NCBI GenBank assembly: GCA_017935025.1
Contig: JAGBIL010000015.1
Span: 1 to 50,430 of the forward strand
DNA from: Opitutales bacterium
GTDB taxonomy: Bacteria > Verrucomicrobiota > Verrucomicrobiia > Opitutales > UBA953
Length of the DNA stretch: 50,430 bases
Direction of reading: 5' to 3'
Shown here: piece by piece, positions 1 through 50,430 of the stretch
Layout: the number at the start of each line of letters is the position of its first letter
Position numbering within the stretch: the stretch's first letter is position 1
Made by a program: the position numbers and the translations under genes
Notes under the pieces: generated by a model
Told to the model about the DNA's origin: nothing
The model's input: the letters and a program-made list of their open reading frames with translations, nothing else
Database searches by the model: none

Positions 1-174
1 AAAACGTGGACGCTCTCCATCGCCGCCAATCGCGAGGCGCACGCCCGCGAATATACGCTCGCCGTTTTCACGGAAACGCTCGCCGCCTCCGTGAAAATTA
101 CGCAGGCGGATTTTCCCCGACGCGCCGCAGCGTTTTACCGCAACAGGAGGATTTGGACCCCGGCGTTTTTTTAA
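1..174 (+). CDS. C-terminal fragment of a BACON-like structural protein (partial)
   Basis: Frame 1 is open from the first base to a TAA at 172-174, giving 57 codons that end in TPAFF. The stretch SIAANREAHAREYTLAVF followed by VKITQAD resembles the end of a BACON immunoglobulin-like domain, whose last strands typically read Asn-rich turn, Arg, alternating hydrophobics, then a terminal T-Q-A/G. In phages such domains occur in tail and adhesin proteins that bind glycans or host surfaces. This would fit the neighbouring phage-like genes, but the family call rests on about 40 residues and is tentative. The start lies upstream of the window. Confidence 0.45.
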   Translation, partial: KTWTLSIAANREAHAREYTLAVFTETLAASVKITQADFPRRAAAFYRNRRIWTPAFF

Positions 175-374
175 TAATAGCTTAAAGCTTAGAGGTGATG
201 GCTGAGGGCTTAGAGGTCCGTGCTAAGGAATTTGCCTCCGGCAAATTCTTTGAAGAATGAATTATTCACTATTCATTATTCGTTATTCATTAAAAAGGTG
301 TTACCTCTAAGCCATCAGCTCTCATCCCTCATCCTCTTTAAGCTCTAAGCATTAACCTCTCACCTTTTTTTTAC
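175..374. repeat. Intergenic imperfect inverted repeat with TTTAAGCTCTAAGCATTAA
   Basis: This 200-base gap holds no gene. It is low-complexity sequence with two arms that pair imperfectly: GCTTAAAGCTTAGAGGTGATGG near the left edge (176-197, partly) and CCATCAGCTCTCATCC...CTCTAAGC on the right. A short inner stem (TTTGCCTCCGGCAAA) lies at 230-245. The right arm shares a 19-base core, with one mismatch, with the grpE-dnaJ spacer near 47060. It may act as a transcript-end structure before the next gene. Confidence 0.5.
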
Positions 375-375
375 C

Positions 376-1221
376 ATGAACAAAACAACACACTACGGAA
401 CACAAGAACCGGTCATCGAAAGCCTTTCGCTGACAACATCCACCGCCGACACGCCGACGGGGACATTGGTTTACACGGTGCAGGGAACGTGGAACGATGT
501 CAGAAACAACACTCCCGAGTTAGGAACGCGCAGCGAGTTTTTCCAAAACGTAGAATGGAAAGACGCCGCCGGAAAAGATCACCGGGCAGACCTGATGCTG
601 AAAAGCATTTCGAGGGCGTCCACGGGATCCGGAACGGCATTTAAAATAACACTCACCTACGGCGCGCCGGATTTAATCGAGGAAAACGAGAACGAGCAGG
701 AACCGAGCTACACGATGACGGCAGAAAGCGGAACGGCAAGCATCCTCCTTCATCCCCGCTACAAAGACCTTTCCGAAAACGAAAAAATCATCGCAAAAGC
801 ATTACTCGAAGGCAAGACGCGCAAAGATTTGGTAAACCCGAGCTGGGCAGAAAACGGAACCGTAACACTCACGGCGGCGCAAGCCGGCACAGGCGTCCCC
901 CTTGCCGTGATAATAAGTAAAGTAATCGCCAAGAACTCACGAGCCGACGAGTTGATTAAAAAAATCGAAAACGGCGTGAATGAATACAAAACCTTCGGCG
1001 TCACTTGGAAGGAAACCACATTCAAGAGCGGAGTAAGCAGCGCACTCTCCGCGCTGGCGACCGTCAACCCGCCGCCGGGCCCGAACCCCAACGTTCCCGA
1101 CCGAAACTGGCTTTACACGGGAGCGGAGGCAACTAAGGAGAAAGGCGCCGCAAAATGGAAAGTCACGCGGACGTGGCGCCTTTCGGACTCGGGCGCGAAA
1201 TGGGACGCGGATTTATACTAA
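376..1221 (+). CDS. Hypothetical phage-type structural protein, 281 aa
   Basis: I do not recognise a named family. The protein is soluble, without signal peptide or membrane segment, Thr- and Glu-rich, with a beta-strand-like N-terminal half (alternating polar and hydrophobic residues, LTTSTADTPTGTLVYTV) and a more helical middle (residues about 130-215). It ends in an aromatic-rich tail with WKVTRTWRLSDSGAKW, the kind of sequence seen in small phage structural or adaptor proteins. It starts at the first ATG after a T-rich leader with no Shine-Dalgarno. Its stop overlaps the stop of the convergent DUF6150-like gene by 4 bases. Function is unknown; a virion or tail role is inferred only from position beside other element genes. 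Confidence 0.7.
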   Translation: MNKTTHYGTQEPVIESLSLTTSTADTPTGTLVYTVQGTWNDVRNNTPELGTRSEFFQNVEWKDAAGKDHRADLMLKSISRASTGSGTAFKITLTYGAPDLIEENENEQEPSYTMTAESGTASILLHPRYKDLSENEKIIAKALLEGKTRKDLVNPSWAENGTVTLTAAQAGTGVPLAVIISKVIAKNSRADELIKKIENGVNEYKTFGVTWKETTFKSGVSSALSALATVNPPPGPNPNVPDRNWLYTGAEATKEKGAAKWKVTRTWRLSDSGAKWDADLY

Positions 1222-1556
1222 TTAGCCGGTCCTTCAAAACCATCCTCAACAATTCGGATTCTCAAATCTTCAACAGGAGTATCAACAATACGCACGCGAA
1301 AATCACCGTCAAATTGCACAATCTTCCATTGTCCCGGTTTTTTCGCGTCCCCCAAAACATACCGCACCTTCAAATCCTCAAATCCGTGGGTAACAAATCG
1401 GACTTTGTAATCCTCCATGGCGTTAACGAATTGAATCCGCCCGTAGAGACCGCGTGCGAGCGCCTTACGCCTTGCGGAATCGCTCGCTCCGGTAACGGCA
1501 AAAGCGGCAACGGAAACAAACGCGAAAGCAACGACAAGCAATTTTTTCAAACCCAT
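1218..1556 (-). CDS. Secreted DUF6150 / 7(1) septoil knot-type protein
   Basis: The 112-residue product has an N-terminal signal peptide (MGLKKLLVVAFAFVSVAAFA, cleavage near residue 20). The rest is built from short repeats of the form D-[YFL]-K/R-V-R-x-V: DYKVRFV, DLKVRYV, DFRVRIV, DLRIRIV, with PGQWKIV between the second and third. That pattern is how I remember the DUF6150 family, renamed for the 7(1) septoil knot fold, in which tandem beta hairpins are threaded into a deep knot. The family's function is not known. The gene is on the opposite strand to the flanking phage-like genes, so it may be a separately expressed cargo gene whose product is exported to the periplasm. Family assignment is from the repeat pattern only. 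Confidence 0.65.
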   Translation of the reverse strand: MGLKKLLVVAFAFVSVAAFAVTGASDSARRKALARGLYGRIQFVNAMEDYKVRFVTHGFEDLKVRYVLGDAKKPGQWKIVQFDGDFRVRIVDTPVEDLRIRIVEDGFEGPAN

Positions 1557-1570
1557 AACCGTTTTTCTAA

Positions 1571-2146
1571 ATGAACCTCCCTACGATTCCAAACAATTTT
1601 TCAAGCGGCGAAGTATTGAGCGCCGCAAGGCTGAATCAACTCTTAGACTGGATGCGGCGAGCAAACGAAATTCTCCGCGAAGCCTCAAAGCAAAACAACT
1701 CCGTCACGGAAACACGGCGCGTCCCCGCGGGAACGGACTACACACCCCCGCATCCGTTTTACGCACGGGTGATTTACAACGACGCGGAACCGACGGGCGT
1801 CGCCGTTTCCGGAGGCGGCGTTTACGTGAGCGTTATCCCGCACATCACCTGCGCCGATAACGGCGGGAGCGGATACACGGCTTCGTCTTACGTAGAATCT
1901 TTTTATCAGGAACCCGAAACCATCGACGGGAACCCGGCAGGGAAAAAACTTTATTGGAAATACGACAGAGAAACGGACTCTATGACGTTCGAGTTGACGG
2001 AAGAAGAGCCGGATACAGACTACACAAACCCGCTTCTACCCATTCGCGTAAAAATCGCAGAGTTTGAAGAGGCAGACGGCATCACACTCGTGAGCCAATT
2101 TTTACGCAGCGACATTTTTGTAACGCGCACGGATTTCAGCTGTTAG
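1571..2146 (+). CDS. Hypothetical phage-type protein, 191 aa
   Basis: This 191-residue soluble protein matches no family I can name. The N-terminus (MNLPTIPNNFSSGEVLSAARLN, then QLLDWMRRANEILRE) resembles the N-terminal helix of phage tail-fibre or baseplate accessory proteins, in which a PxxFxxGxxLxAxxLNxLxxxV pattern precedes beta-rich domains. After that come a glycine-rich segment and an acidic C-terminal half (TEEEPDTDYT). The start is ATG after a T-rich sequence, 14 bases beyond the start of the divergent DUF6150-like gene. The next gene follows after 11 bases and has a good ribosome site, so the two are probably co-transcribed. Confidence 0.65.
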   Translation: MNLPTIPNNFSSGEVLSAARLNQLLDWMRRANEILREASKQNNSVTETRRVPAGTDYTPPHPFYARVIYNDAEPTGVAVSGGGVYVSVIPHITCADNGGSGYTASSYVESFYQEPETIDGNPAGKKLYWKYDRETDSMTFELTEEEPDTDYTNPLLPIRVKIAEFEEADGITLVSQFLRSDIFVTRTDFSC

Positions 2147-2150
2147 GAGA
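2145..2150 (+). promoter_or_regulatory. Shine-Dalgarno AGGAGA for the GT29-like gene
   Basis: AGGAGA overlaps the stop codon of the preceding gene and lies 7 bases before the ATG at 2158. It is notable because almost no chromosomal gene in this window has a recognisable Shine-Dalgarno. Confidence 0.7.
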
Positions 2151-2157
2151 ACAAGCG

Positions 2158-2694
2158 ATGACGGCGGAGGAAATTTTTCGGGAAACGTTTCGCGGGCGGA
2201 GCGTCGCGGTGGTCGGCAATGCCAACCCGAAGGCGGATTTTTCGGAATCCGTCGACGCCGCCGACATCGTCGTAAGACTCAACCATTGCCCGAATTTGGA
2301 AAGCGGAAAAACCGGCAAGCGGATAGACGTTATCATCCAAGTACCGACAACGGCGTGGTTCAGACTTCCCGAAAGCGAGCAACACCGGGAACAAATCCGC
2401 ATGGCACGGCCGCGGGTATTCCTTTTGCACAACGCCGGATTGGCGCATGTGAGTCCTCTACGCGAACTTCTGGCGGGACTGGACGTGCACGCAGTCTCCC
2501 CGCCGCCGCAAACACAAGGCTGGTCGACGGGCGGCAAGGCGTTAAAAATGATTGTCGCCGCAGAACCGGCAAGCCTTAACGGATATTGTTTTTCGGATAC
2601 AGAGCAGGAATTTGAAGCATATTTACGCACAGAAGGGCGGCATCATTTACCGACGGCCATGGAGGAATTTCGCTCACGGAGGGCTCTGCAATGA
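2158..2694 (+). CDS. GT29 sialyltransferase-like glycosyltransferase, compact
   Basis: The 178-residue protein carries the sialylmotifs of CAZy family GT29 in order: an L-motif-like segment (VAVVGNANP...DAADIVVRLNHC, residues about 15-44), an S-motif-like GWSTGGKALKM near residues 120-131, and a C-terminal VS-like H...E element (HHLPTAMEE). GT29 enzymes transfer sialic acid from CMP-sialate to glycans. The length is short for the family, so acceptor loops are probably reduced. The gene overlaps the CMP-sialate synthetase-like gene by 4 bases (ATGA), a strong sign of a shared pathway. It lies in a mobile element, where it could modify host surface glycans or phage particles; that role is inference. 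Kdo-like or other nonulosonic sugars are possible substrates. Confidence 0.7.
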   Translation: MTAEEIFRETFRGRSVAVVGNANPKADFSESVDAADIVVRLNHCPNLESGKTGKRIDVIIQVPTTAWFRLPESEQHREQIRMARPRVFLLHNAGLAHVSPLRELLAGLDVHAVSPPPQTQGWSTGGKALKMIVAAEPASLNGYCFSDTEQEFEAYLRTEGRHHLPTAMEEFRSRRALQ

Positions 2695-3362
2695 TCTGCG
2701 TTATTCCGGTGAGAGGCGGGAGCAAGGGCGTGCCCGGAAAGAATTTGAGAACAACGAGCTCCGGCAAAACGTTGCTTGCGCAAGCAATCGAGAAAGCGCG
2801 GGCAGTGTGCGGGAATCGGGTAACCGTGCTTGCGGATACGGACGAACTCGCACAACACGCAGAGAGAGCGGGCGCGTGGGACGTTTGGCGCGACGGACGC
2901 AACACTCCGGATTTTGAGGACGTAAGCGTGAGGCTGGCGGCGTGGAAGCGGGAACGGCCGGTTAACCCGGGCGGGATTGTGGTGCTGTTGCAGTGTACAT
3001 CGCCGAATGTCAGCCGGGAAACGCTTGCCCAATTCGTCGATGCGGCGCGGCGGCTGAACAGCGGCGAAGCTCTCCTCGCGGTTTCCCCGCTAAACAAAAA
3101 GCCGAACGCGCTTTTCGAAATCGGCGGCGACGGCTCCCTGCGCCCGCTGAACCCGATCGCCCCTGCGGTAACATTCCCGAGGCAAGCCTTGCCGCCGGCG
3201 TGGTGGTTTTGCGGCGCGCTCAGTGCATTTTACAAAGACGCCATCGATCGCGGGAAACCTTCGGTTTTCTCCGGGCTTAAACTCATACCGTTTTTCATCC
3301 CGGAACACGAAGCAAGCGATATCGACCGCGAAGAGGATTTTCCGAACGGAGAAAACAACTGA
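2691..3362 (+). CDS. CMP-N-acetylneuraminate (nonulosonate) cytidylyltransferase
   Basis: The N-terminus IPVRGGSKGVPGKNLR (residues 4-19) is the signature of NeuA-type cytidylyltransferases, which bind CTP and activate sialic or related sugars to CMP-sugars. Further family features are LLQCTSPNVS (residues about 100-110), the equivalent of the usual LQPTSP/R, and a late D-I-D-x-E-x-D segment (DIDREEDF) near the C-terminus that matches the metal-binding end of NeuA proteins. The 223-residue length is normal. The gene overlaps both neighbours (4 bases upstream, 1 base downstream) and so belongs to one transcription unit with the GT29-like gene. No NeuB or NeuC homologue is visible, so the acid sugar would have to come from the host cell or the environment. 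Confidence 0.8.
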   Translation: MICVIPVRGGSKGVPGKNLRTTSSGKTLLAQAIEKARAVCGNRVTVLADTDELAQHAERAGAWDVWRDGRNTPDFEDVSVRLAAWKRERPVNPGGIVVLLQCTSPNVSRETLAQFVDAARRLNSGEALLAVSPLNKKPNALFEIGGDGSLRPLNPIAPAVTFPRQALPPAWWFCGALSAFYKDAIDRGKPSVFSGLKLIPFFIPEHEASDIDREEDFPNGENN

Positions 3363-3751
3363 TGGGGCACTCTCGATACAGCCGCACACAACTCGCTCGC
3401 GGCGAAGGCAGACAATGGAAAACCGTCAAAAAAGACGGAAACGTCCACTTTATCGAACACATCACACCCGGCGGAAACGCTCCGGGCCCGGCACGCACGC
3501 ACTCAAAAACCAAGGTTTACGTTTCCAAATACGAACGTCCGGGCAAAGAGTTCGGCAAGGTCAAAGAAATTTCCGTTATGAATCCGAAAACGGGAATGAA
3601 AGCGATGGACATTCACACGAAGGACGAAGGCAACGGTCCGCACGTGCACAAATGGAACGAATCTGTAAGAGGCAAAGGCATTCCTCTTACACAAGGACAA
3701 CGCAAATTTGTTGAAAAAATTCAACGAATGGCAAAGGATTCAGACAAATGA
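3362..3751 (+). CDS. Hypothetical basic protein, first of an overlapping pair
   Basis: This 129-residue protein is Lys/Arg/Gly-rich, without signal peptide or membrane segment. A conserved-looking patch near the C-terminus, MDIHTKDEGNGPHVHKW, has three His and an Asp that could form a metal or catalytic site. I cannot name a family. Its start shares one base with the stop of the cytidylyltransferase, and its stop overlaps the next gene's start by 4 bases, so it is part of the same operon. A small toxin with the next gene as immunity partner is one reading; a phage assembly protein is another. Neither is established. Confidence 0.6.
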   Translation: MGHSRYSRTQLARGEGRQWKTVKKDGNVHFIEHITPGGNAPGPARTHSKTKVYVSKYERPGKEFGKVKEISVMNPKTGMKAMDIHTKDEGNGPHVHKWNESVRGKGIPLTQGQRKFVEKIQRMAKDSDK

Positions 3752-4077
3752 CGGATCAGGAATTACAGGAAAAAAGGCAGGAGTTAATTGATATCTTTTT
3801 TGAAGATATCGCAGAGCATCACCTCGGAGCAAATTTTCGCGTAAACGGAAAAGAATTTTGGATTTCCGGAATATGGGCTCCGTATTGCCCGAAAGAGCTC
3901 GAAGAAAGTAGAACCCACTTCTATCAAACAACCGGGCACGAAGACAATCCGGATACGAAACTCATCCGCGTATTCAAAGACAAATTCGATTTGATGGAAA
4001 ACTTCAAGATTGACGGAAAGTGCTTGAGGCAACTTGTGTTCGATTGCGAAATAGAGTTCATAGACTGGAACGTTTAA
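3748..4077 (+). CDS. Hypothetical acidic protein, second of an overlapping pair
   Basis: The 109-residue product is acidic and aromatic (DIFFEDIAEHHLGANF, KEFWISGIWAPYCP, EIEFIDWNV) and looks like a single soluble alpha/beta domain. No family is recognised. Its ATG overlaps the stop of the basic gene upstream by 4 bases, suggesting translational coupling. The opposite charge of the two products is compatible with a protein pair, such as effector and immunity, but there is no motif to confirm this. Confidence 0.6.
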   Translation: MTDQELQEKRQELIDIFFEDIAEHHLGANFRVNGKEFWISGIWAPYCPKELEESRTHFYQTTGHEDNPDTKLIRVFKDKFDLMENFKIDGKCLRQLVFDCEIEFIDWNV

Positions 4078-4772
4078 TCTCTAAAAATTTTCGGCGGATT
4101 TTGCGCGGAAATGCTACACAAATAAAGCACTACAAGACGCGTGTCTTCGGTGTGTGCAACCTCGACCTTTACGAGGCAAACAAAGCGGCGGGAACGTTTC
4201 GGATGCCGGTGCTTGAGCCGGCAAACGTTCCCGTTCCCGAAAAGCTGATTCCGTTCAATGTCGCCGTGCGCCTCAACCGCGTTCCCGCCGGGCGCGGCGT
4301 GCATTTCTTTCTCGACGACTATCAGTTCGAACGCGTATGGAACGCCCCGGAACGTTACGTCGAAACGCTACGCCGATTCGACTGCGTGTTTACACCCGAT
4401 TTCAGTCTCTACTTAGACATGCCCCCGGCAATGAAAATTTGGAACATTTACCGCGCGCGAACAATCGGGCAGTTTTGGCAACGCGAAGGCGTGCGCGTCG
4501 TTCCCGCGCTCTCTTGGGCAGAACCGGAAAGCTTCGAATACTGCTTCGACGGACTGCCGCGCGGCTCAACTCTCGCCGTAGCGCGTATCGGCGTAGAATG
4601 TAATGCATATTTCGGATACATTTGGAACGCAGGTTTCGCAGAAGCCTTGCGGAGACTTCAACCGGAAAAGATATTTTTCTACGGCAAAAAACACCCGCTC
4701 CCGCAAACCGACGCCAACGTCTTTTTCTTCGAAAACGACCGCATAAAAAGTCTCAGGGCAAAATGTAATTAA
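4020..4772 (+). CDS. DUF4417 domain protein
   Basis: The core from about residue 75 matches how I remember DUF4417, a family common in phages and mobile elements: IPFNVAVR, then GVHFFLDDYQFERVWN, TPDFSLYLDMP, ARTIGQFWQREGVRVVP, FDGLPRGSTLAV. The function is not known. The longest frame begins at 4020, inside the previous gene, which is a large overlap for this operon. The true start may be an internal codon such as GTG in VFGVCNLD or the ATG of MPVLEP near 4203, so the 5' end is uncertain. The stop overlaps the convergent integrase stop by 4 bases. Confidence 0.75.
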   Translation: MLEATCVRLRNRVHRLERLISKNFRRILRGNATQIKHYKTRVFGVCNLDLYEANKAAGTFRMPVLEPANVPVPEKLIPFNVAVRLNRVPAGRGVHFFLDDYQFERVWNAPERYVETLRRFDCVFTPDFSLYLDMPPAMKIWNIYRARTIGQFWQREGVRVVPALSWAEPESFEYCFDGLPRGSTLAVARIGVECNAYFGYIWNAGFAEALRRLQPEKIFFYGKKHPLPQTDANVFFFENDRIKSLRAKCN

Positions 4773-5911
4773 ATTTTAAATTCAAGTTGCTTGTCATTCG
4801 GGCGCAGGGCAAAGAATTTCTCCGCATCCTCACGCGGCTGGTTCACACCTTTGTAGTGCATGAAAAGCGTGCGCGTGTTTGTGTGGCGCGTCGCAAGAAT
4901 CGTTTTCCCGTCATCCATATTCCACGAAGAAAGCATCGTCGCAAAAGTGTGCCGCAGGACATTCGTTTTCCAGTTACACGCCGCAGAAATGCGCATTTGC
5001 GTTTTCGCGCACGGGAACGGAACGGCTTCGCTTTCCTTTGAAAGCGGGCGATACGCGGCAAGCCACGCAAAGACGGTCGCGCCGTTGTTCGGCAAATACT
5101 GCGGAAGAATCAGCCAATCGTCGCGCGTTTTGCAAATTTCTGCGGGAACGCGAATCGTCTTCCGCTCAAAATCAATCCACTCCCAACGCATTTTACGCGC
5201 CTCGCTCGTGCGAAGCCCGGCAAAAAGCCGCAGGGCAAAAAAAGGAACAAGCCGCGGATGATTTTTCTCCAAAAACCGCAAGGCAAATTCCGCTTCGGCA
5301 TACGACCAAATTTCAACCCGCGCCGACGGAATCCGCGGGAACAGGCGCAAATCCACGGAAGGCACTTCAACAATCCAACGCTTAGCGGATTTACACCACG
5401 AAAGGAAATTGCGCACGCTGTCCCAAAGATTTCTCAGTGAACGCGGCGAAAGCTCCCGATGCGAAAAAAGCCAATCGGAAAGCTCGCTCCCGCGCACGGA
5501 ACTTAATTCGCGTCCCTGCCAGTAAGCACAGAATTTCCGCCCGTCGCGCTCAATTGCGCGAAGATGCGTCGCACTTCGCCCGGATCCCTTCAACCACTCG
5601 ACAAAACCCTCGAAAGCAACGTCCGCCGGAGGAACATTCCCCACGGGCGCAACATAATACTTTTTCCACCAAATCACGGCTTGAAGCGGATCAAAATCAC
5701 CGCAAATATTTCTGATTTTGCGGAGCAACTCCGCATCCGCGCCGCTCACTTTCGCCACAGGCGTTCCCGCCGAAAGCGTTTCAGCAAAGGCTTCCATGGC
5801 TTCCCGCGTCGTAAAACAACGCGAAACACGCCGCCCGTCAACACGCCGCTCAAAAACCCACGGCTGACGCTTTCGCTTCGGGAAAAAATACATGTTTTTG
5901 GCAATTTTCAT
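4769..5911 (-). CDS. Tyrosine recombinase (phage-type integrase)
   Basis: The 380-residue protein has the usual two-part layout: an N-terminal SAM-like core-binding region (residues about 70-180, GSGRSATHLRAIERDGRKFC) and a C-terminal catalytic domain. Active-site residues can be seen: first Arg in FAGLRTSEARKM, Lys candidates after it, His-Arg-type box in VLRHTFATML, His in TRHTNTRTL, and the Tyr nucleophile in FMHYKG. The start used is the ATG at 5911 (MKIAKNMYFF); the frame stays open further upstream, but only across the terminator and the tRNA gene, which is not coding. It lies beside tRNA-Ser and reads away from it, consistent with integration at that tRNA. No directionality factor is visible. 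Confidence 0.88.
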   Translation of the reverse strand: MKIAKNMYFFPKRKRQPWVFERRVDGRRVSRCFTTREAMEAFAETLSAGTPVAKVSGADAELLRKIRNICGDFDPLQAVIWWKKYYVAPVGNVPPADVAFEGFVEWLKGSGRSATHLRAIERDGRKFCAYWQGRELSSVRGSELSDWLFSHRELSPRSLRNLWDSVRNFLSWCKSAKRWIVEVPSVDLRLFPRIPSARVEIWSYAEAEFALRFLEKNHPRLVPFFALRLFAGLRTSEARKMRWEWIDFERKTIRVPAEICKTRDDWLILPQYLPNNGATVFAWLAAYRPLSKESEAVPFPCAKTQMRISAACNWKTNVLRHTFATMLSSWNMDDGKTILATRHTNTRTLFMHYKGVNQPREDAEKFFALRPNDKQLEFKI

Positions 5912-6065
5912 AATTTTTGAACCGTAAAGAACCGAAAAATTAAAATCAACCGAAAAACAGAAAAAAACCTTGCAATTAGGAAAAACAAAGCTCAATTTCG
6001 TAAAAGATGACAACACAAGCAACCCACAAAAACATTGGGCTTGCCGCAAAATCCCGCAATCAGCG

Positions 6066-6096
6066 CAAAAAAAGAGGCGACCGCGCGGTCGCCCCC
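6066..6096 (-). terminator. Rho-independent terminator after tRNA-Ser
   Basis: On the minus strand GGCGACC-GCGC-GGTCGCC folds into a strong GC stem and is followed by TCTTTTTTT. It lies 6 bases beyond the tRNA CCA end and before the integrase gene. Confidence 0.85.
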
Positions 6097-6101
6097 AAAA
6101 G

Positions 6102-6189
<88 letters not shown>

Positions 6190-6212
6190 GTTAGCCGAAA
6201 AATTGAGGACGG

Positions 6213-6241
6213 ATTAAACGGGTATTTTCCGATCTCGTCAA
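6213..6241 (-). promoter_or_regulatory. Promoter of tRNA-Ser: TTGACG-N17-TTTAAT
   Basis: On the minus strand a -35 box TTGACG (6236-6241) and a -10 box TTTAAT (6213-6218) are separated by exactly 17 bases, about 24 bases upstream of the mature tRNA 5' end. The same two-box design and spacing precedes tRNA-Asp. Confidence 0.75.
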
Positions 6242-6271
6242 CTGCTAAAATTCAGTAGCACAAAACAAAGA

Positions 6272-6883
6272 CTATCGCACGCGCATTTTAGCGGCGAAAT
6301 ATAGCGCACGGATTCGCTCAAAATCCTGTTCCCGCGAGCCGGAAACCAAGCAATAATCGTATTCGCGCCAACGCGCCATTTCGTCGAGCGCAACACGCAT
6401 ACGGCGTTCAATCTCGTCCGGGGCATCGGTTCCGCGTCCGGTCAGGCGTTCCCGCAGTTCCTCCACACTCGGCGGCATGATAAACACCGACACAAGCGCG
6501 CGGGCGATTCGCGCATCTTTTTGCGCCACGCGGCGCACCGTCGCCGCACCCTGGACATCGAGATTGAGTAAAACATCGCGTCCCGCATCAAGAATCTCCC
6601 GGACTTGCGCGTGGCGCGTACCGTAGCGATTGGAATGAACCCGAGCGTGTTCAAGAAAATCTCCGGCGGCGATCCCGCGTTCAAACTCCTCATGCGAAAG
6701 GAAAAAATAATCTTGCCCGTTTTTTTCCGTGCCGCGCGGAGGACGCGTCGTACACGTTACCACACGACGGATATTTTGCGGGAACGCCGCCGTCATACGG
6801 TCGCAAAGCGTCGTTTTTCCGCTTCCCGCGGGACCGGAAACAAGCAACAAAACCGGGGAAGGCTGAAAATCTTCGGAGTTCAT
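6272..6883 (-). CDS. gmk: Guanylate kinase
   Basis: This enzyme phosphorylates GMP to GDP with ATP in the cytoplasm. The P-loop GPAGSGKTT is at residues 16-24, followed by the GMP-binding region TCTTRPPRGTEKNGQDYFF (residues about 43-61) and the FLEHARVHSNRYGT segment (about 76-89) with the family's conserved E and Y. Length (203 aa) is normal. The start is ATG at 6883, preceded by a T-rich stretch on the coding strand without Shine-Dalgarno. It is followed downstream by tRNA-Ser and may share a promoter with the membrane protein gene upstream, which is 36 bases away on the same strand. Confidence 0.95.
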   Translation of the reverse strand: MNSEDFQPSPVLLLVSGPAGSGKTTLCDRMTAAFPQNIRRVVTCTTRPPRGTEKNGQDYFFLSHEEFERGIAAGDFLEHARVHSNRYGTRHAQVREILDAGRDVLLNLDVQGAATVRRVAQKDARIARALVSVFIMPPSVEELRERLTGRGTDAPDEIERRMRVALDEMARWREYDYCLVSGSREQDFERIRALYFAAKMRVR

Positions 6884-6919
6884 GAGTATTAAAAAAAAGT
6901 CTTTTTTTTCTAAGAAAAA

Positions 6920-7462
6920 TTAGGGAAGCCAAACCAATCCCGCGAGCAAATTAGCGGCACCTAGCACGAGAACTCCCGAGCCGGCAATCACACGATTTCG
7001 CTTATTGCGCGCGACCCAATCAATCGCATTTCGCCAAACATACGGAGACGCACCGCCCCAAAGCGCCGCAAGAATCAACATATACGCCGTTCCCGCAAGG
7101 ACACGCGAGTACGGAAGTTGTCCGAACCCGGCAGAAAGCAATTCGTTGCAGGAAAAAAGCACGAGCACGGCAAGTCCGCGAAGTGCAAGCAAATCGGGAA
7201 GAAATTTAAACGCGAGTAAACCCGCGCCGCCGAAAAGCGCTATCAGCCAAGAACGCGGAAAACCCGCCAAATCGACGTCCGGAATCGTCAGCAAATGAAA
7301 AATAAACCACGAAAACGCCCCTCCCCACAGGACAAATGTTGCCGCACGGGAACGCGGAAGCGCGGTCAGCACCGAAGAAAATTTTTCACCGGAAAACAAC
7401 AAAAGCAACCCGAGCCCCGCCAATGTGATGCCTGTCGCCAAATATGCGTGAAACAAACTCAT
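6920..7462 (-). CDS. Small integral membrane protein, unknown function
   Basis: The 180-residue protein is almost wholly hydrophobic, with about six predicted membrane helices (roughly residues 6-24, 40-60, 69-89, 91-108, 118-137, 157-177). Short basic loops such as WVARNKRNR suggest a cytoplasmic side. No motif of a known transporter or enzyme is visible. It lies immediately upstream of gmk on the same strand, with a 36-base gap, so the two may be co-transcribed. An inner-membrane location is clear from the sequence; the role is not. Confidence 0.75.
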   Translation of the reverse strand: MSLFHAYLATGITLAGLGLLLLFSGEKFSSVLTALPRSRAATFVLWGGAFSWFIFHLLTIPDVDLAGFPRSWLIALFGGAGLLAFKFLPDLLALRGLAVLVLFSCNELLSAGFGQLPYSRVLAGTAYMLILAALWGGASPYVWRNAIDWVARNKRNRVIAGSGVLVLGAANLLAGLVWLP

Positions 7463-7501
7463 TCGGAAGATGATAATGTTTGTTATCGCTCACGGTAAAC
7501 A

Positions 7502-7616
7502 GAAATTTAGCGAAGCGCCAGGTGATTAATGAGAAGAATGGGATGAATGAGAGAAACGGGAAAATACTCATTCTTCTCTTTCTTCCCATTCCTCTCATTA
7601 TGCTTCGCTAAATTTC
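7502..7616. repeat. Intergenic inverted repeat, family A copy 1 (115 bp)
   Basis: Outer arms GAAATTTAGCGAAGC (7502-7516) and its exact complement (7602-7616) enclose an inner imperfect hairpin (TAATGAGAAGAATGGG paired with CCCATTCCTCTCATTA). The same 115 bases recur at 40775-40889 with a single difference. The right edge runs straight into AATTTGCG and a CGGGAACG octamer. No gene lies between 7462 and 7672. Confidence 0.9.
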
Positions 7617-7671
7617 AATTTGCGCGGGAACGCGGGAACACGTTTAATGGTTCCCAACATTTTAAAACGCT

Positions 7672-9384
7672 ATGGACGGCAACAATGAATCCTTTTCCGG
7701 CGAACTTGATTTGAGCTCGCTTTCATCGCTTAGCCTTGAGCCCTCGTGGGCTTCCGGAGACAAGACGGACAAAATCTCCGTCGGTCGAATCTCCCGTGAC
7801 GACCGTCGCGGGAACGCGCCTCGGCGGGATCGCCCCGCCGGCTCCGGTTTCCGTGATCGCCGCCCGCCGCGCAACCGCGACGCAAACGCCGATTCCGCTC
7901 CGCGCTCGGAAGAACGTCCGCCGCGCAGAGACCGCCCGGGCAAACCGCGCCGCGACGATCGCAGAGGCGGCAAGCGTTCGGACCGCGTTCCCGCGCCGCG
8001 CGTGGTCGAAGTCGCGTTTTTCCCGGAAGACAAACCGTTCAACGTTCTCGCAAAAGCGGTGAAAAACTCCGCACGCACGTACGCACTTTTTGAAATTGCG
8101 AACCTGATTCTGGAAAAGCCGGAGCGCTTCACGGTTGTCGTAAAACCGCTCGTGCGCAAAGCAAATCCGGCAAAGAAATCGGCGGCTCCCGCCGAAGCCG
8201 CAAAGGAAGCGGCACCGACGCTTTTCGTCAGCGTTCCCGACGGAATGCCTTTCCTGAACGAGGCGGACGCGTTCGCGTATGTTTTTGCTCAGCACGCCGA
8301 CAAATTCTTCACGAAGGAAACTGTAGAAGTGGACGCGCCGAAAGGCAACTTCGCTATGGTTTCCAAATGCGGATTCACGGGAGAACTGCTCGCACCGCCG
8401 AACTACCACGCATATCAGCAGATTCTGCGCGACCACCATGCGGCGAATTTCCCGAAAATGCCCTTTGAAAAATTTATGTCCCGCCTCGAAACCGTCAAGG
8501 ATCAGGAATCCATCGACGCGTGGGTCGCCAAAATGAAAACCGTTGAGCGCTACACCGTCAAAGACCGCAAAGACGGTGAACCGGAAACACTCGACGGCGC
8601 GGGAGCGGCAAAAGCATTTTTGCTTTCCAACCGAAAAAACAAAGTCGTCCGCACGGTCGGCACCGCTCGTATCCCCGGGAAGATGCTCGAACAAATGCCG
8701 ATGGGCTTGATGAAAGCCGGCATTGAACACGAACTCGAATTCCAGCGCAAATTCCCGCTCAACACCGCGAATTTCCTTCGCGGGCGTTTGCGCCGCGCCG
8801 GGTTCTCCCTGTTCAAACGCGGATCAAAAGGCATCACGCTCGTTTGTGCTATTCGCCGCAAATTCCGCACGCCGGATTCCGTTTTCTCCGACACGATTCA
8901 GCGCATTTTCGATTTCCTCGAAAAACACCCGAACACCAAGGTTCAGGATTTGCCGAAGATGATGCTCGGAATCGGCGAAGATACCGCAAAGACCGCAGAT
9001 GCCGCACCCGCCGAGGGAGCGCCTGCTGCACCGGAAACCGAAACTTCCGCCCCGGCTGCGCCGACGGGAACGCCGTCTGACACGGAAGCTCAACTTTCCG
9101 AACTGCTCGTGAACGTGCGCTGGCTCGTTCTCGAAGGCTACGTTTCCGAACTTTCCGACGGTGCCCTTTTCACCTACCCGAAAATGACGGTGGCGCAGGC
9201 AAAAGCTGCCGCCAAGGAAGAAGAAGTCGAATCCAAATCAGACACCGGAGCCTCCGGGGAAAAACCGGACGACATCGCAGCGGAAATCCCGCCCGCGCCG
9301 GAAATGCCCGACGTTCCCGTAGCTGACGAACCGGCACTGGAAGAGTCCGTCGCAAACGAACCGGAAACGTCGCCCGCCGAGTAA
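7672..9384 (+). CDS. Conserved Verrucomicrobia-type hypothetical, Arg-rich N-terminus
   Basis: The 570-residue protein has three parts. Residues about 35-105 are a disordered Arg/Asp/Gly-rich tract (RRDRPAGSGFRDRRPPRNRD and similar) like RGG-type RNA-binding tails. Residues about 110-415 form a globular core with conserved-looking stretches (YALFEIANLILEKPERF, YHAYQQILRDHH, FLRGRLRRAGFSLFKRGSKG). The tail from about 440 is acidic and Ala/Pro-rich, with one ordered insert (LLVNVRWLVLEGYVSE). I recall proteins of this build in Opitutae but know no function; RNA or ribosome association is inference from the basic tail. It stands alone between repeat A and a strong terminator. Confidence 0.75.
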   Translation: MDGNNESFSGELDLSSLSSLSLEPSWASGDKTDKISVGRISRDDRRGNAPRRDRPAGSGFRDRRPPRNRDANADSAPRSEERPPRRDRPGKPRRDDRRGGKRSDRVPAPRVVEVAFFPEDKPFNVLAKAVKNSARTYALFEIANLILEKPERFTVVVKPLVRKANPAKKSAAPAEAAKEAAPTLFVSVPDGMPFLNEADAFAYVFAQHADKFFTKETVEVDAPKGNFAMVSKCGFTGELLAPPNYHAYQQILRDHHAANFPKMPFEKFMSRLETVKDQESIDAWVAKMKTVERYTVKDRKDGEPETLDGAGAAKAFLLSNRKNKVVRTVGTARIPGKMLEQMPMGLMKAGIEHELEFQRKFPLNTANFLRGRLRRAGFSLFKRGSKGITLVCAIRRKFRTPDSVFSDTIQRIFDFLEKHPNTKVQDLPKMMLGIGEDTAKTADAAPAEGAPAAPETETSAPAAPTGTPSDTEAQLSELLVNVRWLVLEGYVSELSDGALFTYPKMTVAQAKAAAKEEEVESKSDTGASGEKPDDIAAEIPPAPEMPDVPVADEPALEESVANEPETSPAE

Positions 9385-9410
9385 AAGCGGGCAACGCGCC
9401 CTTTCCCCAA

Positions 9411-9475
9411 AAAAACCGAAAGGCTTTAACGGATTTCGCCCTGATTTGGCACCGTTAAAGCCTTTCGGCTTTTTT
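9411..9475. terminator. Bidirectional rho-independent terminator
   Basis: A perfect 17-bp stem CCGAAAGGCTTTAACGG (9416-9432) pairs with 9452-9468. A T-run follows on the + strand, and an A-run precedes it, giving a T-run on the minus strand. It serves the convergent Arg-rich protein gene and hisA. Confidence 0.9.
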
Positions 9476-9493
9476 ACTTTCGGTTCCCGGCAG

Positions 9494-10222
9494 TCAGCGG
9501 GCGATTGAGAGAAGATCGGGAAGCTCGACACGTTTTTCGTAGAGCGCTTTACCGACGATTGCGCCGTTCAGATTCGAGTACGTTCCCGCAAGTTCGCGCA
9601 GGCGCAAAATGTCTTCCCGGCGCGAAACGCCGCCCGACGCAATAATATCGGCTTGTGTACTGCGAAGCATTTCTTCGAGTGCAGCAAAATTCGGACCCTT
9701 CAGCATACCGTCGGTCGCAATGTCCGTGTAAATAATCGTTTTCACGCCGAGCTTTGCCGCCGTTCCCGCGAGTTCGGTCGCGCGGCGCGTGGTTACGTCC
9801 ACCCAACCTTTTACGGCGACAAATCCGTCCTTCGCATCAATGCCGACAGCAATTTTTTCGCCGCCAAAAGTTTTGACGAGTTCTGCGACAAAAGCGTCGT
9901 CGTTTGCCGCTTTGGTGCCGACAATCGCGCGCGTCGCTCCCGCGTCGAGCACGGCGCGCACGTTTTCGATTGTTCGCAAACCGCCGCCGAACTGAATCTT
10001 CAAGCCCGTCGCCGCGATGCGTTTAAGCGCGTCAATATTGCGAGGCTCGCCTCCGAACGCGCCGTCGAGGTCCACAACGTGAATCCACGCGCTCCCGTCG
10101 CGCGCGAACGCTTTTGCCGGATCGGCGGGATCTTCAAAATACTTCGTCGCATCGTCGGCGATGCCTTGGCGCAGGCGGACGCAATTTCCGCCCTGAATAT
10201 CGATTGCCGGATAAATAATCAT
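9494..10222 (-). CDS. hisA: ProFAR isomerase (HisA)
   Basis: HisA converts ProFAR to PRFAR in histidine biosynthesis. The protein is a (beta/alpha)8 barrel of 242 residues starting MIIYPAIDIQGGNCVRLRQG, with the catalytic Asp in PAIDI (residue 8). The phosphate-binding loops are visible as QFGGGLR near residue 78, DIATDGMLKGPN near 165-176 with the second catalytic Asp, and ASGGVS near 196. The frame stays open far upstream but only antisense to the ATPase gene; the ATG at 10222 gives the canonical N-terminus. The rest of the his pathway is not in the window. It is divergent from the metal ATPase across a 129-base regulatory gap. Confidence 0.95.
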   Translation of the reverse strand: MIIYPAIDIQGGNCVRLRQGIADDATKYFEDPADPAKAFARDGSAWIHVVDLDGAFGGEPRNIDALKRIAATGLKIQFGGGLRTIENVRAVLDAGATRAIVGTKAANDDAFVAELVKTFGGEKIAVGIDAKDGFVAVKGWVDVTTRRATELAGTAAKLGVKTIIYTDIATDGMLKGPNFAALEEMLRSTQADIIASGGVSRREDILRLRELAGTYSNLNGAIVGKALYEKRVELPDLLSIAR

Positions 10223-10307
10223 AAGCGGGGAATTTAACGAAATTCGTTCCCGCCGTTCAATCTGATAAAATGAAATTCCCGCTCGAAAAAACGCCTTGCG
10301 AAAACAA

Positions 10308-10330
10308 AATATAGGGTATACCCCTATATT
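10308..10330. promoter_or_regulatory. CsoR-like operator upstream of the P1B ATPase
   Basis: Perfect 9-base arms AATATAGGG and CCCTATATT flank TATAC, 22 bases before the ATPase start. Operators of CsoR/RcnR-type metal sensors are typically of the form ATAGGG...CCCTAT with a short A/T centre, so metal-dependent derepression of the exporter is likely. No csoR gene is in the window. Confidence 0.6.
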
Positions 10331-10351
10331 CCATAATTCCGAAACCTCAAT

Positions 10352-12364
10352 ATGTCTTGCCCGAATTGCGAAAAAATTAAAGCCGCCGCCGCACGCGGAA
10401 ACGTCTGCTGTGCCGCCGAACAAAGAAAAGCCCGACGCCAGGAAATTTTCGTCCTGCTGTTTTCTCTCGCGAGCCTCATTGCCGGATTTGCAATCGCTCA
10501 AAGCGAGCTTCACATTCCCGGATTTCCGCTGACGGACCCGTCGTGGATCGCCGTTGCTCTGTGCGGTTTTCCGATTTTCAAAGCGGCTTGGAAAGCGCTT
10601 TCCCGCGACAAAAAAATCACGTCCTCGCTTCTCATCAGCATTGCAATCCTCGCCTCCGTCGCGCTCCAGTTTTTCGTCCTCTCCGGCGGAAATTCCGACC
10701 ATTCGCACGCGCACGACAGCTACATTTTCGCCGCCGGGGAAATCGCCTTCCTCATGGCGCTCGGCGAAGCGATCGAAATGTGGACCGTCAAAAAATCCCG
10801 CAAAGGCATTGAGGCGCTGATGAATCTTGCGCCGAAACTCGCCCGCCGCAAAACGGCGAACGGCGACACGGAAACCGTTCCCGTGGAAGAACTCCGGAAA
10901 GGCGACGTGATTTTCGTGCGCCCCGACGACATGATTCCCGCCGACGGAACCGTTCTCGAAGGCGAAAGCTCCGTCAATCAGGCGAGCCTCACCGGAGAAA
11001 GCATTCCCGTCGATAAAATTCCGGGCGATACCGTGCTCGCGGGAACGCGCAACCGCTCCGGAGCGCTCACCGTCCGCGTCACCAAACAAAATGCGGACAA
11101 CACGATTTCGCGCCTCATTCGCCTCGTTCGCGAAGCGGAATCGAAAAAAGCGCCGATTCAGCACGTTGCGGACCGCTGGGCCTCACGCATCGTTCCCGCG
11201 GCAATTCTTTGTTCCGTGCTTGTTGCGCTCTTTGCGTATTTTGTTTTGGATACAAATTTTCTCACGGCACTGATTCGGGGCGTAACGATTCTCGTCGTAT
11301 TTTGCCCGTGTGCGTTTGCACTGGCGACTCCGACCGCCGTCGCCGCCGGCATCGGGAACGCCTCCCGGCACGGAATCCTCGTCAAAAGCGGCGAAGCCCT
11401 GGAAAAACTCACGCGCATCGACACGGTTGTTTTCGACAAAACGGGAACGCTCACACGCGCCGAATTGAAAATCGAAGCGACGTTCTCGTCCGGACGACTT
11501 TCCGAAAAAGAACTGCTCGCGTTCTGCGCCGCGGCGGAACTGCGCTCGCAACATCCTATTGCCCGTGCGATCGTTGCCGCCGCAAACGGAATTTTCCTGC
11601 CGACGGCACGTAACATTTCCGCAAAAAACGGCATCGGAATCCGTTGCGACATCGACGAAGAGGAAATTTTCGTGTGCTCGCTTTCCGCGCTCGAAAAAGA
11701 AAAAATCTCCGTTTCCGACGCGGCGAAAAATTTTGCCGAAACCCGGAAAAACCTCGGCGAAACGCTCGTTTGCCTCGTTTCCGACGGTGTACTCGAAGGT
11801 ATTTTCGCCTTGTCCGACACCTTGCGGGAACGCGCCAAAGAAACCGTCGCAACGCTGAAAAAACGCGGATTCTCCACGCTGATGCTGACCGGAGATAACG
11901 CGGCGGCGGCTCAAAACTTCGGAAAACTTTCCGGCGTAAACGAAGTTTTCGCCGAGCTTCTTCCGGAGCACAAAGCCGAAAAAATCAACGCCCTGCGCGG
12001 GAACGGGAAAAACGTTCTCATGGTCGGAGACGGCGTAAATGACGCGCCCGCACTCGCCTCCGCAAACTGCTCCGTCGCCATGGGCGCGCTCGGCTCGGAA
12101 CTCGCGGTGGATACGGCGGAAATTGCGATTTTAAATGACAAACTCGAAACGATTCCGGGGCTTCTGAATTTTTCAAAATCCGTACTGAAAACGATTCACA
12201 TCAATTTCGGAATCTCGCTCGTCATCAATTTTTCTTCCGTGATTTTGAGTGCAGCGGGCGTACTCGACCCTGTAACGGGCGCGATCGTCCACAACGCGTC
12301 TTCGGTGCTCGTCGTTTCGCACTCCGCCCTGCTGATGTTCCGCAAAAAGGATTTTTCTGACTAA
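10352..12364 (+). CDS. P1B-type heavy-metal transporting ATPase (probably Cu)
   Basis: This 670-residue inner-membrane pump exports metal ions by ATP hydrolysis. Family landmarks: the TGES actuator loop (LTGESIPVDK, residues about 211-220), the ion-binding CPC in VVFCPCAFALATPTA, the phosphorylation site DKTGTLT near residue 365, the SQHPIAR nucleotide-binding motif, and GDGVNDAP near 565. It has no complete N-terminal CxxC metal domain, only MSCPNC and a CC at residues 19-20. ALATPTA after CPC is typical of Cu+ pumps, as is the operator. The last membrane helices (HNASSVLVVSHSALL) look more like the Zn/Cd group, so the metal is not certain. Its stop overlaps the convergent tatD stop by 4 bases. 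Confidence 0.9.
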   Translation: MSCPNCEKIKAAAARGNVCCAAEQRKARRQEIFVLLFSLASLIAGFAIAQSELHIPGFPLTDPSWIAVALCGFPIFKAAWKALSRDKKITSSLLISIAILASVALQFFVLSGGNSDHSHAHDSYIFAAGEIAFLMALGEAIEMWTVKKSRKGIEALMNLAPKLARRKTANGDTETVPVEELRKGDVIFVRPDDMIPADGTVLEGESSVNQASLTGESIPVDKIPGDTVLAGTRNRSGALTVRVTKQNADNTISRLIRLVREAESKKAPIQHVADRWASRIVPAAILCSVLVALFAYFVLDTNFLTALIRGVTILVVFCPCAFALATPTAVAAGIGNASRHGILVKSGEALEKLTRIDTVVFDKTGTLTRAELKIEATFSSGRLSEKELLAFCAAAELRSQHPIARAIVAAANGIFLPTARNISAKNGIGIRCDIDEEEIFVCSLSALEKEKISVSDAAKNFAETRKNLGETLVCLVSDGVLEGIFALSDTLRERAKETVATLKKRGFSTLMLTGDNAAAAQNFGKLSGVNEVFAELLPEHKAEKINALRGNGKNVLMVGDGVNDAPALASANCSVAMGALGSELAVDTAEIAILNDKLETIPGLLNFSKSVLKTIHINFGISLVINFSSVILSAAGVLDPVTGAIVHNASSVLVVSHSALLMFRKKDFSD

Positions 12365-13149
12365 ATTCCGAAAAATTCGCGTGTATTTTCTTCCGTTTTA
12401 CGGAAAATCACTTCTGCGGGAACGCCGAAAAGCTCTGCCGCAAATTCCGCCGTGTGCCGCATAAACGCGGGCTCGTTGCGTTTCCCGCGCAATTTTAGAG
12501 GCGCGAGATACGGGCAATCCGTTTCGAGCATCAGCCCGTCGAGTCCTTGCGCAAGCGCGGCGCGACGCACGTTTTCCGCGCTTTTGTAAGTCAGCGTTCC
12601 CGTGAAGGAAGCGCGACCGCCGCGAGCGTTGACTTCCGAAATTTGCTCGGCATCTTCCGCGAAACAGTGAAAATCCACGCGCCGCCAATCCACGCCCGAG
12701 GCATCAATCATTTCAACCGTTGCACGAAAAGCGTCGCGTGCATGAACGACGACCGGCAATTCGAGTTGCTTCGCCAACGCGAGCTGCCGGGAAAACGCCT
12801 CGCGCTGACGAGCAAAAACGCGTTGTGCCTCCTCCTGATCTTTCGGAAGCCAATGCCCGTCCAATCCGATTTCGCCGACGGCGACGGCACGCGGAGATTT
12901 TTCAAAAAACGATTCTAACCCGGCAAGTTGCGTTTCAAAATCGTCGCCGACTTCCGTCGGGTGCAATCCCGCCGTGTAGAAAATTTTTTGCGGGAACGCT
13001 TCGGCAAGTTGCCGATAAATTTCCCAATCCTCCCTATTCGTTCCCGCGACGACCATCGCGTTTACACCGGAGGCTTCGGCGCGGGCAAGGATTTCTTCGA
13101 TTTCGCCGCTTCGGACGAACGTATCCAAATGGCAATGACAATCAATCAT
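12361..13149 (-). CDS. tatD: TatD-family metal-dependent hydrolase
   Basis: The 262-residue protein starts MIDCHCHLD, giving the HxH metal ligands. It continues with GLHPTEV (residues about 81-87), VGEIGLDGH with the metal-bridging Glu (about 111-119), VVVHARDA (about 151-158), DFHCFAED (about 177-184) and LMLETDCPYLAP (about 220-231). These are the standard TatD sites. Members are DNases or 3'-5' exonucleases of the TIM-barrel amidohydrolase fold. The gene is followed upstream, 2 bases away, by the stop of the acidic membrane-anchored protein, so the two are probably one transcript. Confidence 0.92.
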   Translation of the reverse strand: MIDCHCHLDTFVRSGEIEEILARAEASGVNAMVVAGTNREDWEIYRQLAEAFPQKIFYTAGLHPTEVGDDFETQLAGLESFFEKSPRAVAVGEIGLDGHWLPKDQEEAQRVFARQREAFSRQLALAKQLELPVVVHARDAFRATVEMIDASGVDWRRVDFHCFAEDAEQISEVNARGGRASFTGTLTYKSAENVRRAALAQGLDGLMLETDCPYLAPLKLRGKRNEPAFMRHTAEFAAELFGVPAEVIFRKTEENTREFFGI

Positions 13150-13151
13150 TT

Positions 13152-14096
13152 TCAGGATTCGTCATCTAAGAAAAAGTTGTCGGAATCGTCCTCAATTTCG
13201 TCCGAAAACGCGTCCTCGTCTTCGGCGGGTTCCGTTTCCGAAAAATCCTCTGCGGGAACGGACGGTTCCGTCGCCTGCTCCAGAACAGCGGCGGGCGTGG
13301 GCGGCTCGACTTTTCGCCGAAGCTCGGGAAGTTCGACTTTTTTCGGCACGGATTTTTCCGCTTCTTCGGAAGTATTAACCGCGTTGTCCCAACCGATTGC
13401 CGAGAAGAAATTGTTGCGTTGCCGCTCAAAACGCGGATCGTCCGAAAACAGAATGTAACCCTCGGCGGAAAGCGCGGCGACGCAGAGCACAATCAGCATC
13501 ACCGAAATCAACGGGAAACGCGGAGCGACGGCAACGACCACCGTTTTTTTCGCCTCAGCCGGAGCGGCGGGAACCGGATCTTCGTCGGGAACGGACTCCG
13601 GCTCGATTTCTTCGGCAAATTCGTTTTCCTCCGCCACGGAAACATCGCTCTCCTCGTAACTGTCGGACCCGGTTTCACCGGACGCAACTTCGTCCGGAAA
13701 ATCCTCTGCGGGAACGGCGGAGTCCGGTTCTTCGTAAACTTCCCGGTTTTCTTCGTTCGACGGAGTTTCGGGCTGCGCCGCATCGTATCGGTTTTGCTGA
13801 TACGCGTAAATTGCTTCCCCTGTTTCCGCATCGATTCTCACGGCGGGCTGAACCTGCTGTTGCGCGTAGTATGCGCGACACGCTTCCTCATACTCCGCCT
13901 GCCGGCGCGCGTATTCCTCCTGCAAGCGGCGCACTTCCATCGCTTGCGCACGCTGGGCTTCGTAGGCTTCGAGTTGCTGCTCGTAAATACGCTGCGCGTA
14001 TGCGGCGGCGCGGGCACGGATTTCTTCGTCGGAAAGCACGTCCGGCATGGGCGGGAAATCAGTGTTCCCCGAAGGAGCTTGTTCTTGAGGAGGCAT
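13152..14096 (-). CDS. Acidic single-pass membrane protein with coiled coil
   Basis: From the ATG at 14096 the product has 314 residues. Residues about 17-85 are a charged helical or coiled-coil segment rich in Ala, Gln, Glu and Tyr (EEIRARAAAYAQRIYEQQLE, then YEAQRAQAMEVRRLQEEYAR). A long acidic disordered region follows. One membrane helix lies near residues 200-218 (FPLISVMLIVLCVAALSA), and a second acidic tail ends in DNFFLDDES. Several copies of the CGGGAACG octamer are read here as VPAED-type peptides, padding the disordered tails. No family is recognised. It is upstream of tatD in the same direction. A longer reading frame exists but begins inside the divergent comF leader. Confidence 0.75.
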   Translation of the reverse strand: MPPQEQAPSGNTDFPPMPDVLSDEEIRARAAAYAQRIYEQQLEAYEAQRAQAMEVRRLQEEYARRQAEYEEACRAYYAQQQVQPAVRIDAETGEAIYAYQQNRYDAAQPETPSNEENREVYEEPDSAVPAEDFPDEVASGETGSDSYEESDVSVAEENEFAEEIEPESVPDEDPVPAAPAEAKKTVVVAVAPRFPLISVMLIVLCVAALSAEGYILFSDDPRFERQRNNFFSAIGWDNAVNTSEEAEKSVPKKVELPELRRKVEPPTPAAVLEQATEPSVPAEDFSETEPAEDEDAFSDEIEDDSDNFFLDDES

Positions 14097-14196
14097 TGCA
14101 GTTCGAAATTTTCTAAGATTAAAAAAATCCGCAGAAGAAATTGCGATTCCAAAAACTCTGGACACTTGCCGGATATTCTGACTCTTTTCTCCGTTG

Positions 14197-14955
14197 ATGA
14201 ACGAAAAAACATCTGCTTCGCGCTCGTTCCCGCGTCGTGTCTCCGATGCCCTGCTCGACCTGCTTTTTCCTCGGGAATGCCTGATTTACGGCGGTGCGCC
14301 GGGTGATTCGCCGTATCGGTTTTTATCGAAACGGGGACGCTCCACGCTCAAGTTTATCGGGGACGATTGTTGCCCCGCCTGCGGAGCGCCGCGCGCGGGA
14401 ATCATCTCCGAGCACGGCGAATGTGTGTGCTGCCGCGACCGGAAATTCCGTTTCGGGCGTTCCCGCAGCCTCGTCGTTTTCGATGTTTACGCGTCGCGAC
14501 TGGTCCACGCCGTAAAATATCGCGCCGTTCACGCCGCCGCAGAGGATTTTGCGAAAATCGCAACAGAATCCGAAAGTTTTTCCGCCTATTTAACGGGAGC
14601 GACGCTCGTTCCCGTGCCGCTTTTCACGCTACGCGAAAACAAGCGCGGCTACAACCAGAGCCGGATTTTTGCCGAAGCGCTCGCAAAATACATTCCTCGT
14701 TCCCGTGTCGAAAATCTGCTCGTACGCACGCGCGATACCGGAACCCAAACACTCCTCAGCGCGGCATCGCGTCGAATCAATGTCCGCAATGCGTTTTGTG
14801 TCCCGGAAAAACTCAAAGCACGCGTCGAACCGAAAACGCGCTATGTTATCGTCGACGATGTTTTTACTACGGGCTCCACGCTCAACGAATGTGCCCGAGC
14901 CCTAAAAAAGGCCGGCGCGAATGCCGTGGATGCCGCAACGTTCGCGCACGGATAG
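14197..14955 (+). CDS. comF: ComF-family phosphoribosyltransferase-like protein
   Basis: The 253-residue protein has an N-terminal zinc-ribbon region (LLFPRECLIYGG; then CCPACGAPRAG and ECVCCRDRK, residues about 65-92). The C-terminal type I PRTase domain has the PRPP loop VIVDDVFTTGSTLNEC near residues 216-231 and the RGYNQS motif (ENKRGYNQSRIFAEAL). ComFC/GntX proteins of this build are needed for natural transformation in several bacteria, where they act in the cytoplasm on incoming single-stranded DNA. The first zinc knuckle has lost one Cys (CLIYGG instead of CxxC). ATG 14197 is preferred over the TTG one codon earlier. It is the only recognisable competence-related gene here besides the pseudopilins. 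Confidence 0.88.
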   Translation: MNEKTSASRSFPRRVSDALLDLLFPRECLIYGGAPGDSPYRFLSKRGRSTLKFIGDDCCPACGAPRAGIISEHGECVCCRDRKFRFGRSRSLVVFDVYASRLVHAVKYRAVHAAAEDFAKIATESESFSAYLTGATLVPVPLFTLRENKRGYNQSRIFAEALAKYIPRSRVENLLVRTRDTGTQTLLSAASRRINVRNAFCVPEKLKARVEPKTRYVIVDDVFTTGSTLNECARALKKAGANAVDAATFAHG

Positions 14956-15017
14956 CTTGTTATAAGCACCGGACATCAGGCGTCAAATATCAGGCGAAGT
15001 TTCCCGAATTTAAAAAC

Positions 15018-15066
15018 GAAAAATGAGAAATGAGAAATCAGTATTTTTTCTCATTCCTCATTTTCG
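15018..15066. terminator. Stem-loop between comF and kdsA
   Basis: AAAATGAGAAATGAGAA pairs with TTCTCATTCCTCATTTT (one mismatch) around a short T-rich loop. It sits in the convergent gap and probably ends both transcripts. The preceding bases 14960-15000 carry a weak CATCAGGCGTCAAATATCAG copy of the repeat B type. Confidence 0.5.
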
Positions 15067-15093
15067 GATTTCGGTTGAGGCTTGGCGCTGATT

Positions 15094-15897
15094 TTACGCG
15101 TTTCGCTTTTGAACAATTTGCCAAATTTCGAGGCAATCGGAAACCAGCGCTCCGAGCTCGGAGAGAGGGAGTTGCGTTGCCGCGTCGGAAATCGCTTTCG
15201 CCGGGTCCGGATGCGTTTCGAGGAAAAGCCCGGAAGCGCCGGAAGCAACGGCGGCGCGGGAAAGCGCGGGAACAAATTCGCGCTGCCCGCCGGAAGCGCC
15301 CATCATTGCGCCGGGAAGCTGCACGCTGTGCGTCGCGTCCATAATGGTCGGCGCGCCCGTTTTTCCCATGATGGAGAAAGAGCGCATATCGACGATGAGA
15401 TTTTGGTAGCCGAAAGCGGTTCCGCGATCCGTGAGCCAGATTTCGCGTGCGCCGGAGAGCGCGAGTTTATCGTAAACGTAGCGCATTTCCTGCGGGGAAA
15501 GGAACTGTCCTTTCTTAACGTTCACACACCGCCCTGTTTTGGAGGCGGCAACAAGCAAATCCGTTTGGCGGCAAAGGAACGCGGGAATCTGCAAAACATC
15601 ACAAACATGAGCGACACGCTCGCATTGCGCTGCTTCGTGAATATCCGTCAGCACGGGGAAATTGTATTCGTGCTTCACCATTGCGAGAAGCTCCAATCCG
15701 GCTTCCATTCCGGGACCGCGCGCCCCGGAAAGCGACGTGCGATTCGCTTTGTCAAAAGAACCTTTGAAAATGATGTTCAACTGCGGGAACGCCGAGCGCA
15801 ACTCGACCAACTTTTCCGCAACTTCGCGGCAGACTTTCTCACATTCGAGGGAACAGGGACCGGCAATCAGTAAAAAGCGACGGGGATCGTAAATCAT
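15094..15897 (-). CDS. kdsA: 3-deoxy-8-phosphooctulonate (Kdo8P) synthase
   Basis: KdsA condenses PEP with arabinose-5-phosphate to Kdo8P, the first dedicated step to Kdo for lipid A inner core. The 267-residue protein has the family landmarks: [11 protein letters not shown] (residues 8-18), the phosphate site [12 protein letters not shown] near 43-55, [16 protein letters not shown] near 84, [12 protein letters not shown], and [10 protein letters not shown]. The late [10 protein letters not shown] segment, where KdsA enzymes have their DATHSVQ signature, is present. Together with waaA and an LptF/G gene in the same window it shows that the organism makes a Kdo-containing LPS. It starts at ATG 15897. 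Confidence 0.96.
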
Positions 15898-16010
15898 AGC
15901 GTGTTCAATTTTCGCCTCGAAAACGTTTGAGGCAATGAAAAAAAACTTTTCCGGCGGCTTTAACCCGAATAGTCCGCCCCGACCGGTCTTTTTTTTGTAT
16001 TCACGACGTT

Positions 16011-17681
16011 TTACTTGCCGGGCTCAAGCCAAACCCGATTATACGGGTGAATATCGAGGAGATTCGGGAACCAGCCGCGCACGGCGGGATGAATCAGAAA
16101 TTTGTTGCGATTGTTCACGGTGGGAATGACGGGAACGGCATCGAGGAGAATTTTCTCCGCCGCGCGCAGTTTTTCCGCACGTTTTTGCGTATCGCGTTCC
16201 CGCGAAGCCTCGGCGAGCAAGCGGTCGTAGTCGGCGCTCCGCCAGCCCGTCCAATTCATGTTGGACGTTCCCGCAAAAAGATCGAGAAACGTTGTCGGAT
16301 CGAGAAAATCGCCGCTCCACGCCGAGCGCGCAAGGTCGTAATCGCCCTGCTCCATGCTCACGCGGTAAACTTTATACTCCTGATTTTTGAGCGCGACTTT
16401 GATGCCGAGATTTTTGCGCCACATTTCCTGAATCGCCTGCGCGAAAAACTGTGCGCCGTCGGACGTGTTGAACAGATACGAAATTTCCGGAAAGTTTTTT
16501 CCGTCCGGATAACCCGCTTCCGCAAGCAGGCGACGCGCCTCGCGCAATTCCGCCTCACGCTGCTCCGGAACTTTTTCCCGCGAATCACCGGACACGGGAA
16601 CGAGCGTGTGCGCGGGCGTTTCTCCGGCACGCATCACGCGATAGGCGAGCACATCGCGATCCAGCGCAAGCGAAAGCGCGCGGCGTACGCGAACATCGTC
16701 GAGCGGCGCACGCGTGCAGTTCACGCGGATAAACGCCGTGGAAAAATACGGATCGAGCCGCAACGCCACGTATCCGCGTTCCCGCAAAACACTCACGCGC
16801 GCCGGCGGCACGGTGTTTGTCAGGTGATATTGTCCGTCGCGAAAAGCGCGCTCCTCGGCAAACTGGTCCTCGACGGCATCGAAGCGAATCCCGCGCAACC
16901 AAACATTTTCCGCGTCATGATAATGCGGATTTTTTTCAACTTCGATACGGTACGCCACACGCCAATTTTTCAAGCGGAACGGACCGCTCCCGACAAAATT
17001 TTCCGGACGCGTCCAAAGCGTGGAGCGCTCGTCCATTTCTCCGAATTTCAAAATCATATGCGCGGGAACGACGCTCCAGCTCGAATGGCACGCAAGCGAA
17101 AGAAAATACGGACACGGCGTTTCCAACTCGACGACGAGCGTTCCCGCGTCCGGAGCGGAAAATCCGACTTTCGAAAAATCCGAAATTTCCCCGCGTGCGA
17201 AGGCGAGCGCGTTTTTCACGGGAGCGAAGAAAAGCGAAGCGCACGGAGACGCGAGTTTCGGCGAAAGCAGGCGGCGGTAGGAAAAAAGGAAATCCTCGGC
17301 GGTAATCGCGCGCCCGTCGCTCCACCGCGCATTTTTCCTCAGGAAAAACGTGTAGCGCAAACCGTCGGGCGAAACGTCCCAACGCTCGGCGATCGCGGGG
17401 CGCGGCTCAAGCGTTTCCGGATCGTAGCCGACGAGACCTTCAAACAGTGCCAGCATCAGGCGAAATTCCAAAACGCCGGTAACGAGTTGCGGATCAAGCG
17501 CAGACGGCTCGCCGCCGTTGTTTACCAGCAAAATGCGTTCCCGCGCGGCGACATCGACCGGGCGTTCCCGCACTCCGCACCCGGCGAAAAGAAACGCCAT
17601 CGCGCACACGCAGGCGAAAAGACAAAACACACGAAGAAAAATATGGGAGAAGCGGACTCCGGTCGCTTCCGCGGAAATCAT
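16011..17681 (-). CDS. Peptide ABC transporter substrate-binding lipoprotein (OppA/DppA type)
   Basis: This is a family 5 solute-binding protein. Hallmarks are [12 protein letters not shown] after the lipid anchor, [15 protein letters not shown] near residues 110-125 of the product, [14 protein letters not shown], and [10 protein letters not shown] near the end. The lipobox FAGC lies after a hydrophobic stretch, so the mature protein is lipid-anchored and faces the periplasm. The start is uncertain: ATG 17681, GTG 17657 or ATG 17600. The first part of the signal sequence ([11 protein letters not shown]) lies inside an intergenic-type repeat (17645-17671) that also occurs at 30504. No permease or ATPase genes adjoin it. 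It precedes waaA's stop by a 120-base gap with another copy of the repeat arm. Confidence 0.88.
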
Positions 17682-17789
17682 CGACGACGGAAACAGCTTC
17701 CCGTTTTCACAACAACATTTTGAAAATATCGAAAACTTCTCAAAAAACATTGCATCACACGGAAGCGGCGAGACACCGCTTCTCCCATG
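17645..17789. repeat. Repeat C unit 1: inverted GGGAGAAGCGG / CCGCTTCTCCC ends
   Basis: GGGAGAAGCGGACTCCGG (17645-17662, continuing to 17671) and a CGGAAGCGGCGAGACACCGC-type arm ending in TTCTCCC (17760-17787) face each other and match the two ends of the larger unit at 30504-30901. The left end overlaps the 5' region of the OppA-like gene. The 90 bases between carry no gene of their own. Confidence 0.7.
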
Positions 17790-17800
17790 TTTTTTAAAAA

Positions 17801-19099
17801 TCATAGACGCGCGAAAATCTCATCGAAAAATTTAACGACGCGCGCCGTCGCGCCCTGATTTCCGCGATGCCACGCTTGGGCGGAAGCACTCATTTTTTCG
17901 CGCGCGGGAGCGTCTTCAAGTAACGCCAAAAGCTTCGCCTGTGCCCCAGCCGCGTCGCGCACCTTCACGGCGGCGCCGCAGTCTTCGAGGCTTCGGCAAA
18001 CGTCCTTAAAATTCGTCATCGCCGGACCGTAAACAAGCGGAACTCCGAGCGCGGCGCATTCGATCGGCGTTTGTCCGCCGTTGTTCGGCGGCAGGGATTT
18101 TCCGACAAATGCGAGTTGCGCAAGATGCGTGAGCTTGCGCAGTTCGCCCGTCGTATCCGCCACGCAAATATCCGCATCGGCGGGAACGTCTTCCGGTTTC
18201 GTGCGGGAACGTAAAAACCATTTCCACGATGTCTTTTCGAGAATTTCGACGATTTCGGCGCGACGCTCGGCATGGCGCGGGCAAATCAGCAAGCGTAAGT
18301 CGGGAAAACGCTTACGCGCTTCGGCAAACGTTTCCAGCAACATCGCTTCTTCGCCCGGCCAAGTCGAACTGCCGAGCAGCACGGGCGCATCCGCCGGAAA
18401 GCCGAGTTCCTTTTTGAGCGCGGCGGCATCGGCGGCGGTGAAAGTTTCCCCGCTCGCCACATCGAATTTCATATTCCCCGTAAACGCAATTTTGTCGGCG
18501 GGAACGCCAAGCGCGCGGAAGCGGTCGAAATCGTTTTGCGTGCCCGCACAAATAAAACGGACTTGCCCGAGCACCCAGCGCGCAAGCGCTCCGGCGGCGC
18601 GGTAACGGCGGAAAGATTTGTCCGAAAGGCGCGCGTTGACGACAAACACGGGAACGCCGCGTTTTTTCGCCTGCGTCAGGTGCTCAGGCCAAAGCTCGCC
18701 TTCCATGAGCACGGCAACGCTCGGGTCGAAGCGGCGCCACGCCTTTGCAGAAAACGGAAGAAAATCCATCGGGAAGCACGCGTAGGCAGCGACCAAATCC
18801 GCGTACTTCTCACGAATGATTTTGTAGGCGGTGCTCGTCGTCGTCGTAAGAATGACTTCGACGTTCCCGCGCGATTTCAGTTCGCGCAAAAGCGGAGCGA
18901 CAGCCTCGGTTTCGCCTACGGAAACCGCCTGAATCCAAACGCGATGCACGCCCTCGCGGCGCGGCTCAAGCACGGGAACGCAACCGAAGCGGTGCGTAAA
19001 ATCCTTCGCGTAACCGCCGCGCTTAATCATGCGCCCGAAATAGTACGGACAGGAAATCAAAAACAGAGGTAAAAACAGGAGGCGATAAATCCAAATCAT
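17801..19099 (-). CDS. waaA: Kdo transferase (WaaA/KdtA)
   Basis: WaaA adds Kdo to lipid IVA on the cytoplasmic face of the inner membrane. The 432-residue protein begins with a membrane anchor (IYRLLFLPLFLISCPYYFG). GT30 family features follow: VWIQAVSVGETEAVAPLL with the catalytic Glu near residue 63, TTTTSTAYKI near 86, MEGELWP near 130, a donor-binding GNMKFD near 207, and the C-terminal GGQTPIECAALGVPLVYGP near 341-359, which binds the CMP-Kdo phosphate. It lies between the OppA-like gene and prs and is divergent from prs. With kdsA in the same window it supports a Gram-negative envelope. Confidence 0.95.
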   Translation of the reverse strand: MIWIYRLLFLPLFLISCPYYFGRMIKRGGYAKDFTHRFGCVPVLEPRREGVHRVWIQAVSVGETEAVAPLLRELKSRGNVEVILTTTTSTAYKIIREKYADLVAAYACFPMDFLPFSAKAWRRFDPSVAVLMEGELWPEHLTQAKKRGVPVFVVNARLSDKSFRRYRAAGALARWVLGQVRFICAGTQNDFDRFRALGVPADKIAFTGNMKFDVASGETFTAADAAALKKELGFPADAPVLLGSSTWPGEEAMLLETFAEARKRFPDLRLLICPRHAERRAEIVEILEKTSWKWFLRSRTKPEDVPADADICVADTTGELRKLTHLAQLAFVGKSLPPNNGGQTPIECAALGVPLVYGPAMTNFKDVCRSLEDCGAAVKVRDAAGAQAKLLALLEDAPAREKMSASAQAWHRGNQGATARVVKFFDEIFARL

Positions 19100-19198
19100 A
19101 GCGTGGGAGAATTTTCGCGCGGCAAGCGTTTTTTCGCAAATTCTATTTTACTAAATCTGCACAAAAGCGTACTCTTAAGGTCCTCTTTTTCATTCCCA

Positions 19199-20149
19199 AT
19201 GTCCGACAGTACAATGAAAATATTCACCGGCAACGCCAATCCCGTTCTCGCCAAGGAAATTTGCGACTCTCTCGGAGTTCCTCTCGGAATTGCCGACGTC
19301 ACACCCTTCCCCGACGGAGAAACTTTCGTCCAAATTAAGGAAAACATTCGCGGTTGCGATGTTTTTGCGATTCAGCCGACCTGCAATCCCGCCAATGACC
19401 ACCTGATGGAATTGCTCATCATGATCGACGCCATGCGACGCGCCTCCGCTAAGCGCATCACCGCCGTCATGCCGTTCTTCGGCTACGCCCGCCAAGACCG
19501 CAAAGACCGTCCGCGCGTGCCGATTACCGGAAAACTCGTCGCCAACCTGCTCACGGCGGCCGGCGCCAACCGCGTTCTCGCGCTCGACCTCCACGCACAA
19601 CAAATCCAGGGCTTCTTCGACATCCCCGTCGACCACCTTTTCGCTTCTCCGGTTTTCTACGATTACATCAAGGACAAACCGTTCCTGAAAGACGCCACGG
19701 TATTTTCGCCGGACATCGGCGGGATGAAAGCCGCAAGCGCCGTCGCCAACCTGCTCGATCTTCCGATCGGATTCGTCGCCAAGCGCCGCGTTTCCGCAAC
19801 GCAGGTTCAGTCCACCAACCTCGTCGGAGAAGTCGAAGGCCGCAACATCATCCTCGTTGACGACATGACGGAAACTGCGGGAACGCTTTGCTCTGCGGCA
19901 AAGTTGCTTCGCGAAAACGGAGCCAAGTCCGTCCGCGCGCTCGTCAGCCACTGTATGCTCAACGAAATCGCCTACGAACGCCTCTCGACGGGTGTTATTG
20001 ACGAGGTGATTACGACGAACTCCGTTCCCGTAGAATCGCGCGGACTTCCGATTACGGTGCTTTCGATTGCGAAACTCTTCGGCGAAGCCATTCAGCGCAT
20101 TCACTCAAACAATTCCGTTACGAGCCTCTTCAAAATCAAAGGCTACTAA
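19199..20149 (+). CDS. prs: Ribose-phosphate pyrophosphokinase
   Basis: Prs makes PRPP from ribose-5-phosphate and ATP. The 316-residue protein has the usual landmarks: FPDGETFVQI near residues 38-47, FFGYARQDRKDRPR with the ATP-binding flexible loop near 99-112, DLHAQQIQGFF near 133-143, and the PRPP loop ILVDDMTETAGTL near 221-233. The loop has Thr-Glu where the common form has Ile-Asp, a variant found in other bacterial Prs proteins. A frame upstream is open, but ATG 19199 gives the standard length. A strong terminator follows at once. PRPP feeds hisA and the pyrimidine genes of this region. Confidence 0.96.
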   Translation: MSDSTMKIFTGNANPVLAKEICDSLGVPLGIADVTPFPDGETFVQIKENIRGCDVFAIQPTCNPANDHLMELLIMIDAMRRASAKRITAVMPFFGYARQDRKDRPRVPITGKLVANLLTAAGANRVLALDLHAQQIQGFFDIPVDHLFASPVFYDYIKDKPFLKDATVFSPDIGGMKAASAVANLLDLPIGFVAKRRVSATQVQSTNLVGEVEGRNIILVDDMTETAGTLCSAAKLLRENGAKSVRALVSHCMLNEIAYERLSTGVIDEVITTNSVPVESRGLPITVLSIAKLFGEAIQRIHSNNSVTSLFKIKGY

Positions 20150-20159
20150 CGCGAGAAAA

Positions 20160-20196
20160 GACGAAAACGCTCCCGGAAACGGGGGCGTTTTTGTTT
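20160..20196 (+). terminator. Rho-independent terminator after prs
   Basis: ACGCTCCCG (20167-20175), loop GAAA, CGGGGGCGT (20180-20188), then TTTTTG. One G-U pair; otherwise perfect. Confidence 0.88.
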
Positions 20197-20230
20197 TAAT
20201 CGTTTTTCAAAAATCTCTCCCTTTTATACA

Positions 20231-20270
20231 CAAAACGCGTTCCTGCCGAGCTTTGCGGGAACGCGTTTTT
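20231..20270 (-). terminator. Terminator of the lptF-like gene, built from paired CGGGAACG motifs
   Basis: AAAACGCGTTCCTGC (from 20232) pairs with GCGGGAACGCGTTTT (to 20269) around a short loop. The right arm holds a perfect octamer and the left arm a copy with one substitution (CGTTCCTG). It is 18 bases beyond the stop at 20288 on the minus strand. Confidence 0.8.
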
Positions 20271-20287
20271 ATCATCGAAACCAAAAA

Positions 20288-21457
20288 TCAATTTTTTGCA
20301 GCCCGATAAAGCAAAGTAAATCCGACCGCCTGATAGAGGATATTCGGCAACCACATCAGAATATCCGGACGAAACGCAGGATTTTCAATCCATGAAACAA
20401 ACGTCGTGAGCAGGTAAAACAGCAACGCGAGCCCAAGGGCAATTCCGATATTGACAAAGGTTTCCGAGCGCGAAACGCGAATACCGAGCGGGATTCCCAG
20501 AATCGCAAGAGAAAACACGGACATTGCCGACGTCAGGTAGTTTTGCATTTGAACCTGAACCAGGCTCCGGTCGGCGGCGACTTTTTCCGGAGGATCTTTT
20601 TCCGGATCCGCACGCCAGCCTTCCTCTCGAAGCTGCATCAGCTCGGTAATGGTAAACCATTTCAATTTGCGGCGTTCCTTGGGCAATTCTCCGTCGCCGA
20701 GAATATTTCCGAGAGAAACCGAAATCGGTGCATTCCCGATGCTGGAAAAACGAATCGGCGAGCGCGTAACGTCTGCCGCATTGCGGCGGGAACGCTCTTC
20801 GGTTGTCGCATTTTTAAGCGTAATTTGAAGCGCGTCTTCTTCGTTGATCGTATCCTTTGCTTCAACGAAACGAATCGTCGCCTCCTCCGCGTGCGTGAAC
20901 CGCGCGGGAACGCCCTCGCCGTTAAGTTCCCAGAGCCAAAAATTCTTCAGAGCATCGCCCTCGCGGGAATCCGCGTAAATAGTGAACCCGCCGAATTCGC
21001 GAAACGCGACCTTCGGCACAATGAGCCGAGTCGGAGATTCGCGAAACGTACTTTTCAAAATCGTTTTATACTGATTCGCCGCCTGCGGAGCCCAAAAGCA
21101 GTTGATGTAAGCGCAGATTCCCACACCAATCAGCGCGACAAAGAAAATCGGGGAAACGATTCGCCAAAGATTCATCCCTGCAGATTTCATCGCAATGATT
21201 TCATTGCTCGCCGACATACGCCCAAGTACAATTAGCACGCCCGTCAGCATTCCCAGCGGCATCGCATACGGAATCACACTAACCGAAATCAATCCGATCA
21301 GCTCGAAAAGTGTCGGCATTGAAAGGCGCCCGTTCGCGAGTTCGCCAATGACCTGCCGTAGCACATTGCCCGTAACGAGCACAAAAATAAACAACCCCAG
21401 CGACATTAAAACGGCAGAGGCAACCTGAACGAACAAATAACGATTGAGAATTTTCAC
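20288..21457 (-). CDS. LptF/LptG-family LPS export permease
   Basis: The 389-residue inner-membrane protein matches YjgP/YjgQ permeases of the LPS transport (Lpt) machine: a first helix after MKILNRYLFVQV, two more in the first 110 residues (FELIGLISVSVIPYAMPLGM, GVLIVLGRMSASNEIIAMKS), a large periplasmic beta-jellyroll domain (about 120-300) and three C-terminal helices ending in MWLPNILYQAVGFTLLYR. The conserved first cytoplasmic region EIIAMKSAGMN is present. It starts with GTG. Which of LptF or LptG it is cannot be decided, and no partner is adjacent. It works with the Kdo genes of this window in outer-membrane LPS assembly. Confidence 0.9.
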   Translation of the reverse strand: MKILNRYLFVQVASAVLMSLGLFIFVLVTGNVLRQVIGELANGRLSMPTLFELIGLISVSVIPYAMPLGMLTGVLIVLGRMSASNEIIAMKSAGMNLWRIVSPIFFVALIGVGICAYINCFWAPQAANQYKTILKSTFRESPTRLIVPKVAFREFGGFTIYADSREGDALKNFWLWELNGEGVPARFTHAEEATIRFVEAKDTINEEDALQITLKNATTEERSRRNAADVTRSPIRFSSIGNAPISVSLGNILGDGELPKERRKLKWFTITELMQLREEGWRADPEKDPPEKVAADRSLVQVQMQNYLTSAMSVFSLAILGIPLGIRVSRSETFVNIGIALGLALLFYLLTTFVSWIENPAFRPDILMWLPNILYQAVGFTLLYRAAKN

Positions 21458-21632
21458 GAGGCTGTTTCAGGATCGTCCAAAGCGGGAACAGCGTCAAAAC
21501 ATTTTTTCCGGAAACCGCAAAAGAATATCCACTTACGCTCCCGAAACGACTGCTCGCGCACGATTTTTCCGCTTTCGCAAAAACAAGGTTTGAGTGTCGC
21601 GCCGGGCAAGCGTTAGAATTTGCCTCCGATTT

Positions 21633-22919
21633 ATGACACACCCGGATTTTATTCTCATCAAGAACGGACTTATTATCGACCCCGCGAACGGACGTGAAAC
21701 CGTCGGAGATCTCGCCGTCGCACACGGCAAAATCGTTCCCGCGCTCACCCCGGAACAGGAAGTACAGGCTTGCATCATTGATGCGGCGGGGAAAGTCGTT
21801 TCTCCCGGACTCGTCGATTTGAACGCCCACATTTACCAACCGGGAAAAACCGCACGCGAAACGTTCGCCTCGGGAACGACCGCCGCCGCCGCCGGAGGAT
21901 TTACAACGATTGTTTGCACGCCGGACGAAAAAATCTGTATCGATAACGCGGGAACGGTCCGCCTCGTCAAAGAACTCATCGACAACGACGCGTGCGTTAC
22001 CGTGCTTCCCGCCGGAAACATTACGATCGGCGGCAAAGGCGAATCTCTCGCGCCCATCGGCGCGCTCAAAAAAGCCGGGTGCGTTGCCATCACCGATTCC
22101 GTAGGCGGACTCGTGAACAACGAAATCATGCGTTGTGCGCTCGATTATTCAAAAATGTTCGATGTTGCAGTCTTTGATCACTGCCAAGATTCCAGCATGA
22201 CGGCAACCGGTGTTATGCACATGGGCGCAGAAGCGCTTCATCTCGGCTTGCGCGGGCTGCCGCGTGCGGCGGAAGACATCGTCGTTTCCAGCGACATTCT
22301 CCTCTGCGAATCTACGCGTTCCCGCCTGCACCTCCAGCACATCAGCTCAGGACGTGCCGTCGAACTCATTCGCGACGCAAAAAAACTCGGCACCAAGATC
22401 ACCGCAGAAGTCTCCCCGCAACACCTTTTTCTCACGGACAAAGACATCGGCGACTACGACACGAACAAAAAAATCAATCCGCCGCTTCGCGAGGAAAGCG
22501 ACCGACAAGCGCTGATCGACGGTCTAAAGGACGGCACAATTGATGCGATTTCAAGCGACCACTCTCCGCGCACGCCGACCGAGAAAGACTGTGAATTTGA
22601 CTACGCACCCTTCGGCGTGATTTCCCTCGAAACCGCCCTCGCCGTCTCTCTTGAAGCGCTCTATCACAGCGGTGAAATGACACTCCCGCAGGTTCTGGAA
22701 AAACTGACCGTCGCTCCCGCAAAAATCCTCGGAATTCCGGCGGGAACGCTCTCAAACGGAGCTGATGCGGACATCACAATTTTTGACCCTAATGAGGAAT
22801 GGATTCCCGAAGCGGGCAAGCTCAAGTCCAATTCCCGAAATTGCGCCGTGCTCGGACGCAAACTCCGCGGTCGCGTCGCCGCCACCGTCTGCAAGGGCAA
22901 AATCGTTTTCCGAGCCTAA
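21633..22919 (+). CDS. Dihydroorotase-like protein lacking the HxH metal motif
   Basis: The 428-residue protein is clearly class I dihydroorotase-like: KNGLIIDPANGRE start, SPGLVDLNAHIYQPGKT (about residues 57-73), FASGTTAAAAGGFTTIVCTPD, LHLQHISSG, VSPQHLFLTD, and SSDHSPRTPTEKD with APFGVISLETAL. In catalytic enzymes the first block reads D-x-H-x-H-x-R; here it is D-L-N-A-H-I-Y, so the first metal His and the substrate Arg are gone. Such forms are typical of non-catalytic PyrC-like (pseudo-DHOase) subunits that hold aspartate transcarbamoylase. The start is ATG 21633. The ArsC-like gene follows after 19 bases. Catalysis is doubtful; an active enzyme with altered chemistry remains possible. 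Confidence 0.85.
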   Translation: MTHPDFILIKNGLIIDPANGRETVGDLAVAHGKIVPALTPEQEVQACIIDAAGKVVSPGLVDLNAHIYQPGKTARETFASGTTAAAAGGFTTIVCTPDEKICIDNAGTVRLVKELIDNDACVTVLPAGNITIGGKGESLAPIGALKKAGCVAITDSVGGLVNNEIMRCALDYSKMFDVAVFDHCQDSSMTATGVMHMGAEALHLGLRGLPRAAEDIVVSSDILLCESTRSRLHLQHISSGRAVELIRDAKKLGTKITAEVSPQHLFLTDKDIGDYDTNKKINPPLREESDRQALIDGLKDGTIDAISSDHSPRTPTEKDCEFDYAPFGVISLETALAVSLEALYHSGEMTLPQVLEKLTVAPAKILGIPAGTLSNGADADITIFDPNEEWIPEAGKLKSNSRNCAVLGRKLRGRVAATVCKGKIVFRA

Positions 22920-22938
22920 TTTCCGAAAGAAAAAACAT

Positions 22939-23301
22939 ATGAAAAAATATCTTTTCCTCGAATATCCAAAATGTACCACCTGCCGCCGTGCCAAAGAATT
23001 TCTCAAGAGTTGCGGAGCGGACTTTGAAGATCGACACATCGTTGAAAACCGCCCCGATGCGGAAGAACTCCGCCGCTGGATTCTCCGGAGCGGCGTTCCC
23101 GTGAAAAAATTTTTCAACACGTCCGGACTGCGTTACAAGGCGCTCGCGCTGAAGGACAAACTTCCGGAGATGAGCGATGAAGAGCAAATCGCTCTGCTCG
23201 CGACGGACGGTATGCTGGTCAAGCGTCCGCTTCTCGTTTCCGAAAACTCGGTTCTCGTCGGATTCAAACAACCCGAATGGGAAACGGAGCTGAAAAAATA
23301 A
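22939..23301 (+). CDS. ArsC/Spx-family thioredoxin-fold protein
   Basis: The 120-residue protein carries the ArsC-like CxxC pair in YPKCTTCRRAKEFL (residues 8-21) and the family's later signature LPEMSDEEQIALLATDGML then VKRPLL with the conserved Arg (about 75-99). Relatives are arsenate-reductase-like proteins (YffB, Spx, MgsR). The absence of an ars operon and the CTTC form make a general thiol-redox or regulatory protein more likely than a true arsenate reductase. It is 19 bases after the dihydroorotase-like gene and probably co-transcribed. The ruvX gene converges on it with a 7-base gap. Confidence 0.85.
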   Translation: MKKYLFLEYPKCTTCRRAKEFLKSCGADFEDRHIVENRPDAEELRRWILRSGVPVKKFFNTSGLRYKALALKDKLPEMSDEEQIALLATDGMLVKRPLLVSENSVLVGFKQPEWETELKK

Positions 23302-23308
23302 CGCCCGA

Positions 23309-23761
23309 CTAAAAACCGAGCGGAATGTTGAGATTGGAATTGAAGTAATCCTGGAGGATTACGGCAGCAGCGCGGGAATCTATCTCTCCCGTGCTACGAT
23401 GCTTTTTGCGGGAACGCGCATCCCGCCCGCCTTTTCGCTTTGCAGACATTCCGGACTCCGCTTCGTAGCTCGAAAGCGTCTCGTCCACGCGAATAACCGG
23501 CAAGCCGAAACGTGCTTCCAGCTTTTCGATAAACGCATCCACTTCCCGCGTTTTATAGCCGTGCGAACCGTCCATATTCACGGGATAACCGACAACCAGC
23601 GTTCCGATCCTCCGCATTTTGATTTCGTTTTCAATATGCGCCAAGCGCGCTTCAAAATCCGGTTGAACGGCGGCGGGAACGGGCATTGCAATTCCGATTT
23701 CGGAATCTCCGCAAGCCAGGCCGATGCGGCGTTCGCCGTAGTCAATTGCGAGAAAATTCAT
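23309..23761 (-). CDS. ruvX: RuvX/YqgF-family putative Holliday junction resolvase
   Basis: The 150-residue RNase H-like protein begins MNFLAIDYGERRIGLACGD with the first catalytic Asp, has VVGYPVNMDGSHG near residues 56-68 and VDETLSSYEAE near 97-107 with the second acidic residue, and ends with the ASRAAAVILQDYF-like helix (SRAAAVILQDYF) holding the last Asp. These are the family sites. Members act on pre-16S rRNA ends and possibly on recombination intermediates. It is downstream of the pseudopilin genes by 49 bases on the same strand and may be read through from them. Confidence 0.92.
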   Translation of the reverse strand: MNFLAIDYGERRIGLACGDSEIGIAMPVPAAVQPDFEARLAHIENEIKMRRIGTLVVGYPVNMDGSHGYKTREVDAFIEKLEARFGLPVIRVDETLSSYEAESGMSAKRKGGRDARSRKKHRSTGEIDSRAAAVILQDYFNSNLNIPLGF

Positions 23762-23810
23762 CGTAAAAAAAGAGGTTGAGAGTCCGAAAATTCAGCTCTC
23801 AACCGGGAAA

Positions 23811-24845
23811 TTAACGTCCGCCGAAAAGCGGGCAGGAACGCGAGAACGTGACTCCGTGCTCCAACAGAATTTCATTAAATTTTTCGGATTCCACCTGCCC
23901 GGAACCGCCCTGTTCCTGCAAGGCCTGCAAAAGCTCTTTTCCTTCGGGACTGAGCACGGTAACGGAAACATCCATTGAGCGCAACGCGCCGAGAGTTTTG
24001 GACTGGAAATTCTCGTCGAAAACGACGGAACCGGCGCTCGCCGCAATAGATTTGTCAAAAGTAACAATCGTCGTGTCGGGATAAATATCGCGCAATTTTT
24101 GGACCAACTTAGAATTGTTGACGGTGGCGATTTTAGTTTTCCCGTCGGAAAAATCGTCAAACCAGAAAAACACGGAGCAATCGACGATTCCGTCCACGAG
24201 GAAGTTCTGCATTTCCGTGCGCCACGAGCTGACGGAATATTTTTTCTTGTCGGACGGATCTTCGATTTGTTCGCCGCTTTTCCAGAATTTCGACGGAATC
24301 GAAGCGGACTCGGAATCGCCTTTTTGTCCGATAGCGTAAGGAAGCGCGAACTCAAACGTATCCTTTGCGTTCAAAACGGCGCGGTAAAATCCGTAAACGA
24401 GATTTCCCGCATTCGAGGACGTTTTGGAACCGAACGGCGATTTGTGCGCGATTTTGTAGGAAACGGCGCAAAGGTCGCCCTGGAGCAACTCCATCGAGCC
24501 GCGTTCCCGCCGGATACGGTCCTGCGGGCGGGAGAAAAACATCAGCTCCGGAGCCGAGTATTTTTCGAGGTTCGCAACGTCGCTTTCGTAGCGGGCTTCA
24601 AACCAGAAATTGCCGTCATCGGGCATCGACGCGGAAAGCAAATCGTCCTGCATCGGGTCGAGAAGCATTCCGGAATCGGCATTGGTGGCGAGCGTGGAAA
24701 TCGTTTTGTCGTAAATACGCAACATATTCACGGCGATATTCGTTACAAACATCACGAGAACAATCATGATTGCGGTTGCCGCCATCAGCTCGACCAAAGT
24801 AAAGCCGCGGCGGAGGTTTTTCCGTTTTCCGAAAATCTTCTTCAT
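23811..24845 (-). CDS. Prepilin-type protein, GspJ-like (Verru_Chthon cassette-type)
   Basis: The 344-residue protein has a basic leader MKKIFGKRKNLRRG and a type IV prepilin cleavage site G/FTLVELMAATAIMIV (cleavage after residue 14), with the conserved Glu at +5. A hydrophobic helix follows, then a large globular periplasmic domain. Its size and place (last of four) fit the minor pseudopilin GspJ, or the corresponding C protein of the pseudopilin cassette of Verrucomicrobia. It is processed by a prepilin peptidase (not in this window). The gene follows the GspI-like gene by 28 bases. Confidence 0.85.
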   Translation of the reverse strand: MKKIFGKRKNLRRGFTLVELMAATAIMIVLVMFVTNIAVNMLRIYDKTISTLATNADSGMLLDPMQDDLLSASMPDDGNFWFEARYESDVANLEKYSAPELMFFSRPQDRIRRERGSMELLQGDLCAVSYKIAHKSPFGSKTSSNAGNLVYGFYRAVLNAKDTFEFALPYAIGQKGDSESASIPSKFWKSGEQIEDPSDKKKYSVSSWRTEMQNFLVDGIVDCSVFFWFDDFSDGKTKIATVNNSKLVQKLRDIYPDTTIVTFDKSIAASAGSVVFDENFQSKTLGALRSMDVSVTVLSPEGKELLQALQEQGGSGQVESEKFNEILLEHGVTFSRSCPLFGGR

Positions 24846-24873
24846 TGCGGGAACGCGCTCCTTTCTCTTGCAA

Positions 24874-25578
24874 TTAGCGGGAAACGACGAGGAACTGCGT
24901 CAGCACGGGAACCTGATCTTCCGTTTCCGCACTTCCGGCGGAATACGGGTAGATATCGACAGTCAGCGGCAAATACGGGAGCGCGTAGCGGTCGACGTTG
25001 CTCGGGAGCGACGAACCGACGGTGTACTGCGTCGCCAAAACTTCGCCCTTCGCGTCCATTTCCACATAGCGCCCTTCAAGCTGCGGCGAAAGGTAAACGC
25101 GCATGAAATACGCGGGGCCTTCCACGTTCAGATCCGTGAGTTCCGCTTGCGTCGGTGCACCGGAAGCGCTTTCGCACTTCACGATTTGAAGAACGTTCTG
25201 CGGTGTCGAATCATCCGACGGATTCAGGCGGCGTGGAACGCAAACGAGGAAAAGCGCATCGTTCCAATTTTTTCCCGTCTTGTTCTGAACCCACTCGTAA
25301 ACGTAGTCAAACGACGGCTTCGTCATTTGCCCGGATTTGACAAGCGCGTTCCCGTCGGGCCCGATTACCGTATCCACGGAAGAAAACGCGCGGTCCAGAC
25401 ACGAATAAACGCCGAGCGCCTGACGCGTCAGCACGTTTTTGCTGACCGTCTCAAACGTCGCATTCATCAGCCCCATCACGGAAAGCATCGCCACGCCCAA
25501 AACGGCGAGAGCAAGCAGGACTTCGACCAAACTGAACCCTTTTTTGCGGGAACGAATTGTTTTTCTGAAAATACTCAT
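24874..25578 (-). CDS. Prepilin-type protein, GspI-like
   Basis: From ATG 25578 the product has 234 residues. The leader MSIFRKTIRSRKKG is followed by FSLVEVLLALAVLGVAMLSV, the classic cleavage site and helix with Glu at +5. The L-A-V-L-x-V-A-M pattern in the helix is characteristic of GspI-type minor pseudopilins. The C-terminal domain is globular and secreted. A TTG two codons upstream is also in frame, but ATG is preferred. It lies third in the G-H-I-J order. The spacers to both neighbours are short (28 and 39 bases), consistent with one operon. Confidence 0.83.
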   Translation of the reverse strand: MSIFRKTIRSRKKGFSLVEVLLALAVLGVAMLSVMGLMNATFETVSKNVLTRQALGVYSCLDRAFSSVDTVIGPDGNALVKSGQMTKPSFDYVYEWVQNKTGKNWNDALFLVCVPRRLNPSDDSTPQNVLQIVKCESASGAPTQAELTDLNVEGPAYFMRVYLSPQLEGRYVEMDAKGEVLATQYTVGSSLPSNVDRYALPYLPLTVDIYPYSAGSAETEDQVPVLTQFLVVSR

Positions 25579-25617
25579 TTGCAAAAATTTCTTAGGTTAA
25601 AATCTGCGAAAAAAAAA

Positions 25618-26343
25618 TTATTCTTCGACGGACGCCTGCGCTTCCTCGTCGTCGCGCGTGAACGAAATCGCGCCGCTGCGATGAACCACGAATCCGGAAA
25701 CAAACGGATCTTTCCCGAAATCAATATCGCCGTTCGCAGGATCGACCTGCCCTTCCGCGAGCATCACGACGGCTTTCGTCATGTAGGTTTGCCCGTTGGA
25801 ATCGAAAAGATAAAGATACCAGTTTTTTTTGCCTTCGCCGAATTTCTGCCCTTTTGCGCGCACGTCGGGATCAATCGTCACCTCGGATTTTCCTTCGAGC
25901 AAATCATTGGCGCTTCGGGTTTTGACACCGGTGGCATTCGGCGGCACGAAATAAACGCCCTGCGGGAGCGTCACGCCTTCGCCGGCGGCGTACCAGTAGT
26001 AGTCGGAAATATTCGTTTTATCCACGCTCGGGCTTCCGCCGACAATCGGCTGAATGAAACGCAAATGCCGGTCCAAATCGTCCGGCTCGTTCAAAATAAG
26101 CACACCGGCGCGGATGTTTACGCGTTCGTTCACCGTGGGCTCGCGGTCCGGATTGCCGCCGAGCAAAGCCCGGCTCTGCGCCACGCGAAATTCCGCCGAA
26201 GCGATACGGCGGGCATCTTCCAAGCCGCGCGGGTTTCCGGGACGCAACCCGACAATCACCGAAGCGACAATGCCGATGATGGCAATCACCATCAAAATTT
26301 CAATCAGAGTGAAACCGCGTTTTCCGGATTTTTTGCGAAACAT
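25618..26343 (-). CDS. Prepilin-type protein, GspH-like
   Basis: The 241-residue protein opens MFRKKSGKRG/FTLIEILMVIAIIGI, a canonical prepilin leader and helix. The following segment with RRIASAEFRVAQSRALLGG resembles the H-type minor pseudopilin helix, in which early residues pack against the pilus. The rest is a large soluble domain of unknown specificity (YYWYAAGEGVTLPQGVYFVPP). It is the second of the four genes and separated from the GspG-like gene by a 61-base spacer that contains a perfect palindrome of two CGGGAACG octamers. Confidence 0.83.
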   Translation of the reverse strand: MFRKKSGKRGFTLIEILMVIAIIGIVASVIVGLRPGNPRGLEDARRIASAEFRVAQSRALLGGNPDREPTVNERVNIRAGVLILNEPDDLDRHLRFIQPIVGGSPSVDKTNISDYYWYAAGEGVTLPQGVYFVPPNATGVKTRSANDLLEGKSEVTIDPDVRAKGQKFGEGKKNWYLYLFDSNGQTYMTKAVVMLAEGQVDPANGDIDFGKDPFVSGFVVHRSGAISFTRDDEEAQASVEE

Positions 26344-26381
26344 GGAATAAAAATTTTCAGTTCAAAAGTTTTGTGCAGTCG

Positions 26382-26401
26382 GCGTTCCCGCGCGGGAACG
26401 C
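26382..26401. repeat. Perfect 20-bp palindrome of two fused CGGGAACG motifs
   Basis: GCGTTCCCGC and GCGGGAACGC abut directly. The palindrome is 3 bases beyond the GspG-like stop. No T-run follows on the minus strand, so it is not an ordinary terminator; it may be an RNA stem stabilising the gspG message, or simply two uptake-type motifs back to back. Confidence 0.85.
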
Positions 26402-26404
26402 ACC

Positions 26405-27016
26405 TTAGCGCCAGCTGTAGACGGATTCGTAATCGTCCCCGTCCTTTTCGGACGTGAAGATGATGACTTTTCCCATCATGCCTTTTTCGTTGCTTTCGTC
26501 GTCCGTCGCGTCTTCCGGCAGATACTGCGAGGGAATTTCGACGCGGCTGTTCCCCGTCGTATCCATCACGAGGTGAATGTTGTTGTTGCCGAAACCGTCG
26601 GCGAGTTTGCCGAACTCGATGGAGCCGTCGCCCTGCGTAAAATCTTCACCGGAAAACTCACAGAACGTCGTTGCCTTGCGGTTGTACTTCGTACGTTCGG
26701 CGCCTTTCAGTTTTTCGCCCGTTTCCGGATCTTTCCCGTAAAGCGATTTGACAAATGCTTCGCTGTTGGAGCCGTTCCCGAGATTGTAATGCGCATCGGA
26801 GCCGGAGGGAGCGTTTTGCCCGAGTGTCGGATAAAAACCGTAAGCCATTTTATACTGCTCGACAGCCGTCACCCACTCGTTGAAGCGAGCCTTGGTTTTC
26901 GTACGCGTCATAGCGTCCATAGCGCCGCCCGCAACAGGAATCATGATGCCGGCGAGCAAGCCGATAATGCCGATGACGACAAGAATTTCGATAAGGGTAA
27001 AACCGCGTTTTTTCAT
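26405..27016 (-). CDS. Major prepilin-type protein, GspG/PilA-like
   Basis: The 203-residue protein starts MKKRG/FTLIEILVVIGIIGLLAGIM, a short leader and the helix of major (pseudo)pilins with Glu at +5. The segment AMDAMTRTKTKARFNEWVTAVEQYKMAYGFYPTL (split: KARFNEWVTAVEQYKMAYG, then FYPTL) has the GspG-like helix that leads into the Y-x-x-x-x-G-F-Y-P-T consensus. It is longer than typical GspG (about 140-150), with an extra C-terminal domain. First gene of the four, so probably nearest to the promoter. No secretin, ATPase or platform gene is in the window, so type II secretion and type IV pilus roles cannot be separated. Confidence 0.87.
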   Translation of the reverse strand: MKKRGFTLIEILVVIGIIGLLAGIMIPVAGGAMDAMTRTKTKARFNEWVTAVEQYKMAYGFYPTLGQNAPSGSDAHYNLGNGSNSEAFVKSLYGKDPETGEKLKGAERTKYNRKATTFCEFSGEDFTQGDGSIEFGKLADGFGNNNIHLVMDTTGNSRVEIPSQYLPEDATDDESNEKGMMGKVIIFTSEKDGDDYESVYSWR

Positions 27017-27151
27017 AAATATAAAAATCGTGTTTAGGGGTTGAAGAAAAAGGGGGGACAGATTGGGGAAATTTTGCCGAAATCCCGTTGTTTGGCAACG
27101 TTTTTTGCGCCTCCGGACACAAATAGGAATCCGGAGAACGCAGGCAGAAAT

Positions 27152-29119
27152 CTACCCGTCGAGGGACGAAAGCCACATCGCGGATTCCGCGTCGCTGGGC
27201 ATACGCCAGTCGCCGCGCGGCGAAAGCCCGATTTCGAGCACTTTCGGTCCGTCCGGACACGCCGAGCGCTTAAACTGTTGCGAGAAAAACCGCCGCAGGA
27301 AAATTTTCAGCCACTTGCAAATCGTTTCCCGGTCGTACGTTCCCGCGAAAGCGTTTTCCGCGAGCAAAAGAATTTTCTTCGGCGCAAACGCGTTCCCGCA
27401 AAAATGATACAGAAAAAAGTCGTGCAGCTCGTAGGGCCCGACCAAATCTTCGGTTTTTTGCGCGATTTCTCCGCTTTCGTCCGGCGGCTTCAGCTCCGGA
27501 GAAATCGGCGTGTCGATAATATCCTGCAAAGTCTGCGCAATCGCCGCATCGCCCTTTTCCTCCGCCACCCAAGCGATAATGTGGCGAATCAGAGTTTTCG
27601 GCACGCCGATATTGACGTGATACATCGACATCTGGTCGCCGTTAAACGTGCACCAGCCGAGCGCCGCTTCGGACATATCGCCCGTCCCGACAACAAAGCC
27701 GCCGCAACGATTCGCCAAATCCATCAAAATCTGCGTGCGTTCCCGCGCCTGCGCATTTTCAAACGCCGCATCGTAGCAATCCCGCGGGTGATTGATGTCG
27801 CTCAAATGTTGCTCGACGGCGGGAACGATGGAAATTTCCTTCGCTTCAATGCCGAGCCGCGTCATCAAATCCAACGCGTTTTTGCGCGTGCGCTCGGACG
27901 TTCCCGGCCCCGGAAGCGAGTAGCCGCGGATTCCCGCCGCGTCCAACCCGAGCCGCGCGAACGCCTCTTTCACGACCAAAATCGCGAGCGTCGAATCCAA
28001 GCCGCCGGAAATTCCGAGCACCACGTTTTTCGCGTGTGTGTGCGCCAAGCGCCGCGCCAGCCCGGACACCTGAATTTCAAACGCCTCGCGGCAAACGTCC
28101 CTGCGCTCGACCGCGTCTGCGGGAACGAACGGCGAGTTTGAAATTTTCCCGAAAACAGTTGCTCCGAAATCCGTATGCGTCGAGGAAAGCACGAAATGCA
28201 CGCGGCGGAAATCTTTCCGCGTTCCCGCGAACTCCGAAGCGAGAAATTCCGCGTCCGTGCGGCGCCGATTCGCCAGCAAATCGACATCCGTTTGCGCGAA
28301 AACGAGTTCCGTTTCTGCCGCAAAAGATTTCGACTCGGCAAGCATTTCCCCGTTTTGCGCGATAAAACATTCTCCGCCGAAAACGACATCCGTCGTCGAT
28401 TCGCCCGCGCCCGCACCCGCGTAAACATACGCAGCACGGCAACGCGCCGACTGCATTTTCACCGATTCCCGACGGAAACGCGTTTTCCCGACCACGGCAT
28501 TGCTCGCGGAAAGGTTGAAAATGAGCGCCGCACCCGCAAGAGCGAGTTTCCCGCTCGGAGGTTCCGCCACGCACAAGTCCTCGGAAATTTCGACTCCGAA
28601 CGAAAGTTTTTTGAAAAATTTATTTTCAAAAATCAAATCCGCGCCGACGGGAACGGGCATTCCGTTTCCGCCGATTTCGATTTCGGAAACGGGCAACTCG
28701 CTCGCGGAAGCGAACCAGCGCCGCTCGGAAAGTTCCTGCGTATTCGGCAAATGCGATTTCGGGACAACCCCGCAAATCATGCCGCCGGAAAGCACGACCG
28801 CACAATCGTAGATGCGCTGGCGGATACAAACCGGCGCGCCGACAATCGCCGTGATATCAAGGCTCGTCGTGAGCTTTGCCAGCGCCGCAAGCCCTTTTTC
28901 GACCTGGGTTAAAAGTTCGCTCTGGAAAAACAAATCGCCGCAGGAATAGCCCGTTAGCGAAAGTTCCGGGAAAACGGCAATCGCCGCACCCTGCGCCGCC
29001 ACGCGATTCATCGCCTCGCCGATTTCGCGCACGTTTGCGGGAACGTTCGCCAAATGAACTTTCGGCGAAGCTGCCGCAATTTTGACCAAACCGAAGTCGA
29101 TGCCGGATTCTATGCTCAT
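27152..29119 (-). CDS. nadE: Glutamine-dependent NAD+ synthase
   Basis: The enzyme amidates nicotinic acid adenine dinucleotide to NAD+ using ammonia from glutamine. The 655-residue protein has an N-terminal nitrilase-fold glutaminase domain with Glu in FPELSLTGYSC (residue about 50), Lys in VPKSHLPN (about 118) and Cys in EISEDLCVAEP (about 185), the E-K-C triad. The C-terminal synthetase domain carries the P-loop ISGGLDSTLAI near residue 365 and GTGDMSEAALGWCTFNGDQMS (split: GTGDMSEAALGW, CTFNGDQMS) near 490. Start ATG 29119; a longer frame continues upstream but without an aligned N-terminus. It is alone between the pseudopilin operon and repeat A. Confidence 0.95.
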   Translation of the reverse strand: MSIESGIDFGLVKIAAASPKVHLANVPANVREIGEAMNRVAAQGAAIAVFPELSLTGYSCGDLFFQSELLTQVEKGLAALAKLTTSLDITAIVGAPVCIRQRIYDCAVVLSGGMICGVVPKSHLPNTQELSERRWFASASELPVSEIEIGGNGMPVPVGADLIFENKFFKKLSFGVEISEDLCVAEPPSGKLALAGAALIFNLSASNAVVGKTRFRRESVKMQSARCRAAYVYAGAGAGESTTDVVFGGECFIAQNGEMLAESKSFAAETELVFAQTDVDLLANRRRTDAEFLASEFAGTRKDFRRVHFVLSSTHTDFGATVFGKISNSPFVPADAVERRDVCREAFEIQVSGLARRLAHTHAKNVVLGISGGLDSTLAILVVKEAFARLGLDAAGIRGYSLPGPGTSERTRKNALDLMTRLGIEAKEISIVPAVEQHLSDINHPRDCYDAAFENAQARERTQILMDLANRCGGFVVGTGDMSEAALGWCTFNGDQMSMYHVNIGVPKTLIRHIIAWVAEEKGDAAIAQTLQDIIDTPISPELKPPDESGEIAQKTEDLVGPYELHDFFLYHFCGNAFAPKKILLLAENAFAGTYDRETICKWLKIFLRRFFSQQFKRSACPDGPKVLEIGLSPRGDWRMPSDAESAMWLSSLDG

Positions 29120-29286
29120 GCCGCAAGTGTAATCGCGTTCCCGCGTGAACGTAAATTGAATTTTAGCGGGAAAAACGGAGGGTCTCGCGCGTTCCCGCCG
29201 CCGCAAAATCTCCGTCTTCGCAGGCTTTGCGCGATTTTTACCGAACCTAAAGTTCATTCGTGTTTTTTTTCTTTCGTTAGGATCGC

Positions 29287-29510
29287 GCTAAATTTCAATT
29301 TGTCGCAGACAAATTGAAATTAATCTCGAATTTCGAATTCCAAATTCCGAATGAAGTGCGGGAAAAAATCGTAGCGAGTAAAGATTCAACTCTTGCCTCG
29401 AAGCCATACATTCCTTTTCCATTCTTGGTAATCATTCGGAATTCGCAATTCGGGATTCGAAATTAATTGAAATTTAGCGAAGCATCCGCTTCGCTAAATT
29501 TCAATTTGCG
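29287..29510. repeat. Intergenic repeat family A, copy 3 (long form)
   Basis: Both ends are GCTAAATTTCAATTTG-type arms in opposite and same orientations, with a near-perfect hairpin at the right (AATTGAAATTTAGCGAAGC, loop ATC-type, then its complement). Between them is a 130-base unique stretch. The right end runs directly into TTGCGGGAACG. Gap 29120-29543 has no gene otherwise. Confidence 0.8.
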
Positions 29511-29543
29511 GGAACGAAAGCGAAGGCGTAGCGTCAGACGGAA

Positions 29544-30455
29544 ATGAACAAAGAACAGGCAACCGGGCATTTGCTCATTTTTACCTCGGCGCTGATTTTC
29601 GGGCTGAATTACCCGATTTCAAAGTGGTTGCTGACTGCGTATCTCACGCCGGAATTCTATATGTGCGCGCGCATGATTGTTTCCTGCGCGCTGTTTTGGG
29701 GACTTTCGCTCTGCGTGCCGCGCGAAAAACTCTCGCTCAAAGAAATCGGTATTTTCCTGCTGTGCTCCGTCGGCGGCGTAACGGGAAACCAACTCCTTTT
29801 TGTTTGGGGCTTGGATATGACTTCGCCGATAGATGCCTCCGTCATCACGTCCGGACGTCCGATTATCGTACTCCTGCTTTCCGCGCTGATTTTGCGGGAA
29901 CGCATCACACGCCTTAAAACGGCGGGCGTGCTCCTCGGCGCGGCGGGCGCAATTTGGCTGATTTTGCTTTCGGGAACAAGCGGCGGGAACGCGGCAAGTC
30001 TCGCCGGAGACCTTTGTATTTTCGCCAGCGGAGTCGTCTACGCGCTGTATTTTGTTTTCTCCAAACCGCTTTCGGAAAAATACCGCGCCGTAACGATGAT
30101 GAAATGGATGTTTCTCTTCGCCGCCATTCAGGTTTTGCCGTTTTACGTTCCCGCAATGCTGAATGCGGGAACGCCGCCGATTCTTGCCCCGCTCGACGCC
30201 AAAGCCGTCGCCGCAATGATTTTCGTGTTTTTCGGGACGTCATTTCTCGGCTATTTGCTGATTCCCATGGCGGTGCGCCGCATCCGCCCGACCACCGCGA
30301 GTATGTACAACAACCTGCACCCGATTGTCGCCTGCGTCCTCGCCGTCGCGCTCGCACAAGATACGCTCTCGCCCGAAAAAATACTGGCGGCGCTTGCTAT
30401 CCTCGGCGGCGTTTACATGGTCACCAAAAGCAACAGCGCGGCGGAAAATCCGTAG
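29544..30455 (+). CDS. DMT superfamily (EamA) permease
   Basis: The 303-residue membrane protein has ten hydrophobic helices arranged as two five-helix EamA repeats, the first from IFTSALIFGLNYPISKWLL and the second from SLAGDLCIFASGVVYALYFVF. EamA motifs ALIFGLNYPISK and the PxxA-type end RPTTASMYNNLHPIVACVLAV are visible. Such exporters carry small metabolites or nucleotide-sugar-like solutes across the inner membrane; the substrate cannot be told. It follows repeat A with no Shine-Dalgarno and is followed by the large repeat-rich gap. Confidence 0.87.
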   Translation: MNKEQATGHLLIFTSALIFGLNYPISKWLLTAYLTPEFYMCARMIVSCALFWGLSLCVPREKLSLKEIGIFLLCSVGGVTGNQLLFVWGLDMTSPIDASVITSGRPIIVLLLSALILRERITRLKTAGVLLGAAGAIWLILLSGTSGGNAASLAGDLCIFASGVVYALYFVFSKPLSEKYRAVTMMKWMFLFAAIQVLPFYVPAMLNAGTPPILAPLDAKAVAAMIFVFFGTSFLGYLLIPMAVRRIRPTTASMYNNLHPIVACVLAVALAQDTLSPEKILAALAILGGVYMVTKSNSAAENP

Positions 30456-30469
30456 CAAACGAATTTTTC

Positions 30470-30905
30470 AACCACGAAAAGCACCGAAAGCACGCAAAGC
30501 TTTGGGAGAAGCGGACTCCGGCCGCTTCCGTAAGATATGCGCTATTCCCGGACAGAAATTCTCTCACAGAGACACAAATCCCACGAATTTTGTCATGGAG
30601 GACAGGCGTCTCGCCTGTCCCTTGTTTTGTTTTTTGCGGGAAATTCAAAAGCATCGGAGATGCTTCACTTCCGTAACCCCATGCGAAGCGAGCAGCGCGA
30701 GCAGAGCTTGGGGAAACCGGGCAAAACAAAACCGCGCCGCGGGAACGATTCACTTGCTCCGAAAACGCTATCGCGGCGCAATGACACGGCGGCTCGCGGT
30801 GCTCGCAATCACGAATTAAAAATTCCGTGTATTTCCGTGCATTCCGTGATCCAAAAAAACTTCGTACGTCCCACGGAAGCGGCGAGACCCCGCTTCTCCC
30901 GTTAA
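30470..30905. repeat. Repeat C unit 2 and other intergenic stems
   Basis: The gap 30456-31028 has no gene. It begins ACCACGAAAAGCACCGAAAG, then GGGAGAAGCGGACTCCGG (30504-30521 and on to 30530). It holds a strong palindrome GGACAGGCGTCTCGCCTGTCC (30600-30620, within 20-base limits: GGACAGGCG...CGCCTGTCC), several short stems, one CGGGAACG copy at 30738-30747, and ends with CGGAAGCGGCGAGACC..GCTTCTCCC (30873-30900). The two ends match the 145-base unit at 17645-17789. Confidence 0.75.
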
Positions 30906-31028
30906 AAGCTTCGTGGCTCCGCGAGAGAATTTCTGCCGGGAAAAAGACACCGTGTTCTTTTTCTTGAAAATCCCCGTGCGGGAACGTTCAATTCCGAAAA
31001 TCCATTTTCCGAAACCGTTTTTTCCAAA

Positions 31029-32321
31029 ATGTCCTCCCTTTTTCCCGAATCATCCAAGCTTTTTCGACGCGCGCAAAAACTCATTCCCGGCGGAGTAAAT
31101 TCTCCGGTCCGCGCGTTTCTCAACGTCGACATGGTTCCGTTTTACACGCAGCGCGCAAGCGGCTGCCGCCTATTTACGCCCGACGGGAACGAGTTTGTCG
31201 ATTACGTACTGACGTGGGGACCGGCGATTTTCGGGCACAACGATCCGGAAATTCGCACCGCCGTCCACACCGCAGTAGATTGCGGCTTAGGCTTCGGAAC
31301 CAATGCCCCGGCTGAAGTCCGCATGGCGGAGCTGATTACGCAAATCGTTCCCGCCGTCGAAAAAGTCCGCATGACCAACTCCGGCACCGAGGCGACAATG
31401 TCCGCAATCCGCCTTGCGCGCGGCTTTACGCGCCGCGAAAAAATCGTGAAATTCGCCGGAGGCTACCACGGACACGTCGATTCGCTTCTCGTGAAATCCG
31501 GTTCAGGCGCAATGACTTTCGGGCAACCCGATAGCCTCGGCGTAACGGCGGGAACGGCGGCGGACACTTTTGTTTTGCCCTACAACGACTTTGACGCGGC
31601 GGAAAAACTTTTTGCGGAACACGGGAACGAAATCGCCGCAATTATCGTCGAGCCTTTTCTCGGCAACATCGGTTTCATCATGCCACAACCGGGGTTTCTT
31701 GCGAAACTGCGCGCGCTCACACAAGCTCACGGTGCGCTTCTCATTTTCGACGAAGTCATGACGGGATTCCGCATTTCCCTGCAAGGGACGATGGGCGTGC
31801 ACGACGTGCGGCCGGACTTGGTTTGTCTGGGAAAAATCATCGGCGGCGGGCTTCCCGTCGGAGCCTTCGGCGGACGCGCCGAAATCATGGACTGCGTGGC
31901 TCCGCTCGGCGGCGTTTATCAGGCGGGAACGTTCTGCGGGCATCCCGTAGCGCTTGCGGCGGGCATTGCCGCGCTGGAAAAATTGCTTCGCGAGAAAGAC
32001 GTTTACGAAAAACTTTCCGAGTTCGGCGAAACGCTCGCGCGGGAACTTACGCGCACGGCGCGGGAACGCGGAATCGCGCTACAGGTTCCGCATTGCGGCG
32101 GAATGTTCGCGCTGTTTTTCAACGAAAATCCCGTTACGAACTTGGAACAGGCGACGCAATCAGACGCAGGACGCGCGAAAAAACTCTTCCGCTACGCGTT
32201 GGAGAACGGAGTTTTCCTTCCGCCCTCGCCTTACGAATCCTGCTTCATTTCCACAGCGCACGATTCCGCCGCTCTCGAAAAAACCGTCCGCGTCCTCTGC
32301 GACGGCATTCGCACGATTTAA
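31029..32321 (+). CDS. hemL: Glutamate-1-semialdehyde 2,1-aminomutase
   Basis: HemL makes 5-aminolevulinate in C5-type haem synthesis. The 430-residue PLP enzyme begins with SSKLFRRAQKLIPGGVNSPVR (SSKLFRRAQKLI, then PGGVNSPVR), typical of the family. It has the PLP pocket SGTEATMSAIRLARG near residues 117-131, GGYHGHVD near 142, DEVMTGFR near 241, and the Schiff-base Lys in CLGKIIGGGLPVGA near 268. Length is normal. It starts with ATG after a CAAAAT-type context with no Shine-Dalgarno. A stem-loop repeat follows the stop. Presence of hemL implies tRNA-dependent tetrapyrrole synthesis. Confidence 0.96.
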   Translation: MSSLFPESSKLFRRAQKLIPGGVNSPVRAFLNVDMVPFYTQRASGCRLFTPDGNEFVDYVLTWGPAIFGHNDPEIRTAVHTAVDCGLGFGTNAPAEVRMAELITQIVPAVEKVRMTNSGTEATMSAIRLARGFTRREKIVKFAGGYHGHVDSLLVKSGSGAMTFGQPDSLGVTAGTAADTFVLPYNDFDAAEKLFAEHGNEIAAIIVEPFLGNIGFIMPQPGFLAKLRALTQAHGALLIFDEVMTGFRISLQGTMGVHDVRPDLVCLGKIIGGGLPVGAFGGRAEIMDCVAPLGGVYQAGTFCGHPVALAAGIAALEKLLREKDVYEKLSEFGETLARELTRTARERGIALQVPHCGGMFALFFNENPVTNLEQATQSDAGRAKKLFRYALENGVFLPPSPYESCFISTAHDSAALEKTVRVLCDGIRTI

Positions 32322-32430
32322 GCGCAAAGCATCAGGTATCAAGCATCAAGCGCTTACTTCAAAATTTTTGCCAAAGGCAAAAATCTTAGCTTTTTGCTTG
32401 GAGCTTGATGCTTGATACTTTGCGTTTAAA
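32321..32430. repeat. Repeat B copy 1: CATCAAGC-type inverted repeat
   Basis: AAGCGCAAAGCATCAGG...TATCAAGCATCAAGC on the left pairs with GCTTGATGCTTGATAC...TTTGCG on the right, with an inner TTTTTGCC-AAA-GGCAAAAA stem. It lies between convergent hemL and the ymdB-like gene and probably ends both transcripts. A related copy is at 33863-33962. Confidence 0.75.
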
Positions 32431-32437
32431 GAAACTT

Positions 32438-33235
32438 TCAGTTTTCAACTTCGCGGTTTAAGCGGAAACGCTCGATTGCAACAGCGCGCTTTTGCGTTTC
32501 GTCGTAAGAAATGAGGCAACCGTTGATTTGCACGTCGCCTTCCGCAATTTCAAAACGGCGCGGACGTCCGTCGAGAAAACGCCCCAGCACGGCTTGCGTT
32601 TCGCGTCCGATCACGCCGGAATGCGGTCCGCACATCCCGGCATCCGTCTGATACGCCGTTCCCGCAGGTAAGATGCATTCGTCCGCCGTCGCGACGTGCG
32701 TATGTGTCCCGACGACTGCCGCCGCGCGCCCGTCGAGGAATCTCCCGAACGCGATTTTTTCGGAAGTTGCTTCACCGTGAATTTCGACCAGCGCCGCGTC
32801 GTACGTTCCCGCGAGGTCGGCGAGTTTTTTTTCCGCACAACGAAACGGGCACGACGTTTTCGGATTCATAAACGTTTGTGCGAGCACGGTGAAGACGAGC
32901 AGGCGAAAACCGTCGGGCGCAGTCAGAATCAGGTGCGTCGCGCCGGGATTTTCCTCGGGCAAATTCGCCGGGCGGCAAATTTTTTCGAGTTTCGGCAAAT
33001 CCGTTTCAAAACCGCGCTGATCCCAAACGTGATCGCCGAGCGTTACCGCATCTGTTCCCGCCGCGATAAAATCGCGCGTAATCGACGCGTTAATCCCGGA
33101 ACCCGCCGCCGCGTTTTCGGCGTTGATGACGATAAAATCCGCCTGCGTTCCCGCGCGGATTTCCGCGAGTTTTTCAAAAATAAATTTTCTGCCGGCAGAG
33201 CCGACAACATCGCCTAAAAAAAGAATTTTTTTCAT
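32438..33235 (-). CDS. ymdB: YmdB-type metallophosphoesterase (TIGR00282 family)
   Basis: The 265-residue protein starts MKKILFLGDVVGSAGRKFI with the first metal Asp. It continues with INAENAAAGSGI near residues 36-47 (Asn and Glu ligands), TLGDHVWDQR near 62-71, VEIHGEAT near 147-154 with a metal His, and GTHTHVATAD near 174-183 with the last metal ligands. YmdB proteins are 2',3'-cyclic nucleotide phosphodiesterases linked to RNA turnover and lifestyle switching in Bacillus. The start ATG 33235 is preferred; a longer frame overlaps the next gene. It forms a group with two small genes on the same strand. Confidence 0.92.
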   Translation of the reverse strand: MKKILFLGDVVGSAGRKFIFEKLAEIRAGTQADFIVINAENAAAGSGINASITRDFIAAGTDAVTLGDHVWDQRGFETDLPKLEKICRPANLPEENPGATHLILTAPDGFRLLVFTVLAQTFMNPKTSCPFRCAEKKLADLAGTYDAALVEIHGEATSEKIAFGRFLDGRAAAVVGTHTHVATADECILPAGTAYQTDAGMCGPHSGVIGRETQAVLGRFLDGRPRRFEIAEGDVQINGCLISYDETQKRAVAIERFRLNREVEN

Positions 33236-33255
33236 AGAAACAACGGAAGTAGCGC

Positions 33256-33540
33256 CTACTCCCACGCGTGAATATTGAGCAAAGATTTATCCGGCGCGCT
33301 CTGGTTTTCGGAAAAATAAATCGCAAGGCGCAACGCGGGAAGGACGACTTTTTCGTCGGCGAGAAAATCGTGTTTGCGAATCTCCGCGAGCAAAGATTCC
33401 GCCGAGCGCCCGGCGAGCTGGAACAAATCCGTGTAGCCCGCATCGAGCAAATAACGCGCGACGGCAACCGGCATATGCGGCACGCGCATAAACGCGCTTT
33501 GAAGTGCCGCCAAATCGACTTTTTTCTTGGGTTCTCGCAT
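33256..33540 (-). CDS. Small helix-hairpin-helix (Cdd1-like) protein
   Basis: The 94-residue protein is built of helices: AALQSAFMRVPHMPVAVARYL, LLDAGYTDLFQLAGRSAESL and VLPALRLAIYFSEN, ending LLNIHAWE. The pattern of a helix-hairpin-helix followed by an alternating R-x-A-x-Y-F and a final acidic W-containing end is like the Cdd1/TfoX C-terminal type of DNA-binding-related small proteins. The call is tentative, with no invariant residue to anchor it. It is 21 bases upstream of ymdB and may be part of the same operon. Confidence 0.65.
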   Translation of the reverse strand: MREPKKKVDLAALQSAFMRVPHMPVAVARYLLDAGYTDLFQLAGRSAESLLAEIRKHDFLADEKVVLPALRLAIYFSENQSAPDKSLLNIHAWE

Positions 33541-33554
33541 GGAACAAAGTTTTT

Positions 33555-33851
33555 CTACACGTCCGAAGCCTCGGGCTCAGGAAGGATTTTTTCAAAAGAA
33601 TCAAATTCGCGAGCAGAAAGGATTCCGGAAATTTCGTCCAACGAAACATCGAAAAGATGAAATTCCTGCTTCGCGTTTTTGGCGACAACAGTCATACGCC
33701 AGCCGCCTTTCAAGCGCAGAATTTTAATCGTGCGGGAACGGGAACGCGCGTTCGCACGAATCACTCCGCGCGAAACGCGGCAAACGCGGTCGAGCCTTGC
33801 GATAAGCGGCTCTGCCGCGTCAATAATACTACTGTGTGTTCCCGCACGCAT
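33555..33851 (-). CDS. Small hypothetical protein, 98 aa
   Basis: No family is recognised. The N-terminal half is basic (RLDRVCRVSRGVIRANARSR), the middle has two predicted strands (TIKILRLKGGWRMTVVAKN), and the end is acidic (FEKILPEPEASDV). It lies 14 bases upstream of the small helix-hairpin-helix gene on the same strand, so the three genes 33851-32438 look like an operon. Two adjacent CGGGAACG motifs near 33732-33746 encode the R-S-R-S-R part of the N-terminal half. Start ATG 33851. Confidence 0.6.
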   Translation of the reverse strand: MRAGTHSSIIDAAEPLIARLDRVCRVSRGVIRANARSRSRTIKILRLKGGWRMTVVAKNAKQEFHLFDVSLDEISGILSAREFDSFEKILPEPEASDV

Positions 33852-33862
33852 TTTTTTTCAGA

Positions 33863-33962
33863 TTTCAAGCGTCAGGCATCAAGCTTCAAGCGCCTTGTTC
33901 AAAGTTTTTGCCTCGGCAAAAACCTTAGCACTTTACTTGATGCTCGACACTTGATACTCGAG
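33863..33962. repeat. Repeat B copy 2: CATCAAGC-type inverted repeat
   Basis: TTTCAAGCGTCAGGCATCAAGCT on the left is partly complementary to ACTTGATGCTCGACACTTGAT on the right, with an inner TTTTTGCC-TCG-GGCAAAAA stem. It occupies the gap between the M24 peptidase stop and the next gene's start. Confidence 0.7.
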
Positions 33963-33967
33963 GCTTT

Positions 33968-35137
33968 TTACGCGATTTCCCACTTGTACGGGTGCTTGGA
34001 AAGCAACTCGCAACCGTCCTTGCGCACGACAACGACATCTTCGATGCGGCAACCGCCTATCCCCGGGTAGTAAAGTCCGGGCTCAATCGTTACGACCATG
34101 TTTTCCTTGAGCGGATCCGTCATCACGCTGCGACCGCCGAGGTTCGGCGCTTCGTGCACGTCGAGCCCGACGCCGTGTCCCAGACCGTGGAAAAATCCCG
34201 TCGGCGTGCCGTCCACTTTTCCGGTTTTGTAGCCGGCTTCGGCGAAGAAATCGACCGTTCCCTTGTAAATATCGTATCCGGGAACGCCGGCGCGCACGTC
34301 GGCAATTGCTTTGTCGTGTGCTTTTTTCACGGTTTCGACGAGTTTGCGTTGCTCGGGTGTCGCCTTGCCTTTGAGGTAAGTGCGCGTCATGTCGCCGAAA
34401 TAACCCGTTGCCGCGATGCGCGGGAAAATATCGCAAACGATGAGTTCGTTCGCGCGAATCGGTCCGTAGCCGGAGCAGTGGCAATCCACGCCCTGATCAC
34501 CGCCGGCGGCGATGAGACCTTCGACGTTGATTCCTCCGGCGTCCAGACACGCGTGCTCAATGGCGGCGCGGAGGATTTCCGAGGTCAGCGTTTTCCCCTG
34601 ATAATTGACAAAGCCTTTTTTGTCGATTTTCGATGCTTTGAGAATTTTTTCGACAGCTTTAAACCCGGCACAGGAGGCGCGATTTCCGGCGCGAATCATC
34701 TCGAGTTCTTCCTCGGTTTTGATTACGCGTTGCGGGAAAAACGGCGTGGCGCCGACGGAAAGTTTTACGCCGAGCTGGTGGAGTTTGACGAAAAGCCCGG
34801 CGGGGAAATCCGCGGGAACGCTCCACGACGAAACTTTGTAGCGCTTCGCAAAATGTGCAATCAGCTCCGGCGTGTTGGCGGACGGTTCTTTTTCGCGCAA
34901 CTTGGCAAGTTCCTCGCCCAAATCCAAAACGATGTCAAATCCGGACTGCTCGCGGAAACGCACGATTTCGAGCACTGTAATCGCCGCAATCTTCTTGCCC
35001 TTCGCCGTAAACGCGATGAACGGGTCGCCGCAACTGAACTTCGTGAACCAACGCATATCCGAAGAATTATTCGGCGACGCGTAGAGCAAAACGTCTTTTG
35101 CTTTTTTCGATTTGGAGGAAACTTTTGCTGTAGCCAT
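33968..35137 (-). CDS. M24-family aminopeptidase (Xaa-Pro type)
   Basis: This 389-residue protein has the pita-bread fold. The five metal ligands are visible: Asp in CDIFPRIAATGY, Asp in FGDMTRTY, His in HGLGHGVGLDVHEAP, Glu in VTIEPGLYYPG and Glu in CRIEDVVVV, in the right order. The N-terminal 130 residues form the creatinase-like domain. Members remove N-terminal residues before proline; a physiological substrate cannot be inferred. It begins with a Lys/Ser-rich tail (MATAKVSSKSKKAKDV). It is bounded by repeat B downstream and repeat A upstream. Confidence 0.92.
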   Translation of the reverse strand: MATAKVSSKSKKAKDVLLYASPNNSSDMRWFTKFSCGDPFIAFTAKGKKIAAITVLEIVRFREQSGFDIVLDLGEELAKLREKEPSANTPELIAHFAKRYKVSSWSVPADFPAGLFVKLHQLGVKLSVGATPFFPQRVIKTEEELEMIRAGNRASCAGFKAVEKILKASKIDKKGFVNYQGKTLTSEILRAAIEHACLDAGGINVEGLIAAGGDQGVDCHCSGYGPIRANELIVCDIFPRIAATGYFGDMTRTYLKGKATPEQRKLVETVKKAHDKAIADVRAGVPGYDIYKGTVDFFAEAGYKTGKVDGTPTGFFHGLGHGVGLDVHEAPNLGGRSVMTDPLKENMVVTIEPGLYYPGIGGCRIEDVVVVRKDGCELLSKHPYKWEIA

Positions 35138-35175
35138 ATTGCCGCGCAGTATACTCCCGCCGCACCGCGCAACGC

Positions 35176-35279
35176 AAATTTCAATTTGTCGCAGGCAAAT
35201 TGAAATTAATCTCGAATTTCGGGATTCGAAATTAATTGAAATTTAGCGAAGCGTCCGCTTCGCTAAATTTCAATTTGCG
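35176..35279. repeat. Intergenic repeat family A, copy 4
   Basis: AATTTCAATTTG and AATTGAAATT on the left, then a perfect 20-bp hairpin: 35234-35253 pairs with 35256-35275 around loop TC. The copy ends CAATTTGCGGGAACG, as in copies 1 and 3. It lies in the divergent gap between the M24 gene and the UPF0126 gene, upstream of both. Confidence 0.9.
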
Positions 35280-35329
35280 GGAACGCGGATGAAAGCACAA
35301 AATTCCCGAAAATTTCAGACGCTCAAATT

Positions 35330-36250
35330 ATGAGACCCGGACGCTTTCTTGCCGCACTGATTCTCCTGTTGGTTTGCCTCGTGCTGATGCCACGCACAAT
35401 CGAGGCGGCACGCTCCTTTTTCGATTCCTTGCAGGCATCGTTCTTTTCGGAAACGCTCGCCCTCCCGATGTGGGTGGACTACGCGGCGGTGTTTGTTTTC
35501 GGAACCAGCGGTGCGATGGTGGCGCGGCAAAAAGGCTACGACTACGTCGGGGCGTTTGTCCTCGCGGGAATTACGGCAATGGGCGGTGCGCTCGTGCGTG
35601 ACGGGATTTGCATCCAGGACGGAATTTCGCCGATTTTTGAAGACGGGAACTACATGGTCGCCCTCATCTGCGCGTGGCTCTGCGGGATTTTTCTCGGCGG
35701 AATTCTGACGAAATTCGACGGAATCGTCATGTTTTGCGACGCGCTCGGACTCGGACTCTACGCGGTTTTCGGGACCAACAAATCGCTCGTTTACGGCATG
35801 ACCGTTCCCGTGGCGATCGGTATCGGCTTCATCAACGCCGTCGGCGGCGGACTGCTGCGCGATGTTATCGCGAGGGAAGAACCGATGGTATTCAAGCCCG
35901 GACAATTTTACGGAGTGGTGGCCGTCGTAGGGAGTGTGCTCTACGTCATGCTTCACCAACTGATTCCGCCGACGATTGCGGCGATAGTCGTCGCCGTCGT
36001 AACACTGATTCTCCGCTACGCCGCTGTTCGCCTAAATCTGCACAGTCAGCCGATTTCGGACACTCAAGACTGGCTGAAAAGCTACATCCACGATTTGCGC
36101 AATCGCAAAGAGGAACTTCCGGCAGACATTTTTTCAAACCTTGACGACGTGGACGACTTTGAAAAACACGACGAAGAACAGCGTAGAAAACACGAAAAAA
36201 AACGAGCCGAAAAAGATGCAAAACCGCGTTCCCGCCGCAAAAGCACATGA
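35330..36250 (+). CDS. UPF0126 / TRIC-type membrane protein
   Basis: The 306-residue protein has the two-repeat UPF0126 build with six or seven membrane helices: an N-terminal helix, DYAAVFVFGTSGAMVARQKG and YVGAFVLAGITAMGGALVRDG (first repeat), then DALGLGLYAVFGTNKSLVYG and FINAVGGGLLRDVIAREEP (second repeat). The GGxxRD motif is present twice. Bacterial members are linked to TRIC cation channels or glycine transport. The last 85 residues form a soluble, highly charged tail (EKHDEEQRRKHEKKRAEKD) that is unusual for the family. It precedes pyrH by 55 bases and may share its transcript. Confidence 0.88.
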   Translation: MRPGRFLAALILLLVCLVLMPRTIEAARSFFDSLQASFFSETLALPMWVDYAAVFVFGTSGAMVARQKGYDYVGAFVLAGITAMGGALVRDGICIQDGISPIFEDGNYMVALICAWLCGIFLGGILTKFDGIVMFCDALGLGLYAVFGTNKSLVYGMTVPVAIGIGFINAVGGGLLRDVIAREEPMVFKPGQFYGVVAVVGSVLYVMLHQLIPPTIAAIVVAVVTLILRYAAVRLNLHSQPISDTQDWLKSYIHDLRNRKEELPADIFSNLDDVDDFEKHDEEQRRKHEKKRAEKDAKPRSRRKST

Positions 36251-36305
36251 GATTTTGCGGGATTGCATTTGACGATACCGAACATCTTTTGAAATACTAC
36301 CCGAC

Positions 36306-37034
36306 ATGAGCACCTCCCAAAAACCGAAGTACAGCCGCATCGTACTCAAAATCAGCGGTGAAGCACTGAAAAACTACCAAACCGGCGATCCGCTTGATCC
36401 CGCTATTCTGAAAAACCTCGCAGACCAACTCAAACTCCTGCACGAAATGGGCGTTCAGGTTTGCCTCGTTTGCGGAGGCGGAAACATTTTCCGCGGTCTT
36501 GCAGGCGCCCGGAACAACGGTACAGACCGCACAACCGGAGACAACATGGGAATGCTCGCCACGACGATTAACGCGCTCGCCATCATGGATTGCCTCGAAA
36601 AAAACGGAATCGATGTCCGAGTGCAATCCGCCATTTCAATGGACAAAGTCGCCGAGCCGTTCATCCTCCGTCGCGCCCTGCGCCACCTCGAAAAAGGACG
36701 TATCGTCATCTTCGCGGCGGGAACGGGAAATCCCTTCTGCACGACGGACTACGCCGCCGCGCTCCGCGCCAACGAAGTCCACGCCGACATCATTTTCAAG
36801 GCGACGAAAGTCGACGGCATTTACACCGCCGACCCGATGAAAGACCCGAACGCCGTCCGCTACGAAAAAATTTCCTACGACGAAGCGCTGATGAAACGCC
36901 TCGGCGTAATGGATTCCACGGCATTTGCGCTGTGTCAGGAAAACCGTATGCCGATTCTGGTTTTTTCCATGGCGGAAAAAGATGCGATCCGCAAAGCAAT
37001 TTGCGGAGAATCCATCGGCACACTCGTTTCGTAA
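36306..37034 (+). CDS. pyrH: UMP kinase
   Basis: PyrH phosphorylates UMP to UDP. The 242-residue protein shows the amino acid kinase landmarks: RIVLKISGEALKN near residues 10-22, VCLVCGGGNIFRG near 50-62, NMGMLATTINALAIMD near 79-94, FAAGTGNPFCTTDYAA near 137-152, and a uridine-binding ATKVDGIYTADPMKDP near 169-184. Two other genes of nucleotide synthesis (prs, gmk) are nearby. It is followed after 49 bases by frr, the usual pyrH-frr pair of translation and growth genes, though tsf and rpsB are missing upstream. Confidence 0.97.
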   Translation: MSTSQKPKYSRIVLKISGEALKNYQTGDPLDPAILKNLADQLKLLHEMGVQVCLVCGGGNIFRGLAGARNNGTDRTTGDNMGMLATTINALAIMDCLEKNGIDVRVQSAISMDKVAEPFILRRALRHLEKGRIVIFAAGTGNPFCTTDYAAALRANEVHADIIFKATKVDGIYTADPMKDPNAVRYEKISYDEALMKRLGVMDSTAFALCQENRMPILVFSMAEKDAIRKAICGESIGTLVS

Positions 37035-37083
37035 ACGCGTTCCCGCCGCCAACGATTTATCTATCACCTATCCGTTAGAACTT

Positions 37084-37641
37084 ATGCTTAATAAAATTAA
37101 ACAAGATGCAGAAAGCGCGATGAAGAAGGCGCTTGAACACACCGTTAAGGAATTTTCCACAATTCACACCGGCAAAGCCGCTCCCGCGATGGTGGAAAAC
37201 ATTCAGGTCGAAGCCTACGGGAGCATGATGCGCCTCAAAGACACGGCTTCGGTTTCCACGCCGGACGCACGCACGATTGTCATCACGCCGTTTGACAAAA
37301 GCATCATCAAAGACATTGAAAAAGCCATTCTCGGAGCAAACGTCGGCCTTACGCCGGCAAACATGGGCGGTTTCGTCCGTTGCAGCGTTCCCGAGCTCTC
37401 CGGCGAACGCCGTGCGGAACTCGTCAAAGTCGCCAACCGCTACGCGGAAGCCGGACGCGTCGGCGTACGCAACTGCCGCCGCGATGCCCTCGAACTCGTC
37501 AAAAAAATCAACAAGGACAAAGCTGCGTCCGAAGACGATTGCAAGCGCACGGAAAAAGACATCCAGACGCTTACCGACAAGTACATCGTCGAAGTCGATA
37601 AAGCCCTCAAAGTCAAGGAAGCAGACCTCCGGAAAGTTTAA
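37084..37641 (+). CDS. frr: Ribosome recycling factor
   Basis: RRF releases ribosomes after termination with EF-G. The 185-residue length is exactly normal. Typical stretches are EFSTIHTGKAAPAMVENI near residues 22-39, where most family members have R-x-G-R-A, SVSTPDARTIVITPFD near 59-74, IEKAILGANVGLTPAN near 79-94, RAELVKVANRYAEAGRVGVRN near 119-139 (RAELVKVANRYAEAGR) and the C-terminal coiled coil DDCKRTEKDIQTLTDKYI. The usual RTGRA is HTGKA here. The longer open frame upstream overlaps pyrH and is not used. A perfect-stem terminator with two CGGGAACG octamers follows. Confidence 0.97.
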   Translation: MLNKIKQDAESAMKKALEHTVKEFSTIHTGKAAPAMVENIQVEAYGSMMRLKDTASVSTPDARTIVITPFDKSIIKDIEKAILGANVGLTPANMGGFVRCSVPELSGERRAELVKVANRYAEAGRVGVRNCRRDALELVKKINKDKAASEDDCKRTEKDIQTLTDKYIVEVDKALKVKEADLRKV

Positions 37642-37664
37642 TCCGTATTCAAAAATCTTCCTAA

Positions 37665-37706
37665 ACCAAAGAACGTTCCCGCAAATTCGCGGGAACGTTC
37701 TTTTTG
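37665..37706 (+). terminator. Terminator after frr built from an inverted CGGGAACG pair
   Basis: AAAGAACGTTCCCGC (37668-37682) pairs perfectly with 37689-37703 around loop AAATTC, followed by TTTTTG. Both arms contain the complete octamer plus its preferred GC flank. Confidence 0.93.
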
Positions 37707-37728
37707 TTCTTACTACAACGGATGCCGA

Positions 37729-40713
37729 TTATTTCTGCACCGGAATACCGCCCTTCGTTACGCTGAGAATCGGATAGATTTCCGCCATGGTGCCGAATTT
37801 TCCGATTCCGTCGAGAATGACGAGCTTAAGCGCCGTTGTCGCCGTTTTCGGGAATTCCAGCGTTTTCATTCCTCGATTGGGAGAGTCGTTGCGATAGGTC
37901 GCAATCTTCGTCCATTTACCGTCATCGGTTTTCGCGAAGAGCTCGGCGTGCTTGACATTACCGTTATCTCCGCTCTGGCGCGGCAGGAATTTAAGCCCGT
38001 CGAACGCGAGTGACTGCTTGAACGTTACGGTGATTTCAAACGGAGGAGCATCGTTCACGCCCTTCGTGTCGTATTTGGAATGCCAATACGTTCCTTCGTC
38101 TCCGTCCCAAAGCGCGGAAGCGTCGCCGTCGGAGCCCTTTCCGTGTTCACTACTGGCAGTAACATCGAGAATCAGGTTTACGGGAACGGCATTTTTCACG
38201 CCTTCCGGAACGATTCGCCTGATGTTGAGCGATTTGATTTCAAAACCGTTTTCAGCATCACCGATTTTTTCGAGCGGGAACACAAACGACGTATACTTGT
38301 GCGCATCGGGGAAAAGTGTACGCACGGGAGCGCCGATTTCCTTGCCGTCGGCAAGAAGTTTCAGCGTGCGCTTTTCCGCGACGAACGTAAGCGTTACATC
38401 GCGGTCTGTCGGCACAACGTAGTCAAACATATATTCCCATGTATCGCGTGTGATTCCGAGCTTTCCGGTCTCCGCCTGAACGAAAAGGTCTCCCGTCGGA
38501 CCGGAGAAAAGCACTTGTTTTCCGCCCTTTTCAGCAGAATCCTTCATCCCGGCGCGGTGCCGGATGCGAAGTTCCGCAACGTAGTTCGGAGCCACGCCGT
38601 AGATACCCGTTTCAACAGACGTTCCCGCGGGAACGCTCTTTTCAAGCGAGAACAGCACGTCGCTTCCCGCCTCCGGTGTAACGACGTATTCCGGATTGGA
38701 AAGCGGCGCATAGTCAACGGCTTTAACGAGTTTCTGGAAGTCACGAAAGTTCGTGTCTTCGCCGGTGTTCCAGGTTTTTTCCGCGAAAACGGCGCAACTC
38801 TGGCGAATGCGGTCGTAAAGATCGAAATCCGTCAACCCCAAGTCTCGGCAGAACGAATTGTCGTTCCAAACCGCCCAGGATGCACCGAGCATTTTCGGAT
38901 ATCCGGGAATGATCTCTTCCTTGTGCGCCATTTTGTGCGGCTGCCAGTTTTTGGAGTACAGGAAGTTCAAGTCGAGCACGTCACCGTAACCGCCCCGGCT
39001 TCCGGTTCCGCTCGGCACAACGTAAGACCAAACGTCGATGATGTTGACGAGGTCAAAATTGTGCTCAAGCGCGACAAGCGGATTCTGCCAGCCGTGATTC
39101 CAAACGTTGATTTGCGCTCCCGTACCGTCAACCGGGGTTTTACCCTTTTTGACAGAAAGACTTCCCCAAAGGCGCGGCGTGTATCCGCGACTCTTGATGT
39201 ATTTGATCATCGCATCGGCAAACGCGCGATAATCTTCCGGATCTCCGTAGTATTCGTCCGTTCCGAAGTGGATGACCGGAGTGCGGAAAACGGGTTCCTT
39301 GCCGTCTTTCCCGACGAGATATTCGTCGAAGACAGACTGAACGAAATCAAGCGTTTCTTCCCGGTACGTTTTTCCCGTTTTTTCGTCGTAAATATCGTTC
39401 GAAGCATCCAACATCGCAGTGCGTTCGACATCGTGAGCCTTCGTCACCTTCCCGCGGTACATCAAATCCGGACGTACGCGGACAAAACTCATGGCGTGCC
39501 CGGGAACGTCAAATTCGGGAACGACGGTTACGCCGTAAAGTTTCGCTAAATCAATGAGCTTTCCGAACTCCTCTTTTGTATAAAATCGGTCCGTTGCCGT
39601 AAGCGGCGTGCCGTCTTTACCGACGACATCGGATTCCAGACGGAATGCTGTCGGCGCAGCCTTCAGGACTTCCGCGATTGCGGCTTTTTTCTGTTCCGGC
39701 GTAGCATCCTTCCCGTTCGGAATTTGCGTGTAATTATACATCCAAATGAAGTTGTCATTCAGGTGGATGTGATAATCGTTCATTTTGTAATAGGACATGG
39801 TTTTGAGCACATCCTCGACGGATTTCATCGTTACCGGCTTGCGGCCGACATCGTACATAAAGCCGCGAAGCGGATACTGCGGGTAGTCGATGGCCGTGCC
39901 GCACGGGAACGTGTTGTTGTGCTGTTTGAAAACCTGAAGAATAGTCCGTGTGCCCCAAAAAGCGCCGAGCGGGTCGGACGCGACAACGCGCAAGCCGTCT
40001 TCTCCGGAAATGAGCGCGTAGGCTTCCTTTCCGAGGTTGCCCAACTCCGCATCCGGAGCAAGAGCAATACAAATATCTTTCTTACCGGGACGCGCCTGTT
40101 CCAGAACTTTAACTTCGCGACCGAAAATATCGGAAAGTTCCTTCGCAAAAAGTTCCACGCGTGCTTTCAAGGTCGGTTCGCCGACATTTGCGCAGGTTTC
40201 GGGAACGATCAGAGCGAAATCTTCGTCAGGAACGAAAGCCGAAGATCCCGCGGCACCGCTCCACTCCTGAAGCGCGGGAACAACAGTAGGCTTTGCTACG
40301 CGGGGCCCGTTTTTCGCAAGAATCATTTCGACGACGGGAACGGCGACTTCAAACGTCGGTGTTACCGCCGTGTTCCCGTCGGCATCGGTAAGAGCAAACG
40401 TGATTTTCGTCGTCTTCGGCGAAATCGGATTGCGAATTTTTCCGTCAAAATTGATGAGTTGTTCATAAGTCGTGCCGACGATTTTCGCCGTTACTCCGGC
40501 GGGAAGGTTTTTGTAGACAAGCGTCGCTCCCGTGAGATCCAGATTCTGCTCAGGAGAAAACGTCTTCGCCGTAGCAGCGGCGAGGCTCATCGCTGTCACT
40601 GCGACAGTTTCCTGCGCAAGTGCGGGAACACCGACAAACGGAAGTTTTTCAACACCGGTAAATCCGGCAACGGAAATCGCCGCAAAAACGGCGGTACAGG
40701 TCGTTTTTTTCAT
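37729..40713 (-). CDS. Secreted beta-N-acetylhexosaminidase (GH20) with C-terminal F5/8-type domain
   Basis: The 994-residue protein starts with a signal peptide (MKKTTCTAVFAAISVAGFTG). An N-terminal beta-rich domain leads to a GH20b-like domain (about residues 150-280) and the catalytic (beta/alpha)8 barrel beginning YPLRGFMYDVGRKPV near 281. The D-E catalytic pair is in HFGTDEYYG near residue 485, and the Trp-rich pocket is in ASWAVWND. After residue about 670 comes a region with WEYMFDYVVPTDRDVT, and the end (WDGDEGTYWHSKYD, FEITVTFKQ) is a discoidin/F5-8C carbohydrate-binding-type domain. It removes terminal GlcNAc or GalNAc from glycans such as mucins or chitin-like chains in the periplasm or outside. 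It is convergent with frr. Confidence 0.92.
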   Translation of the reverse strand: MKKTTCTAVFAAISVAGFTGVEKLPFVGVPALAQETVAVTAMSLAAATAKTFSPEQNLDLTGATLVYKNLPAGVTAKIVGTTYEQLINFDGKIRNPISPKTTKITFALTDADGNTAVTPTFEVAVPVVEMILAKNGPRVAKPTVVPALQEWSGAAGSSAFVPDEDFALIVPETCANVGEPTLKARVELFAKELSDIFGREVKVLEQARPGKKDICIALAPDAELGNLGKEAYALISGEDGLRVVASDPLGAFWGTRTILQVFKQHNNTFPCGTAIDYPQYPLRGFMYDVGRKPVTMKSVEDVLKTMSYYKMNDYHIHLNDNFIWMYNYTQIPNGKDATPEQKKAAIAEVLKAAPTAFRLESDVVGKDGTPLTATDRFYTKEEFGKLIDLAKLYGVTVVPEFDVPGHAMSFVRVRPDLMYRGKVTKAHDVERTAMLDASNDIYDEKTGKTYREETLDFVQSVFDEYLVGKDGKEPVFRTPVIHFGTDEYYGDPEDYRAFADAMIKYIKSRGYTPRLWGSLSVKKGKTPVDGTGAQINVWNHGWQNPLVALEHNFDLVNIIDVWSYVVPSGTGSRGGYGDVLDLNFLYSKNWQPHKMAHKEEIIPGYPKMLGASWAVWNDNSFCRDLGLTDFDLYDRIRQSCAVFAEKTWNTGEDTNFRDFQKLVKAVDYAPLSNPEYVVTPEAGSDVLFSLEKSVPAGTSVETGIYGVAPNYVAELRIRHRAGMKDSAEKGGKQVLFSGPTGDLFVQAETGKLGITRDTWEYMFDYVVPTDRDVTLTFVAEKRTLKLLADGKEIGAPVRTLFPDAHKYTSFVFPLEKIGDAENGFEIKSLNIRRIVPEGVKNAVPVNLILDVTASSEHGKGSDGDASALWDGDEGTYWHSKYDTKGVNDAPPFEITVTFKQSLAFDGLKFLPRQSGDNGNVKHAELFAKTDDGKWTKIATYRNDSPNRGMKTLEFPKTATTALKLVILDGIGKFGTMAEIYPILSVTKGGIPVQK

Positions 40714-40774
40714 AGTTATACTTGAGGGTAAAATCATCGCGAATGGTAAAGTTTCCCGAATTATCGTGCAAATT

Positions 40775-40889
40775 GAAATTTATCGAAGCGCCAGGTGATT
40801 AATGAGAAGAATGGGATGAATGAGAGAAACGGGAAAATACTCATTCTTCTCTTTCTTCCCATTCCTCTCATTATGCTTCGCTAAATTTC
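40775..40889. repeat. Intergenic repeat family A, copy 2 (115 bp)
   Basis: Same sequence as 7502-7616 except for one base in the left arm (ATTTATCG instead of ATTTAGCG). The right end is followed by AATTTGCGGGG and, 11 bases later, a CGGGAACG octamer. Confidence 0.92.
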
Positions 40890-40928
40890 AATTTGCGGGG
40901 AAGCGCGGGAACGCGTTTAATTACTCCG

Positions 40929-41471
40929 ATGCGAGAAAATGAAACAGCGGCGGCGCAGCCCAACCTGATTTTAACAGGCTTCATGGGGACGGGAAAATCC
41001 TCCGTCGGTCGCCTGATCGCGCACTTGTGGCACCGCCCGTTTTTGGATACAGACAGGGAAATCGAACGCCGCACACATCGCAAAATCAAAAATATTTTCG
41101 CAGAGGACGGAGAAGCCTTTTTCCGAAATTTGGAACGCCGTTGTGTTGACGAATGGCTACCGGAATCCGGTGCAATTATCGCGACCGGCGGCGGGATTTT
41201 AACCTCTCCCGGAATGCGGGAAAAACTGCGTTCCCGTGGCGTGGTCATCACGCTTTTTGCCTCACCGGAGACAATTTATGCGCGTACACGAAACGGAAGC
41301 CGCCCGCTTTTGCAAACGGAAGATCCCATCGCAAAAATCCGAGAATTGCTTTCCAGACGAGAAAAAGACTATTTGCACGCCGGAGTCGGAGTCCTCACGG
41401 ACGGACGGACGATGCTCGACCTCGCACAAAATATCGCGCGCATTTATCGTCGAGAAATTCGCACACGTTAA
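40929..41471 (+). CDS. aroK: Shikimate kinase
   Basis: AroK phosphorylates shikimate in aromatic amino acid synthesis. The 180-residue protein has the P-loop LTGFMGTGKSSVG near residues 16-28, DTDREIERR near 41-49 (shikimate-binding Asp; family form DxD), EDGEAFFRNLERR near 59-71 and IATGGGIL near 84-91. Arg in SRPLLQTEDP near 124 belongs to the mobile lid. ATG 40929 gives the normal N-terminus; the upstream reading-frame start lies in repeat A. The lysine-aminomutase-like gene follows after 20 bases, probably on the same transcript. Confidence 0.95.
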   Translation: MRENETAAAQPNLILTGFMGTGKSSVGRLIAHLWHRPFLDTDREIERRTHRKIKNIFAEDGEAFFRNLERRCVDEWLPESGAIIATGGGILTSPGMREKLRSRGVVITLFASPETIYARTRNGSRPLLQTEDPIAKIRELLSRREKDYLHAGVGVLTDGRTMLDLAQNIARIYRREIRTR

Positions 41472-41491
41472 TTTTTTGAAAAAAAACAACG

Positions 41492-42619
41492 ATGTTTCCG
41501 CAAGACAAACAAGAATTTCGGTCGGGCGGGCAAGGAATTTGGAGCAACGTTCCCGCAATAACGTGGAACGACTGGGGCTGGCAAATGCGAAACCGCATTT
41601 CCACGCTTTCGCAACTCGAAGCGCTCATGCCTCTGACCGCGCGGGAACGAGAAGGATTCCGCGCAACGCAAAACCGCCTATCCTTTGCCGTTACGCCGTA
41701 TTTTTTCAACCTGATAGACCGCAAAAATCCGACCTGTCCGCTCCGGCGGCAAGTCATTCCCGACGCGGAAGAAAATCGGACTTCTCCGGAGGAAACCGCC
41801 GATCCAGTCGGCGAAGAAAAAAACTCGCCCGTCCCGGGAATCATTCACCGTTATCCCGACCGCGTTCTGTTCCTCGCAACGGATCGCTGTGCGTGCTATT
41901 GCCGCTACTGCACACGCTCCCGTCTGGTTTCCAATGCTCGCGGCTACGATTTCCGTCCGCAACTTGAAGCCGGGTTGCAATACATTGCAGAGCATGGTGA
42001 AGTTCGCGATGTGCTCGTTAGCGGAGGAGATGCCCTGCTCTTGAGCGACGAAAAAATCGACTATATCCTTTCGCGCCTGCGGGCAATTCCGCACGTTGAA
42101 TTTATTCGCATCGGCTCCCGTGTTCCCGTATTTTTGCCGCAACGCATCACTCCCGCACTTTGCGAAATATTCAAACGGCACGGCCCGATTTGGCTCAGCC
42201 TTCACGTCAACCACCCGAAAGAATGTACGCGGGAACTCGAACAAGCGGCGGAGCGCTTGGCGTTTTCCGGAGTTGTGCTCGGCAACCAATCCGTTTTACT
42301 TCGGGGAATCAATGACGACGAATCCGTCATGCGGGAACTCGTTCACCGCCTCCTGAGGATTCGCGTACGTCCGTACTACCTTTACGCGTGCGACAGAATT
42401 AACGGCAGTTCCCATTGGCGCGTTCCCGTGGCTCGAGGTGTGGAAATCATCCGTTCTCTGCGAGGCTGGACAACGGGATACGCCGTTCCTCAATTCGTCA
42501 TCGACGCACCCGGCGGAGGCGGAAAAATCCCGATTAATCCGAATTATGTCGAGGAAATCTCCCCCGACGGGACCGTTCGCATGAAAAATTTTCTCGGTAA
42601 TGAATTTCTATATACATAA
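41492..42619 (+). CDS. Radical-SAM lysine 2,3-aminomutase family protein
   Basis: The 375-residue protein carries the radical SAM cluster motif CYCRYC preceded by C (DRCACYCRYCTRSRLV near residues 129-144) and the KamA-family body: DVLVSGGDALLLSD near 168-181, RIGSRVPVFLPQRIT near 201-215, LHVNHPKE near 233, VLLRGINDD near 264, RVRPYYLYACDRINGSSHWRV near 287 (PYYLYACD holds the PLP-site context) and DAPGGGGKIPINPNY near 348. Members convert L-lysine to beta-lysine or act as EpmB on EF-P. The length lies between typical KamA and EpmB, and no EpmA, efp or beta-lysine acetyltransferase is nearby, so the substrate stays open. Confidence 0.87.
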   Translation: MFPQDKQEFRSGGQGIWSNVPAITWNDWGWQMRNRISTLSQLEALMPLTAREREGFRATQNRLSFAVTPYFFNLIDRKNPTCPLRRQVIPDAEENRTSPEETADPVGEEKNSPVPGIIHRYPDRVLFLATDRCACYCRYCTRSRLVSNARGYDFRPQLEAGLQYIAEHGEVRDVLVSGGDALLLSDEKIDYILSRLRAIPHVEFIRIGSRVPVFLPQRITPALCEIFKRHGPIWLSLHVNHPKECTRELEQAAERLAFSGVVLGNQSVLLRGINDDESVMRELVHRLLRIRVRPYYLYACDRINGSSHWRVPVARGVEIIRSLRGWTTGYAVPQFVIDAPGGGGKIPINPNYVEEISPDGTVRMKNFLGNEFLYT

Positions 42620-42633
42620 GCGATAAAATCTTT

Positions 42634-42680
42634 ACAAAAAAAACGTTCCCGCGAATTTCCTTGCGGGAACGTTTTTGTAT
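42634..42680. terminator. Bidirectional terminator built from an inverted CGGGAACG pair
   Basis: AAAAACGTTCCCGC (42639-42652) pairs perfectly with 42663-42676; the + side continues TGTAT and the minus side has a run of eight T. It lies between convergent kamA-like and pflB. Confidence 0.93.
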
Positions 42681-42694
42681 TTCCGGATACGTCC

Positions 42695-44968
42695 TTAGTT
42701 GTGTTGGTGGAAAGTACGGGAAACGACATCAAGCTGCTGCTCGCGCGTGAGCTTGATAAAGTTTACGGCGTAGCCTGAGACGCGAACGGTAAGTTGCGGA
42801 TATTTTTCCGGGTGCTCCATCGCGTCGAGGAGGGTTTCGCGGTTAAAGATGTTCACGTTGATATGGTGAGCACCTTTGTTCGGATTCGCGCCGAAGTACC
42901 CGTCGAGCAGGCTTGCGAGCTTCACTTCGCGTTCCGCGAGGTCTTTTCCGAGCGCGCCCGGAACCATTGAGAACGTGTAGGAAATGCCGTCAAGCGAATC
43001 GTCGTAGGGCAGTTTTGCGACGGACATCATCGACGCGACGGCACCCTTGGTGTCGCGACCGTGCATCGGATTCGCGCCCGGAGCAAACGGAGCTCCCGCT
43101 CGGCGACCGTCCGGTGTGTTGCCGGTTTTTTTGCCATAAACAACGTTCGACGTAATCGTGAGCACGGACTGCGTCGGGAGCGAGTTACGGTAAGTCGGGC
43201 ACTTGCGGATTTTCGCCATGAAGTTGGAAACGAGCGAAACGGCGATGTCGTCGACGCGCGGATCGTTGTTCCCGTAGCACGGGAATTCACCTTCGGTTTC
43301 AAAATCAACGATGAGACCTTCTTCATTGCGAATCGGCTTCACCTTCGCGTACTTAATTGCGGAGAGTGAGTCTGCGGCAACAGAAAGACCGGCGATCCCG
43401 CAAGCCATCGTGCGCAGAATTTCCACATCATGCAGAGCCATTTCAATGCGCTCGTAGCAATATTTGTCATGCATATAGTGGATACAGTTGAGTGCATTGA
43501 CGTAGGTTTTTGCGAGCCAGTCCTGCATCTTGTCGAAGCGTTCCATGACTTCATCGTACTCGAGCACGTCCTTGCCGTAAATCGGTGTTGCGGGAGCGAC
43601 CTGCTTGCCGGAAACTTCATCGCGACCGCCGTTGAGCGCGTAAAGAAGCGCCTTCGCGAGGTTTGCGCGAGCTCCGAAGAACTGCATCTGCTTACCGATA
43701 CGCATCGCGGAAACGCAACAGGCGATACCGTAGTCATCGCCCCAGTGCGGCCGCATCAAATCGTCGTTTTCGTACTGAATCGAAGATGTTTCAACGGAAA
43801 CACGGGAACAGAATTTCTTGAAGTTTTCCGGAAGTTCTTTCGACCAGAGCACAGTGAGATTCGGCTCCGGAGCCGGTCCGAGATTGTAAAGCGTGTGCAA
43901 CATACGGAACGAGCTCTTCGTAACAAGCGTACGACCGTCTTCGCCCATACCGCCGATGGACTCCGTTACCCAAGTCGGGTCGCCGGAGAAAAGCGAGTTG
44001 TATTCCGGCGTGCGGATGAAGCGGACGATGCGGAGTTTCATTACGAACTGATCCATCATTTCCTGAAGTTCTTCTTCCGTGACCGTTCCCGCTTTCAAAT
44101 CGCGTTCAAAGTAAATATCGAGGAAAGTGGAGACACGACCGAGCGACATCGCGGCGCCGTTCTGTTCCTTCACCGCGGCGAGATAGCCGAGATACGTCCA
44201 CTGCACGGCTTCGCGGGAATTGCGTGCCGGGCGACCGAGTTCGCAACCGTAGCTTTCGCCCATCGCCTTGAGTTCGGCAAGCGCGCGGATTTGTTCCGAC
44301 ATTTCTTCGCGGAGGCGAATGACGTCTTCAACGAGCGTGTCCGCGTGATACGCGGCCTGTTCGCGTTGGCGTTCGGCAACAAGAAAATCTACCCCGTAGA
44401 GCGCGACGCGGCGGTAGTCACCGATGATGCGCCCGCGACCGTAAGCGTCCGGAAGTCCCGTAATGATGTGCGCAGAACGTGCTTTACGGATATCGGACGA
44501 ATAGGCATCAAACACGCCCTCATTGTGTGTTTTACGGTGTTTTTTGAAAATTTCTTCCGTTTTCGGGCTAAGCGCGAAACCGTAGCTTTCGAGAGCCTGT
44601 TTCGCCATGCGGAGCCCGCCGTAAGGCATGAGCGCGCGTTTGAGCGGTGCGTCTGTCTGAAGACCGACGATGACTTCGAGATCCTTGTTGATATAGCCCG
44701 GACCGTGCGAAACGATGGATGAAACGACTTCTTCGTCCGCGTCGAGAACGCCTTTCTCCGTCTCCTTTTTAATCAGCTCGGAAAGTTCTTCCCAAAGCTG
44801 TTTGGTCTTTGCGGAAACTCCGCTGAGGAACTTATCATCGCCTTCATAGGGCGTGTAGTTTTTCTGGATAAAGTCACGCGTGTTAACGCTTTTCATCCAG
44901 TCTCCGGGAACGAATCCTTCCCATGCTGCGTTCATGCTCTCCTTCATCAGGTCTTGTTCTGCTGCCAT
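42695..44968 (-). CDS. pflB: Formate C-acetyltransferase (pyruvate formate-lyase)
   Basis: PFL cleaves pyruvate with CoA to acetyl-CoA and formate in anaerobic fermentation. The 757-residue length is close to E. coli PflB (760). Key sites are the double Cys in [20 protein letters not shown] near residues 415-435 (ACCVSAMRI) and the glycyl-radical loop [17 protein letters not shown] near the C-terminus, with Gly in SGYAV. Start ATG 44968 gives [19 protein letters not shown]; the longer frame runs through the upstream gap without homologous N-terminus. The activating enzyme pflA is not adjacent, so it must be elsewhere. The octamer is scarce in this gene (two copies in 2.3 kb). Confidence 0.96.
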
Positions 44969-45190
44969 AAGGTTATGTGATGTGTGAAATTTATCTTCAG
45001 ATGAAATTGAAATAATTACAAAATATGCACTTTCGGGAACGAAAGGAAGCACAAAAATATATTTCAGAAAAATCGCTTCATCACCCGCACTTTCTTCGGG
45101 ATAGATCGTTTCTACCCGTTCCTGCAGGAAAAGACGAGACCTAAAAGAAATTCTTCGACCTTCCCCTCCGGCTCTGCCAGAATCCTCGTT

Positions 45191-45652
45191 GTGGAAACGC
45201 CATTTTACACACTCGACGATTTTTTGGTTCGATTCGCGGAAACGGACGCTGCCGGACTTGTGCATTTTACGCATTTTCTTCGTTGGGCGGAAAACGCCGA
45301 AGGTGATTTTTTTCGTACCGCCGGGCTGTCTGTCTTGCAAAAAGACGACACGGGAACGCTCTCGGGTTTTCCTCGAGTCGCCGTCCGGGCAAATTTTTGT
45401 GCTCCCGCCCGCTACGCCGACCGCATTCGCGTGCAGATTCGACCGCGAACTTCCCCGGAGGAAAACGCCCGGACCCTTTCCTGGGAATTTCGGATTTTCC
45501 GCATTGAAACGGACGAGACACAAACGCTTTTATCCGAAGGAACATGGAAAACCGTTTTCGCCCTCGTTTCCCATGCCGGGAAAATTCAAGGAGGAAACAA
45601 CATCCCCGAAGATGTCGTGAAAGCGGTGAAAAACTTTTTCTATAAAAAATAA
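45191..45652 (+). CDS. Hot-dog fold acyl-CoA thioesterase (YbgC-like)
   Basis: The 153-residue protein has the 4-hydroxybenzoyl-CoA thioesterase pattern [20 protein letters not shown] (near residues 13-32): the catalytic Asp in ETDAAG and the following [22 protein letters not shown] near 64-80 is the family's substrate-loop region. It starts at GTG 45191, following a 222-base gap from the divergent pflB. Members hydrolyse short-chain acyl-CoA esters in the cytoplasm; the natural substrate is unknown. No Shine-Dalgarno is visible. The end is followed by the tRNA-Asp promoter. Confidence 0.87.
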
Positions 45653-45661
45653 ATTTCCCGC

Positions 45662-45690
45662 TTGACCGTTTTGCAAAAAAGGTCTTTAAT
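45662..45690 (+). promoter_or_regulatory. Promoter of tRNA-Asp: TTGACC-N17-TTTAAT
   Basis: TTGACC (45662-45667) and TTTAAT (45685-45690) are separated by 17 bases and lie 25 bases before the tRNA. The arrangement matches the tRNA-Ser promoter of this window. Confidence 0.75.
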
Positions 45691-45714
45691 GTGCTTTACA
45701 AACTTATCACCAAC

Positions 45715-45791
45715 GGGGTGGTAGTTCAGTTGGTTAGAACGCCTGCCTGTCACGCAGGAGGTCGCGGGTTCGAGTCCCGTCCATCCCGCCA
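45715..45791 (+). tRNA. tRNA-Asp (anticodon GTC)
   Basis: Acceptor GGGGTGG pairs with CCATCCC (one G-U). Anticodon arm CCTGC-CTGTCAC-GCAGG holds GTC, T-loop TTCGAGT, discriminator G and encoded CCA at the 3' end. Confidence 0.97.
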
Positions 45792-45795
45792 TTTA

Positions 45796-45823
45796 AAAAG
45801 CCCGCAGAAATGCGGGCTTTTTC
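45796..45823 (+). terminator. Terminator after tRNA-Asp
   Basis: AAAAGCCCGCA-GAAA-TGCGGGCTTTTT, a perfect stem with GAAA tetraloop, followed by TTCG. Confidence 0.92.
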
Positions 45824-45847
45824 GTTTTCAGAATACTTGAAATTTTC

Positions 45848-45880
45848 TAAAAAAAAACTCCACGGGAAAGTGGAGTTTGT
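45848..45880 (-). terminator. Terminator after dnaJ
   Basis: On the minus strand ACTCCAC-TTTCCC-GTGGAGT is followed by a run of T (plus-strand A-run at 45849-45857), 28 bases beyond the dnaJ stop. Confidence 0.85.
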
Positions 45881-45907
45881 TCTAAAACGAAAATAGATTT
45901 AAGAAGT

Positions 45908-47038
45908 TTATTTGAAAAAGTTTTTAAACTTTTCCATCCACGATTCGGAAAGAGGCTTTTCCTTGTCCCCGCAAGAATCGGCAAATGCGGAGAGTCGCTC
46001 TTTCTGCTCGGAAGAAAGATTCTTCGGAACATCAATTTCGATGCGCACGAACTGATCTCCTTTCCCGCTACCGCGCAACGACGGCATCCCCATTCCGCGC
46101 AAACGAAATGTTGTCCCATTTTGCGTTCCCGCAGGAATTTTGAGGTCGGCACGCTTGGTCAGAGTTGGCACCTCAAGTTTTCCGCCCAGAGCGGCGAGTG
46201 TAAATTTTATCGGAATCGTGCAGAAAAGATTGTCGCCTTCACGCTCGAACAAATCGTGCTCCTTGACGTGAATAACGAGATAGAGATCGCCGTATTCTCC
46301 GCCGAGTTCCCCGGCCTCGCCGTCGCCGGAAGAACGCAGGCGCGTTCCCGTGTCCACACCGGCGGGAATACGTTTCGTCAACGTACGGGATTCCATGACG
46401 ACGCCGCTCCCGCCGCAACCTTTGCAGGGTTTTTCGACGACGGATCCGCTCCCGAGACAGGTCGGACACGGCTGCTGCATTTGGAAAAATCCCGAGCGGC
46501 GAATCACTTGCCCGCGCCCGTGACAGGTCGAGCAGGTTTTGCGTTTTGAACCGGGCTCCGCTCCCGTCCCGTGACAAATTGAACACTGGGCGTGGCGGCG
46601 ATACTTAATCGTTTTCTCAACTCCGCTTGCCGCTTCTTCCAACGTAATTTCGAGATCAAAACGCAAGTCGTTCCCGCGCCTGTCTTCCTCCGCCGAGCGA
46701 GCGCCGCCACCGAAGAAACTCTCAAAAATTCCACCTCCGCCGCCGCCGAAAAATTCACGGAAGATATCACCGGCATCGCGGAATCCGGCACCGCCCATTC
46801 CGCCCATACCGCCGTTTTCAAACGCCGCAGCTCCATACTGATCGTAGGTCGCGCGTTTTTGCGGGTCGGAAAGCACCTCGTAGGCATTGGAAACTTTTTT
46901 AAACATTTCCTCCGCCTCTTTATTCCCCTGATTGCGGTCAGGGTGATACTTCATTGCCTGCTTGCGATAAGCCTTTTTGATTTCCTCTGCACTTGCCGTT
47001 TTTTCAACGCCAAGGAGTTTATAAAAATCGTCTGCCAT
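45908..47038 (-). CDS. dnaJ: Chaperone DnaJ
   Basis: The 376-residue co-chaperone stimulates DnaK ATPase and delivers substrates. It has the J-domain with YHPDRNQGN (HPD, residues about 32-34), a Gly/Phe linker ([24 protein letters not shown]), four CxxCxGxG zinc modules ([36 protein letters not shown]; residues about 152-208) and the C-terminal substrate domain. A T/A-rich spacer and the grpE gene precede it. dnaK is not adjacent. It ends with a terminator, so the grpE-dnaJ pair is one transcript. Confidence 0.96.
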
Positions 47039-47048
47039 TTTTTGAAAG

Positions 47049-47086
47049 ATTAAAGATTAATGCTTAGCGCTTAAAGAAAAGGTGCC
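47049..47086. repeat. Repeat D copy between grpE and dnaJ
   Basis: TTAATGCTTAGCGCTTAAAG (47060-47079, complement TTTAAGCGCTAAGCATTAA) matches the 175-374 repeat except for one base. It sits in the 48-base grpE-dnaJ spacer and could form a small stem in the message. Confidence 0.55.
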
Positions 47087-47773
47087 TTAATCTTTCTTTC
47101 CGGACGAGATCACGACGGATGCCGGGCGCAAAAGACGGTCGCCGATTTTGTAGCCCACGCGATGAACAAACGTAACGTGATCTTCGGGAACATCCTCCGA
47201 AGGCTGGCTCGTGAGCGATTCATGCTCATTCGGATCAAACATTTGCCCGACGGGATTAATTTCAACAATCCGATGCTGCGCAAGCGCATTTTTGAGTTGC
47301 GCGGCAATCATCGCAAAACCTTCGGTGATGGATTTCGCTTCCGGATGCTGTTTTTCCGCCGCGTCCAACCCGAGTTTAAAGTTGTCGAGAATCGGGAAAA
47401 GATCCTTCGCGAGATCGCCCTTCGCGTAATTAGCGAGCTTGGGTTTTTCCTCGTTGTTGCGGCGGCGGTAATTGTCAAATTCCGCGACCGAGCGCAAATA
47501 CGCTTCTTTGGTTTTTAAAAGCTCCGCCTGCGCCTTGGCAAGATCTTCGGCAAGTTTCACGAATTCCGGATCTTCTGCGGGAACACCCGTTTCGTCCTCG
47601 GCGCAATTGCATTCGCAGGCCGTGTCCGCGCCTTCGCTTTCCGGGCAAAATTCCATGCCGCAAGCCTGCGCCGCTTCATCTGCGGGAACGCCGCTCTGCT
47701 TTTCCGCAGCTGACGCAAAGTCCACTTCATCATTAATCTCTTCTGCGGGAACGTCTTTCTTGGAATGTCTCAT
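47087..47773 (-). CDS. grpE: Nucleotide exchange factor GrpE
   Basis: GrpE resets DnaK by exchanging ADP for ATP. The C-terminal two-thirds is typical: a long coiled coil (DLAKAQAELLKTKEAYLRSV, AEFDNYRRRNNEEKPKLANY), then FPILDNFKLGLDAAEK near residue 125 and the beta-wing with VEINPVGQMFDPNEHESL near 170-187 and VLRPA-type end (DRLLRPASVVISSGKKD). The first 70 residues are acidic and disordered, carry three VPAxE segments encoded by the octamer, and have an unusual Cys cluster (CGMEFCPE, TACECNCAED). The spacer to dnaJ has repeat D. A heat-shock element such as CIRCE was not seen upstream. Confidence 0.93.
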   Translation of the reverse strand: MRHSKKDVPAEEINDEVDFASAAEKQSGVPADEAAQACGMEFCPESEGADTACECNCAEDETGVPAEDPEFVKLAEDLAKAQAELLKTKEAYLRSVAEFDNYRRRNNEEKPKLANYAKGDLAKDLFPILDNFKLGLDAAEKQHPEAKSITEGFAMIAAQLKNALAQHRIVEINPVGQMFDPNEHESLTSQPSEDVPEDHVTFVHRVGYKIGDRLLRPASVVISSGKKD

Positions 47774-47860
47774 AATTAAATTGAATGACTATAAAATAAA
47801 AGATTTCCCATTCCAAATGCATTTTCCGTGCCGAAAGCAAATAACGACACACCGAAAATC

Positions 47861-47906
47861 AAAAAAAACGTTCCCGTGAGGAAATCCCCGCGGGAACGTT
47901 TTTTGA
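47861..47906 (-). terminator. Terminator of the outer-membrane protein gene, inverted CGGGAACG pair
   Basis: AAAAAACGTTCCCG (47863-47876) pairs with CGGGAACGTTTTTT (47891-47904), with a small internal loop; the minus strand side ends in a run of eight T. It follows the barrel protein's stop at 47923. Confidence 0.92.
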
Positions 47907-47922
47907 TTACGGCAATCCGGAA

Positions 47923-48783
47923 TTAGTAACGGAAGTTAATCCACGCGCCCCACCAGAGGTTGGAGCTGTTGTTGTCCCAGTTGTAAGCCTGATCGTCGCC
48001 GTCGTTGTTGTACGCATAGCGAACACCGATGCCGACATCCGTCCCTTCGTTAATCGGGCAGGAAAGGTCCGCCGTCACAGCGACATAACCATAGTCGTTC
48101 CCGCCCTTGGGAAGCGTGAACGTACCATAGCCGGGAACACCAAGAGCGCCGCGTTGGTCGCCCCAAACCTTGTTGCAATCAATGTAACCATAAACCGCAC
48201 CGAGAGCGAGCGTCGCGCCGTTGAGGTCGAACGCCTTTTTCAGACCGAGCTCATAGGAGAGCTGTTCGCGGTTCCAGTCGTAACGGACATAAGCCGAACC
48301 CTGAAGATCCCACTCAGGGTCGCCGTCGGAGAGCGAAAGCGTTTTCGTGAGTCCGAAGTAAATTTCATTCGTACGATTGACATACGCACGGTTCATTCCG
48401 ATCCCGGAGATACGGTCGTTCCATCCGGTATACTTGTAGCCGAAATCAAGCATAAGGGTTTCGCCGATCGCGATTTCGGAACCGAGCGTAAAGGAGCCTT
48501 CGTCGGAAATCGGCATACCTTTGCGTTCATTGCTCGTCGGCGACATCCAGAAGAAGTCGGCATACGGCGTGAAAACAAGGTCGGAAGACGTGCTCGGAGC
48601 GAAATACTTAAACGAGATGGTCGTTTGCATATTTTCGTTCACATAGCGCTTACCTTCCTTGACGTAGCGGCTTTCGAAATCAAACTTCGCGCTGACCGCG
48701 AAATCGTTTTCCTGTGCGACTTCCTGTGCGAACGCGGAAACACCGAAAGCGGCGACCGCAACTGCAGTAATGATTTTTTTCAT
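47923..48783 (-). CDS. Outer-membrane beta-barrel protein (TorF-like porin family)
   Basis: The 286-residue protein has a signal peptide (MKKIITAVAVAAFGVSAFA) and a mature part of alternating amphipathic strands: FAVSAKFDFESRYVKEGKRY, MLDFGYKYTGW, GYVAVTADLSCPI, VGIGVRYAYNNDG. It ends with an aromatic residue after a strand (AWINFRY), the normal C-terminal signal for barrel insertion by BamA. The SRYV-x-E-G segment near the N-terminus is like that of TorF-type putative porins. The specificity cannot be predicted. A motif-pair terminator follows. The promoter region upstream (48784-48850) is A/T-rich without clear boxes. Confidence 0.82.
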   Translation of the reverse strand: MKKIITAVAVAAFGVSAFAQEVAQENDFAVSAKFDFESRYVKEGKRYVNENMQTTISFKYFAPSTSSDLVFTPYADFFWMSPTSNERKGMPISDEGSFTLGSEIAIGETLMLDFGYKYTGWNDRISGIGMNRAYVNRTNEIYFGLTKTLSLSDGDPEWDLQGSAYVRYDWNREQLSYELGLKKAFDLNGATLALGAVYGYIDCNKVWGDQRGALGVPGYGTFTLPKGGNDYGYVAVTADLSCPINEGTDVGIGVRYAYNNDGDDQAYNWDNNSSNLWWGAWINFRY

Positions 48784-49104
48784 TTTATTCTGTGGTACGT
48801 TGTTAAAACAAATTTAAATGTTTTCAAAAAGGGAATCCTCTTACGCCGTGAAACACAAGCCGGAATTTTTCACAAAAAGCGTTCCCGCCGCAAAAAATTG
48901 TCTCTTTTTTTGAAAAATTACGGTTTTCGGAACAACAAGTACGTCAGTCGTTGCCCCATAACGCATTAAAAAGAAAACCTCACTCCACTCAGGAATGGAA
49001 ACAAACCGCTCCAGATAATCGCAGATTGGAAAATCGTATCGAAAAATAATTATTTTATAAGAGCTGGGATTGCTGAAAATCTGCAAACTATGATGCAACC
49101 ACTG
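48784..49104. other. Gap of about 320 bases, no gene found
   Basis: The left third holds the barrel protein's leader, the last CGGGAACG octamer (48880-48887) and a T-rich stretch. From about 48900 the composition turns AT-rich, which suggests the junction of the foreign HsdS segment. An 85-codon frame on the minus strand shows no protein-like features and I do not call it. Confidence 0.6.
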
Positions 49105-49611
49105 CTATGCAGTTCTATTGTTGATTGTTGATAGATATTTTAATATTTGGATACTTTCAATGTCTCTCATATATTGCTCCATAAACTCCCAGTCGGGCTG
49201 CCCTGTGGTGGTAACAGGCAAAGATAAAACTTCCTTTGCTAATCTTGTTGCGCTTCTCTTATACCCAAAATTATATTTACCACGTATTCTGTCAGCAATG
49301 GTTGTTATAAACATTCCTGTATATTTGTTTATATGCTCGCTATATGCCAATGTCATATCAGATGTTGCAATGAAATCCTCGGCTTTATATACAGAGTATC
49401 CCATCGACCCCTCTCCATTACGAATAAATGCGATGCAGTTTCCCTTTTGGACTAGATTATCAACGGCTTTAACAAAGCATAATACCCCGTTGTTTAAGTT
49501 TGTTGCTCCCAAGTAACTTATACCAGAATCGTCCTTCTCCAAATGGTTAAGCCCTTTTGATTTGCCAACTTCCATTCTTGGGAATAAATCTCTGATATAG
49601 AACTCATTCCA
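49105..49611 (-). CDS. HsdS-type specificity module C (third, 3'-most)
   Basis: This is a target-recognition module of a type I restriction-modification specificity subunit. In frame from the poly-G tract the protein runs WNEFYIRDLFPRMEVGKSKG and then GISYLGATNLNNGVLCFV, FIATSDMTLAYSEHI, TTIADRIRGKYNFGYKRS, and the conserved helix start LPVTTTGQPDWEFMEQYM. These match modules A and B in order. The first ATG is at 49575, but module homology starts in phase with the poly-G tract, so the true product is likely a fusion made when that tract has 11 or 14 G. The module ends at 49105 without a poly-G tract. It is clearly more AT-rich than the rest of the window. Confidence 0.8.
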   Translation of the reverse strand, partial: WNEFYIRDLFPRMEVGKSKGLNHLEKDDSGISYLGATNLNNGVLCFVKAVDNLVQKGNCIAFIRNGEGSMGYSVYKAEDFIATSDMTLAYSEHINKYTGMFITTIADRIRGKYNFGYKRSATRLAKEVLSLPVTTTGQPDWEFMEQYMRDIESIQILKYLSTINNRTA

Positions 49612-50206
49612 AATTACCCCCCCCCCCCAATTTATTGATAGTCAATTGATTATCTTTTAATCTATTTTTGAAAGTTGCAAGAGTTGTGCCGAGTATGTCT
49701 GTTTCAATCTGTTTCATAAATGAAGACATAAATTGAAAGTCAATATCGCCTGCATCTGTAACAGGAAGCAACAATTTTTCTCTCTTTATTCTTTCATCGT
49801 TTATTTCTCTGTTAAAACTATATTTCTCCGATAAACGATTGATTAGGGGAATCATAAACAGATACGCATATTTATCTAATCCCTCTCTCTTTAATTGCGT
49901 TACGTGGTCGCTAGCAATAAATTCATATCTATGATAGAACGCACTGCCAACACTACCGCTATTAGCCAAAGTTAAACAATCTTCAAACCGCCTTACGCTG
50001 CTATCATTGCCGATAAAGCCATCAACTCCATTGTTGAATGATGTTGATGATACGTAGGGAGTATTTCCAACTTTGTGGTCTGCCTTTTTAAGACGCTTAC
50101 CACGCTGAATTTCAGTGAATACCTCTGTAAAATAGAATGCTTTCCAATTAGAGTGAAGCGATTTACCCCCCCCCCCATTAACTCGTTGGCAATCAATTGT
50201 TTGCAT
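49604..50206 (-). CDS. HsdS-type specificity module B (middle)
   Basis: Full module between two poly-G tracts. After NGGGGKSLHSNWKAFYFTEV it reads IQRGKRLKKADHKVGN, TPYVSSTSFNNGVDGF, FIASDHVTQLKREGLDKYAY, LFMIPLINRLSEKYSFNRE and LLPVTDAGDIDFQFMSSFMK, then a helix KNRLKDNQLTINKLGGGG and a stop three residues after tract 2. The W..FY..EVF start and the DFQF(M/I)SSFM helix match modules A and C. The listed ATG (50206) lies inside the upstream module in another frame; the natural 5' end is probably fusion to module A when tract 1 has 9 or 12 G. In the present register it may be translated only by re-initiation. Confidence 0.8.
   Translation of the reverse strand: MQTIDCQRVNGGGGKSLHSNWKAFYFTEVFTEIQRGKRLKKADHKVGNTPYVSSTSFNNGVDGFIGNDSSVRRFEDCLTLANSGSVGSAFYHRYEFIASDHVTQLKREGLDKYAYLFMIPLINRLSEKYSFNREINDERIKREKLLLPVTDAGDIDFQFMSSFMKQIETDILGTTLATFKNRLKDNQLTINKLGGGGNLE
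49617..49628 (-). repeat. Poly-G tract 2 (12 G on the coding strand) in the HsdS array
   Basis: Homopolymer of 12 C on the + strand at the end of module B. With 12 G the frame ends GGGGNLE-stop. Loss of one G (11), or gain of two (14), would continue in frame into WNEFYIRDLF of module C. Confidence 0.92.
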
Positions 50207-50430
50207 AATTTATCAATTGTAGGTTTTAAAATTCGTTGTTCAATTTGTCTCATAAATGAAGAAATAAACTGAAAATCAACATCTCCATTTGCGTCAATAG
50301 GTAAATATATTTTGTCTTTTTTGATTCTATCTAATGATGCCATATGCCCATAACTATATTTCGTTGCAGTTGTTTGAGTAATTGCTTTTGAAATAAACAG
50401 CGCAGTATAGGCATCAAGGGTAAAGTTTCT
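49993..50430 (-). CDS. HsdS-type specificity module A, C-terminal part (partial, 5' outside window)
   Basis: The frame is open to the window edge: NFTLDAYTALFISKAI, then KIYLPIDANGDVDFQFISSF, MRQIEQRILKPTIDKLCKQL and ANELMGGG at tract 1, after which it shifts into an unrelated tail of about 60 residues ending at 49993. The conserved helix DVDFQFISSFMRQIE is shared with module B (DIDFQFMSSFMKQIE) and resembles DWEFMEQYMRDIE of module C. The N-terminal part of the protein lies beyond 50430, so its type (stand-alone HsdS or fused methylase) is not visible. hsdM and hsdR genes are not in the window. Confidence 0.78.
   Translation of the reverse strand, partial: RNFTLDAYTALFISKAITQTTATKYSYGHMASLDRIKKDKIYLPIDANGDVDFQFISSFMRQIEQRILKPTIDKLCKQLIANELMGGGVNRFTLIGKHSILQRYSLKFSVVSVLKRQTTKLEILPTYHQHHSTMELMALSAMIAA
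50166..50176 (-). repeat. Poly-G tract 1 (11 G on the coding strand) in the HsdS array
   Basis: Homopolymer of 11 C on the + strand at the junction of modules A and B. With 11 G module A reads into a non-homologous tail; 9 or 12 G would join it in frame to GKSLHSNWKAFYF of module B. Confidence 0.92.

Follow-up and report, generated by a model that had tools for sequence, protein, structure and literature searches.

The octamer CGTTCCCG/CGGGAACG is repeated thousands of times in the genome studied here, and its facing pairs are supported, on every sequence test available to us, as the stems of intrinsic terminators. We consider it probable that the octamer is an uptake-type mark of self DNA, belonging to a Spyradosoma-like genus, which is kept genome-wide and has been co-opted into those terminators.

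Distribution of the octamer

The window, by which we mean the whole stretch of 50,430 nucleotides that was analysed, is contig C35 of a source assembly of 2.03 Mb (G000), a Spyradosoma-like Opitutales MAG. Its ribosome recycling factor has the same sequence as that of a goat-rectum Opitutales MAG and shares 94% identity with that of Candidatus Spyradosoma merdigallinarum, Spyradosoma being a genus of Verrucomicrobiota; from this one protein we infer the name Spyradosoma-like for the genus. The genomes with which it is compared are all probably metagenome assemblies as well. Gene-level analyses draw on samples of about 17-25% of G000, G001, G004 and G006, and on a smaller fraction of the other genomes; two of the loci used below, L025 and L023, are parts of G001 and G007 respectively and are not counted as independent.

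As a control for the frequency of the octamer we use the same word reversed. In the whole of G000 the octamer occurs 5,434 times and its reversal 91 times, so that, like a DNA uptake sequence (DUS), it is a short word present in some 1,000 copies or more throughout the genome. Within the genus, six of the eight genomes are rich in the octamer (5,192-6,550 copies) and two, G001 and G006, are depleted. The word occurs 31-222 times in 17 genomes from other genera of the family and 22-464 times in 13 genomes from other families of the order, and in these 30 genomes it is mostly below or near its own reversed-word control. Thus, among the eight genomes of the genus and the 30 others in which it was counted, abundance of the octamer is restricted to this one genus.

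Genome: octamer copies; tail-to-tail/head-to-head pairs 3-20 nt apart; distinct predicted terminators with an exact octamer
G000: 5,434; 133/38; 29 of 74
G001: 1,362; 73/7; 29 of 82
G002: 6,161; 171/96; 3 of 5
G003: 6,550; 176/58; 5 of 15
G004: 5,322; 175/77; 18 of 41
G005: 5,274; 136/43; 4 of 7
G006: 546; 15/0; 5 of 43
G007: 5,192; 130/33; 7 of 18
G008: terminators only, 0 of 5
G009: terminators only, 0 of 9

A sample of 446,216 bases of G000 contains 1,170 octamers, 193 of them wholly intergenic, at an overall density of 2.6 per kb (3.51 per kb in intergenic and 2.49-2.50 per kb in coding DNA). The motif extends in this sample to gCGTTCCCG(C/T)(G/A), near-variants of the octamer are enriched at some positions only, and spacings below 25 bp are in deficit (29 versus 69.5). 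In G004 we also observe intergenic runs of directly repeated octamers (for example in L163 and L169); direct neighbours at most 30 nt apart number 46 in 386 kb of that genome, across 15 loci, and 4 in 446 kb of G000. A different word, CGTACCCG, was considered as a dialect of a sister genus, being enriched in a sample of G008, but the whole of G008 holds 163 copies against 141 of the reversed word, and in the other genomes of the family outside the genus the word is below or near its control; we read it as a local repeat.

Six stretches of at least 2.5 kb in the G000 sample are poor in the octamer, one of them being a ribosomal protein operon (three of its seven genes scanned). No clear depletion is found in the stretch of the window that bears an integrase. 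In that stretch (4101-6189), a phage-type integrase gene lies beside a tRNA-Ser gene and adjoins a DUF4417/nuclease-like gene, a probable integrative element. Elsewhere, a viral contig (L212) has 8 octamers in one intergenic stretch (3028-3287), with a matching hairpin, and none in the remainder of the 13.8 kb examined; this contig was left out of the analysis. Other repeats are present too. Loci of G006 (for example L086 and L091) carry a short repeat, CACCAACCC, in about 70 copies over 81 kb, many of them near contig ends, as well as inverted CTCCCGCTAA units. In G000, the window and C2 near 56827 (L046) show an AT-rich repeated 12-mer, AATTTCAATTTG (9 copies in the window), and a hairpin whose arms are TTGAAATT/AATTTCAA.

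Facing pairs and gene ends

The sequence-only reading held that two facing octamers form the stem of a rho-independent terminator at four sites of the window, at one of them with a single substitution. The facing octamers are indeed present at all four sites, exactly so at three of them (starts 37674/37690, 42644/42664 and 47869/47891), and the fourth has the one substitution described, in its left arm. The octamer features of the window are as follows.

1-50430, both orientations: octamer copies, 145 in the window, 13 of them outside the picked open reading frames
20161-20196, + strand: second terminator after the PRPP synthetase gene (predicted), CGCTCCCG (one mismatch) facing a copy with two mismatches
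20232-20269, unstranded: predicted terminator hairpin, right arm exact (20256, -), left arm CGTTCCTG (one mismatch)
23811-27016, - strand: four prepilin-type genes in an operon next to RuvX; the octamer pair 26383-26400 lies between two of the four
26383-26400, unstranded: exact tail-to-tail pair with a 2-nt loop, between two prepilin genes; it has no T-run and is no terminator by our criteria
30146-30173, unstranded: exact tail-to-tail pair within an EamA transporter gene, not a terminator
37668-37703, unstranded: predicted bidirectional terminator hairpin, octamers at 37674-37681 (+) and 37690-37697 (-)
38620-38635, unstranded: exact tail-to-tail pair without a loop, within a GH20 gene, not a terminator
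42639-42676, unstranded: predicted bidirectional terminator hairpin, octamers at 42644 (+) and 42664 (-)
47863-47904, - strand: predicted terminator hairpin, octamers at 47869 (+) and 47891 (-)

Three of the six exact tail-to-tail pairs at most 30 nt apart in the window are therefore predicted terminators. The hairpin at 37668 separates the ribosome recycling factor gene (+) from the GH20 gene (-). Flanking the hairpin at 42639 are genes for a radical-SAM aminomutase-like protein (+) and a pyruvate-formate-lyase-like protein (-), and flanking that at 20232 are genes for PRPP synthetase (+) and LptF/LptG (-). Because these three lie between convergent genes and are flanked by an A-tract and a T-tract, they could act in both directions. 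The hairpin at 47863 is found 24 nt past the stop codon of the gene at 47923-48783 (-). The predicted RNA folds of the four hairpins have energies of -21.3 to -27.5 kcal/mol, whichever strand is taken, and z-scores of -4.0 to -7.6.

It was also claimed that such pairs are hard to get by chance. We called genes by script on the 446,216-base sample and counted the intergenic pairs 0-30 nt apart, of which 26 are tail-to-tail, 4 head-to-head and 4 direct. When the 193 intergenic octamers are scattered randomly over the intergenic part of the sample (1000 trials), the mean number of tail-to-tail pairs is 4.7 and the maximum 13, in agreement with the claim. The same orientation bias, which inverted pairs of DUS exhibit at gene ends, is found across the whole of G000, where 198 tail-to-tail and 69 head-to-head pairs lie 0-30 nt apart. 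For pairs 3-20 nt apart, the number expected from density, of either kind, is about 65 in G000, about 4 in G001 and about 0.7 in G006.

The gene-end check that accompanied the claim gives a positive result: 24 of the 26 intergenic tail-to-tail pairs fall within 60 nt of the 3' end of a gene, compared with 52 of the 141 remaining intergenic octamers and 506 of 1800 randomly chosen intergenic sites. The corresponding numbers with a T-run are 18 of 26, 6 of 141 and 59 of 1800. The pairs are thus what intrinsic terminators would be expected to look like, GC-rich hairpins with a T-run just past the 3' end of a gene.

Approaching the question from the side of the terminators, we scanned the gene ends that have room for a hairpin (n=288), using a predictor of our own construction modelled on TransTerm-type scoring. 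A terminator is predicted at 88 of these ends, versus 3.0 in shuffled sequences, and the 88 ends correspond to 74 distinct hairpins. The octamer is exact in both arms of 22 hairpins and within two mismatches per arm in 32, and 2 have it head-to-head; altogether 29 of the 74 (about 39%) carry an exact octamer. Shuffling the letters within the terminator arms yields 0.02 octamer stems, against the 22 observed with both arms exact. Position, T-run, orientation bias, fold energy and the persistence of such hairpins in G001 (see below) all support the proposal that facing octamers serve as stems of rho-independent terminators, and the hairpins would presumably end transcripts in the cell.

Related genomes carry similar hairpins at the same place. 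An octamer stem is found 3' of the recycling factor gene in L021, L022 (with one mismatch), L023, L024 and G004, with loops that differ; at this place L025 (in G001) and L026, which lies outside the genus as judged by its octamer count, have a terminator with an unrelated stem.

Maintenance and decay within the genus

A tree built from four type IV pilus genes divides the genus into the clades {G000, G005, G003, G007, G002} and {G001, G006, G004}. Within the latter, the protein tree groups G001 with G006 (62%) and the nucleotide tree G004 with G006 (97%). Since G004, which is rich in the octamer, groups with the two depleted genomes, the rich state is most simply regarded as ancestral.

To follow the conservation of the octamer, we compare orthologous codon sites at which the amino acids are identical. 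The four pilus genes hold 13 octamer sites, which is too few, and larger samples were accordingly used. Of the octamers of G000, 22 of 25 have an exact counterpart in G004, 27 of 28 in G007, 23 of 27 in G003 and 21 of 26 in G005, versus 19%, 32%, 36% and 49%, respectively, for all other 8-mers. In the depleted genomes the octamers of G000 are exact at 7 of 45 sites (G001; control 28%) and 5 of 21 sites (G006; control 22%), and in the reverse direction 7 of 8 octamers of G001 and 5 of 7 of G006 are exact in G000. Coding copies in G001 and G006 thus decay at about the control rate.

A stricter control consists of identical codon pairs outside octamers. By this measure 147 of 176 octamer sites are conserved between rich genomes (six genome pairs pooled), versus 49 of 114 control sites; for the deep pairs only, the figures are 53 of 74 versus 23 of 63. 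Pooled pairs count the same site repeatedly, so that their p-values are too small. Toward G001 we find 43 of 123 versus 23 of 72, and toward G006 23 of 80 versus 7 of 56 (p 0.035), a weak retention. The octamer is, in sum, kept at orthologous sites among the rich genomes, as a DUS is within its group; it is not so kept in G001, and at most weakly in G006.

The near-variants of the octamer bear the marks one would expect of such decay. The excess of one-mismatch copies per exact copy is 0.38-0.51 in G000, G003, G004, G005 and G007, 1.06 in G002 (a 20 kb sample), 1.53 in G001 and 3.76 in G006, which fits the decay of copies that were formerly exact. In G006, the word CGTTCTCG, which is found in terminator stems and occurs as a near-variant 27 times against 7 expected, was considered as a new word of that genome; because several other variants are enriched too, we read it as erosion accompanied by compensating changes.

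The opposite history, in which G001 and G006 have only begun to gain the octamer and the terminators are its cradle and not its refuge, would account for their tail-to-tail pairs, which far exceed the density-based chance (73 in G001 and 15 in G006). We judge it distinctly unlikely, since it sits badly with the grouping of the octamer-rich G004 with these two genomes and with the one-sided sharing of octamers reported above. Moreover, substitutions at position 4 are enriched over expectation in G001 (2.07) and G006 (2.87) and not in the six rich genomes (0.61-1.19), and at 18 codon sites where G004 and clade A (the genus clade other than that of G004) both have the octamer, G001 and G006 are exact in 2 cases and one mismatch away in 10. 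Convergent gain of octamers at permissive sites may nevertheless lie behind shared positions.

In G001, decay has not struck single copies and terminators equally. The density of coding octamers is about 2.5 per kb in G000, 0.59 in G001 and 0.29 in G006, yet the share of terminators with an exact octamer in G001 (29 of 82) is close to that in G000, which indicates that octamer terminators outlast single copies in G001. In G006, the genome in which the process is most advanced, both the terminator share and the coding density have fallen, and the loss of the octamer from its terminators (5 of 43) argues that termination does not keep the word indefinitely. An orthologous terminator reads GCGTTCCCGC...GCGGGAACGC in G000 and GCGTTCTCGC...GCGAGAGCGC in G006, where it is fully paired with one G-T.

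What keeps the octamer

The octamer is strongly conserved within genes, which speaks against termination as the reason for its upkeep. Its likeliest role is that of a DNA uptake sequence, which the type IV pilus and competence machinery would recognise. Uptake, together with recombination that favours octamer-bearing DNA, would restore lost copies, and thousands of them would be kept, mostly within genes; such a restored mark of self DNA would account for copies in the thousands, each of little importance by itself, better than selection acting copy by copy, and uptake is the presumed maintaining force. With the word and its complement everywhere, facing stems would form readily: two facing copies past a stop codon may easily give a GC-rich stem of about 10-15 bp, which with a T-run makes an intrinsic terminator, and selection would then retain the hairpin for termination.

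The genes that such a process needs are present. ComEC, DprA and PilT are found in all eight genomes of the genus, but competence and type IV pilus machinery is found in relatives without the octamer as well, ComEC (22 of 23 genomes) and DprA (13 of 14), genus included in both counts, being equally common there. These genes permit, and do not prove, the uptake reading. By our searches the competence genes are intact in G001 and G006 also, so that loss of such a gene does not explain the decay of the octamer in these two genomes. Prepilin-type matches number 6-11 per genome of the genus, none singled out as a receptor; the prepilin operon of the window, which all eight genomes possess, does not distinguish rich from depleted ones, and a small pilin on C10 has matches in loci of G006 and G004. 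As further observations on these gene families, extra clusters of four prepilin-type matches occur in both octamer-depleted genomes (G001:C36 and G006:C62), and matches to the PilT family number four in G001 and in G006 and three in each of the six rich genomes.

Other forces could in principle maintain an iterated octamer. A signal for recombination or chromosome organisation, of the Chi or KOPS type, would share with our word its length of eight bases and its many copies in coding DNA, and would leave the terminators incidental; the orientation of the octamer does follow GC skew weakly (Spearman correlation of 0.42 across 43 bins of ten kb). Signals of this type are strongly polar, however, and the G-rich orientation lies on the G-rich strand in only about 54.5% of cases (637 of 1,168), the sign of the contig's GC skew serving as a proxy. 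The density of 2.6 per kb far exceeds that of any Chi of which we are aware, and we regard this explanation as very unlikely. Spread by a mobile or duplicating terminator hairpin, suggested by the longer sequence CGTTCCCGCGAGGA...TCCCCACGGGAACG that several stems share, is more improbable still, to the point of hardly being credible: most octamers are single and within genes (977 of 1,170 not wholly intergenic), and loops and outer stems vary among terminators, orthologous terminators included. Another known class of octamer with extreme iteration is the cyanobacterial HIP1 (GCGATCGC), which some lineages lack or have in few copies and for which upkeep by a DNA methyltransferase tied to mismatch repair or restriction has been proposed; according to the available part of that study, methyltransferases are generally present where HIPs are frequent (Elhai 2015, PMC4390886). 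Upkeep of this kind, with terminator use secondary, would fit the decay in G001 and G006 as a loss of the enzyme. HIPs, however, are palindromic and linked to methyltransferases (PMC4390886, available text), whereas CGTTCCCG differs from its reverse complement, and no palindrome as long as four bases lies within it; its extended motif has a visible polarity, and the word 'terminator' is absent from the available text of the HIP paper (PMC4390886). We consider this explanation unlikely.

For uptake sequences, use in terminators is documented. In the accessible portion of Kingsford 2007 (PMC1852404), uptake sequences are reported in 54-55% of likely operon-end terminators of two Neisseria strains and in 16-29% of those of Pasteurellaceae. 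The likeness to Neisseria and Haemophilus that the sequence-only reading drew is therefore apt in the sense that the octamer works like their sequences, a use documented in that portion of PMC1852404; it may itself be such a sequence. As with the DUS of Neisseriaceae, we have a short non-palindromic word in thousands of copies, common to related species, whose inverted pairs act, here by prediction, as rho-independent terminators in one preferred configuration. Unlike the DUS, the octamer belongs to another phylum (Verrucomicrobiota), is unrelated in sequence and is known here from sequence alone; its copies exceed the figures given for DUS in the available parts of PMC3630211 and PMC1852404 (up to 3,603), although a shorter word raises counts. 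The USS of Pasteurellaceae, AAGTGCGGT, is used in pairs in the same way, flanked by A- and T-tracts; the octamer, unlike the USS, has no A-run, its A/T tracts lie outside, and its extension (C/T)(G/A) points into the loop. The 16-29% for USS, from the accessible portion of its source, compares with our figure of about 39% (29 of 74), obtained with a different predictor.

A 2026 survey of thousands of genomes names, in the part of its text available, only Neisseriaceae and Pasteurellaceae for uptake-sequence terminators (PMC13020248). Neither the octamer nor Verrucomicrobiota is mentioned in the available parts of PMC1852404, PMC2397512, PMC3630211, PMC4390886 and PMC13020248. A literature search with the letters of the octamer, covering few subscription papers, returned no such repeat by title among the matches listed; one for 'DNA uptake sequence' with Verrucomicrobi returned no report, only review matches unrelated to such a word; and one for Spyradosoma returned no report of the octamer, the name being absent from the available text of PMC8035907.

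Taken together with the uptake reading, these patterns suggest, tentatively but quite plausibly, the life history of an uptake sequence in a genus of gut Verrucomicrobiota. The word would have been gained at the root of the genus. Transformation would have kept it up almost perfectly in six lineages, and two would have let it go; in these two the single copies decay, and the terminators persist longest, as fossils (fully in G001, partly in G006) whose pairing is kept by compensating changes even once the word has gone. If this is true, uptake-sequence terminators would have arisen independently a third time, and outside the Proteobacteria. With rich sister species beside decaying ones, an example from so distant a phylum opens three questions: which force holds such words in place, whether terminators arise as a by-product, and by what route a genome loses the system. 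And if the uptake reading is right, a single octamer would serve to mark natural transformation among gut bacteria that have not been cultured.

What the first reader, a model, noticed from the sequence alone, without database searches (positions are those of the whole stretch)
49105..50430. Tandem HsdS target-recognition modules separated by poly-G tracts: a slippage-driven specificity switch
Three homologous modules (A partial, B, C) follow one another. At each junction lies a poly-G run (11 and 12 G). The two reading frames on either side of each tract are offset by one base, and the homologous module start (WKAFYF / WNEFYI) is in frame only if tract 1 has 9 or 12 G and tract 2 has 11 or 14 G. 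Changing one base of tract length would therefore fuse or separate modules and could create single-, double- or triple-module specificity proteins. Phase-variable hsdS by inversion or by poly-tracts is known, but a chain of modules with tracts at each joint looks unusual.
Basis: partly seen in the sequence, partly recalled or inferred. Interest (0 to 1): 0.85.

Follow-up and report, generated by a model that had tools for sequence, protein, structure and literature searches.

The report
Slippage switch choosing DNA-recognition modules
A gut-bacterial DNA-methylation enzyme keeps three interchangeable DNA-recognition modules in a row, joined by runs of G that easily gain or lose a base, so copying slips can change which modules are joined and probably which DNA sites the cell marks.

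Summary
Three Methylase_S (PF01420) modules lie on the minus strand and run off the contig end at 50430. I call them M1 (partial), M2 and M3 in order of translation. G11 (50166-50176) and G12 (49617-49628) sit exactly at the two joints. M1-M2 fuse at 9 or 12 G and M2-M3 at 8, 11 or 14 G, so both joints are now split.

Relatives show a conserved architecture. Eleven Bacteroidales loci have the same three modules, with a G or C run of 7-12 at both joints and no other G/C run of 6 or more. Near-identical copies differ almost only in tract length. Natural states include M1-M2 fused, M2-M3 fused and all split. M3 stays under purifying selection even where out of frame. An ATG hidden in the alternative frame before tract 1, present in all 12 loci, can start M2.

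This is not a classical Type I hsdS: in relatives the partner is a BcgI-like (Type IIB) nuclease-methylase fusion. One-tract (HP1471, NgoAV) and three-module (JHP1422) versions are known; the three-module, two-tract version with a hidden start is a new variant. A change of DNA specificity is inferred. The partner gene is missing from this assembly.

The parts
50206..50418 (-). Module M1 (first in translation), 3' half only; cut by the contig end at 50430. Its reading frame continues through tract 1 into an out-of-frame tail that stops at 49993
   Evidence: Module profile match 6.1e-23, profile positions 90-159; PF01420 E 9.8e-4; open frame 49993-50430
50204..50206 (-). Hidden ATG in the alternative frame of the M1 tail, 30 nt before tract 1; starts M2 when tract 1 has 8, 11 or 14 G (its present state)
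   Evidence: Present in 12 of 12 three-module loci, always made by a Leu codon ending in A followed by TGC; Leu codons ending in A are only 8-53% elsewhere in the same modules
50166..50176 (-). Tract 1, G11, at the M1/M2 joint; fused at 9 or 12, split at 11
   Evidence: 9 G in L041, 8 in L042/L043/L046, 12 in L047
49604..50206 (-). Module M2, now a stand-alone 200-aa ORF (MQTIDCQRVNGGGGKSLHSNWKAF...KLGGGGNLE)
   Evidence: PF01420 E 2e-18; 98% identical over residues 12-196 to L041
49617..49628 (-). Tract 2, G12, at the M2/M3 joint; fused at 8, 11 or 14, split at 12
   Evidence: one-G difference at this tract between near-identical L042 and L043
49105..49611 (-). Module M3; out of frame now, no ATG/GTG/TTG start before the module begins (first in-frame ATG at 49575)
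   Evidence: Module profile 4.1e-72; PF01420 E 4.8e-8; dN/dS 0.10 against L041, where M3 is also out of frame
48918..48972 (.). Boundary between host-type sequence (homology to same-genus genome G005 ends at 48917) and the foreign stretch (homology to Bacteroidales L041 begins at 48973)
   Evidence: GC falls from about 0.5 to 0.37

Best explanation
This is the specificity (S) gene of a BcgI-like Type IIB restriction-modification system of Bacteroidales origin, carrying three recognition modules whose joining is set by slipped-strand length changes of two mononucleotide tracts. Tract 1 has three frames: (i) M1-M2 made as one two-module S protein; (ii) M1 ends in a junk tail and M2 starts from a hidden ATG; (iii) M1 stops just after the tract and M2 is silent. 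Tract 2 decides whether M3 is joined behind M2. The cell can therefore make S(M1-M2), S(M2-M3) or a lone half-S M2, each expected to direct the same nuclease-methylase fusion to a different site; a triple-module protein is possible by frame but was not observed. In the window both joints are split, so lone M2 (plus tailed M1) is predicted. Shown: architecture, tracts, frame arithmetic, conservation, tract-length differences between near-identical loci, purifying selection on the out-of-frame module. Inferred: use of the hidden ATG, assembly with the RM subunit, altered DNA specificity, and that the system acts in this host.
For: Twelve loci (window, L041-L050, L076) have three modules with a G or C run of 7-12 at both joints and no other G/C run of 6 or more in the span. 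Three loci (L048-L050) use poly-C instead of poly-G at joint 2. L042 against L043: 2 substitutions and one indel in 8.29 kb, the indel being one G of tract 2, which turns M2|M3 into M2-M3. L042 against L052: 1 substitution and one G of tract 2 in 880 nt. L046 against L047: the gaps in the module span are at the two tracts. Window against L041: the only coding gaps are at the two tracts. States: M1-M2 fused in L041 and L047; M2-M3 fused in L043, L044, L046, L049; split in six. M3 dN/dS 0.10 and 0.03 in pairs where it is out of frame in both loci. Hidden ATG in 12 of 12, its frame open in 11 of 12. Partner: fusion with invariant P52...E66-x-K68 and N6_Mtase, full-length fold match to BsaXI, 44% identity to a protein annotated BcgIA, with BcgIB next to it. 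Precedents: HP1471 tract between two TRDs (PMC4209511), NgoAV fuse/split changes the methylated site (PMC9577141), JHP1422 three TRDs and two sites (PMC3936762).
Against: No RNA, protein or methylome data. The RM partner is absent from this assembly and the contig ends inside M1. Most loci are MAGs, and homopolymer lengths in assemblies can be wrong by one. L046 has a stop in the hidden-start frame although its M2-M3 are fused. Tract variation within one population was not seen. The S model was of low confidence, so pairing of the modules was not tested structurally.
Confidence: 0.75

Rival explanations
1. Simple ON/OFF phase variation: only one fused form is active and every other state is just off; the third module is a spare, with no real change of specificity.
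For: Half of the loci are in an all-split state. In the H. pylori relative JHP1364/1365, activity was found only after the frameshift was corrected (PMC3936762).
Against: Both M1-M2 and M2-M3 fusions occur in nature. M3 is under strong purifying selection. NgoAV and JHP1422 show that lone or alternative module pairs methylate different sites.
Confidence: 0.15
2. The extra module is mainly a store for recombination (exchange of recognition modules between loci), and the tracts are homology or breakpoints for exchange rather than switches.
For: M1 has been exchanged between loci: 47-55% aa identity where M2 and M3 are more than 90% identical. The island moves between species: 8.29 kb at 99.96% identity in two genomes.
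Against: Tracts change by single bases without any flanking exchange. Poly-C replaces poly-G at joint 2 in L048-L050. The hidden start is tuned to tract frame. The two ideas are not exclusive.
Confidence: 0.1
3. In this window the locus is an assembly chimera or a binned Bacteroidales fragment, and its tract states are sequencing noise.
For: Sharp origin change between 48917 and 48973; GC 0.37; contig ends inside the gene; no RM partner in the assembly and none in 372 genomes of the host order.
Against: It is a distinct allele, not a copy of a known Bacteroidales locus (dS 0.2-0.35 against the closest). The architecture itself is confirmed in independent genomes. In relatives the island carries ORFs that look like a relaxase and an integrase, so transfer is plausible (by inspection).
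Confidence: 0.3
4. The G runs are just glycine linkers between modules and the frame differences are assembly errors.
For: In the fused frames the tracts do encode Gly-rich linkers.
Against: GGG is only 13% of Gly codons in these modules, yet the joints are uninterrupted G; some joints use poly-C, which does not encode Gly. Two-module relatives on finished plasmids and a phage have no run of 6 or more at the joint.
Confidence: 0.05

Closest known systems
HP1471/HP1472 and JHP1364/JHP1365 of Helicobacter pylori (BcgI-like Type IIB; PMC4209511, PMC3936762)
   Same: Nuclease-methylase fusion plus an S gene with a G tract directly between two recognition modules; slippage decides whether one or both modules are translated
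   Different: Two modules and one tract; here three modules, two tracts and a hidden start that gives a choice between two module pairs
NgoAV hsdS1/hsdS2 of Neisseria gonorrhoeae (PMC9577141)
   Same: A poly-G tract between two half-S parts; fusion changes the methylated site from GCAN8TGC to GCAN7STCA
   Different: Type I with hsdM and hsdR; two modules, one tract, and hsdS2 alone is not an active protein
JHP1422/JHP1423 of H. pylori J99 (PMC3936762)
   Same: Three consecutive recognition modules in one S gene, giving two methylated sites
   Different: Type I; no tracts at the joints are described in the section read; two of the modules are identical; variants arise by exchange
JHP1272 (Hpy99XIV) Type IIG (PMC3936762)
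   Same: Two homopolymer tracts, the first ON/OFF and the second changing specificity
   Different: Single-chain Type IIG enzyme, not a chain of S modules

Membership tests
BcgI-like Type IIB restriction-modification | Endonuclease and N6-adenine methylase fused in one chain | tested here: met
   In relatives only: 15 aligned partners have invariant P52, E66, K68 and an N6_Mtase domain at about 303-587; full-length fold match to BsaXI and other fused RM enzymes. The partner is absent from the window's assembly.
BcgI-like Type IIB restriction-modification | Homology to named BcgI-type subunits | tested here: met
   44% identity over 94% to a phage protein annotated bcgIA, with bcgIB next to it; that S carries two modules of this family.
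BcgI-like Type IIB restriction-modification | Separate S subunit with two recognition modules, TRD1-CR1-TRD2-CR2 | tested here: inconclusive
   M1-M2 and M2-M3 fused ORFs with two PF01420 stretches exist in relatives, but the gene holds three modules; the S model had mean pLDDT 55 and was not used.
BcgI-like Type IIB restriction-modification | Cleavage on both sides of a bipartite site | not testable with these tools
   Needs enzyme assay.
Type I HsdS | Own HsdM plus HsdR partners | tested here: not met
   The three hsdM-type methylase genes of the genome lie on other contigs (C21, C19, C26), near S matches of their own; relatives of this locus have the fusion partner directly upstream. Absence of an R gene nearby was judged from ORF lists only.
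Tract-driven phase-variable S genes (NgoAV / HP1471 kind) | Mononucleotide tract between recognition modules that changes the reading frame | tested here: met
   24 of 24 joints in 12 loci.
Tract-driven phase-variable S genes (NgoAV / HP1471 kind) | Tract length varies between otherwise near-identical copies | tested here: met
   L042/L043, L042/L052, L046/L047, window/L041.
Tract-driven phase-variable S genes (NgoAV / HP1471 kind) | Switching within a clonal population with altered methylation | not testable with these tools
   No reads or methylomes available here.

The most novel reading that the evidence does not exclude
One S gene with three modules, two slippage tracts and a concealed alternative-frame start acts as a selector: single-base changes choose M1-M2, M2-M3 or lone M2 as the specificity subunit, so a mobile Bacteroidales enzyme cycles through several methylation specificities without recombination.
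Probability: 0.5. Interest if true: 0.65.

Novelty: new variant of a known kind. Interest (0 to 1): 0.52.

Why it matters
If true, a single gut-bacterial gene can re-aim a DNA methylase between several targets by gaining or losing one G, with no recombinase. It would extend tract-driven specificity switching from pathogens such as H. pylori and gonococcus to mobile systems of gut Bacteroidales, and it can be tested directly, because two named isolates (L042, L043) carry the same island in two different tract states. It also warns that automatic annotation will call such genes broken or truncated.

Tried and rejected
Locating the other flank of the insertion: the gene that follows in relative G005 lies on contig C15 of this genome with different neighbours, so the junction could not be closed. 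Finding the partner gene in the host assembly: only the N6-methylase parts of the three Type I HsdM proteins matched weakly. Treating C21 and C4 as the missing piece: their S modules and HsdM belong to another Type I system (the modules of this locus match only C35). Viral contigs held no relative. Predicted S structure: too low in confidence (pLDDT 55), so no fold search was made. Genome-wide poly-G enrichment: G runs of 9 or more are about as frequent as a simple GC estimate predicts (my estimate), so nothing is claimed. Absence of a triple fusion in 12 loci is not significant (chance about 0.24 if frames are random).

Full report
WHAT IS THERE. The window is the whole of contig C35 and ends inside the feature. 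On the minus strand three homologous modules follow one another. I name them in order of translation: M1 (partial, 50418-50206), M2 (49670-50146 within ORF 49604-50206) and M3 (49132-49611, stop at 49105). M2 and M3 match Pfam PF01420, Methylase_S, and all three match a module profile. Two G runs lie on the coding strand, G11 at 50166-50176 and G12 at 49617-49628, exactly at the joints. In 2000 dinucleotide shuffles the longest G/C run reached 10 or more in only 4, although the tracts themselves feed the shuffles.

RELATIVES. A scan of named bacterial genomes for M2 gave 12 loci, all in Bacteroidales, the closest with 98% identity in a sheep-colon Bacteroidaceae MAG (L041). A search with the upstream partner gene found it in 11 of 399 Bacteroidaceae genomes and 4 of 393 of a sample of the order of another carrier, and in none of 372 genomes of the window's own order. 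Counting the window, 12 loci (window, L041-L050, L076) have three modules with a G or C run of 7-12 at both joints, and within the module span there is no other G/C run of 6 or more. Three of them (L048-L050) have poly-C rather than poly-G at joint 2, which argues for selection on slippage and not on a glycine linker. Two-module relatives on finished plasmids and a phage have no such run at the joint. One three-module relative, L081, is a single frame with no tract.

TRACTS CHANGE. L042 and L043, assigned to two species, share 8.29 kb that differ by two substitutions and one indel, and the indel is one G of tract 2: 9 G gives M2|M3 split, 8 G gives M2-M3 fused. L042 and a third genome, L052, differ over 880 nt by one substitution and the same G. 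L046 and L047 differ by 4 bases at each tract, with no other gap inside the module span. Window and L041 have only two gaps in the coding region, at the two tracts. Natural states seen: M1-M2 fused in L041 and L047; M2-M3 fused in L043, L044, L046 and L049; all split in the window, L042, L045, L048, L050 and L076. No triple fusion was seen, which with 12 loci is not significant.

THE SPLIT STATES ARE NOT SIMPLE DECAY. M3 has dN/dS 0.10 between the window and L041 and 0.03 between L042 and L047, pairs in which M3 is out of frame in both members. M1 by contrast has been exchanged: 47-55% identity between loci whose M2 and M3 are more than 90% identical.

A HIDDEN START. In the frame that leads into M2 when tract 1 is at 8, 11 or 14 G (7, 10 or 13 in L044 and L048) there is an ATG about 30 nt before the tract in 12 of 12 loci, made by a Leu codon ending in A followed by TGC inside the conserved (K/R)LCK motif of M1. 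Leu codons ending in A are 8-53% of Leu codons in the same modules. The frame from this ATG to the tract is open in 11 of 12 loci, L046 having a stop. This gives tract 1 three outcomes: fused M1-M2, separate M2, or no M2. Use of the ATG is inferred.

WHAT KIND OF SYSTEM. In the relatives with enough sequence upstream the gene before M1 encodes a ~640-aa protein with an N6-methylase domain at about 303-587 and an N-terminal part with invariant P52, E66 and K68, a PD-(E/D)xK pattern. Its predicted structure (mean pLDDT 80.6) matches Type I methylases best, but also BsaXI and other fused enzymes over the full length. It is 44% identical to a phage protein annotated bcgIA whose neighbour is bcgIB. 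So this is a BcgI-like Type IIB system, not Type I. The window's assembly lacks this partner.

ORIGIN IN THIS GENOME. Homology with the closest same-genus genome stops at 48917 and homology with L041 begins at 48973, with GC falling to about 0.37. The window allele differs from L041 by dS 0.2-0.35, so it is not a simple copy. In L042/L043 the shared island includes ORFs that look like a relaxase and an integrase (by inspection), so horizontal transfer is plausible. An assembly chimera cannot be excluded; I give this about 0.3. It would not affect the general finding, which rests on independent genomes. The organism of the window was not identified.

MECHANISM. The best reading: slipped-strand changes in the two tracts decide whether the cell makes S(M1-M2), S(M2-M3) or a lone half-S M2, and thereby where the methylase-nuclease acts. 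Precedents for each step, from papers read here: in H. pylori HP1471 the tract lies directly between two TRDs (PMC4209511); in NgoAV fusing two half-S genes changes the methylated site (PMC9577141); in JHP1422 three TRDs give two sites and one TRD alone methylates a palindrome (PMC3936762). SSR tracts are reported in 7.9% of Type I hsdS genes (PMC7394358). I found no paper describing three modules with a tract at each joint, but only openly licensed papers were searched.

VERDICT. Observation confirmed; interpretation largely right in mechanism, wrong in family; a new variant of a known kind, conserved in mobile Bacteroidales systems and testable in cultured strains.

Noticed in passing
L036:5943-5953 (contig C19:21942-21952): A second S gene of the same genome, a Type I hsdS with its hsdM nearby, has an 11-C tract on the coding strand exactly between its two recognition modules; at 10 or 13 C the modules fuse into a 370-codon frame.
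   Followed up: partly
L034 (contig C21, 6385 bp) and L035 end (contig C4:26781-27268): C21 ends in hsdM + RhuM-like gene + hsdS and C4 ends in a half hsdS next to an hsdR-like gene; they may be two ends of one Type I operon broken by the assembly.
   Followed up: no
L042:5153-13442 and L043:5153-13441: An 8.29-kb island with the restriction-modification genes, a relaxase-like and an integrase-like ORF is 99.96% identical in genomes named as two different species.
   Followed up: partly
L078:2761 and L080:2753 (G8), L083:2772 (G9): Two-module Bacteroidales relatives also carry a G run at the single joint: fused in L078 and L080, split in L083, i.e. the HP1471-like form.
   Followed up: partly
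L092:8096-8170 and many places in G000: A 30-50-bp repeat, found on both strands at many places of the host genome, lies next to a gene end; it looks like a REP-type element.
   Followed up: no
L081 (about 1068-2628, minus strand): A related S gene with three modules in one uninterrupted frame and no homopolymer at the joints.
   Followed up: no
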